Shown piece after piece: positions 1-35,256 of a DNA stretch of 35,256 bases. The stretch covers positions 1-35,256 of the IMG/VR virus record IMGVR_UViG_3300047380_000331. One strand, written 5' to 3'. A model generated the notes under the pieces. The model was given only the letters and a program-made list of their open reading frames with translations. It searched no databases and had not been told where the DNA came from. The translations under genes were made by a program, and so were the position numbers. The stretch's first letter is position 1; each line of letters begins with the position of its first letter. Source of the DNA: a virus.

Positions 1-1
1 T

Positions 2-226
2 GGGGGTGCTGTATTAGATTGGCACATGGATCCACCAACTGGTGATAGGTTTATAATTGTAGTTCAAGGATCACACGAAGTACAATTTGATGTTAAAGGT
101 AAGATAGTATCTCAGCAAATGGGTCCAGGTGAGATATGGTATATAAACAGTAACTGGTATCACAGGGTGATTAACAATAGCTTAGACGATCGTTATGCTA
201 TTTTAGGTTGCTATCTACATAAATAG
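2..226 (+). CDS. Aspartyl/asparaginyl beta-hydroxylase-like 2OG-Fe(II) dioxygenase, C-terminal part
   Basis: The reading frame is open to the left edge, so only the last 74 residues are visible and the true start lies outside. The fragment has the double-stranded beta-helix pattern of the AspH/LpxO-like family: an HxD at the start (WHMDPPTGDR), then an Arg, a 'VVQGSHEV' strand, 'GEIWYINSNWYHRVINNS' carrying the distal metal-ligand His, and 'DRYAILG' with the Arg expected to hold 2-oxoglutarate. In this family the enzyme hydroxylates Asp/Asn side chains or lipid acyl chains using Fe(II), O2 and 2-oxoglutarate. Dioxygenases of this fold are common accessory genes in marine T4-like phages, but the substrate cannot be told here. 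The stop codon TAG lies within the late promoter of the next gene. Confidence 0.7.
   Translation, partial: GGAVLDWHMDPPTGDRFIIVVQGSHEVQFDVKGKIVSQQMGPGEIWYINSNWYHRVINNSLDDRYAILGCYLHK
218..226 (+). promoter_or_regulatory. Phage late promoter (gp55-type -10 element)
   Basis: CATAAATAG, with ATAAATA at 219-225, lies 26 bases before the ATG of the 104-aa gene and overlaps the end of the preceding gene. It matches the T4 late promoter TATAAATA except for the first base. The same [CG]ATAAATA[GC] word recurs in four other intergenic regions of this window. No -35 element is needed for this promoter class. Confidence 0.7.
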
Positions 227-251
227 TAGTATATAATAAAGGAGAACAACC

Positions 252-566
252 ATGAAACAAAAAATCGTAATCGAAGGTATCAAAAGCAAATATGCAGCAG
301 CACATGTTCATCTTCCAATAATCGAAGCATTGAATGTTATGAACCAAGAAGAACAAGCAGTATTTGAATTTGTAGGTGCAGCCGAAACAGCAGGCAATGT
401 TGCAATCACTCGTGCATACAATAAAGATACAGACACTGTTACTATTGATCGTGTATGGACTGATGCAGGTTGGACAGAATACCAAACTCACTCAGCTAAT
501 ACTGCTACAGTAAAAGCAGCAATGGAAGCAGCAGGTTATACAGTTACTATTACAGAAACTGCATAA
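252..566 (+). CDS. Conserved-looking small acidic protein, function unknown
   Basis: This encodes 104 residues preceded by a strong ribosome site AAAGGAG at 238-244, seven bases before the ATG. I do not recognise the family. The protein is alanine- and threonine-rich and acidic, with no signal peptide, membrane segment or cysteine. The N-terminal part looks mixed alpha/beta ('KQKIVIEGI'). The second half reads as two beta strands around 'TDTVTIDRVW', a helix at 'TVKAAMEAAG' and a final strand 'YTVTIT'. It sits alone between a late promoter and an intrinsic terminator, so it is a monocistronic late unit. That pattern fits an abundant small virion or assembly protein, but this is inference from context only. 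Confidence 0.85.
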   Translation: MKQKIVIEGIKSKYAAAHVHLPIIEALNVMNQEEQAVFEFVGAAETAGNVAITRAYNKDTDTVTIDRVWTDAGWTEYQTHSANTATVKAAMEAAGYTVTITETA

Positions 567-590
567 TAATTTATAATAATTTAATTAAGG

Positions 591-623
591 TTGCTGGTGT
601 AGGAATGCATCAGCAATTTTTTT
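591..623 (+). terminator. Rho-independent terminator
   Basis: An 11-bp stem pairs TTGCTGGTGTA (591-601) with TGCATCAGCAA (606-616), using G-U pairs, around a GGAA tetraloop. A run of T follows at 617-623. It lies 25 bases after the stop of the 104-aa gene and overlaps the stop codon of the convergent minus-strand gene. In the minus direction the hairpin is not followed by a clean U run, so it should work mainly on the plus transcript. Confidence 0.85.
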
Positions 624-1788
624 ATCCGTGTGTATCAATACGGTATCTAAGACTTTTACTTTCTTCAAAATCTAAATCTACTTCAGTGTCAGGTAACTTG
701 TTATCGTTATCTAAGAATTGAAATATTCCATAAGACTGTGTGCTTAACACAGGAGCCCATACATCCAAGTATCTAACAACATGATGTTTGATTTCATCTT
801 TGGGACCCACGTTGTATTGGAATCTTCCATACTCACTTGTCTCTTCTGCATCCATGCTCTTGTACAATAGCTTAGTGTCTGGTAAGTGTTTAGCGTTTTC
901 AATAGTAGTTAATGCATCTATACTCTTGTGTCCACTTAGCTTTAATAAGTTATAGCTTCTATGATATATTGGATCAAAGAATGTACTTGTAGTATATAAC
1001 TTATCAGCACCAAACTCTATTGCTGTACTGATAGCTTTACTACTGCCCAAACACTGTCCAAAGTATACAACTTTCTTTGTCTTAGGGAAATGTTCTTTAA
1101 TTAGTTCAGCATGCTTTTGTGCAGTTTCTTTTGGACTTTGTTCAAAGCCAAATGCAAACCCTGCTGTAACAGGTGTTCTCCAACTTAACACATTCATATT
1201 TGCTTTACGCCAACTTAGTACATAAGGATTGTACCAAGGAGTATAACTTTGATCTTGGAACCACCAACCAGCATCTGTCATGTTAACAATAGTAGTTTCT
1301 GAATCGTTGTCTACTATACTGTGGAAGCCACCATACTCTTTTATGTAACTTGGCTTTGGTTTATTAATTAGTTGTTGTACACGTTTCTCTGTGGTCCAAC
1401 TTTTATAAAATGCTCTAGGCTGTACTGTTTCTATGTTATGCCAGTTGCCTTGTATAATAAACATTTCTTCTTTGTTGTTGCAATACTTTGTAAACATAAC
1501 GTTACGTGGACTATCAAATACTACTTTAGTATAACACCTTGCTCTATAGTCATTGTTGTCTATTGTCCACTTTGTATTTTTAAACGGACTAGTAATCATA
1601 ATAATACAACTTTGACCAGGAAAGGGAACAAACTCGTGTAAGCTGTATTCGCCTGGGTCTTCTACTATTACTTTGGTTAATGTTGTATCGTTACTAGGAG
1701 AAAGAATTTCTTTCTCTAATCGTTCTTGTCTATAACGATATTCAAAGAAACTCCATTCCTTTCTGTATTCAAAATCAATTATCTTCAT
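622..1788 (-). CDS. Alpha/beta-hydrolase-like protein of unknown function, last gene of the modification cassette
   Basis: This encodes 388 residues with an ATG start that overlaps the previous gene by 14 bases. The C-terminal half resembles an alpha/beta-hydrolase core: a strand 'KKVVYFG' leads into G-Q-C246-L-G-S-S, the position of a nucleophile elbow (GxCxG or GxSxG), followed by a helix and then 'DKLYTTSTFFDP'. This recalls hydrolase-like proteins of bacterial capsule and glycoprotein export clusters (the XcbB/CpsF or Asp2 type), but I cannot align it with confidence. The N-terminal ~200 residues are beta-rich and tryptophan-rich. If C246 is the nucleophile it would be a Cys rather than Ser enzyme. 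It is translated last in a late-expressed cassette holding glycosyltransferases and a radical SAM enzyme, so a role in transferring or trimming a modifying group is possible. Confidence 0.8.
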   Translation of the reverse strand: MKIIDFEYRKEWSFFEYRYRQERLEKEILSPSNDTTLTKVIVEDPGEYSLHEFVPFPGQSCIIMITSPFKNTKWTIDNNDYRARCYTKVVFDSPRNVMFTKYCNNKEEMFIIQGNWHNIETVQPRAFYKSWTTEKRVQQLINKPKPSYIKEYGGFHSIVDNDSETTIVNMTDAGWWFQDQSYTPWYNPYVLSWRKANMNVLSWRTPVTAGFAFGFEQSPKETAQKHAELIKEHFPKTKKVVYFGQCLGSSKAISTAIEFGADKLYTTSTFFDPIYHRSYNLLKLSGHKSIDALTTIENAKHLPDTKLLYKSMDAEETSEYGRFQYNVGPKDEIKHHVVRYLDVWAPVLSTQSYGIFQFLDNDNKLPDTEVDLDFEESKSLRYRIDTHG

Positions 1789-2689
1789 ATAATTCCACTT
1801 GTGCTAATCCATCTTTTTCAATCATGTGATACCATTCTTCTAACGACATGTCATCGTTTGAATATGCATAACAAGGTTGTACACTATTAAAGTGTATTGG
1901 ATCTTTCCAACCTACATAGTCTTGTAGGTTATTGTTTACTACAAAGTCTTTGACTTTGGTTTCCCATTCAGCTCTCGTTTGTTTGTCATGTTTGTCTTTT
2001 GCAGCTTGAGTTGTTTTAACTAAGTTAATTGGATTCCAATGCCATATTGTTTCTGTACTTAAACTAAGTTGTGGTCTTATGTTTCCATTCTTAACTAGTT
2101 CTACATCATTGTCGTATGCGGCATGTAACAAATTCTTTCCTATAGTAGCATAACCAACATGTAGTGTTACTCTGTTAGGCATTGACGTGCTTACAAACAT
2201 CTTGCGTAGCTCTGAGTTAAGTACTACTCTGTCACTTATATTGTGTTCGCCTATATAAAATACTGTAAACGCAGCTTGCTTTCGGCCAAACAAAGCATTC
2301 TCAAGTTCGTGTACTAGGAAGTTAACTTCTTTAAGTAATCTTCTTATAACTTTAATGTCTTCGCTTAACTTTTGGTGGTCAGTATCATCTGACATGTATA
2401 CTTCTTCTACTATATGAAATGCTTCGTGTATTCTATTTAATGAATCTCTGTCTAGCGTATCTGGAATGTCAGGCATAGTTACATTCAATGCACTTACTTC
2501 TTTAACTAGCTTTTTTAGTTTTACTTCTATTGCATCTGCATCTGCAAACATATTAAAGCTACCATGAGATGGTCTAATATTCTTTTCACGTTTTTTAATT
2601 AGGTTAAACATTGTTTCGCCAACAATGTTATCTACAAAAGTAAAACTAGCCTTCTTACCTGAATTACTTACTAGGAATATTTTTGGCAT
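1775..2689 (-). CDS. Hypothetical protein with a His-rich helical middle, next to radical SAM gene
   Basis: This encodes 304 residues, overlapping the radical SAM gene upstream by 26 bases and the hydrolase-like gene downstream by 14, so translation is probably coupled. I do not recognise the family. The N-terminus 'MPKIFLVSNSGKKASF' looks like a strand-turn-strand. Residues ~50-135 are predicted mostly helical and contain 'RIHEAFHIVEE' (H88 and H92) and 'FLVHELENAL' (H127), spacing that could bind a metal within a helical bundle. The C-terminal third is rich in Trp, Asn and His and ends in an acidic tail. No membrane segment or signal peptide is seen. Its position suggests it works with the radical SAM protein, as a partner or substrate-binding subunit, but nothing in the sequence proves it. 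Confidence 0.8.
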   Translation of the reverse strand: MPKIFLVSNSGKKASFTFVDNIVGETMFNLIKKREKNIRPSHGSFNMFADADAIEVKLKKLVKEVSALNVTMPDIPDTLDRDSLNRIHEAFHIVEEVYMSDDTDHQKLSEDIKVIRRLLKEVNFLVHELENALFGRKQAAFTVFYIGEHNISDRVVLNSELRKMFVSTSMPNRVTLHVGYATIGKNLLHAAYDNDVELVKNGNIRPQLSLSTETIWHWNPINLVKTTQAAKDKHDKQTRAEWETKVKDFVVNNNLQDYVGWKDPIHFNSVQPCYAYSNDDMSLEEWYHMIEKDGLAQVELYEDN

Positions 2690-4292
2690 TCTTTGCGTCC
2701 TTTAATTGTTGCTTGTATTTTTCATATGTTACATCTGTCTCGGGTGCATCCCATATTTGTTGGTATTCTTTGATACAAATATTATAAAAGTCTGTATACT
2801 CTGGAAACACTTCTAGGAATGATTTATCTCTTCGTCTATCGTATTCCTGTACAAAGTTTCCAAATTTACTTCTTGTTAGTTTTAATTCCTTGTCATGATG
2901 TAGTCCATGTTCATCTAGTTGGTCTGCTTTTATAATACAATCAATAGTATTACGTTTTAGTTTTAAACATTCCCAATCTTCAAACTTGTTTGTTCCATAG
3001 AAGTCAGGTGTACCAACGTTCTCATACATAAACTCTAATGCAGGAATCAAATATTCTTTAATTAATTCTTTACTAGCTATAGCAGGATCTAACCAAGGTG
3101 GATGTCTAACATAAGGTGTATCAATACTAACACGACTATGCTGTTTACCTTTTCTTTCTTTGTAAGGTTTACTTCCTGGTACAGTTCCTAAGAAACCTTT
3201 TTCTTCAAACCATGCTGCCATTCCATTCCAGCTATACATTTGTTTAAGTTGTAATACCCATTCTAACAATTCTTTAAATGTACTTAAACTTAAAACATTA
3301 AACGCAGCCATAAAGTTAACACGTGTATCTTTTGTGTTAGCTAAAAAGTATTCTACATTTGTTTTAAACATCTTCCAGTCCATGCCATCACGTATGTAAT
3401 CACATCGATCACCTGTAGCTTCTGCACTAACAAACAAATCAAATTTCTTAACACAATTGTTCTCAGTTAAGTATTGTACTTTCTCTACAAACTCTTTCCA
3501 CTTGTCTCCTGGTGGACATGCATTAGTATTAATACTAAATTCTAGTTGTGGATTTGGATTCTCCATTAAGAATTCAATAACTTTAAATGTATCTTTAAGT
3601 AGTAAAGGTTCGCCGCCTGTAATACGAAACGTGTGCATATGTTTGTATGCTTCTGGAAACCATTTCCAAAATGCTTCAATATAAGGATTATGTTCTCTCT
3701 TTGGTATATGTTTTTCTGTTTCTTTGATTGGATTGTAATGATGATTTAATATATTGTAATCACCATTTTGATCAATGTCTTGTTGCCACTTACTACTAAA
3801 TGCTGGTCCACAATAAGCACATGCAAAGTTACAAGTGTTACCAAAGCTAACTTCTACATATGTAGGGAATATATCTTCGTCGCCATCTAAGTCTTTAATT
3901 TTATTATAGTGTGGGCTACTAAAGCTAGGCAAACTTTTAAGTACACGATCACTTATCTCTCCATTGTCTTCCACTCTCCAACAGAAGTCACACTCTTTAG
4001 GACGCTTGCCGTTAAGCATTTCCTTGCGTCTTTCTTTTTTAAACAATGTGTTGTGTAATGCACTAGGGTTATCTTTTAATTCTTCCAATGGTATCTTGTG
4101 TGCACCTGGGTGGTGACAACTATGTGTTAGTCCATTGCCTAAGTGCATTGTAACTTGTGTCCACTTAGCTAAACAAAAACCTGGACCTGTTTCATTAAGA
4201 AGGTTAAGCATCTTATTTCTATTTGCTGTACCAGGCAATGTCTCGCCACGGTCATCTCTAATCCAATCTACTTCTTCTAATTTTCTAGCCAT
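2664..4292 (-). CDS. Radical SAM protein with N-terminal twitch-like cysteine region
   Basis: This encodes 542 residues from the ATG at 4292. A TTG 15 bases upstream is open in frame but has no ribosome site. The radical SAM core shows C154-x3-C158-x2-C161 (CNFACAYC), which binds the [4Fe-4S] cluster that cleaves S-adenosylmethionine, and 'RITGGEPLL' with the GGE motif at 226-228. Ahead of the core is an unusual cysteine region, C59 ('HSCHHP') plus C101-x2-C104-W ('CDFCWRVEDNG'), like an auxiliary-cluster twitch/SPASM domain moved to the N-terminus. Phage and bacterial proteins of this build are known as N-terminal-twitch radical SAM proteins. Their reactions are mostly unknown; relatives modify peptides or sugars. 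The gene overlaps a 51-aa ORF by 8 bases and the 304-aa gene by 26, within a late-transcribed glycosyltransferase cassette. Confidence 0.93.
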   Translation of the reverse strand: MARKLEEVDWIRDDRGETLPGTANRNKMLNLLNETGPGFCLAKWTQVTMHLGNGLTHSCHHPGAHKIPLEELKDNPSALHNTLFKKERRKEMLNGKRPKECDFCWRVEDNGEISDRVLKSLPSFSSPHYNKIKDLDGDEDIFPTYVEVSFGNTCNFACAYCGPAFSSKWQQDIDQNGDYNILNHHYNPIKETEKHIPKREHNPYIEAFWKWFPEAYKHMHTFRITGGEPLLLKDTFKVIEFLMENPNPQLEFSINTNACPPGDKWKEFVEKVQYLTENNCVKKFDLFVSAEATGDRCDYIRDGMDWKMFKTNVEYFLANTKDTRVNFMAAFNVLSLSTFKELLEWVLQLKQMYSWNGMAAWFEEKGFLGTVPGSKPYKERKGKQHSRVSIDTPYVRHPPWLDPAIASKELIKEYLIPALEFMYENVGTPDFYGTNKFEDWECLKLKRNTIDCIIKADQLDEHGLHHDKELKLTRSKFGNFVQEYDRRRDKSFLEVFPEYTDFYNICIKEYQQIWDAPETDVTYEKYKQQLKDAKNAKNIPSK

Positions 4293-4440
4293 TGTCTTTG
4301 CTTTCAATATGTTTGTAATCTAAATACTGTGAACACCATTCGTAGAAGTTACGATCTGTATCCGGCCAGCACTCAGCAAATACTACATCATCTTTTATGT
4401 GTTGTCTGAATATATTTCTGACTTCTGTTTCGGTTAGCAT
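4285..4440 (-). CDS. 51-aa small ORF coupled to the radical SAM gene
   Basis: This encodes 51 residues. The ATG (4440-4438) follows directly after the TAG of the glycosyltransferase-like gene at 4441-4443, and its own TAG (4287-4285) overlaps the radical SAM ATG by 8 bases in another frame. It fills exactly the 148-base gap that would otherwise be the only sizeable hole in the cassette, which supports it being real. The protein starts MLTETEVRNIF, contains 'ECWPDTDRNFYEWC' with two cysteines and two tryptophans, and ends HIESKDNG. It is acidic and aromatic-rich with no signal peptide. No family is recognised. It could be a helper protein, or a peptide acted on by the adjacent radical SAM enzyme; both are inference. 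Confidence 0.7.
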   Translation of the reverse strand: MLTETEVRNIFRQHIKDDVVFAECWPDTDRNFYEWCSQYLDYKHIESKDNG

Positions 4441-5427
4441 CTATTCTAATGTGTCCTCTACATTCTCTTCCTTAACTTGTGCTCCAAGTCTACTAGGATT
4501 AATGTATACTTCTTTAAAGAAGCGAGAACCTTCTTTGCCTAAGTCTGCAATTTCTAAATCAAGTTTGCTACGTATTTCATATCCAAGTCTATTACTTTCT
4601 TTTTGCAATACGTTATAATTCCATTTCATTCCTGTACGTGGACATAGTTGATCGCTACCTTCTTCAAATTTTGGTAGTACGTTGTCGTGATAAAATTTTG
4701 TTAGCCAATCAAAGTCTCTAACATTTTTCCAATCCCAACTTTCTCTATCAACGTTTGTCATGTGACAACCAAGCCTAGCACCATATATTGCCCATAGTCC
4801 ATTCTCACAATCATCACCAACACTCATCCAAGTAAGTAAACGTTTATAATTTTTATTGTGTACCTTCTCTTTCAAGTACATAGGATCAACAATGTCGCCA
4901 TCAACTAATCCCATCTTAACACCTTCACGGAAGCCTGCACGCCATGCTTGTAATGGACTAGCATTATTCATTACATCGCAATATATATTATTCATTTGTA
5001 CGTAGTTGATATTCCAACAAAAGTCTACCTGTGCTCTTTTATCTCCAGCTGGTGCATTCTCATGTGTCTGCATTCCATACACAACAGGCTTTGGCCAACA
5101 TTTAATTCCACCATTACCATATACTAATCCATTGATAGTATTCTTACCTGCCCAACTAATAACATCAGTATCTCTAATACGTTTCATATCTATTTCAATA
5201 CCAAAGAAATCTTCTTTAACAATGTTGTCTGCATCAATTGTAATAAATCTATCTGTTTCAGCTAAGTCTGCTGCGGCCTTGTGAGCTGCGTCACTGCCAA
5301 ACACTCCGTGGCTGCGTTTAGCCCAGGGTGCTTTATTAATTAAGTCGTTAAAGTTTTCATCTGCATTAGGTTCGTCATAGCTAATGAAAACAATATCAAA
5401 TTCGTTGATGCTAGTCATTTGTGTCAT
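4441..5427 (-). CDS. GT-A-like glycosyltransferase-related protein
   Basis: This encodes 328 residues. The start at 5427 is supported by GGAGA eight to nine bases upstream; a second Met three codons later is possible. The N-terminus 'FDIVFISYDEPNADENF' followed by helices and 'RFITIDADNIV' gives a Rossmann-like nucleotide-sugar site with a DxD motif at D65-A-D67, the metal/UDP-binding signature of GT-A enzymes. Later segments rich in Trp and Asn ('ISWAGKNTINGLVYGNGGIKCW') resemble the acceptor half. A sugar donor and acceptor cannot be named. It overlaps the 336-aa gene by 17 bases and is followed without gap by the 51-aa ORF. Together with the two other GT-A-like genes upstream, it points to a glycan-building or decorating role in the late phase of infection. 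Confidence 0.82.
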   Translation of the reverse strand: MTQMTSINEFDIVFISYDEPNADENFNDLINKAPWAKRSHGVFGSDAAHKAAADLAETDRFITIDADNIVKEDFFGIEIDMKRIRDTDVISWAGKNTINGLVYGNGGIKCWPKPVVYGMQTHENAPAGDKRAQVDFCWNINYVQMNNIYCDVMNNASPLQAWRAGFREGVKMGLVDGDIVDPMYLKEKVHNKNYKRLLTWMSVGDDCENGLWAIYGARLGCHMTNVDRESWDWKNVRDFDWLTKFYHDNVLPKFEEGSDQLCPRTGMKWNYNVLQKESNRLGYEIRSKLDLEIADLGKEGSRFFKEVYINPSRLGAQVKEENVEDTLE

Positions 5428-6421
5428 TTATAAGTTCTCCGTTTGTGTTAACTGTTATATAATTGTTTTTGTAAAGTAATATTGGTTTGCTAGGCCAATC
5501 AAACCCAACACTTAATGTTGAATTCTTTTGTAGTAGTTGTCCACTTGTTAGTTCAAATGCACCAACAAGTTTATCAATGCTTCCATCGCATACTACAAAA
5601 CGTAATTTGTTCTTACCTTCAAAATAATATAGTTCATTCTCAGATATATCGCTACCTATGTGAAGTATATTATCTACTACGTTAATATTTATGTTCGACT
5701 TGTCTGCTACTGCGTTGCATTGTAAAACTCTTTTTGTTCCTAAGAACTGTTGATTTTTATTTAAGCTAGACTGCAATGTCCAACCGTAATTATTAAATAC
5801 TGATTTTGAATATAAACTTATGTTACTCCAATCAACCTTTGTTGATATGTCGCTGTTTAATTCTATTAGTTGTTTGCCGTTTTTAAATAATGTAAGTGGG
5901 TCAACTTCAACAATGTCAATTAAGTAATCTGGATCTAATTTCTTTGTAATAAAAATATCTAACAGTTTATTTTCTGATGTAGATATTTCTGTTATGTCGC
6001 TTAGGTTTTTAATATTTTTAATATTATCTTTGTTTACTTCCACTAGTACTTGATTATCTTCATACAATACTTTTACAAACATTTCTGATACTGTTGGATC
6101 AACTTCTGTACTAAATGGTTGTAGCTTATTATCAATTGATTCAATCATTAACGTTGTACTACGATAATCTATGTCATACTTTTCTTCTTGTATATCCCAT
6201 ATCATTCCATACTTCTTAATGCTTTGTGTACCTTTGATAATATGTTTACAAACTGGATTCCATGATTGTGTTTGCAATAGCCCATGTGGAACTTGTTGTA
6301 CAGAGTTACTAATCTTTTTAATCTTGCCAGTCTTTTGGTCAAAGAGAATATAATATTTTCTTTTATTATAATTTTCAGTCTTATCGCTTGGCTGTAATTC
6401 TGTAAGTGTCTCTGTGTTCAT
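5411..6421 (-). CDS. Hypothetical beta-rich protein, possible virion component
   Basis: This encodes 336 residues with ATG at 6419-6421, overlapping the upstream glycosyltransferase-like gene by 41 bases. The family is not recognised. It opens with 'KYYILFDQKTGKIKKISN' and closes with 'KPILLYKNNYITVNTNGEL', both strand-turn patterns typical of phage structural proteins. Between them are many short hydrophobic strands with frequent Asn, Ser and Lys and no helical bundle. No signal peptide or membrane segment is seen. It is flanked on both sides by glycosyltransferase-like genes, so it may be a fibre or decoration protein that carries the modification, but that is only a contextual guess. A perfect ATAAATA on the minus strand at 5686-5692 lies inside the gene. 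Confidence 0.8.
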   Translation of the reverse strand: MNTETLTELQPSDKTENYNKRKYYILFDQKTGKIKKISNSVQQVPHGLLQTQSWNPVCKHIIKGTQSIKKYGMIWDIQEEKYDIDYRSTTLMIESIDNKLQPFSTEVDPTVSEMFVKVLYEDNQVLVEVNKDNIKNIKNLSDITEISTSENKLLDIFITKKLDPDYLIDIVEVDPLTLFKNGKQLIELNSDISTKVDWSNISLYSKSVFNNYGWTLQSSLNKNQQFLGTKRVLQCNAVADKSNININVVDNILHIGSDISENELYYFEGKNKLRFVVCDGSIDKLVGAFELTSGQLLQKNSTLSVGFDWPSKPILLYKNNYITVNTNGELINDTND

Positions 6422-7250
6422 TTAATATTTCTTCTGTTAAAAACTCTTGTTCTCCATAATACAAGTTAGTAGACATTGCAAAGTTTTGTATTTTAACTTT
6501 AGCTCCCTTGCTTGACCATACATTTAATCTGTCTGTCCATTTGTCCCATATACCTATTACACCATCTGATAATGTTATAGGCATGTTAACTGTTTCAATT
6601 ACCTTTTTATTTTGTAATACTTCATCGTGCAGTACTATCGTATTAATAATGCTATGCATAATATCGTTACTATAATGTGCTGGCTTGTGTTGTTCTTTAA
6701 AATAATGAGCAAACACTTCTCTCCAGTTCTGCATAAACACATCAGCAAGTTTAAAATATGCTAAAGCTACATCTGTGTCGTGTTTAAAATAATACATGTT
6801 ACTGTGTACTGTGTTGAATCTATATTCGGCCCATAGTACGTTTAATTTTTTATTAACTAATGCGTTACCTTTAAAGTCTGTAGAGTGAGGGAAGAAGCAT
6901 ATGTCGTGATGATCAATTAAGTATTCCCATGCACTATCGTGATTCTCTTTTACTAAACTAGAACAATTGATTACCATACTATGGATGTACGGTGTACACC
7001 AATACAGTTGCCACTCGTTTGTTCCTGTAGTTTCGTTACTGCCATAAGGAAGATCAATCATGTAATCAAATACATCGTGATGGTGGTGAGGTATTCTATC
7101 CATATAGTTTGTTACAATAGCTACGCTAGCATCTTTGTTATGTATCTTAATACTGTATGCAAGTGCGGCCGCTTGTTCGTATTCAAAGTCTTGCATTGCA
7201 AGAATTAAATAACCTTTGTCTTCTTTTTCAACTACTAGTTCATTAGACAT
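6381..7250 (-). CDS. Glycosyltransferase-like protein lacking the DxD motif
   Basis: This encodes 289 residues from the ATG at 7250, which has GGAG eight bases upstream; a TTG three bases earlier is less likely. The fold matches the upstream gene: 'KGYLILAMQDFEYEQAAALAYS' is the nucleotide-binding strand and helix, 'ASVAIVTN' the second strand, and 'YIHSMVINCSSLV' aligns with the upstream protein's 'FEKTLLLDIDYIV'. Where the neighbour has D-I-D, this one has N95-C96-S97, so the acidic metal ligands are gone. The protein keeps its full length and the surrounding pattern, so it is not a decayed gene. It may be a non-catalytic partner, a donor-independent binding protein or a metal-independent enzyme. 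It overlaps the upstream gene by 8 bases. Confidence 0.82.
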   Translation of the reverse strand: MSNELVVEKEDKGYLILAMQDFEYEQAAALAYSIKIHNKDASVAIVTNYMDRIPHHHHDVFDYMIDLPYGSNETTGTNEWQLYWCTPYIHSMVINCSSLVKENHDSAWEYLIDHHDICFFPHSTDFKGNALVNKKLNVLWAEYRFNTVHSNMYYFKHDTDVALAYFKLADVFMQNWREVFAHYFKEQHKPAHYSNDIMHSIINTIVLHDEVLQNKKVIETVNMPITLSDGVIGIWDKWTDRLNVWSSKGAKVKIQNFAMSTNLYYGEQEFLTEEILNEHRDTYRITAKR

Positions 7251-8139
7251 CAAACATCTCCATTAAGTTTGGCAAGGCTCTGCCTAATGCTCGTTTGTTC
7301 ATAACATGAACATCGCTTTTTGATTTTACTAAAATGTTTTTCCATTGTTCTCTAGGACTGTGTGCTAAAAATACCCAGTCAGTTAAACTATCTGATTCTA
7401 TTATGTCATCCTTTTGACTCATGTTGTACATTGAAGTATTATCAAAGTTTCCTAGCATATCATGTTCGCCAGTCATACCAGACAGTATGTGTACTGCAAT
7501 ACTAACACAATAATCAGTACGGAATAATTTACTTGGGAAGTTATATAAGTATTGATAGAATTCATAATTGTCTGCAACGTGAGACCATGTATCAAAAAAC
7601 ATTTTACTAAAGTCACTTCTATCAAAGTATACAACTGTACTCCACCACATCTTAATACCAGCGTCATATAAGAAACGCTCTCTATCAGCAGGAAGTTCAT
7701 TACGTAATGTTAATGCATTATCATACATACACACATTATGATCACCCTCAAAGTATTTTAATAATTTATCTGACTTAACAATATAGTCAATGTCTAACAG
7801 TAATGTTTTTTCAAACGGACTGTATTCATAAATTTTATGTTTGTTACTGTTATTAAACTGTGCAGAAAACTCTGTCCAAGGACTGTCATAGTGTCGTCTT
7901 GCATTTGATTTCATTTCGTCTTTAGTTACAACTATATAATCAAAGACTTCTTCAACAACTTCTGATGGGTTACTTTGTTCTAGCCAAGCTTCTGATCCTT
8001 CATCAGTAATCAAGCACACTGGTAAGTTCAAGTATTTTTTAACATACTTGCCAGCTAGCAATGCCATTCTTACATAATCAAGTTGGTCGTTGTTGTAAGC
8101 AAAGAAACAAACACCCTTTGGAGCTGCGTATTCAGTCAT
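7243..8139 (-). CDS. GT8-like glycosyltransferase (GT-A fold, DxD intact)
   Basis: This encodes 298 residues from the ATG at 8139, which overlaps the stop of the upstream gene as TAATG; an in-frame TTG six bases earlier is open but unneeded. The N-terminal 'VCFFAYNNDQLDYVRMALL' and 'LPVCLITDEGS' form the nucleotide-sugar-binding half. 'FEKTLLLDIDYIV' carries the DxD at D116-I-D118, in the place and context typical of GT8-like retaining transferases, and 'DVHVMNKRALGR' near the C-terminus may supply another ligand His. Such enzymes move a sugar from a nucleotide-sugar donor to an acceptor. The acceptor is unknown. It is second in a late operon and is paralogous to the next gene, in which the DxD is lost. 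Confidence 0.87.
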   Translation of the reverse strand: MTEYAAPKGVCFFAYNNDQLDYVRMALLAGKYVKKYLNLPVCLITDEGSEAWLEQSNPSEVVEEVFDYIVVTKDEMKSNARRHYDSPWTEFSAQFNNSNKHKIYEYSPFEKTLLLDIDYIVKSDKLLKYFEGDHNVCMYDNALTLRNELPADRERFLYDAGIKMWWSTVVYFDRSDFSKMFFDTWSHVADNYEFYQYLYNFPSKLFRTDYCVSIAVHILSGMTGEHDMLGNFDNTSMYNMSQKDDIIESDSLTDWVFLAHSPREQWKNILVKSKSDVHVMNKRALGRALPNLMEMFDV

Positions 8140-8486
8140 TACCAATCCATTACTTTTTTAATGTTACGTGCTTTCTTTAGCTTTTCGTTTTCAATTTCGA
8201 ACTCAGTGGTAGCACTTGTATATGCATCCACGAGTTTATCAAATAATTCTTGTAAACTTCTAACTGTAATAGGATTTTGTTTACTATCAATTACAATAAA
8301 CTGTTTGTGTTCTAGATCAATTAAGGTTTTAATAAACCCAATAGTTTCATGATCAGCTTTAAACACTCCGCCTAAGTGGTGTACAATTTGTAATTGTTCT
8401 ACTCTATTACGAATATTACGCTTTTGGTTGTTAATTGTTAAGGCATAATTACTAAACTCTAATGCCTTTTCAAGTCTTTCGTCCAT
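8139..8486 (-). CDS. 115-aa conserved-looking helical protein, first gene of the late cassette
   Basis: This encodes 115 residues with a strong AAGGAG ribosome site just upstream of the ATG at 8486. It lies 40 bases downstream of a late promoter. The sequence looks helical at both ends: an N-terminal helix 'DERLEKALEFSNYALTINNQKRNIRNRVEQL' region and a C-terminal charged helix 'TEFEIENEKLKKARNIKK' that could form a coiled coil, with a short beta part around 'QFIVIDSKQNPITV'. No family or catalytic motif is recognised. Its stop overlaps the start of the GT8-like gene (TAATG). A small adaptor or assembly factor is plausible; the function is not known. Confidence 0.85.
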   Translation of the reverse strand: MDERLEKALEFSNYALTINNQKRNIRNRVEQLQIVHHLGGVFKADHETIGFIKTLIDLEHKQFIVIDSKQNPITVRSLQELFDKLVDAYTSATTEFEIENEKLKKARNIKKVMDW

Positions 8487-8525
8487 AGACTACTCCTTCA
8501 TATAATTATATATGTATATAATAAA

Positions 8526-8534
8526 CTATTTATC
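8526..8534 (-). promoter_or_regulatory. Phage late promoter for the glycosyltransferase/radical SAM cassette
   Basis: The minus strand reads GATAAATAG here, with ATAAATA at 8527-8533. It lies in the 80-base gap between the appendage genes and the cassette, about 40 bases before the first ATG. The region between promoter and start is almost pure A/T followed by AAGGAG. No hairpin terminator is visible after the upstream gene, so read-through from that operon may add to expression. Confidence 0.72.
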
Positions 8535-8566
8535 GAATTTTGTCAATGGTGATTTGTTGTTGATTT

Positions 8567-10129
8567 TTAGTTAGTTCTGTTGTTTTTAAACTTATGAGAA
8601 CCATATCCGCTATTCCATTCTGCGTCTGGATCATTATTTGATTGTTTAACTTCGTCTGCTCTACCAGCTCCTGTTCCAACACCTGTTGCTGTAAACGTAG
8701 TGCCAACTGTACTGTCAGCAGCACCAACTAATGTAAAGTCTGTGTCTGTAGCAGTTGATAATGTAACTGTACCTGTTGTATCATCTGTAAGCGTAGCTGT
8801 AAACACTGTACCAATGTTATTATCAGCAGCTCCAAGTTTAGTAAAGTCTGTTGTACCAATTGTTTTAATTGTGTATGTTTCACCTGTTTCAATTCTAGTT
8901 GCTGGTATTTCATGATTAACAGAAACAATTGTATATTGTGTTCCTACCTTAAAGTGTCCAGCTGGTACATTTAATAACGTTGTACCTACCCAGTCATCGT
9001 TAATGCTTGCATCTAATTGTATTCCTGATGCAAGATCAACTTTATTCCAAGGTGTTTCTTCTGTAATGATAGGTGCTGTTCTTTCAGCAAACCTATATAT
9101 AGTTCCACTGTTAGCAGTCATATAACTTTCATTACCATCACCTGCTGTAGGAGCTTGTGTTGGATTAACCCAACCTGAATATAATTTTATAGGTTGTGTG
9201 ATTGCAAATGTATCATCTTCATCTTCAATTAGGTTAACTCTAACATATACGTTAAATGTTCCACCTACTTCGTCTGCTTTAATTTGTAATTGAATTCTTC
9301 TACTGTTGTATTCACTGTATACATAAACATATGCATATTCGTATTCGCCTTGTGCTCCGGCAAACTTAAATACACCTGCATCTAAGATAGTACTAAAGTC
9401 TTGTCCAAATGCAATACCATTGTAAAAGCCTTTTGGACTAACAGTACTTGTAGATAATATATCGTAAACATTGTCTGCAACTACTTTACAGTTTTCTGCA
9501 CCAATTCTAATACTGTCAAATTGATTAAACACTTGTCTCCAAACATCATTACCAGGAGGACCACCTGGGTCCATTTCTAATTCTAATGTTAACTCACCGC
9601 CACTATTAAAAAAGTGTCTAGCTTCGTTATAATCTGTAAAAGAAAACTTATGTACAATTGATAAGTCTTCGTCCCATGCTTGAGTGTTTATTGATACAAG
9701 TCTATCCTTATCCCAATCTGACCAATCAACTGCATACTTATTATTTTCTATATTAGTAATTTTTGTTATTACATTATTATATTGTGTAGGTGACAACGGT
9801 GCTGATGTTGCTTTTATAAGATCACCAATAGCCATTTTTATTAATAAGTTTGCTGGCACATCACTTATGTGATACTGCCCAGCATTTACTTGTGCTATTG
9901 CTTGGTTAAAAATATCTGCTGTAATTAGTTGTCCAGTAACTGGTACTGGTGATAACGTTGCAGTTGGTTGTCCCCAACCAAATCGTCTATCATCTGTTGT
10001 TGAACTATGATCGGAATCATATGAATATGATCCACCGGCCCAAATCTCATTATAATAATTCATAAGATCTGTCATGTGTGTGGCATCAATAACGGTGCCT
10101 GTTAAAACTGTAGCCGGCTTATTGGGCAT
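8567..10129 (-). CDS. Virion structural protein with C-terminal repeats (tail/baseplate appendage)
   Basis: This encodes 520 residues; the ATG follows the preceding stop directly (TAAATG). It resembles the large appendage proteins of marine T4-like phages: an Asn/Trp-rich N-terminal part ('MNYYNEIWAGGSYSY'), a middle with 'EARHFFNSGGELTLELEMDPGG' that recalls a motif common in cyanophage structural proteins, and a beta-rich body. The C-terminus carries two copies of the fibre repeat 'TDFTKLGAADNNIGTVFTA' / 'TDFTLVGAADSTVGTTFTA' at about residues 425-490, then a short polar tail ending in 'HKFKNNRTN'. Such repeats are common in phage fibres and often vary in number. It is the last of a three-gene unit transcribed from the late promoter at 11681. 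Role is inferred as a tail-fibre or baseplate-attached protein. Confidence 0.8.
   Translation of the reverse strand: MPNKPATVLTGTVIDATHMTDLMNYYNEIWAGGSYSYDSDHSSTTDDRRFGWGQPTATLSPVPVTGQLITADIFNQAIAQVNAGQYHISDVPANLLIKMAIGDLIKATSAPLSPTQYNNVITKITNIENNKYAVDWSDWDKDRLVSINTQAWDEDLSIVHKFSFTDYNEARHFFNSGGELTLELEMDPGGPPGNDVWRQVFNQFDSIRIGAENCKVVADNVYDILSTSTVSPKGFYNGIAFGQDFSTILDAGVFKFAGAQGEYEYAYVYVYSEYNSRRIQLQIKADEVGGTFNVYVRVNLIEDEDDTFAITQPIKLYSGWVNPTQAPTAGDGNESYMTANSGTIYRFAERTAPIITEETPWNKVDLASGIQLDASINDDWVGTTLLNVPAGHFKVGTQYTIVSVNHEIPATRIETGETYTIKTIGTTDFTKLGAADNNIGTVFTATLTDDTTGTVTLSTATDTDFTLVGAADSTVGTTFTATGVGTGAGRADEVKQSNNDPDAEWNSGYGSHKFKNNRTN
8660..8890 (-). repeat. Two tandem fibre-type repeats within the 520-aa structural gene
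   Basis: Two units of about 35 residues share the pattern TDFT-x-(L/V)-GAAD-x3-GT-x-FTAT. At DNA level the two copies keep 'aaagtctg' and 'cagcagc(t/a)cca' blocks about 110 bases apart. Repeats of this kind are known from many phage fibre proteins. They also open the other minus frames locally, giving spurious ORFs. Confidence 0.7.
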
Positions 10130-11053
10130 TTACTTTACTCCAACGATAACTTCGATAGTACCTGCGTCTTCGCTTGACTTTGATTCTAATGCTCTGCCTA
10201 TTACATGTTTCCATGTATATTCATCAACATTAATATCCGCTGACATTCCATGTCCTTCTGTATCACTTGAGCAAATTCTATCACCCTTGTCAACTTTTCC
10301 AACAACTTTACAAGGAACTCTTCCTAGTAATGCTACACCCACTGCAAATTTACTACCTGCGTTTAGTTTTGCATTCATTAGTAATGCTGGGTCTGTTGTT
10401 ACAACTCCTAATACTTTAGGATCTTTTTGATGTAATGATTGTGTTACTTCTTCTGCTCCACCACCATCGCTTAACATAATTAATGTTCCTGCTTCAAACG
10501 GTTGGTCTGCTGTATACATTTCTGCAACGTCAGCATACTGTGCGTGTGTTGCTGTTCCGTGGAACTTCATTGCAGATCCTGTTACTGTATTAAGATTAAT
10601 ACCTGTGTTAATAGTTGCTGTATTACCTGCACCATTATCTAAAAAGTATTGATGATAATCTGTTTCTGTTGTTGCAATTGCCCATGCTGTTGTATCCGAA
10701 CTTGTTATAGTTACTGGAATAGCGTTAGCACGTGTTACATAAACTGAATGAGCATTGCCATTTGTATCTAAAATTGATACAACACCTGTGCCTGCGTCAA
10801 TGCCTAGCCATGTAGTATTATGGTAGACGTTCAATGTTTTTGTACTTGGTTTCCACCAATGCTGTCCTTCAATTGGACTAGTTGGCGCTGTTTCGCTTGC
10901 AAAGTTTTCTAGTAAGCTGACTGAGTTCTGTGCTATAGCTTCACCATAACCAATATAGTCTTTACCTACTAAACGCAAGCTAGTTTCTACATTAAGGGTA
11001 TCATCAGCTACTGTGACTGTTGTACCATTGTATTTGTTAATTGTATATGCCAT
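10130..11053 (-). CDS. Virion structural protein, tail-fibre-like
   Basis: This encodes 307 residues. AGGAG sits seven bases before the ATG and the gene begins 2 bases after the 201-aa gene. The N-terminal segment ('KDYIGYGEAIAQNSVSLLENF' region, then 'PIEGQHWWKPST' and 'LNVYHNTTW') is the kind seen in fibre-like proteins of T4-like marine phages. The C-terminal half has 'HAQYADVAEMYTAD', 'FEAGTLIMLSDGG', 'KVLGVVTTDPALLMNA' and 'VGVALLGRVPCKVVGKVDKGD', which resembles the trailing domain found at the end of fibres and related to intramolecular-chaperone (peptidase G2-like) domains. No autoprocessing has been demonstrated here. It probably forms part of a baseplate appendage with its two neighbours. 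Confidence 0.8.
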   Translation of the reverse strand: MAYTINKYNGTTVTVADDTLNVETSLRLVGKDYIGYGEAIAQNSVSLLENFASETAPTSPIEGQHWWKPSTKTLNVYHNTTWLGIDAGTGVVSILDTNGNAHSVYVTRANAIPVTITSSDTTAWAIATTETDYHQYFLDNGAGNTATINTGINLNTVTGSAMKFHGTATHAQYADVAEMYTADQPFEAGTLIMLSDGGGAEEVTQSLHQKDPKVLGVVTTDPALLMNAKLNAGSKFAVGVALLGRVPCKVVGKVDKGDRICSSDTEGHGMSADINVDEYTWKHVIGRALESKSSEDAGTIEVIVGVK

Positions 11054-11055
11054 GT

Positions 11056-11661
11056 TTAAACTCCTGCTCTAATTCTTAGAGTATATATAATCTCTAATTT
11101 TCTATTTTTACTTTTTTGGATAGGATGAAAAATTAAGTGTGTTAAAAAGTTACCAGTGCCGTCAACTAAACCAATTTCGTCAAATACGAAATTACTAGCT
11201 GTATCAAAGTCACTTGCATTATCAAGTGCCTGAGCATCTGCTGGAAATCCATAATCTAATACTGTATTGCATACTAGATCTGAATATGGTTGGTTTGCTG
11301 TATCTGTTACGTAAAAGTTTGATACGTTAACTTGTAAGTCTACTGGATTACTTGGATCTGTATTATCTTTACTAGCTGTATACAAAGAACCCGAAGTACC
11401 TGTTACTTGAGGTGCATTATATGTTATAGCTCCTGTACCCGAGTCAATCGATGTACCACCATAACCAAACGCTAGTTTATTAATAATATAACTGTTTCCA
11501 CCACTATTATTCACTCCACCCATTGCATGAGCTACTGCTAATGCAAAATTTTGGAAATTAATTGCGTTGTGTTTGTCGAGTAGTACTTCACCTGTATCAA
11601 AATCTTTGATTAAAACGTGACCTTCCACTGCAACTTTTGATTTTTCATTTAATGTTTTCAT
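11056..11661 (-). CDS. Putative virion structural protein (tail/baseplate)
   Basis: This encodes 201 residues, first gene after a late promoter, with AAGGA about ten bases before the ATG at 11661. The N-terminal 'VEGHVLIKDFDTGEVLLDKHNAINFQNF' region, a strand pair followed by 'NAI.FQN' and an Ala-rich helix, is a pattern I associate with small tail or baseplate proteins of marine T4-like phages. The rest is Gly/Asn/Asp/Thr-rich beta structure and the end 'LEIIYTLRIRAGV' looks like a final strand. No convincing gp8 similarity is seen, although gp8 would be expected somewhere near. The specific role is unknown. Confidence 0.75.
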   Translation of the reverse strand: MKTLNEKSKVAVEGHVLIKDFDTGEVLLDKHNAINFQNFALAVAHAMGGVNNSGGNSYIINKLAFGYGGTSIDSGTGAITYNAPQVTGTSGSLYTASKDNTDPSNPVDLQVNVSNFYVTDTANQPYSDLVCNTVLDYGFPADAQALDNASDFDTASNFVFDEIGLVDGTGNFLTHLIFHPIQKSKNRKLEIIYTLRIRAGV

Positions 11662-11680
11662 TATACCTATTCCTTATACA

Positions 11681-11689
11681 CTATTTATG
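11681..11689 (-). promoter_or_regulatory. Phage late promoter for the appendage genes
   Basis: The minus strand reads CATAAATAG with ATAAATA at 11682-11688, in the 46-base gap after the giant gene. It is followed by GTGT, a ribosome site AAGGA and the ATG at 11661. Spacing of about 20 bases to the start leaves room for a short leader. Confidence 0.75.
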
Positions 11690-11707
11690 CCTTACGATAA
11701 ACTAGCG

Positions 11708-14700
11708 TTATAATTCAATACCCTTTCCTTCTGCTTGCAACTCTTGTGCTTGTGTAGAGGTAGAGCTGGCTAATATTGACTCACCTGTTGTATTATATGC
11801 TTGTGTCGTTTGCGGATTAGCATATGTAAGTTGTGTCGTATTAACTTGTGTTACTGAATCTCCTATTGCTCCTTTAATAGCAAATGTATTTGATACTGCA
11901 CGATTTGTTATTGCTAACGTTGTTGCATTAGTTTTACTGTATTCTATAAGTTCTCCACCTACGTACAATGTACCTGTGTTAGCAAACGCTGTAGTATCTG
12001 CTACAGTTATCGTAGTATCTGTGGCATTCAATGCCACACTTAATGTTGTTTCTAGTGCTTCTGTTAATGCATATGTATTAACTGTACCAGCATTATCTTG
12101 TATGTGTGCAAACGTTAATGAATCAGTTGCATGTGTACTGCCTGATGCATTTGTTTGAACTATAATGTTTAATAATTCTGTTGGAGAAAGTTCTAAAGTT
12201 TCATCATACTTCTGAGATACTCTTAGTTGATGTGTATCAGAAACTGTTAACTTGACTTCCTCTGTATCTGTTGTATGTCGCATATTTGTAGAACTTATCT
12301 TAGTATGATAAGGTTTTACATCTTCAACATAACCAATTATGTTATTTGTTTTATCTCTTGTGTACTTTTTAGTTGTTGAATCAAAAGGACTTGTAAGTTC
12401 TAACTTGACGTATGTAGTTTTTCTTATCCAGTTTGTTTGTGGTAAAGAACTTAGTACATGGTCAACAATTATAAAGAACAGTTCGTTCATCTTATGTTTG
12501 TTATGTGCAATGAACAAGTCTTCGTGTAATGCTGTTATTAATGTAATCCAATACTCACCAACGTTTGCTTGATCAAATCTATCTGAGTCCCATGCATCTG
12601 CATCCCAACCTTTTGTAGGACACAATGCATCAACGTTAAGTTCAATTGTAACATTCTTTTTAAGAATTAATTCCCAAACGTTAGTAACATTATTATATGC
12701 ATATAGTTCACTTCTGTCAAGATTATTTGCACCTCTCTTAACAACTTTAACTACATTATGATATGTTCTGTCTACATTAATTAAATCATATGCACCTGGA
12801 ATAATCTTTGTATGATTAAATGTACCGGTGTATGTTTTTAATTTGTAATCAATCCAGTTCCACAAGTATGTTGGAAATGATTTGTTAAATGCTGTTCTGT
12901 TCCAAGTATTATGATATTGATCATTAATCCAAATATCTTTTAGTAATCCATTTATAGCTGTAGCTGTATTTCTTCTAGCTTCATATAAATTATTAAACCA
13001 TGTTTGTCCTTCATCAAAGTTATCTCCATACTTACTAAACCTGTGTAAAGTTTGATATGGAATTTTAGAAGCGTTAAGGTCCTGTCCTGCTAAATTATAT
13101 TTTATACCTCTAATATAATATCCAGGAATAATATCTTTGTCTTTGGCAACAAGTGTCCACTCGTTATGAGAATTAATCTTGTCTGGTGCTTTGTTAATTT
13201 GTAATATTGTATTTTTATCTTCTACATAGTAGTTGATGTTATCAACAATAAATGTTTTTCCATCTAGCACTGCATACCAAGCAATACCAGACTGTGTTGG
13301 ATTTTCAATCATTGATGCAACATCAAATGCTGATAAAGATCTTTGATTGTTTATTGTAGTTTTATTCTTAACCCAGAAGTAGTAAACATTATCGTATACG
13401 TTAGTAGAGTTGTTCCAAATTTTATCAATTGTATAATAATAATCAGTCTCATTAGTTTTGTTATCAACAACTGAATATGCTTCACCTGTTGCTATAACTC
13501 CAAACATTTCTTTGCTAGACTTAACTGCTTCTGCATAATCATCTGGTGCCACTGTAGATTGAATCCATTCCCACACAACAATTTCGCTGCCAGGATATAG
13601 TTTACCCCACATGTCTGTTCTATAACTTACACTACCTTGATCATAATCATAGTAACGTACTTTGCTAGTATCCCACCATCTTGTTCCTACTTGCTCTGTA
13701 CCCCATGCATTATTCTCATCAGTGGCTGTAACATCATCTGTGCTTGTATTATATATTGCATTATCTGCAACTTCTATATATTCTAAGTTTTGCATAGCAA
13801 CACCTGGAAGGATTCTTCTCATAGGATCAAATGCTTCTAGTTGAACCTTTGTGGTATTGTCTGCTTGATTGTAAATTATAATATTATCAATATCATATTG
13901 AGAAGGTCTACGTGTAGTTGATCTCACAAATGTTTTGTTTGATCCTGATACTGAATGTACCCATGTTCCTAGTTGTGAGTTATTGAACTTCTCCCATATT
14001 AATGTATTGTTTGGAAGATTCCAATTTGGATTTGATAATGCTAGGTTAGTACTAGGCTCGCTTGAAAATCTTGTTGTAATTAACGGTAATACAGATACTG
14101 CATTACCACATTTTTCAATAAATTCATCTATGTAGAAAACAGTACTCTCTGTTCCTAATTTAGTAACTTTGTGTATGCCATCAATTGGTGGAGTAGTGTC
14201 TGTGTTCAATAGCATTACATAATCACCAACTTCAAAGCCATGTGCTACGTTTGTTGTTACTTCTGCATCGTTGCCATCTCTACTTAATGTACCTGCACAT
14301 ATGCCACAACCTGAATCGTCTGAGCTTTTACTAAACAATGGAGTTCCTGCTTTAGGTTGTACTTGTAATACGTTCCAACCAAAGAATTTAGTTGCTACAC
14401 TTCCTTTAGTTTTTACTTCAAACGCACTATCATCTGAAACTAATATATTAAACATTGCTGGATCTTTATCTGAAGTTAATGCTGTGAAATGAGGTATTGC
14501 TACACCACCTACTTGTTTAGTTGCAGTAAATTGATTTACAACTCCTGCATCTCTAGCATTAGTTACACCACTGTCAAAGCCAGCTATATTATTAAATGTT
14601 CCAGTGCCCATGTCAATGCTATCACCTGTTGATGTTATTACAATCTGGTTACTAATATAGCTAACAATTACGTCTGTAACATTTGCCACTGTTAATGAGT

Positions 14701-17700
14701 TTTGAATTAACACTGCCGCTTGTTGGTGTGTTGTATCTATTTGAGTTTGTGTTGTGCCTGCATTATAGTTTGCGTTTAATCCCAATAATGTTTGAGCAGA
14801 CCCACTTACTGTTAATGTTCTTTTAGTATCTGTGCTTGTTAATTTTAATGCATTATTAAATGCAACTGGTGTTACTAATTCTAATCCGTTTGTAGCATCA
14901 ATCTGTGCTACGATATCTGCTAGTACTAAATCATCATTTTGTATTTGAAGTTCACTTGGTGCTTGTACTGTTCCGCCACTTGGATTAAAACCTAAATCTG
15001 CATTTGTTGTAGATGCAGCTAGTATTAAGTTATCTCCTACTACAGTTGTAGTATACGATAGTTCTAGTAAGTCAAAACTTGTTACCAAACTAGCAGTTAA
15101 GCCAGGTATTCCTACACCGTTAATAAAATCTTTAATTTCAGTTGCTGTCATTTGATTTGCAACATGTACAAGTGTTACGCTAATTGCTGCTCCGTCTGCT
15201 GGTGCAGTTGTAAATATAATATCTTGTCCACTTACTGTATATGCTGTTGTTACTGTTCCATCAACTGTTATACTTGAGACACCATATGTACTTCCACTTA
15301 ATACAGTTGATAATGTAAATGTATCTTCTAAATCAACTGCTGGTGCTATTCCATTATCAACACCTGTAAATGTTTCAATAACATCTGTTGGTGTATTATC
15401 AAAGTCAACTAACACTCCGTTAATAGTAATACTCTTTCCAGTTACATCTGTAAACTGTTTTGGTCCTGAATTTGCTCTTATAACAGCTGGTCCTGTAACT
15501 ACTGGAACTTCTTTGTTTTTACTGAAGCCTACAGTAATACCATCTATTACTAATGTTTCTGTTGGAGAAAACGTAGGATTAGTTATACTTCCTACTGCTA
15601 CTATATCTTGATATTCTGTTTTTTCTGATGCAAACGTAGTTGTTGTTCCAGCTACCGTTGCAACTGTTCCAGAAGGAAATGCTATTCCTGCGTTTCTAGC
15701 TCTTAGTTCTATGTTTGCTGTTACCTCTGTTTTACCTGTGTAGTCAACTTGACATTCCCATAACTGTCCTTCGTGTCTAACCTCATCACCTAATTTATAA
15801 CTTGTATAGTTATTCCAAGTTGGAATATTTGCATATGACGCATTTGAATCCCATACCGTAGATAATTGATCTGCACTAAGTATTTTATATTTTGTTTCTG
15901 TTGATAACGGTTCACCGCCTGTAAGTATATCAACTTGGCTGTTAGCAAATGAATTAGTATCAAATGTTAAATCTTTATTGTTAACAATTTTTTCTGGTAA
16001 TACATTTAATAATTCAACTGGCTCACCTATTGAATCATCTATTGCAATAATTTGTGGTGAAGAAGAAATATCAGAAGACGTAATTTCAAATTCAAAAGGT
16101 TCTTCAATATCATTGTTACCTAGTTCTGATTGTCTAAACATATATTGTTCGTATACTGAAATGTCAGTTCCGTTTTCATTTAATATATTTGATCTACCAA
16201 TTCTATCTAACGCTGTAGTTGTACCTGTATTTCCTATTAGTCCTTGATGCATTTTTGTGATTACATTTTTGTTTAATCCCAAATCTTGTGTCCATGTTTT
16301 TTCTATATTTCCTATTGTCAGGTCTTTTGCTTTTCCTAATGCTGAATTAAATTCATCTACATCAGTTCTATAAATGTCGTCTACACTTTGCACTGCACTA
16401 TCAATGTTTTCAACAATATGATTATCCAATACTAAGTACCCAGGTGCTTTCTTTTCACCGTTCCAGTCTTGTGTTCGTTGTCCTTTTATTAACAATCTAT
16501 TTTGTACTTTATCTTTTACATCATCAAATACATCAACACCAAGGTTAGTTTTCTTTTCAAATATGATTGCATGTTCGCAATCTAATACTGCACTCGTAAT
16601 GCTTCCAATAAATTCTTTATCTTTTGTTTCTATATAAGCAGTGCCTTCTTTTCTATCAATACTTAAATCACTGTTGTCTAATCTTTTATTATATATTGAT
16701 AGTACATCATTGTTAGTGTATCTTAATTTATTATATTCAAGTACTGTTCCGTGTGTTGGTTTAAACGAAATCTTTCTACCTATTTGTAAAATATAAATTT
16801 CATTGTTAGAAGCTGTTTTAGCCCAGCCTACAAAGTCTGCAGCTGAATTGTCTTTGTCAAATTCTAATGTGTATCCGTTTGTTTCCATCCACATCCAATA
16901 GCCTCGTATAAAGTTATAAACATCTTGTATTTTTTCTACTGGTGCATTATATTCAATTACACTAGGAGTAGAAACAAATCTTTTATATCTCTTAACAGTT
17001 GAGTTAGCTATTGTTATTTCGTCATATTCTAAACCTGCTGTGTTAGGTTCGTAAAAATTAAATTCTTGTTTGTTGTTGCTTATACCATTAACTGTGTATC
17101 CATTTGTACCTTTAGTAATAAACAATGCACTTGCTGTTGGCAACTGTGTTGGCTTACCTGTATACATAGTAATATCAAAGTCTGCTTGGCCAAATTGGAA
17201 ATCACCACTAACACTACTTTCAGCAAATACATTTAATAAATGTTTGCTAGTAAACCCACCAACTTTTTGTATTAGTTTAGTTGTTAAGTTTTTATAAAGT
17301 TGTTCATGGTTTATATCTTTTTGATTTCTTTTTGCAAAGTTATATTGTGCTTGTGCTATTCCGTTTGCAACAAATGGAACTTCATTAACTTTAAAGTCTA
17401 TTGTTATTGGCTGAATGTCAGTACCAAGTTTGTGTACTGCAATAGGATCACCTGTGAAATTAATTCCACGATCAATTAAACTAACACTAGTAATTTTGCC
17501 ATATGTTATTTTAAATTTAGCACGTGCTCTTGAACTTGTAAAGTCATCAATGATAATAAATTCTGAATCAGTTGTTAGTCCACTTGGCGAATTTGATACA
17601 GTTACTTTTGTAATAGTTTTATCATATACTATGCCCGGTAGTTTATATTTTTCTGTTGCAGTTAATTGTTTATCATAATAAGTTTGTGGTAGTCCATTAA

Positions 17701-20700
17701 TACTTTCTTTTATAAATCCTGGCTGAAAGAACTTAGTCCACGCTGTAGTTGGATTTAATTTTAGAACAGCGTCAATCATTACTGCTTGTCCTTGTGCAGA
17801 GTTTCTCCACATATATTCTATTGGTCCGTAATCACCAAATACAAAGTTTTGTGCTGCATCAGCTGAGTTAGGTAAACCAATTACTGTTGTCGGATCTTCC
17901 AGTACACCTGTTCCTGTAACTGGGCTCCTGGTTGACCAGTCCCAATTAAACCTAGCATATTTTAAATCTTGTTCTACTGGCTTGCCTGGCTGAGATACTA
18001 TACCATTTGTTAATGCATTAATTAATGCTGTACGTTTTGTATTGTTTGTCCAACTATAGTTTGCATCCCACCACGTTGGTTTAAATCCAAATCCTAGCAT
18101 ATGCCAAGGAGTTAGATGTGGTGTTGCTGTACCAAACAGAAGTGTGTATACTCCTTTGTAGTGTCCTGGTGTTTCAAAATTATTAAACTGTATTGTACTG
18201 TAGTTCCATGTGAACTTATCAGTTTGGTCGTATATATTAGTTTCAGTTACATTTCTTATACCTGCCCACTTTGTGTAAAACTTTTCTGTGTAATTATTTA
18301 AAATGTTTAACGTATACCATGTGCTATGTTGTGTGTTAGGTAAGAAGTCTGTGTATGAAGCATATTGTTTTGCATCATACATTGTATCTTGTAATACAAG
18401 ACCAGCGTATATTCTATTTTCCATATCTAATAATACTGCATGCACTACATCAAAGTCTGCTGATGTAATGTCTGTTAAGTTAGCAGTACTTGTTAAAGTA
18501 TATTCTTGACCATCATGTGTGTATAACACATTGTCACTTACAATTGGTCTATAACCCTTTGCTAACCCTAGCTTAGTTAAACTTGCTGGAACAAAACTAT
18601 CTGAGTCCATGTTATGATATACTACTTCTAGTTCAGTAGCAGTAGCACTTAAACTTGTTAGATAAATTGTATCACCAATTATTGTATAGTCTGTATCTTT
18701 TTGTAATATTACTTTTCCATTTGTATCAGTAAGATAAACATATGCATGGTCTCTAATATTTAAATCACCATTGAATATATAATTTGTTTTGTATGCTAAT
18801 ACACTTGTGTCAGTAATTTTTATAGTCTGTGTTACTTCTGCTTCTGCATATAACATATTAGAAGTTTTATGTAAATCAATAGTTCTTTTATTTTTTATTA
18901 TCTCGCTAATTGCATCATCTGTTATACTTTTAATATCTGTATAAGGATTAATCTGATATAATCTTTTTACTTGTGCTAGTACTCTGTTTCTAAATGAAAT
19001 CCAATCTGCACCCTGTTCAACTAATGAACCTGTAATATCTATGTCTTCGTTTGAGTAATTAATGTCGTGCATTATACTATCATGTTTACGCATATATAAT
19101 GTTCCACCATAATATGGTGTATGTGTTACGCTACTATAATTATTTTCTGAAAACGAGTTGCCATCAAATTTTGGATTAACATTTAATTTACTAACCCAAT
19201 GTTCAAGCGTTTCACTTATTGTAAACGTTTGTATTGCTTCGTTATGTACGTTGTGTCCCATAACTTCTGGATAGCTAATTGTTGTGGCTATTTTATTTTC
19301 GTTGCTTCTAAAACTAAAATCAATTATATCATTTTCTTTAAATGCAAATTCGCTTATTACAATGTTATTGTTGTTTATTGTAATGTACGAGTCGTCAATT
19401 TTGTTTCCATTATTTGTTATTGAATAATTTAAATCATCTTGATTATCAATTGAAGTAACCATTGACAATACTTTACCTTCAACAACAATACTAACATTGT
19501 CAGTAGTTAATGAAAACTCAACAACGTTGTTTGCATCTTTTTTAATTACTAATCCGCCAACAGTTTGTGAACTTGTAGTTGGTGTAACTTCTGTATTGCC
19601 TGGAACAAAATATTTTATAGTTTCAGTTGTTAAGTTATATACTTTAATATTAGTATTTTTACGTAGCGTTTGTATAGACGGAACATCTTGTTCTAGAGAT
19701 TCACCTGTGTCTACATTTAATCTTGATAAAGTAAACTTATCATTTTTCTTGTGTAGTACAAATGATTGTGTTCTGTCCCAATTACTATATCCATATGGAA
19801 TAGTTAAGTTGTCGTCGCCTACTGTAATTTTATATTGTTTAGTTGTTAATGCACCTGCTGGCATTCCAGACTGTCTGTAAACAGTTTCAAGTTTGTCATA
19901 TCTTTTATATAAGTTATAACCTTGTCCTGATTTATTAAATGTTATTTTTGGATTCTCAGAATTTTGTAATGTGTTTTTATACTTGCTTGTTAATATGAAA
20001 TTCTCAAATTCATATTCAGCACCCTTTGGAGAATCTTTATAACTTAATTGTAATCCAAGTTCTGGATCAATTGTACCAGTACCTTCTTTGTATCCAAATA
20101 TTTTGTCACCTGTAAAGTTTGTACCTACTATATCTTCAAATGCAACGCCTTCGTCTGTAAAGAATTTGTAAAGTGGATATTGGTTGACTTTTGTTTTTTG
20201 TTGTGCTAGAGTAAACTTATTATTAATGTACCATACGTCACTGTGTTGCCAGTTAAGTTTATTTGCATTCAGTATACTTTTGATTGTTAAACAATAATTG
20301 TTAGCCATTGTAAGTACTGTTGTTGGTGTAGTACTTGTTGACTTATAAACTTTATCTTGTGTGCTATCTATATAAACATATGTTGACCCAACTGGTATGA
20401 CACTAATATCGTCGCCTGCTACTACACCAAAATCTATTGCACCAATGTATGTTGGATCATCTTCGTAATCGTGATGCCTTGCATTGTTGTGTAAATTAAT
20501 ACCTGCATTATATTCTATAATTGGTCTTTTTGCTCTGCGTTTATTTGATAGTATATCGTCAAAGTTATAATCAGGTAACAGTGTCATTAGTTTTCTAACT
20601 GTACTAATGTTTACCCAATGGTTAGCTCTACTCCATGCTGTATGGAATAAATCTTCTTTAGCAATTACTATATAATCTAAAATAGGTTCAACTGGTAAGC

Positions 20701-21844
20701 CAAAGTCCCATGCAAGTTCGCCATTCATATCAAACTTTGCTATGTTTTTTAATTTTGCAATATCACTTGCTGTAGCACTAGGGCTTGTAGAAAGTTTCCA
20801 ATAATTTACATTCCACGTTGCGGTTACAACTTTTCTAAGTGTTAATTTTCCATCTGAGAATCTATCAACAATGTATATGTTTTCTTTTTGTTCTGCATCA
20901 TTATAAAACCAATCATCAGAATCAAATCTAATTAATACACCCTCAACTAATTGAGTTGGATTGGATTTTAAATCTGTGTAATGGAAGCCATTAAAAATTG
21001 GTAGCGGGTCAGCATCATTATTATAATCATTAATTAATGTTAAAAAGTTTCTCGATCCAGCTTGCCAATATTTGTTTTGCTTGTTTGGGATAACACGATG
21101 AACTTTACTATCGTCCCATATGCCATCGTTATTTTGTGTGTGAGGTACAACACTGTGATATACTCTTCTAGTGTTCTCATCTCTAAATTCTTCAAATGTA
21201 ACAAATGTGCCTACACCAGTTACAATAAATGTTTTGTCTTTGACAGCAACATCCCAACCTGAACCAGTAAACTTAATAAGCATATGGTCTTCAACGCTAA
21301 ATGTATTGTTGTCATCTGTTAATGTATACAATGTGCGATGCTTAGAATCCACTAATGGATTTTTACTAGCACCTGTGTATATACTTTCGTATACTGGTAA
21401 CTCTTCTGCCCAAATATAATTTTTAAAGTTAACTAATTTGTCAACATCAACTGGAGGGCTGTATGAATATATTTCTGTATTGTATGCAGAGTTATAATTG
21501 TATGCATCAAAATTTGTATTAATAGAATGAGCAATGTCATCTATAGTAAGTTGATTAGTTATTTGTAGATCGTCATTGTAACTAACAACACCTGGCGTTA
21601 GCTGGGCTTTGGTTCTAAGAGGTATATGAAATTTTGGTTCAATATAAGAATCATTAATATTTGTAGTTGCACCATTTCTTGATCCAACATATCCATTAAT
21701 GTTATCAAGTGGTCCTTTAGAAACCATTTGATCTAATGTACTGTCTAACCAACTTTTATTTAGATCAGTTTGAAATACACCTGGTAAAAACTTATTTGTT
21801 TTTATATTGTTTACCTTAGATTGTCCTGCTTTTTTCTTAGCCAT
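11708..21844 (-). CDS. Giant baseplate structural protein, gp7-like wedge candidate
   Basis: This encodes 3378 residues in one uninterrupted frame, starting at the ATG 21844 with AGGAAG upstream. It directly follows gp6, where T4 has gp7 (about 1030 residues), so a wedge-initiator role is inferred; the length is roughly three times T4 gp7. The long N-terminal part is rich in Trp, Tyr and Asn. At about residues 2000-2030 'WNNYTSYKLGDEVRHEGQLW' resembles a small carbohydrate-binding module of the chitin-binding type. Residues ~2065-2460 form a Thr/Val-rich beta insert with three similar units. 'VKPYHTKI' occurs near 3176. Residues ~3260-3320 ('ATDTTITVADTTAF', 'GELIEYSKT') are a beta domain common in phage tail proteins. 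The second half probably reaches outwards from the baseplate. Confidence 0.85.
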   Translation of the reverse strand: MAKKKAGQSKVNNIKTNKFLPGVFQTDLNKSWLDSTLDQMVSKGPLDNINGYVGSRNGATTNINDSYIEPKFHIPLRTKAQLTPGVVSYNDDLQITNQLTIDDIAHSINTNFDAYNYNSAYNTEIYSYSPPVDVDKLVNFKNYIWAEELPVYESIYTGASKNPLVDSKHRTLYTLTDDNNTFSVEDHMLIKFTGSGWDVAVKDKTFIVTGVGTFVTFEEFRDENTRRVYHSVVPHTQNNDGIWDDSKVHRVIPNKQNKYWQAGSRNFLTLINDYNNDADPLPIFNGFHYTDLKSNPTQLVEGVLIRFDSDDWFYNDAEQKENIYIVDRFSDGKLTLRKVVTATWNVNYWKLSTSPSATASDIAKLKNIAKFDMNGELAWDFGLPVEPILDYIVIAKEDLFHTAWSRANHWVNISTVRKLMTLLPDYNFDDILSNKRRAKRPIIEYNAGINLHNNARHHDYEDDPTYIGAIDFGVVAGDDISVIPVGSTYVYIDSTQDKVYKSTSTTPTTVLTMANNYCLTIKSILNANKLNWQHSDVWYINNKFTLAQQKTKVNQYPLYKFFTDEGVAFEDIVGTNFTGDKIFGYKEGTGTIDPELGLQLSYKDSPKGAEYEFENFILTSKYKNTLQNSENPKITFNKSGQGYNLYKRYDKLETVYRQSGMPAGALTTKQYKITVGDDNLTIPYGYSNWDRTQSFVLHKKNDKFTLSRLNVDTGESLEQDVPSIQTLRKNTNIKVYNLTTETIKYFVPGNTEVTPTTSSQTVGGLVIKKDANNVVEFSLTTDNVSIVVEGKVLSMVTSIDNQDDLNYSITNNGNKIDDSYITINNNNIVISEFAFKENDIIDFSFRSNENKIATTISYPEVMGHNVHNEAIQTFTISETLEHWVSKLNVNPKFDGNSFSENNYSSVTHTPYYGGTLYMRKHDSIMHDINYSNEDIDITGSLVEQGADWISFRNRVLAQVKRLYQINPYTDIKSITDDAISEIIKNKRTIDLHKTSNMLYAEAEVTQTIKITDTSVLAYKTNYIFNGDLNIRDHAYVYLTDTNGKVILQKDTDYTIIGDTIYLTSLSATATELEVVYHNMDSDSFVPASLTKLGLAKGYRPIVSDNVLYTHDGQEYTLTSTANLTDITSADFDVVHAVLLDMENRIYAGLVLQDTMYDAKQYASYTDFLPNTQHSTWYTLNILNNYTEKFYTKWAGIRNVTETNIYDQTDKFTWNYSTIQFNNFETPGHYKGVYTLLFGTATPHLTPWHMLGFGFKPTWWDANYSWTNNTKRTALINALTNGIVSQPGKPVEQDLKYARFNWDWSTRSPVTGTGVLEDPTTVIGLPNSADAAQNFVFGDYGPIEYMWRNSAQGQAVMIDAVLKLNPTTAWTKFFQPGFIKESINGLPQTYYDKQLTATEKYKLPGIVYDKTITKVTVSNSPSGLTTDSEFIIIDDFTSSRARAKFKITYGKITSVSLIDRGINFTGDPIAVHKLGTDIQPITIDFKVNEVPFVANGIAQAQYNFAKRNQKDINHEQLYKNLTTKLIQKVGGFTSKHLLNVFAESSVSGDFQFGQADFDITMYTGKPTQLPTASALFITKGTNGYTVNGISNNKQEFNFYEPNTAGLEYDEITIANSTVKRYKRFVSTPSVIEYNAPVEKIQDVYNFIRGYWMWMETNGYTLEFDKDNSAADFVGWAKTASNNEIYILQIGRKISFKPTHGTVLEYNKLRYTNNDVLSIYNKRLDNSDLSIDRKEGTAYIETKDKEFIGSITSAVLDCEHAIIFEKKTNLGVDVFDDVKDKVQNRLLIKGQRTQDWNGEKKAPGYLVLDNHIVENIDSAVQSVDDIYRTDVDEFNSALGKAKDLTIGNIEKTWTQDLGLNKNVITKMHQGLIGNTGTTTALDRIGRSNILNENGTDISVYEQYMFRQSELGNNDIEEPFEFEITSSDISSSPQIIAIDDSIGEPVELLNVLPEKIVNNKDLTFDTNSFANSQVDILTGGEPLSTETKYKILSADQLSTVWDSNASYANIPTWNNYTSYKLGDEVRHEGQLWECQVDYTGKTEVTANIELRARNAGIAFPSGTVATVAGTTTTFASEKTEYQDIVAVGSITNPTFSPTETLVIDGITVGFSKNKEVPVVTGPAVIRANSGPKQFTDVTGKSITINGVLVDFDNTPTDVIETFTGVDNGIAPAVDLEDTFTLSTVLSGSTYGVSSITVDGTVTTAYTVSGQDIIFTTAPADGAAISVTLVHVANQMTATEIKDFINGVGIPGLTASLVTSFDLLELSYTTTVVGDNLILAASTTNADLGFNPSGGTVQAPSELQIQNDDLVLADIVAQIDATNGLELVTPVAFNNALKLTSTDTKRTLTVSGSAQTLLGLNANYNAGTTQTQIDTTHQQAAVLIQNSLTVANVTDVIVSYISNQIVITSTGDSIDMGTGTFNNIAGFDSGVTNARDAGVVNQFTATKQVGGVAIPHFTALTSDKDPAMFNILVSDDSAFEVKTKGSVATKFFGWNVLQVQPKAGTPLFSKSSDDSGCGICAGTLSRDGNDAEVTTNVAHGFEVGDYVMLLNTDTTPPIDGIHKVTKLGTESTVFYIDEFIEKCGNAVSVLPLITTRFSSEPSTNLALSNPNWNLPNNTLIWEKFNNSQLGTWVHSVSGSNKTFVRSTTRRPSQYDIDNIIIYNQADNTTKVQLEAFDPMRRILPGVAMQNLEYIEVADNAIYNTSTDDVTATDENNAWGTEQVGTRWWDTSKVRYYDYDQGSVSYRTDMWGKLYPGSEIVVWEWIQSTVAPDDYAEAVKSSKEMFGVIATGEAYSVVDNKTNETDYYYTIDKIWNNSTNVYDNVYYFWVKNKTTINNQRSLSAFDVASMIENPTQSGIAWYAVLDGKTFIVDNINYYVEDKNTILQINKAPDKINSHNEWTLVAKDKDIIPGYYIRGIKYNLAGQDLNASKIPYQTLHRFSKYGDNFDEGQTWFNNLYEARRNTATAINGLLKDIWINDQYHNTWNRTAFNKSFPTYLWNWIDYKLKTYTGTFNHTKIIPGAYDLINVDRTYHNVVKVVKRGANNLDRSELYAYNNVTNVWELILKKNVTIELNVDALCPTKGWDADAWDSDRFDQANVGEYWITLITALHEDLFIAHNKHKMNELFFIIVDHVLSSLPQTNWIRKTTYVKLELTSPFDSTTKKYTRDKTNNIIGYVEDVKPYHTKISSTNMRHTTDTEEVKLTVSDTHQLRVSQKYDETLELSPTELLNIIVQTNASGSTHATDSLTFAHIQDNAGTVNTYALTEALETTLSVALNATDTTITVADTTAFANTGTLYVGGELIEYSKTNATTLAITNRAVSNTFAIKGAIGDSVTQVNTTQLTYANPQTTQAYNTTGESILASSTSTQAQELQAEGKGIEL
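14556..15151 (-). repeat. Three diverged ~60-residue repeats inside the giant baseplate protein
   Basis: Residues ~2232-2292, ~2297-2364 and ~2365-2430 follow one plan. Each has a short helix ('TEIKDFINGVG', 'ADIVAQIDATNG', 'AVLIQNSLTVAN'), a strand, a second strand ('GDNLILAAST', 'NALKLTSTDT', 'NQIVITSTGD') and a closing 'LGFNPSGGT' / 'LGLNANYNAGT' / 'IAGFDSGVT'. Preceding them, 'IDGITVGF' and 'INGVLVDF' look like partial copies of the leading strand. The plan resembles beta domains of flagellar hook-associated proteins and phage fibres. Confidence 0.6.
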
Positions 21845-21847
21845 TTA

Positions 21848-24800
21848 TTAACTTCCTGCTCTAATATTTTCGTCTGTAATGTTTTGAATAATATCAATTT
21901 CATTTACTGTCACATCTGCAATTAGCATCTCATCTGTGTTTGGTGTGTACTCAAATAAGTCTCCGAATGTTGTTCCAGTTCCTTGTGGTACAATAACAAA
22001 ACTACTTAGTACGCCTGCTAGTTCCTTGTGTACGTATGCCGCTAACTCAGTAAAGTAAAAAGTTTCTCCAAAGTCCCATTCTGATGAACTAAAGAATTCA
22101 TTTATAGCTATTACTGTTTTTGATTTTAAATCACTGTCTGTAATGTTTGATCCATATAATTTAATAATTCTAAATCTTGCTTTTAGTTCTGGGTCAGCAT
22201 GTGTACCAAATATTGGTTTATACTTAACTGGCTTATAAACAATAGTATCACTCATTGCTTTTTTGCCTTCAACTGATCCAAACTGTTGTGATAATGAATA
22301 ACTAGTTGGTGGTGATGGTTCCTTTGAAACTGTACCATTTAACCAATTCTTATAACTAGTGTCGTATGCTGATGTTAATGCAAACACATCTATAACATTT
22401 GTAAAGCTAGGATCTACTACTTGATTATCTGTTGTTACATGTTGCCATTCAAAATTTAAATTTGATTTAGATGTATTACCAGTTCCTACCACTTCATTAA
22501 ATGCTAATGGATTATCTGGTCTGCTATCTGCGTTTCCATCTATTAATACTAATCTGTAATTGTTAGTACTAGCTTGATCATATCCATATACAAAAAACTT
22601 TCCAGTTTCTACTATGCTACTATTAACTGCATCAAATATTTTTATCTGATCACGTTTAGCTTTTTTAGTGTACGAACTTAAATCATATTCGTTTTGTATG
22701 TTTCCTAATCTAACTGTACTGCTTGTAAAATTAAATCTAATTGTTCTTAAGTAAATATCAAACGATGATCCTGTGTAGTCAAAATATAAAACCCAACTAT
22801 CACTTCCTAATGCAAAAGCATTTGGGTATGCATCATTAATGTTACCAATGTTTTCACTTAACACATCCCAACTTTTATTTTTATAATTATACTTTACACT
22901 AAATGATCTTTTAGCATCTAAAAATGTTTTAATAATATCTCGTTCTCTAGAAATAAATCTTCTAGACAATGCTGGATAAATTACTTCAATAGTGCTTTGT
23001 CCTGGAATTATACTATCCAACACAATTGCACCTGTACCGTCCTTACGCTTACCTGTTGGTGCACCGGCTTGTGCTCCAATGTTTTCTATACCTAATCCGT
23101 TCATCGATATACTTACAACCTTGGACCATAATTCTTTGCCGTCAATAGATTTAAATTTAATCAATGCTCCTGGTGTTATATACTTCATATAAGTATCTGA
23201 AGTTTCACCTACACGTTGAATTAATCCTGCATTATTTGGATCTGTGATGTATCCATTTTTTGCACCACTAGCAGTTATACTAGGACTAATCCATGTAAAT
23301 TTGTTTGTAGTGTATCCTGCTGAAGTTGCTAGTCCTTCAAATGTTGCTTTGTATCTTGTGTAATATAGATTTACAAATTCATCATTGTCAATAATATTTT
23401 TAACATATTTTTCAAATATTTGTGTTGATGAATCTGAACTTGATGTTGAATACGAAACTAGCTTTTCACTTTCTGAAACTACTGCATCGCTTCCACGTAA
23501 ATGTAAATCAGAATACATACCAGTTGGATCTGTAAATTTAGAATATCTACTATGTCCACTAAATGTTCTGTTTACACTTTTAATTTTAACAAGCCCGCCA
23601 TTGCTACCACCAAGCATTGTATTATAATCACTTGCAGTAATCATTCTATCTTGTGTAGCATAATTTCTAGGAGCGTTTTCTCTAATGCTGTCTAGTGTTT
23701 CATTTGAACTTGCATTTGCAATTGGCTGTTTTAGTTGTAGCGTTAATACAAGTGTGTATACGTTTCCATCTAATCCTGTATAATTTATTTGTACTTTTTT
23801 ATTTGTTAAGTCATCTGGTCTAACAACATATGTACTATTAGCACTAGTTCTATACCAAACTCTTATTGTATCTTTTGGAATATTACCAAATGCTCTATCT
23901 GGAAACACAATTGAAATTTGATTGTTTGATCTAGTCTTAACACTGTATACATCTCTAACACCGTTAGCTAAGTTGTTATAAATTACGTTTCCGTTTACGT
24001 CTGAAACTTTTGTCCATTGCTTAGTAACGTTACCAGTTTCATTAATGTTTTGCACCCACACATCATTTTGGTTAATGTCTGTTGCAGTTACATCAAGTAC
24101 TGCGTTGTCAATTGGATCTGATATAACAAAGTCTTGGTATCCTAATGATCCTTGTTTAACTCCTGCAAAGAATCCACTATTGATACTGTTAATGCCTTTG
24201 CCGTCATTTTTAAAATAAACTCCAAATGAACTTACTGGGTCTGGCATTTTTTCTGTAAACGTTCTATTAACACTATCGTACTCACTGTTAATAACATTAA
24301 ACGTTGATGTCTTACCAAGTGCAGTACCTTCAATATCAAACTTAATTTGATTTGATGTATTGTTTAAATTATAGAAATCTGTTTTGATATTATCAATTAC
24401 TGAACTTTTAGTAGGACTTCCATATCTATTACTGTTTTGCAATGATGCATTTAATACTGTAATAAAATCATCTAAGTTACTAGAGTTGTTTGTAATCTCA
24501 TATTTAATTTCAGTTCCACCTAAACTTGTTCCGGCACTACCAATAACTGCTTCATTTGTTTTAACTGCAATAACTTTCATCTCACCATACGCTGGCACAT
24601 TACGTCTTGGTTGATACCCTAAAAACTCTGCCAGTTTATATACTGACTCTTGTTTTTGGGATGTTGTTAAGAAATTGTTTCTTGCATTTAAATCTACTCT
24701 GTATGCTAAGTTATGTCCAAATTGTGCAACTACATCTAGTAGTGATACAAATTCTGCTGATTCTACCCAGTCATTGTAATTCTCTGGGTAAGTGTTGCGT

Positions 24801-24931
24801 ACATACTCAACCATAGCTGATCGCATAGTATCATAATCAAATGCTTGAAAGTTTGCATTGATATATGATTCGTATACAACTGTATAGTCTTCTGCCGCAA
24901 ATAATTTTGTTTGTCTAGTTTTTTGTGCCAT
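21848..24931 (-). CDS. gp6: Baseplate wedge protein gp6
   Basis: This encodes 1027 residues, longer than T4 gp6 (660). The N-terminal ~110 residues carry the strongly conserved gp6/J-like signature of marine T4-like phages ('WVESAEFVSLLDVVAQFGHNLA' region, 'DLNARNNFL', 'KLAEFLGYQPRR'). The C-terminus shows the matching 'FGETFYFTELAAYVHKELAG' and 'VNEIDII' pattern. Dimers of gp6 form the ring that ties the baseplate wedges together around the hub. It starts 2 bases after gp25 and ends 3 bases before the giant gene, so all three are expected to be co-translated from one late mRNA. The extra length is in the central beta-rich part. No frameshift or truncation is seen. Confidence 0.92.
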   Translation of the reverse strand: MAQKTRQTKLFAAEDYTVVYESYINANFQAFDYDTMRSAMVEYVRNTYPENYNDWVESAEFVSLLDVVAQFGHNLAYRVDLNARNNFLTTSQKQESVYKLAEFLGYQPRRNVPAYGEMKVIAVKTNEAVIGSAGTSLGGTEIKYEITNNSSNLDDFITVLNASLQNSNRYGSPTKSSVIDNIKTDFYNLNNTSNQIKFDIEGTALGKTSTFNVINSEYDSVNRTFTEKMPDPVSSFGVYFKNDGKGINSINSGFFAGVKQGSLGYQDFVISDPIDNAVLDVTATDINQNDVWVQNINETGNVTKQWTKVSDVNGNVIYNNLANGVRDVYSVKTRSNNQISIVFPDRAFGNIPKDTIRVWYRTSANSTYVVRPDDLTNKKVQINYTGLDGNVYTLVLTLQLKQPIANASSNETLDSIRENAPRNYATQDRMITASDYNTMLGGSNGGLVKIKSVNRTFSGHSRYSKFTDPTGMYSDLHLRGSDAVVSESEKLVSYSTSSSDSSTQIFEKYVKNIIDNDEFVNLYYTRYKATFEGLATSAGYTTNKFTWISPSITASGAKNGYITDPNNAGLIQRVGETSDTYMKYITPGALIKFKSIDGKELWSKVVSISMNGLGIENIGAQAGAPTGKRKDGTGAIVLDSIIPGQSTIEVIYPALSRRFISRERDIIKTFLDAKRSFSVKYNYKNKSWDVLSENIGNINDAYPNAFALGSDSWVLYFDYTGSSFDIYLRTIRFNFTSSTVRLGNIQNEYDLSSYTKKAKRDQIKIFDAVNSSIVETGKFFVYGYDQASTNNYRLVLIDGNADSRPDNPLAFNEVVGTGNTSKSNLNFEWQHVTTDNQVVDPSFTNVIDVFALTSAYDTSYKNWLNGTVSKEPSPPTSYSLSQQFGSVEGKKAMSDTIVYKPVKYKPIFGTHADPELKARFRIIKLYGSNITDSDLKSKTVIAINEFFSSSEWDFGETFYFTELAAYVHKELAGVLSSFVIVPQGTGTTFGDLFEYTPNTDEMLIADVTVNEIDIIQNITDENIRAGS

Positions 24932-24933
24932 AA

Positions 24934-25317
24934 TTAAAACTCTGCGTCCTGTTGAAATTCATTATCGAATTTGATCTGCAAATCTATTGCAGTTGTTGTT
25001 GGTACATATGTTAGCTTCACATTGATAGTAACATAGTGAGCATCTTGATTAACAATAATATTAGTATCGTTAACTGTAAATCTTGGATCATAATTTACTA
25101 CATTATACACTTCTTCTCTAATAGCATCCATTGTGATGTCATCTAAGGGTTGAAATATGTATAATGGTAAGTCACAACCAAATTCAGGGTCTGTCCACTT
25201 CTCTCCTTTACGGATATGAAAGTGATTCAGCAGGTCACGCTTCGCTAAATCTATATCAGATAGATTGCTACTTGTGTATGGTTGGTCTATTGTTGTGTAT
25301 CCAATTATATTGCTCAT
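24934..25317 (-). CDS. gp25: Baseplate wedge protein gp25
   Basis: This encodes 127 residues with the gp25/W family pattern: 'AKRDLLNHFHIRKGEKW' followed by 'DPEFGCDLPLYIFQPLDD', which includes the conserved R-x-GE and the P-x-FG motif, and a C-terminal strand pair ('HYVTINVKLTYVPT'). In T4, gp25 joins gp6 and gp53 in the inner wedge and helps start sheath assembly. The ATG at 25317 lies only five bases after an ATAAATA late promoter element and has no Shine-Dalgarno sequence, so its own transcript would be nearly leaderless. Read-through from the operon upstream can also supply it. The next gene, gp6, follows after two bases. Confidence 0.95.
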   Translation of the reverse strand: MSNIIGYTTIDQPYTSSNLSDIDLAKRDLLNHFHIRKGEKWTDPEFGCDLPLYIFQPLDDITMDAIREEVYNVVNYDPRFTVNDTNIIVNQDAHYVTINVKLTYVPTTTAIDLQIKFDNEFQQDAEF

Positions 25318-25321
25318 ACAA

Positions 25322-25330
25322 CTATTTATG
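25322..25330 (-). promoter_or_regulatory. Phage late promoter immediately before gp25
   Basis: The minus strand reads CATAAATAG with ATAAATA at 25323-25329, in the 33-base gap after the HNH gene. Only GTTGT separates the element from the gp25 ATG. In T4 transcription begins a few bases downstream of this element, which would put the mRNA start at or next to the start codon. Confidence 0.65.
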
Positions 25331-25350
25331 CAAATAATTAAGTAGGTAGA

Positions 25351-25896
25351 TTATGATTGCAAAATTAGCTTATCTTCTGGCCATTGTACATAATCTTGCC
25401 ATGCTATATCGGGAATTGATAAGAAATGACGCTTGTTTGAATAGTTGATTTGATGCCATGTAGGAATAATTGGCTTCTTTTTGGGAAGTGGATGTGCGTT
25501 ATTGCTCTTCTTTACATTGCAAGGACCGCATGCTGTAACTGTATTAACCCAAGTTAGTCTTCCTCCTGCTGACTTTGGTATAACATGATCTAGTGTAAGT
25601 TCGTTGTAAGCAAAGTTATTCCCACAATATTGACACGTATAGTCATCTCTAATGTAAACATTACGTCTAGTAAACTTGGCTCTAGTAGGTTGTCTGTGAT
25701 ATGTATTAAGCATAACAATACTTGGGAATGGAATAGTTACTGTAGGTGACCGGAGGAATTGGTTATCATAATTTTTAATAACATGTACCTTGTCACCCCA
25801 CAATGCCTTGACTGCGTTCTGCCAACTAATCGTGCTCAACGGAAATATAGATAACGGGTTTCCATCTGCGTTAAGTAAGAGTACGGCGTGATTCAA
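25351..25896 (-). CDS. HNH endonuclease
   Basis: This encodes 181 residues. The start is a TTG at 25896 (MNHAVLLLNADGNPL), backed by AAGGA seven to nine bases upstream and by the match of this N-terminus to family members that begin '(h)AVLvLNADg.PLs'; no ATG lies close by. The HNH domain is complete: C88-x2-C91 ('CQYCG'), the catalytic D103-H104 in 'LTLDHVIPKSAGG', N118 in 'TWVNTV' and C123-x2-C126 ('CGPCN'), giving a zinc-stapled beta-beta-alpha-metal nuclease. It cuts DNA in a metal-dependent way. Free-standing HNH genes are frequent in T4-like phages, where they may act as homing or packaging-linked nucleases. It lies between baseplate genes and is flanked by the two largest gaps of the operon (45-46 and 33 bases), which suggests later insertion. 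Confidence 0.93.
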   Translation of the reverse strand: MNHAVLLLNADGNPLSIFPLSTISWQNAVKALWGDKVHVIKNYDNQFLRSPTVTIPFPSIVMLNTYHRQPTRAKFTRRNVYIRDDYTCQYCGNNFAYNELTLDHVIPKSAGGRLTWVNTVTACGPCNVKKSNNAHPLPKKKPIIPTWHQINYSNKRHFLSIPDIAWQDYVQWPEDKLILQS

Positions 25897-25942
25897 GTTA
25901 TTTTCCTTGTTATAGTAGTATTTAAATTATTTTGGTGGGGGA

Positions 25943-26668
25943 TTAACTTAGCTGTTTTGCTAAAAGTCTTTTACGGCTTTCGTTCATATTAGGTAAGAAC
26001 CTTTTTGTTTCTGCATAGTAAACATATTCAGCTTGGTCAGTTTGTAGCTGATCAAGTGTTCCGGCACTATGTTCTTTGTATAATACTTGTAAGCCTTGTT
26101 CCTTAATTAATGATCTATCTTTGTTAGTTCCATAATCGCCTAGCATTAATATTTTTGCATCAGCTTGTCTGTCTAGTCTGTTCTGTCCACATATAGTCAT
26201 AGCAGTAGCAATGTAACCCCATTGTCTGTTATCGATATACTCTCTTAAATCAAACATTCTAATGTTTGAACCTACTTCGTTAAATGTGTTAGTTTGTAAA
26301 TACATACTTAGCATTGCATCGTATTGTGTTTGTGATAACGTGTTTAGTAAAAATGTATTTTTAAATCTTCTTTCTCTGTCTTTGAATTCTTCTATCCATA
26401 AATTGTAAGCATTGTCTTCTGTCAGACCAATACCATTTAATTGACTGTCTTCTCTATAAGCATAACCGATTACAGTCTGTTTGTCAACAACTTTTTTATA
26501 TCCTGTCCAGCCTGTTGATCTAATTTTTAGATTAATTAATTTTGAACTAGCTTCCAATTCAGACAATGGTTTTTGATCATTAACTGCACTAGCATCTAAT
26601 GTTTGAAATAGTGTGTAATCAATTAAGTTACGACTACTAATACTATTTGGCAAAATAAAATCAACCAT
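25943..26668 (-). CDS. Lysozyme-like baseplate-associated protein, catalytic residues uncertain
   Basis: This encodes 241 residues; its ATG overlaps the stop of the gp5-like gene as TAATG. Residues ~50-180 follow the phage lysozyme (GH24) layout: 'GWTGYKKVVDKQTVIGYAY' lines up with the T4 segment ending YTIGIGH, then 'GIGLTEDNAYNLWIEEF', 'LSQTQYDAMLSMYLQTNTFNEVG' and a C-terminal helical part. The Thr of the Glu-Asp-Thr triad is present in 'QTVIGY', but I see no Glu at the expected place before 'GWTGY', and the Asp position is also unclear. It may therefore be a structural relic of the gp5 lysozyme domain, or a divergent enzyme. Its place after the spike gene fits a hub-associated part. The assignment rests on pattern, not alignment. 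Confidence 0.6.
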   Translation of the reverse strand: MVDFILPNSISSRNLIDYTLFQTLDASAVNDQKPLSELEASSKLINLKIRSTGWTGYKKVVDKQTVIGYAYREDSQLNGIGLTEDNAYNLWIEEFKDRERRFKNTFLLNTLSQTQYDAMLSMYLQTNTFNEVGSNIRMFDLREYIDNRQWGYIATAMTICGQNRLDRQADAKILMLGDYGTNKDRSLIKEQGLQVLYKEHSAGTLDQLQTDQAEYVYYAETKRFLPNMNESRKRLLAKQLS

Positions 26669-27873
26669 TATGCTGTATATCCTTTACCTGACTTAAATGA
26701 TTCTTGTGTAGCTTCTACACCTTTCCAAGGATGATGCTCGGGAACTCTACTTGCCGTTGATACTTTGACACTTGTGTTAGCACCTTGGTTTTGTATTGTA
26801 GTTTTTGTAGCTGGTGCTGGTTCTGGTCCATTCATATCTATTCTAGTACCTTTAATAATTTGATTACCTGCTACAAGCAAGCCGTAGTTGGCATCTGATT
26901 GTATATTAATATCCAATGCACTATATACATCAATATTACCTACACTTGTTTCTAATTTAATTCCATCTGCTCCTGAGCTTTTAATATTAACACCTTGCTC
27001 TGATTGCATGTTGATGCTACCTTTAGCATGTACATTGTAGTCGCCTTCAGTATGAAAACTTATACCTGCTTTACTGTAAACATCTACATGTCCTGAACGA
27101 TCAAGTTCAACCCATGCATCACCTGTTTGTGTTGTAACAAAAATAAATCCGTTAGTGTCGTCCATTAATATCTGAGCTCCACCTTTTGTTTTTAGTCTAA
27201 TATTTTGACTGTTGCCTTCAGCATCTCCATCATCTAATGAAAGTGTGTGTCCGCCTCGAGTTGTTATGCCAAATACTTTGCTTGGACTTTCACGCCTAGC
27301 ACTACTCTGACTGTGTCCTCTTACGTAGTCTAAACTTAATCCTTGTTGATTTAAAACTGCTTGACTAAATTCGTCTAATGGTTTAGTATCAGCATCATTT
27401 TGATCGTATGCATTTTTCTCAACTGCTTTCCCTAAACTTTTTTCTCCGTCTGCATAAACTTGTCCACTAGCATTGCCACCCATCATAGAATTTCTATCTT
27501 TAGCTATGAGGCTGCCCAAAACGATTCCTTGTTCCTGGCTACCAGTATATGCAACAACTACGTTAGTTCCAATTTCAGGTGGCTGTGGCCACATTCCATA
27601 ACTTATAGGTGATTGTGCTTCTTTAGTTTCGTCGTCTCCACTGTCTTTAATTTTTGTATGTCCACCAAACGGTGTTGCTAGTAAACAAATACGAGTATTA
27701 TCTTTTGAGCCAAAGTCTGAAATCTTTACTGAAATTCTACCTGTGTGTAAACTATCTTCGTTGTTTATTACTTCGGCAATGTAAATTCCACTAAGGGTGT
27801 TAGTTCCCTCATCGTCACCTTGCTTAACTCTACTTCTAACGTGTACTCCGTCATGTTTTAAATAGCCTGCCAT
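26668..27873 (-). CDS. gp5: gp5-like baseplate central spike without lysozyme domain
   Basis: This encodes 401 residues. Residues ~25-125 form the OB-fold of gp5/VgrG spikes ('LSGIYIAEVINNED', 'GRISVKISDFG', 'PEIGTNVVVAYTGSQEQGIVLG'). After a flexible linker, residues ~200-350 form a beta-prism spike with regular short strands ('TRGGHTLSLDDGD', 'IRLKTKGGAQILMDDTNG', 'GDYNVHAKGSINMQSEQGVNI'), ending in 'RVPEHHPW', a tail motif seen in marine T4-like spikes. T4 gp5 is 575 residues and carries a lysozyme domain between these two parts; here it is absent. The protein should trimerise under the hub and puncture the outer membrane. It starts 1 base after the 787-aa hub gene and is coupled to the lysozyme-like gene by TAATG. 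Confidence 0.88.
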   Translation of the reverse strand: MAGYLKHDGVHVRSRVKQGDDEGTNTLSGIYIAEVINNEDSLHTGRISVKISDFGSKDNTRICLLATPFGGHTKIKDSGDDETKEAQSPISYGMWPQPPEIGTNVVVAYTGSQEQGIVLGSLIAKDRNSMMGGNASGQVYADGEKSLGKAVEKNAYDQNDADTKPLDEFSQAVLNQQGLSLDYVRGHSQSSARRESPSKVFGITTRGGHTLSLDDGDAEGNSQNIRLKTKGGAQILMDDTNGFIFVTTQTGDAWVELDRSGHVDVYSKAGISFHTEGDYNVHAKGSINMQSEQGVNIKSSGADGIKLETSVGNIDVYSALDINIQSDANYGLLVAGNQIIKGTRIDMNGPEPAPATKTTIQNQGANTSVKVSTASRVPEHHPWKGVEATQESFKSGKGYTA

Positions 27874-27874
27874 T

Positions 27875-30238
27875 TTATGCTCCTGATATTTCTATTAGTT
27901 GTGGTAATATTAAAAGTGTATTCGTTGTTGGATCTTTGAATCCTGATAGTGTCTGTGTAAACTTACCACCTTGGAATCTACTTTCAATTTTAGTTAATTT
28001 ATATATTCCACTTGATACTAAATCAACTGGGCCTCTCCTTTGAAACTCTAATAAGTCTTCTGCGTTAGGGTTATATTGTAATAATGATATTAATGCATCT
28101 CTTGAACTATAGTCTGGACTGTCGGCGCCTTCAACATTAGATTGCAATGATCCTGCCATCCAGTATGGGTCGCCTTTTATTTCCATTGAAAAGTTATATG
28201 CATCGTATTCTCTTTTTGCCATATTAGCTGCCAAACTAGCATTTAGTGTATCTGTAGCATCTGTTTCATTTTTTCTTTGTTCATTAATACTATAAGGTTT
28301 ATTAATAAATTTTGTATAATCGTTAAAATCTGATGGTATCTTGTCATATGGAATATCTTCTAAATACTTAGTAACTTTACTAGGTGTTGTAGGAGCAAAC
28401 TGTTCTGATTTATCTGCATGATATATTCCAGCTTGTGGAACTGATACAACGGTATATAAACTTTCTATATCAATTTGATAAGTTAATACCTCAGTATTTA
28501 ATCCTGTATAAAGATATGTGTAATTCTTTTCAATTGGTAACATTTTAAATTTATCAGATTGATATTTGTTACTTACAAAGTTTTTTCTATGTGTTCCTTT
28601 ATCTTGAACTACGTTTGCCCAAGATTGGTTAATTTTAACTGTGTATATGATTTTAATAGGCCCAACGTGTGCATCAGCGCCTGTTCCTGTGCCAGCAAAG
28701 TTTTCTGGGTAAACTGGTTTTGAATCAACTACAATGCTTGGTGTCATTCCAATCTTTTGTGCTTCTTTAACATATTCAGCAAAGGCTGGAGTATTCTTTT
28801 GTATTGCTAAAGCAATTTCAACAGGTATAGATGATTCAGCTTCTATAGTAACATCTTTTTTATCAGGGTTTTTTAAGTTACTACTTTGTCCACCAGCGGA
28901 CATTGCATTTGCAGAACCAGCCCAAGGCTTAACTGCTAAATTAAAATTCATTAATCCTTTTACTCCTTTAACATTGGAACTTTCATCAAAATTTATTTCA
29001 ATTTGTTTATCAGGTAAATTACCTAGTTTTTGATCTGTTGGAGATAACATTTCTAACTGTCCAATATTATATGTTTTTACAAAACCATCAATAAACTCTT
29101 TTACAGTTGTTACATTTTTAACTGTTATATCTGTATCAGTTACAGTTTCTGTTTGTGCATGTTTAATTAATGACCATGCAATAATATTATAACGTGTTCC
29201 TTCTGGACCTGTTGTACTTCTTATTTGATTTAATTTTACAGGATATATAAAAGTTCCAGGATACTTAACACTAGCAGAAGTTATTGGGTCTCTTCCAACA
29301 AACTCTAACTTTAGAACAAAGTTCTGTTCGTGTAAGTTACCAGGCTTTCCTAATCCTAAACCAGCTTTTAATATTCTATCTAAAAATGTAAATCCTAAAG
29401 TTTCAACTAAATCAAATTGAATAATTCCCGGTGTAGTATTACCATGTGATTGTCCTGGCGTTACAGTTGCTATCATTGCAAAGTTATCCAATGAGAACTG
29501 TGAGGTTACACCTTGCTTTGCAACAATAACTGCATTACCTGCAGACACTGCTGATTCACTTCCGTGTAACGTATTTGGGTTGTTAAATGTTTTGTTATCA
29601 ACAAGAAATAGTGTCCACAAATACTGTGGGCTATCTATTGTGCTTAACCAGTTTCCTGTTACGTTGTTTTGTAGTTCTACTGGTTTTGGTGTTGTCTTAA
29701 CGGTTGGTGGTATTCTTTCACCTTCTTCGTTTTCAACAAAGCCATCATCTGCAGTTACTTCTTCTTCAAAGTTTTCTTTACGTTTTTGAAAGTCTATCTC
29801 AGATTTTGGTTTGCCATTAGCTAGTGCAATACCATCTTCAAAATGTTTATCGTTATAAATTCCTAATCCACCACCTTCGTGTTTAGTAATAGATTTAACA
29901 AGTGCTTTAGTAGTGCCTGGGTTGTCTCGTAAGCTACCTAAGTCTTGATCAGGAGTAACTCCCATTTCTTTTGAAACTTTTTGGACATATGCTTCTGTGT
30001 CGTTTTCACTTGGCGGTGCCCAACGAGTAATAATTTCACGTACTGTATTATTGCCATGTGTTTCTTGACTTGTATATAAATTCTTTGTAAGAGCACGTGT
30101 TCCCATTTCTGGGCTGTCAAAAATAACAAAGCCACCATTTTGTCCTATTTCGCCATTCCATTGATACGCACTACTAGGTCGTAAATTACCTGGGTTATAG
30201 TTTCTAGAATTTATTGCTGTTAGTGACTTGTCTGCCAT
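27875..30238 (-). CDS. Baseplate hub protein with N-terminal muralytic-type (NPGNLR) domain
   Basis: This encodes 787 residues. The first ~125 residues form a domain known from phage virion proteins thought to attack peptidoglycan: N15-P-G-N-L-R20, 'FVIFDSPEMGTRAL' (37-50) and 'TVREIITRWAPPSENDT' (65-81). A low-complexity acidic linker follows (~150-190). The remaining ~600 residues are beta-rich with 'TGNWLSTIDSPQYLWTLFLV', 'FDLVETLGFTFLDRI' and 'YPGTFIYPVKLNQI', and they end with a membrane-free structural tail. The size and place next to the spike suggest the gp27-like hub that holds the gp5 trimer. I infer that the wall-cutting activity T4 puts in gp5 has moved to this protein. It lies between gp53 and the spike with 1-base gaps. 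Confidence 0.8.
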   Translation of the reverse strand: MADKSLTAINSRNYNPGNLRPSSAYQWNGEIGQNGGFVIFDSPEMGTRALTKNLYTSQETHGNNTVREIITRWAPPSENDTEAYVQKVSKEMGVTPDQDLGSLRDNPGTTKALVKSITKHEGGGLGIYNDKHFEDGIALANGKPKSEIDFQKRKENFEEEVTADDGFVENEEGERIPPTVKTTPKPVELQNNVTGNWLSTIDSPQYLWTLFLVDNKTFNNPNTLHGSESAVSAGNAVIVAKQGVTSQFSLDNFAMIATVTPGQSHGNTTPGIIQFDLVETLGFTFLDRILKAGLGLGKPGNLHEQNFVLKLEFVGRDPITSASVKYPGTFIYPVKLNQIRSTTGPEGTRYNIIAWSLIKHAQTETVTDTDITVKNVTTVKEFIDGFVKTYNIGQLEMLSPTDQKLGNLPDKQIEINFDESSNVKGVKGLMNFNLAVKPWAGSANAMSAGGQSSNLKNPDKKDVTIEAESSIPVEIALAIQKNTPAFAEYVKEAQKIGMTPSIVVDSKPVYPENFAGTGTGADAHVGPIKIIYTVKINQSWANVVQDKGTHRKNFVSNKYQSDKFKMLPIEKNYTYLYTGLNTEVLTYQIDIESLYTVVSVPQAGIYHADKSEQFAPTTPSKVTKYLEDIPYDKIPSDFNDYTKFINKPYSINEQRKNETDATDTLNASLAANMAKREYDAYNFSMEIKGDPYWMAGSLQSNVEGADSPDYSSRDALISLLQYNPNAEDLLEFQRRGPVDLVSSGIYKLTKIESRFQGGKFTQTLSGFKDPTTNTLLILPQLIEISGA

Positions 30239-30239
30239 G

Positions 30240-30524
30240 TTATGCGAACCTTACAGGAACTATAATACGTAGCCCTGATTTAAAATCTATAATAGGGTCT
30301 TGGAGTGTGTCTTGGTTAAACAATGCAAACGTCCACCATAGTTTTGAGTTCCCATATAACTCATATGCTAATAAGTCTGGACGCTCATTATGTTTTGCTT
30401 CTAGCGTTATAGTTTTTGTGCTTGTATTTTTAATATCAATATTATCAATAGATAATACATCTAAGTATTTAGAATTAACTACTTCTGTATTTCTATATAA
30501 GCTATCTGTTCTATATTTTGTCAT
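30240..30524 (-). CDS. gp53: Baseplate wedge protein gp53
   Basis: This encodes 94 residues that match the LysM-like gp53 of marine T4-like phages: 'NERPDLLAYELYGNSKLWW' followed by 'FNQDTLQDPIIDFKSG' and the closing strand 'LRIIVPVRF'. T4 gp53 is longer (196 residues), but short versions made of just this domain are usual in cyanophage-like myoviruses. With gp25 and gp6 it completes the inner wedge and joins neighbouring wedges. The ATG overlaps the stop of the gp48/54-like gene as TAATG, and the gene ends one base before the hub gene. Confidence 0.9.
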   Translation of the reverse strand: MTKYRTDSLYRNTEVVNSKYLDVLSIDNIDIKNTSTKTITLEAKHNERPDLLAYELYGNSKLWWTFALFNQDTLQDPIIDFKSGLRIIVPVRFA

Positions 30525-31147
30525 TAAATAAACCCTCCATTGTTTCCACCTTTTAATGCAAGTCCACTTGCAAAGGTTGCTAAGTTAAATTCATCTTTTA
30601 CTTTCTTTGGAGTAAGTTGAGGTGCTAGTTCTAAACTGACTAGTAGTAATGCCGGTATGCTCATTGTTTCGCCACCTGTATCTACATCTACATAATCAGT
30701 ATCTTCTGGTAGCGTGTAGTTAAAGCTTCGTATTACACATGGAACATTATTAGCATGAACAGATCCATAACAATTAAATTTTAATATGGGAGGTGGTGTA
30801 CCTGCTGTTTCTTGTCGTTGTATACCAAAGTCTGATTTGGTACATGTTTTAAAAAAGTGTAATGCGGCTGCAGTATATCTTGCTTCAGCATCTGAGTTAG
30901 ACGCAAACATTGCTGTTACTGATATACTTGGGTTTGGAGTATTCATGTAGTATTGCTGTTGGTAATTAGAACCTGGGATATCATATTGTCCATATGATAC
31001 TTGATGCGATATTTGAATAGTAGGTGTAAACGGAAATTCAACACCTCCTGCTTCTTTCAGTGGATTTAAAATACCAAGTGTGAAAAAAGGTTTACCCTTT
31101 TGCTTCAGTACAAGCGATGCTTTATTCTTATCTGATATACCAGCCAT
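30524..31147 (-). CDS. gp48: Tail-tube-like baseplate cap protein (gp48/gp54-like)
   Basis: This encodes 207 residues. The body 'TPTIQISHQVSYGQYDIPGS', 'NPSISVTAMFASNSDAEARYT' and 'ALHFFKTCTKSDFG' has the tube-protein-like beta-sandwich with an inserted helix that characterises the proteins seated between hub and tail tube. 'YVDVDTGGETMSIPALLLVSLEL' is the final strand set. In T4, gp48 and gp54 form the platform on which gp19 tube polymerises. Only one such gene is visible here, so a single protein may do both jobs or the second is elsewhere. It starts with ATG overlapping the nucleotidyltransferase stop (TAATG). The gp48 versus gp54 choice is not certain. Confidence 0.8.
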   Translation of the reverse strand: MAGISDKNKASLVLKQKGKPFFTLGILNPLKEAGGVEFPFTPTIQISHQVSYGQYDIPGSNYQQQYYMNTPNPSISVTAMFASNSDAEARYTAAALHFFKTCTKSDFGIQRQETAGTPPPILKFNCYGSVHANNVPCVIRSFNYTLPEDTDYVDVDTGGETMSIPALLLVSLELAPQLTPKKVKDEFNLATFASGLALKGGNNGGFI

Positions 31148-31755
31148 TACGTTAGACGCTCCTTAATAAATCCAAATACACTTGGATCAAATTTACCAAA
31201 GAAATTAGTAAAGCTCTTTTGCTTCTCTTCATCTGGTGCAGCACTTGACATAGTTGCTCTAAAGTCACTTGCACTCATTCCACCCTGCATTAATGGAGCT
31301 ACGTAAACGTAACCTCTGTCTTGTGCAGTTGGAATTAGTTCGTCCATGTCTTCTGGCATCTTATGTAAGAATCCTGTTCCAGTTGCTAACCTATCTGCAT
31401 CCTTTGCACCATATACTAGTATTGTAGCAGTGTCTGCAGGGTCTCTGTTTACTGCTCCTAGGTCTGGTCTATAAGGATTTGTGTTAACAATCTTATCTCC
31501 TGGTATGTCAAACATCTTTCTCATGATGCTTGCTTTTTCATCAAACGTAAATGGGTCGCTACTAAAGTCGCCGCCTGCATGTGCTTTCTTTGCTTTTTGG
31601 CTAAAAGTTGTAGCTATAAATACGTTATCGGCACCAAATTTATTACACAAGTGTTTATAAACATCTTTGTGTCCTTGGTGCATGGGTTGGAAACGACCGC
31701 CGTAAAATACAGCAATGTTGTTTACACCCTCTGTTAATATGTGTTCAATTAGCAT
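31147..31755 (-). CDS. HxGH nucleotidyltransferase (NMN/cytidylyltransferase-like)
   Basis: This encodes 202 residues with GGAGA about eight bases before the ATG. 'VFYGGRFQPMHQGH' carries the HxGH motif (H26-Q-G-H29) in the context typical of nicotinamide-mononucleotide adenylyltransferases. 'VYGAKDADRL' and the late 'SASDFR' (161-166), which matches the ISAT-x-(I/V)-R nucleotide-binding signature, complete the fold. The family joins a nucleoside triphosphate to a phosphate acceptor with release of pyrophosphate, for example making NAD from NMN, or CDP-alcohols. The acceptor is unknown. It is the first gene behind the late promoter of the baseplate operon, an unexpected place for a metabolic enzyme. 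Similar genes are widespread in marine T4-like phages. Confidence 0.88.
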   Translation of the reverse strand: MLIEHILTEGVNNIAVFYGGRFQPMHQGHKDVYKHLCNKFGADNVFIATTFSQKAKKAHAGGDFSSDPFTFDEKASIMRKMFDIPGDKIVNTNPYRPDLGAVNRDPADTATILVYGAKDADRLATGTGFLHKMPEDMDELIPTAQDRGYVYVAPLMQGGMSASDFRATMSSAAPDEEKQKSFTNFFGKFDPSVFGFIKERLT

Positions 31756-31776
31756 GATACTACTCTCCGTTCGTTA

Positions 31777-31785
31777 GTATTTATC
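31777..31785 (-). promoter_or_regulatory. Phage late promoter for the baseplate operon
   Basis: The minus strand reads GATAAATAC with ATAAATA at 31778-31784, 22 bases before the ATG of the nucleotidyltransferase gene. A GGAGA ribosome site lies between. It faces away from the sigma70 promoter at 31801, only 15 bases apart, so the two promoters could interfere when both are occupied. Confidence 0.75.
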
Positions 31786-31800
31786 ATTTTAAAAAACCGG

Positions 31801-31829
31801 TTGACAATCACTCGGTACTTACGTATAAT
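31801..31829 (+). promoter_or_regulatory. Consensus sigma70 promoter driving gp55-gp47-gp46
   Basis: TTGACA (31801-31806), a spacer of exactly 17 bases and TATAAT (31824-31829) give a perfect bacterial housekeeping promoter, 23 bases before the gp55 ATG. AAGGA near 31841 is the ribosome site. It should be read by unmodified host RNA polymerase, which places the late sigma factor and recombination genes in the early or middle class. Confidence 0.88.
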
Positions 31830-31852
31830 AACGTTAACAAAGGAATATTTTA

Positions 31853-32770
31853 ATGAAAACACCAAAACAGTTTTACCTAACAAACAAAGATTTGTTAAGA
31901 GAAATACACAGTAGTAAGATGTCTTATTGCTGGGCACGTGATGATCAATACACTCATTATGATATTATTGTTGAAGGCTTAGATGCAATAACTAAGGAAG
32001 TAACGGCAGAAGCTAAACAGAATAGAGCAAAGCGATTACAAAAACTAGCACATGAAGCTGAAGTTAAACGATGGGAACAGGGCCTAACAGGCAAAAAAAC
32101 TAAACCCAGGGCAGCAGACTTTGCAGTAGATGTTGATACTATTCGAGACGATGATATTGTGGTTAGAGTAATGACATTTGGTCATGTCCCACAAGAAAAC
32201 AGAAAAAACAAACCAAAAACAGAAGCAGATTTACATGCTAAATGTAACTTCCCACCATTTAAGCATTATGCGTATATTGAAGGCGAGCTAGAAGAAGTAG
32301 CTCGTAGTCATTGGGTAGGTGGTAGAGATAACGGTCATTTTAGTGTAGGCCATGGAAAAACAAACGATAGACTAGCTCGTATGTATATTAAACTATGTGA
32401 GAGATATAGTATGCGTGGTAACTGGCGTGGATACACTTATGTAGACGAAATGCGTGGACAAGCATTATTACAGTTAGCACAAATAGGATTACAGTTTAAT
32501 GAATTTAAATCACAAAATCCATTTGCATATTATACTGCCGCTATTAACAATAGTTTTACAAGAGTTCTTAATTTAGAAAAACGTAGTCAGAACATTAGAG
32601 ATGACTTATTAGAAGAAGAAGGTTTGAATCCAAGTAATACTAGAACATTTAATGCTGAGTGGAAAGCACATGAAGAACGTGAGCAAGCTCTTAAAGCACA
32701 GAATCCAACACTAAAGAAAACAGTATTAATTGAAGACAGCGAACCTCAATCAGAACCAACTGGAGAATAA
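31853..32770 (+). CDS. gp55: Late-transcription sigma factor gp55, with long insertion
   Basis: This encodes 305 residues. The N-terminal 'FYLTNKDLLREIHSSK' matches the first helix of T4 gp55, and residues ~175-250 ('MYIKLCERYSMRGNWRGY', 'NPFAYYTAAINNSFTRVLNLEKRSQNIRDD') match its sigma-like core polymerase and -10 binding region. Between them lie about 130 extra residues (~35-170) rich in Lys, Arg, Glu and His, so the protein is far longer than T4 gp55 (185). T4 gp55 ends in a hydrophobic sliding-clamp motif (LDFLYE); here the end is 'DSEPQSEPTGE' with no such motif. The protein should direct host polymerase to the ATAAATA promoters seen here. The gene is preceded by a perfect sigma70 promoter and joined to gp47 by TAAATG. 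Confidence 0.9.
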   Translation: MKTPKQFYLTNKDLLREIHSSKMSYCWARDDQYTHYDIIVEGLDAITKEVTAEAKQNRAKRLQKLAHEAEVKRWEQGLTGKKTKPRAADFAVDVDTIRDDDIVVRVMTFGHVPQENRKNKPKTEADLHAKCNFPPFKHYAYIEGELEEVARSHWVGGRDNGHFSVGHGKTNDRLARMYIKLCERYSMRGNWRGYTYVDEMRGQALLQLAQIGLQFNEFKSQNPFAYYTAAINNSFTRVLNLEKRSQNIRDDLLEEEGLNPSNTRTFNAEWKAHEEREQALKAQNPTLKKTVLIEDSEPQSEPTGE

Positions 32771-33793
32771 ATGTTTTTTGATAAAGCAATAATCTTTACT
32801 GACATTCATTTCGGCATGAAGAATAACAGTAGATATCATAATCAAGACTGTGAAGATTTTATTATATGGATGATTAAAGAAGCACAAGCCAGAGGCATTA
32901 AAAAATGTTTCTTCTTGGGTGATTGGCATCATAATCGTGCAAGTATTAATGTTAGTACATTAAACTATACCACAAGTAATTTACGTAGACTAAGTGAAGC
33001 ATTTGACGAAGTTATAATGATCACAGGCAATCACGATTTGTATTATCGTGAGAAACGTGAGATACATAGCTTATCAATGATTGAAGAATTTAAAAACATT
33101 AGAATGATAAACAATGAAATGTTTGTTGAAGATGGTGTTGCATTTATTCCTTGGTTATGTGATGACGAATGGAAGAAACTAAAAGAAGTAGAATGTAAAT
33201 ATATGTTTGGTCATTTTGAATTACCTAGCTTCTATATGAATGCAATGGTACAAATGCCAGACCACGGTGGACTTAAAGCAGAAGATTTATCTAAGCCAGA
33301 AAAAGTTTTTAGTGGACACTTTCACAAAAGACAACAACATGGTAATGTAATTTATCCAGGTAACTGTTTCCCACACAACTATGCTGATGCATGGGATGAC
33401 GATCGTGGGTGTACTATTTTAGATTGGAATGGTAACATTGATTATCTAAAATGGCCTGAAGCACCTAAGTATCGTACACTTACATTAAGTAAACTTATTG
33501 ACAGTCCAGATGAATTTTTATCTGACAAAACATATTGTCGTGTAACACTCGACGTAGGTATAACATATGAAGAAGCAAACTTTATAAAAGAAACGTTTGC
33601 TAAACAATATGATTTGCGTGAGATTGCTCTTATGCCAAGTAAAAAAGAAGAGCATACACAAGACTGGAATAAAGGAGTTGATATACAAGTTGAGAACGTA
33701 GACAGTATTGTATTATCACAATTAGAGTCAGTACAAAGCGACACTATTAGAAAAGAATTATTAGTAGACATCTATACAGGATTAACATCGTAA
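32771..33793 (+). CDS. gp47: Recombination endonuclease subunit gp47 (Mre11/SbcD-like)
   Basis: This encodes 340 residues, about the T4 size. All calcineurin-like phosphoesterase motifs are present: D11-x-H13 ('FTDIHFG'), G50-D51-W-H53 ('LGDWHH'), G86-N87-H88-D89 ('TGNHDL'), H148 ('FGHFELP') and G182-H183-F-H185 ('SGHFHKR'). With gp46 it forms a two-metal nuclease-ATPase complex that resects DNA ends for recombination-dependent replication and helps degrade host DNA. The ATG follows the gp55 stop directly with GGAGA inside the end of gp55, so translation is coupled. The C-terminal domain ('CRVTLDVGITYEEANFIKE') is intact. Confidence 0.95.
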   Translation: MFFDKAIIFTDIHFGMKNNSRYHNQDCEDFIIWMIKEAQARGIKKCFFLGDWHHNRASINVSTLNYTTSNLRRLSEAFDEVIMITGNHDLYYREKREIHSLSMIEEFKNIRMINNEMFVEDGVAFIPWLCDDEWKKLKEVECKYMFGHFELPSFYMNAMVQMPDHGGLKAEDLSKPEKVFSGHFHKRQQHGNVIYPGNCFPHNYADAWDDDRGCTILDWNGNIDYLKWPEAPKYRTLTLSKLIDSPDEFLSDKTYCRVTLDVGITYEEANFIKETFAKQYDLREIALMPSKKEEHTQDWNKGVDIQVENVDSIVLSQLESVQSDTIRKELLVDIYTGLTS

Positions 33794-33795
33794 AC

Positions 33796-35256
33796 ATGCT
33801 AAAGATTAAAAATATCACCGTAAAGAATTTTATGAGTGTGGGTAATGTCACACAGGCTGTACACTTTGACGTACATGGCTTAACACTTGTGCTAGGTAAT
33901 AACATTGACTTAGGAGGAGATGGTTCACGTAATGGTACTGGTAAAACAACTATCGTTAATGCACTAAGTTACGCACTGTACGGCAATGCACTTTATAATA
34001 TTAAAAAAGATAATTTAGTTAATAAAACTAATAATAAAAATATGATGGTTACTGTAGACTTTGAAATGAATGGCATTGACTACAGAATAGAACGTGGACG
34101 TAAGCCTAACATATTTAAATTTTTAGTTAATAACGTTGACAACAACGAAGGCATTACAGATGAAATGCAAGGTGAAGGTAGACAAAGCCAAGCAGTAATT
34201 GAAGATGTGCTTGGTATGAGTCATACTATGTTTAAACATATATGTGCATTGAATACATACACCGAACCGTTTCTAAGTATGCGAGCAAATGATCAACGTG
34301 AGATGATTGAGCAGTTGTTAGGTATTACAAAACTTAGTCAAAAAGCAAACATATTAAAAGAACTAACTAAAAATACCAAAGATAGAATTACAGAAGAAAC
34401 ATTTAGAATTAAAGGTGTTGAAGATGCTAATGAACGTATTGGTAGCAGTATCAAAGATTTAGAACGTAGACAAACACACTGGGCTAATAAACAAGTTGAA
34501 AAAATAAATGAATATGCTAGTGAAGTTAATGCATTAGAACATATCGATATTGATGCAGAAATTAAGTCGCATGCTGAGTTTGCACAGTTTAATGAAAAGA
34601 AAACTCAACGTGATACATTAACTGCAGAAATAGCAAGACTTACTAGCAGTATTGATCGTGAACAAAAGCGTTTAGATAAAGCACAGAAAGATTTAGATTC
34701 TACATTAGAACATAAATGTTATGCATGTGGACAAGAAATACACGACAGTCAGCATGACAAAATTGTAGAACAAAAAACAGAACTAGTTAATGATTCTCTG
34801 AAACATATCAATGATGACAAAGCATCAATGGAAGAATATAAACTTGCTGTTAAAGAGATTGGCGACATTGGTGTTGCTCCACGTATTGAATATAATAGTT
34901 TAAACGAAGCATATGAACATCAAAATAAAATTAAAGAAAATAAGACGCTACTTGCAAATACTGAAAAAGAATCAGATCCATACACAGAACAAATTGACGC
35001 ATTAAAAAATACTGGGTTGCAAGAAGTTAGTTGGACAGAAGTTAATAGACTTACTGAACTAAAAGAACATCAAGACTTTTTATTGAAACTACTTACAAAC
35101 AAAGATAGTTTTATCCGTAAAAAGATTATTGAACAAAACTTACAATTCTTAAACACACGTTTAGAATATTATATTACACGTTTAGGTTTACCACATGAAG
35201 TACAATTCCAAAGTGACTTGTCTGTAACTATTACACAACTTGGACAAGACTTAGAC
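33796..35256 (+). CDS. gp46: Recombination endonuclease subunit gp46 (Rad50/SbcC-like), 3' end outside window
   Basis: 487 codons are visible from the ATG at 33796, two bases after gp47, and the frame runs off the right edge. T4 gp46 is about 560 residues, so the Walker B/signature lobe lies outside. The N-terminal ATPase lobe has Walker A G43-S-R-N-G-T-G-K50-T, and 'EMIEQLLGITKLSQKA' leads into a long coiled coil. The zinc hook is present as C308-Y-A-C311-G. The second coiled coil begins after it. Rad50-like dimers hold DNA ends for the gp47 nuclease. AGGA inside the gp47 3' end may serve as ribosome site. Confidence 0.95.
   Translation, partial: MLKIKNITVKNFMSVGNVTQAVHFDVHGLTLVLGNNIDLGGDGSRNGTGKTTIVNALSYALYGNALYNIKKDNLVNKTNNKNMMVTVDFEMNGIDYRIERGRKPNIFKFLVNNVDNNEGITDEMQGEGRQSQAVIEDVLGMSHTMFKHICALNTYTEPFLSMRANDQREMIEQLLGITKLSQKANILKELTKNTKDRITEETFRIKGVEDANERIGSSIKDLERRQTHWANKQVEKINEYASEVNALEHIDIDAEIKSHAEFAQFNEKKTQRDTLTAEIARLTSSIDREQKRLDKAQKDLDSTLEHKCYACGQEIHDSQHDKIVEQKTELVNDSLKHINDDKASMEEYKLAVKEIGDIGVAPRIEYNSLNEAYEHQNKIKENKTLLANTEKESDPYTEQIDALKNTGLQEVSWTEVNRLTELKEHQDFLLKLLTNKDSFIRKKIIEQNLQFLNTRLEYYITRLGLPHEVQFQSDLSVTITQLGQDLD

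Follow-up and report, generated by a model that had tools for sequence, protein, structure and literature searches.

The window, by which we mean the whole stretch of 35,256 nucleotides analysed here (IMG/VR virus record IMGVR_UViG_3300047380_000331), carries nine minus-strand ORFs, called A to I below, whose neighbours overlap by 7–41 nt or abut; this layout agrees, coordinates included, with an earlier note on the same DNA. The island is located after the gene for a 3378-aa virion protein (phrog_10938) and after tail-fibre/virion genes (520, 307 and 201 aa; 8567..11661, minus strand), which match phrog_11259 and phrog_19602 (tail fibre), have their own late motif at 11688 and directly precede gene A. 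The fibre-side protein next to gene A has a Thr-rich C terminus, with up to 36% Ser plus Thr per 50-residue stretch; in total Ser/Thr content the fibre proteins do not stand out from the other virion proteins of the window. The window also encodes T4-type gp55 (31853-32770), gp25 and gp6, and no gp14 was seen in its contig. Affiliation with the Moraphages, which according to PMC12619734 have four core glycosyltransferases and are placed outside the T4 group, was set aside in view of these T4-type genes.

Gene A (8139..8486) codes for a conserved protein of 115 aa (omega 0.02–0.08 in most pairs) with no convincing match in family searches. Gene B (7243..8145, 300 aa) is predicted to encode a GT8/glycogenin-like glycosyltransferase, with a conserved C-terminal H280 and an intact DxD motif (D118/D120) that is kept in 120 of 120 non-redundant homologues. 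With the profile of B itself, glycogenin is reached at no better than E 1.2, and the assignment is made because its paralogue C matches glycogenin and because the DxD of B is invariant. The profile of gene C (6381..7253, 290 aa) matches glycogenin at E 4e-6 over profile positions 3-106, and B and C are paralogues of each other (hhalign 99.5%, E 3.7e-23); of the pair of GT-A-like paralogues proposed earlier, the paralogy and the family of the 290-aa member are supported, whereas the 300-aa member falls short of a direct match. Unlike active members of the glycogenin/GT8 family, C has a degenerate DxD, which reads NCS in the window: the motif is lost in 38 of 114 homologues, including every member of the 28-row clade to which the window belongs. 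Since C is nevertheless under purifying selection (omega ~0.08–0.24 against clear relatives), it is probably a non-catalytic partner in this clade. Gene D (5411..6421, 336 aa) encodes a protein whose predicted structure is a tandem β-sandwich (FN3/Ig-like; pLDDT 82, pTM 0.65, weak FN3 matches), in accordance with the β-rich character suggested before; it is the fastest-evolving core gene, and distant relatives have a shorter D (hhalign 96–97%). Gene E (4441..5427, 328 aa) is the most conserved (omega ~0.04–0.08). Its model is confident (pLDDT 90.7, pTM 0.90) and finds GT2-type GT-A enzymes (RmlT, TarS, TarP and SunS) as its best PDB matches, with low Foldseek TM-scores (~0.3) despite a probability near 1. 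D65 and D67 of its DxD are invariant among homologues, so that a third GT-A-like protein, already proposed in the earlier note, is confirmed at the level of fold and motif. No homology between E and B or C was detected at profile level.

Behind E lie four further genes. The 51-aa ORF (gene F, 4285..4440), located between E and G, is an orphan; it is present at the place where it had been described as part of the cassette, but none of the loci searched contains a relative, so that it is perhaps not a real gene. Neither a conserved RiPP precursor nor a remnant of the radical SAM C terminus was supported as its identity. Gene G (2664..4307, 547 aa, with an alternative start ATG at 4292) matches NF033640 at 302.9 bits (cut-off 170) over model positions 3-398 of 398, and its CxxxCxxC cysteines (C159/C163/C166) together with C45, C64, C106 and C109 are conserved in at least 93%, which bears out the earlier identification of an N-terminal-twitch radical SAM enzyme. 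Gene H (1775..2689, 304 aa) has conserved H88, H127 and E130 and a GYATIGK block, and is related to the c39 cargo family (hhalign 97.6%). Gene I (622..1788, 388 aa) is a rare protein, found besides the window only in the L003 and L005/L006 lineages and always directly after H. No Pfam family, NCBIfam family or PDB relative of I was found; the α/β-hydrolase-like nature once suggested for it has a single basis, the GQCLGS motif, of which GQCLG is conserved in the three sequences.

The nine genes had been proposed to form one system, to be checked by their co-conservation. Our comparison set comprised about 200 related loci, with co-occurrence counted in non-identical loci anchored on E. Where enough DNA was available upstream of E (52 loci), B was present in all, A and D in 50 each and C in 48, and genes of the tail-fibre families c3/c4 lay upstream of the core in 52 of 52; the order of the core is nearly invariant among relatives whose E identity ranges from ~90% to below 50%. 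Within 6 kb downstream of E (55 loci), in contrast, 32 loci had a radical SAM gene of any kind, 6 had a member of the 304-aa family and none had the 388-aa protein, and scans that used the 304- and 388-aa proteins themselves as queries gave no further relatives. Together these counts and scans rule out a single nine-gene system; co-conservation holds for A to E, and on this distribution the nine genes are two groups, a fixed core A-B-C-D-E and an exchangeable cargo. In relatives the cargo place is taken by radical SAM arrays, extra copies of E, sugar-nucleotide enzymes, a carbamoyltransferase or other genes, the tailoring enzymes including an epimerase, a UDP-glucose dehydrogenase-like protein, a cytidylyltransferase-cupin, a nucleotidyltransferase and the carbamoyltransferase. 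Each record has between 1 and 15 NF033640 matches, and 6 of 15 records encode an A-type Fe-S carrier. Transmembrane-like stretches are rare downstream of E: 14 of 642 genes have any, and one of these has three.

A single gp55-type promoter had been described before gene A, and late expression, with action during assembly, deduced from it. The promoter region (8512..8552, minus strand) does contain the gp55-type element ATAAATAGT at 8533, nested in the spacer of a σ70-type promoter, TTGACA-N17-TATTAT (8546-8518), which has 11 of 12 consensus matches. A gp55-dependent late promoter is defined by a TATAAATA-like −10 and no −35, whereas here ATAAATAGT is accompanied by a TTGACA −35 with 17-nt spacing. 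Of 70 relatives, 40 have the pattern TTGAC[AT]-15..19-TANNNT before gene A (shuffled sequences: mean 0.26 of 65); it occurs not once before B, C, D, the 201-, 307- and 520-aa fibre genes or the radical SAM gene, and in 1 of 112 cases before E. Before gene A it is more widely conserved than the late motif, and many distant relatives have only the late-type motif there. The conserved σ70 element rules out late-only expression as the sole reading and undermines the deduced action in assembly; since this promoter is conserved, the operon is probably transcribed early, by unmodified host RNA polymerase.

Our leading reading, which we hold tentatively and at slightly less than even chances, is that A to E act in the host cytosol as a glycosylation module that belongs with the adsorption genes, that exchangeable cargo enzymes tailor the sugar, and that a phage adsorption protein is the likeliest acceptor. 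It is based on the near-invariant order of the core and the constant company of fibre genes, on the invariant DxD of B and its loss in C under purifying selection, on the GT-A fold of E, the glycan-tailoring cargo and the neighbours of cellular E homologues, which in alphaproteobacterial genomes sit near glycosyltransferases, radical SAM genes and a weak sulfotransferase match, and on the scarcity of transmembrane genes, the absence of a Wzx match from 15 large contigs and the Thr-rich C terminus encoded upstream. The order and conservation of the genes, their folds and families, the lost motif and the promoter elements are observed; the biochemistry, heterodimer, acceptor and timing are inferred. 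On this view the locus would be an island for glycan modification that has two parts and adjoins the tail-fibre operon, with A to E as a soluble transferase module. B would be the active GT8-type glycosyltransferase and C, in the clade of the window, an inactive paralogue of B that most likely pairs with it as a heterodimer or positions the acceptor; E would act as a separate GT-A transferase, D would probably present or carry the acceptor, and A may be a small accessory protein. The cargo behind E, in the window the twitch radical SAM enzyme with H and I, would supply phage-specific chemistry that changes the sugar, or the modified residue, so that related phages differ in decoration. The most likely acceptor would be D or a product of the fibre genes immediately before the core, and the sugar would be attached in the host cytosol while the virion is still unassembled. 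The host-type promoter would allow the enzymes to precede the late fibre proteins, and the nested late promoter could sustain expression. Of the earlier proposal, a system that makes and attaches a glycan or modifies a peptide on the virion, the attachment of a glycan is supported by the core glycosyltransferases and their co-conservation, for A to E and not for all nine genes. Low TM-scores for E, weak fold matches for D and the ordinary Ser/Thr content of the fibres were counted against this reading.

The island might instead remodel host LPS or capsule early and so block superinfection, with glycosyltransferases that use cytosolic lipid- or nucleotide-linked precursors and a cargo that makes unusual sugars, which we consider possible though doubtful. 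The conserved σ70-type promoter predicts the early expression that this would need and suits a host-directed activity at least as well as a fibre-directed one; sugar-nucleotide enzymes are among the cargo, the cellular neighbours of E fit, and receptor-modifying enzymes, too, could be expected to be encoded beside fibre genes. The same role has been proposed, in the account of PMC7029224, for GT8 genes beside fibre genes in SAR11 myophages. Against it, many distant relatives have the late-type motif alone before gene A, the role of D is left unexplained, the cargo has almost no membrane proteins, and a search of 15 large contigs gave no Wzx-type flippase (the control was positive in 13 of 14 genomes), so that a full O-antigen assembly route was rejected. 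The scarcity of membrane proteins is no more than suggestive, as peripheral cytosolic LPS transferases need no transmembrane segments. We rank virion fibres as the preferred candidate target and the host surface glycan second; the viruses probably decorate one or the other with variable sugars.

That the nine genes as a whole are accessory genes without relation to each other, collected in a hypervariable region next to the fibre genes, is improbable. F to I do behave in this way, and for them the explanation stands; for A to E it is largely refuted, as these genes stay adjacent and in the same order in nearly every locus and are under strong purifying selection. We judge it distinctly improbable that the target is phage DNA, its bases being hypermodified by the glycosyltransferases and radical SAM enzymes as an escape from restriction. 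Loci for DNA hypermodification also hold radical SAM, glycosyltransferase and carbamoyltransferase genes, the early promoter would fit, and a thymidylate synthase gene is present in the cargo of some relatives. This ThyA, however, belongs to the thymidylate synthase family, and only 6 of 15 records have it; the core keeps company with fibre genes, not with replication genes; and TET/JBP gave no match in 15 large contigs, a weak point as the control was silent; TET-based modification was set aside. Least probable is that the radical SAM enzyme matures a RiPP, e.g. the 51-aa ORF, whose peptide the glycosyltransferases then glycosylate: SPASM/twitch enzymes often work on peptides and the small ORF directly precedes the radical SAM gene, but the ORF has no relative among the loci searched, and no other locus with E directly followed by the radical SAM gene has a gap above 60 nt able to hold one.

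The closest known system is the host recognition cluster of pelagimyophages (Zaragoza-Solas et al. 2020, PMC7029224), which by definition lies between VrlC and gp14 and contains fibre and glycosyltransferase genes; its GT8 genes are found beside the tail fibres, and its radical SAM cassettes are gained and lost. Like it, the present locus is a hypervariable island of T4-like marine phages by tail-fibre genes, with GT8 and radical SAM genes; unlike it, as far as that description goes (varied glycosyltransferases, no fixed core), the window type has a five-gene core in fixed order. A T4-like environmental viral genome with many radical SAM genes and an A-type Fe-S carrier (PMC5332604) resembles our records in both features, whereas the radical SAM cargo here adjoins a glycosyltransferase core, a link not found in the account of those viruses. 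Glycans on virion proteins are reported for mycobacteriophages (Freeman 2023, cited in PMC12619734); in our phages they are predicted from genes alone, and the genes sit, unlike there, with fibre genes and radical SAM cargo.

We think it conceivable, though unlikely, that these phages have an undescribed and widespread protein-glycosylation machine, in which a fixed active/pseudo-glycosyltransferase pair and a GT-A enzyme act on the phage's own fibres and up to about 15 swappable radical SAM or sugar-tailoring enzymes set the type of glycan. If fibres are decorated, adsorption specificity would be coupled to a glycan that is encoded by genes and can be swapped, and the radical SAM arrays that marine phages carry would have a role; if the host surface is the target, the module would be a superinfection-exclusion system. 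E is encoded in at least 590 confirmed IMG/VR stretches, and tblastn with several E, B, C-type or A queries, distant E and C included, gave no match in 50,697 phage records (INPHARED). Judged by these sequences, the carriers are a widespread, uncultured group of aquatic bacterial viruses with the core almost always behind tail-fibre genes, and because hundreds of aquatic phage contigs carry the module against none of the phage records, this widespread glycosylation gene set appears uncharacterised. The radical SAM enzyme did match phage records, those of Vibrio phages K566 and K567 only, at 25% identity.

Our results show that the nine minus-strand genes at 622-8486 form a fixed core (A-E) followed by exchangeable cargo (F-I). 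As the earlier note had stated, and as the ORF coordinates bear out, the nine overlap or abut behind the fibre genes (T520, T307 and T201; 8567..11661 (-)), encoding in order A (115 aa, 8139..8486), B (300 aa), C (290 aa), D (336 aa), E (328 aa), F (51 aa), the radical SAM protein G (547 aa), H (304 aa) and I (388 aa, 622..1788). A truncated ORF at 2-226 (+) faces the cassette and resembles a cupin/2-oxoglutarate oxygenase-type C terminus; its relatives in loci L006 and L018 likewise lie downstream of cargo. The window, a linear IMG/VR fragment of 35,256 bp, comes from a T4-type phage: it carries genes for the late sigma gp55, gp25, gp6 and a virion protein of 3378 aa, as well as fibre-like genes. 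Its gp6 shares ~35% identity with those of jumbo phages (PA5oct, for instance) and ~37% with the Salicola phage SCTP-2 protein. In the baseplate region, an HNH gene between gp25 and the next gene (25351-25896 (-)) probably encodes a homing endonuclease.

Viral loci were anchored on G (80), B (32) or, independently of these two, E (80), some contigs recurring. Upstream of E, in 52 E-anchored loci that offer 5.5 kb or more of upstream sequence, counted after removal of repeats identical over the compared E segment, we found fibre families and B in 52/52, A and D in 50/52 each, C in 48/52, and A, B and C together in 46/52; since the loci are phylogenetically non-independent, relatives' genes are greedy longest-ORF calls and many contigs are fragments, such counts measure conservation, not independent events. 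The core occurs in viral contigs across E identities from ~90% to <50%. Within 6 kb downstream of E (55 E-anchored loci), 32 loci have radical SAM genes (18 of them at least three), 26 a second E copy, six the H family and none I. Some core layouts lack radical SAM genes altogether and end with one or two additional E copies, and L150-L163 and L165-L167 have three consecutive E copies and then a methyltransferase-like gene, again without radical SAM. Cargo in relatives includes carbamoyltransferase, epimerase, UDP-glucose dehydrogenase-like, cytidylyltransferase-cupin, nucleotidyltransferase, HAD, AcpS, DHFR and ThyA genes and, by a weak match, a nitroreductase. In one subclade (L007, L008, L012, L128) a holo-ACP-synthase-like gene separates E from the radical SAM gene, which hints at a carrier-protein step.

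G scores above the curated cut-off of the N-terminal-twitch radical SAM family NF033640 and retains both cluster-cysteine sets. The C profile matches glycogenin (E 4e-6), and hhalign (99.5%) identifies B as a paralogue of C. The DxD motif is kept in 120/120 B homologues versus 76/114 C homologues; in a FastTree phylogeny the window's C, which reads NCS at this site, falls in a 28-row clade that has lost DxD throughout, and the presence or loss of DxD requires at least 4-5 changes overall on the tree. C is nevertheless constrained (omega about 0.08-0.24 against clear relatives, near-identical pairs being too close to judge); within the core, constraint is strongest on E (about 0.04-0.08) and weakest on D (up to 0.33), all rough ratios because dS is saturated in several pairs. 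The natural reading is that B and C may work as a heterodimer of active and inactive glycosyltransferases. No PDB entry is related to E by sequence; the predicted model of E (pLDDT 90.7, pTM 0.90) retrieves the GT-A enzymes TarP, TarS, RmlT and SunS (E about 5e-4) with low TM-scores, so we place it only as a GT-A enzyme, without subfamily. The D65xD67 motif of E is invariant. D is modelled as a multi-domain beta-sandwich (pLDDT 82, pTM 0.65) with weak FN3/Ig matches. H and I match no recognised family; profile comparison links H to a second family of cargo proteins. F has no relative in the loci searched.

The 80-nt gap upstream of A contains TTGACA-17-TATTAT, with ATAAATAGT nested inside. TTGAC[AT]-15..19-TANNNT precedes A in 40/70 relatives' loci (37/65 in an earlier tally, versus a shuffle mean of 0.26) and in 30/60 E-anchored loci; it was found before 1/112 E genes and never before B, C, D, G, T201, T307 or T520 in relatives. 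Upstream of T201, on the fibre side, the late motif TAAATAGT stands alone in 15/32, and in some distant relatives the late motif is the sole one before A. These counts suggest that the core is often arranged for host-type transcription, to which the window's clade would have added the late motif. With a recurrent host-type promoter motif before A, the earlier note's argument from late expression does not hold. The phage has a gp55-type late sigma gene of its own (31853-32770), and its apparent late motif, ATAAATAG/CT, precedes several structural operons (219(+), 11688(-), 25329(-), 31784(-)).

The island encodes soluble transferases and tailoring enzymes. A simple hydropathy scan found a hydrophobic stretch in 14/642 genes downstream of E, and 15 large records contain no Wzx-type flippase; this near absence of membrane proteins favours a cytosolic acceptor, and the tight fibre-gene linkage favours the adsorption apparatus. 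On both grounds we prefer, tentatively, glycosylation of fibre or D proteins as putative acceptors. Remodelling of the host surface, proposed for a similar SAR11 phage region in PMC7029224, ranks below it as the less likely reading.

The same paper describes pelagimyophages with glycosyltransferase and radical SAM cassettes within a fibre-linked island. At the sensitivity of tblastn, the core is absent from 50,697 phage records, and E occurs in at least 590 confirmed IMG/VR stretches. Within open-licence PubMed Central papers, the fixed A-E core, the pseudo-glycosyltransferase, the promoter and the absence from phage records appear to be new. Radical SAM genes number 1-15 of NF033640 type per phage record, with an A-type Fe-S carrier in 6/15 large records, as in the T4-like genome with 12 radical SAM genes and an A-type carrier described in PMC5332604. 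N-terminal-twitch genes form tandem arrays in L136, L070, L112, L148 and others.

Cellular E homologues (~32-38% identity) were found in high-GC alphaproteobacterial genomes and one Paraburkholderia MAG; those of the Rhodobacteraceae-type genomes have radical SAM genes, glycosyltransferase genes and a weak sulfotransferase match in their neighbourhood. In L123-L127, also of Rhodobacteraceae type, the homologues are ~430 aa long, and some have caspase-domain, glycosyltransferase and radical SAM genes close by. Low-GC 'MAG' contigs matching E share the phage fibre-core layout and probably derive from phages; L114-L118, L121 and L125, which bear MAG labels of bacteria (among them Gammaproteobacteria, Neomarinimicrobiota and Rickettsiales) yet carry this layout, are probably misbinned phage contigs.
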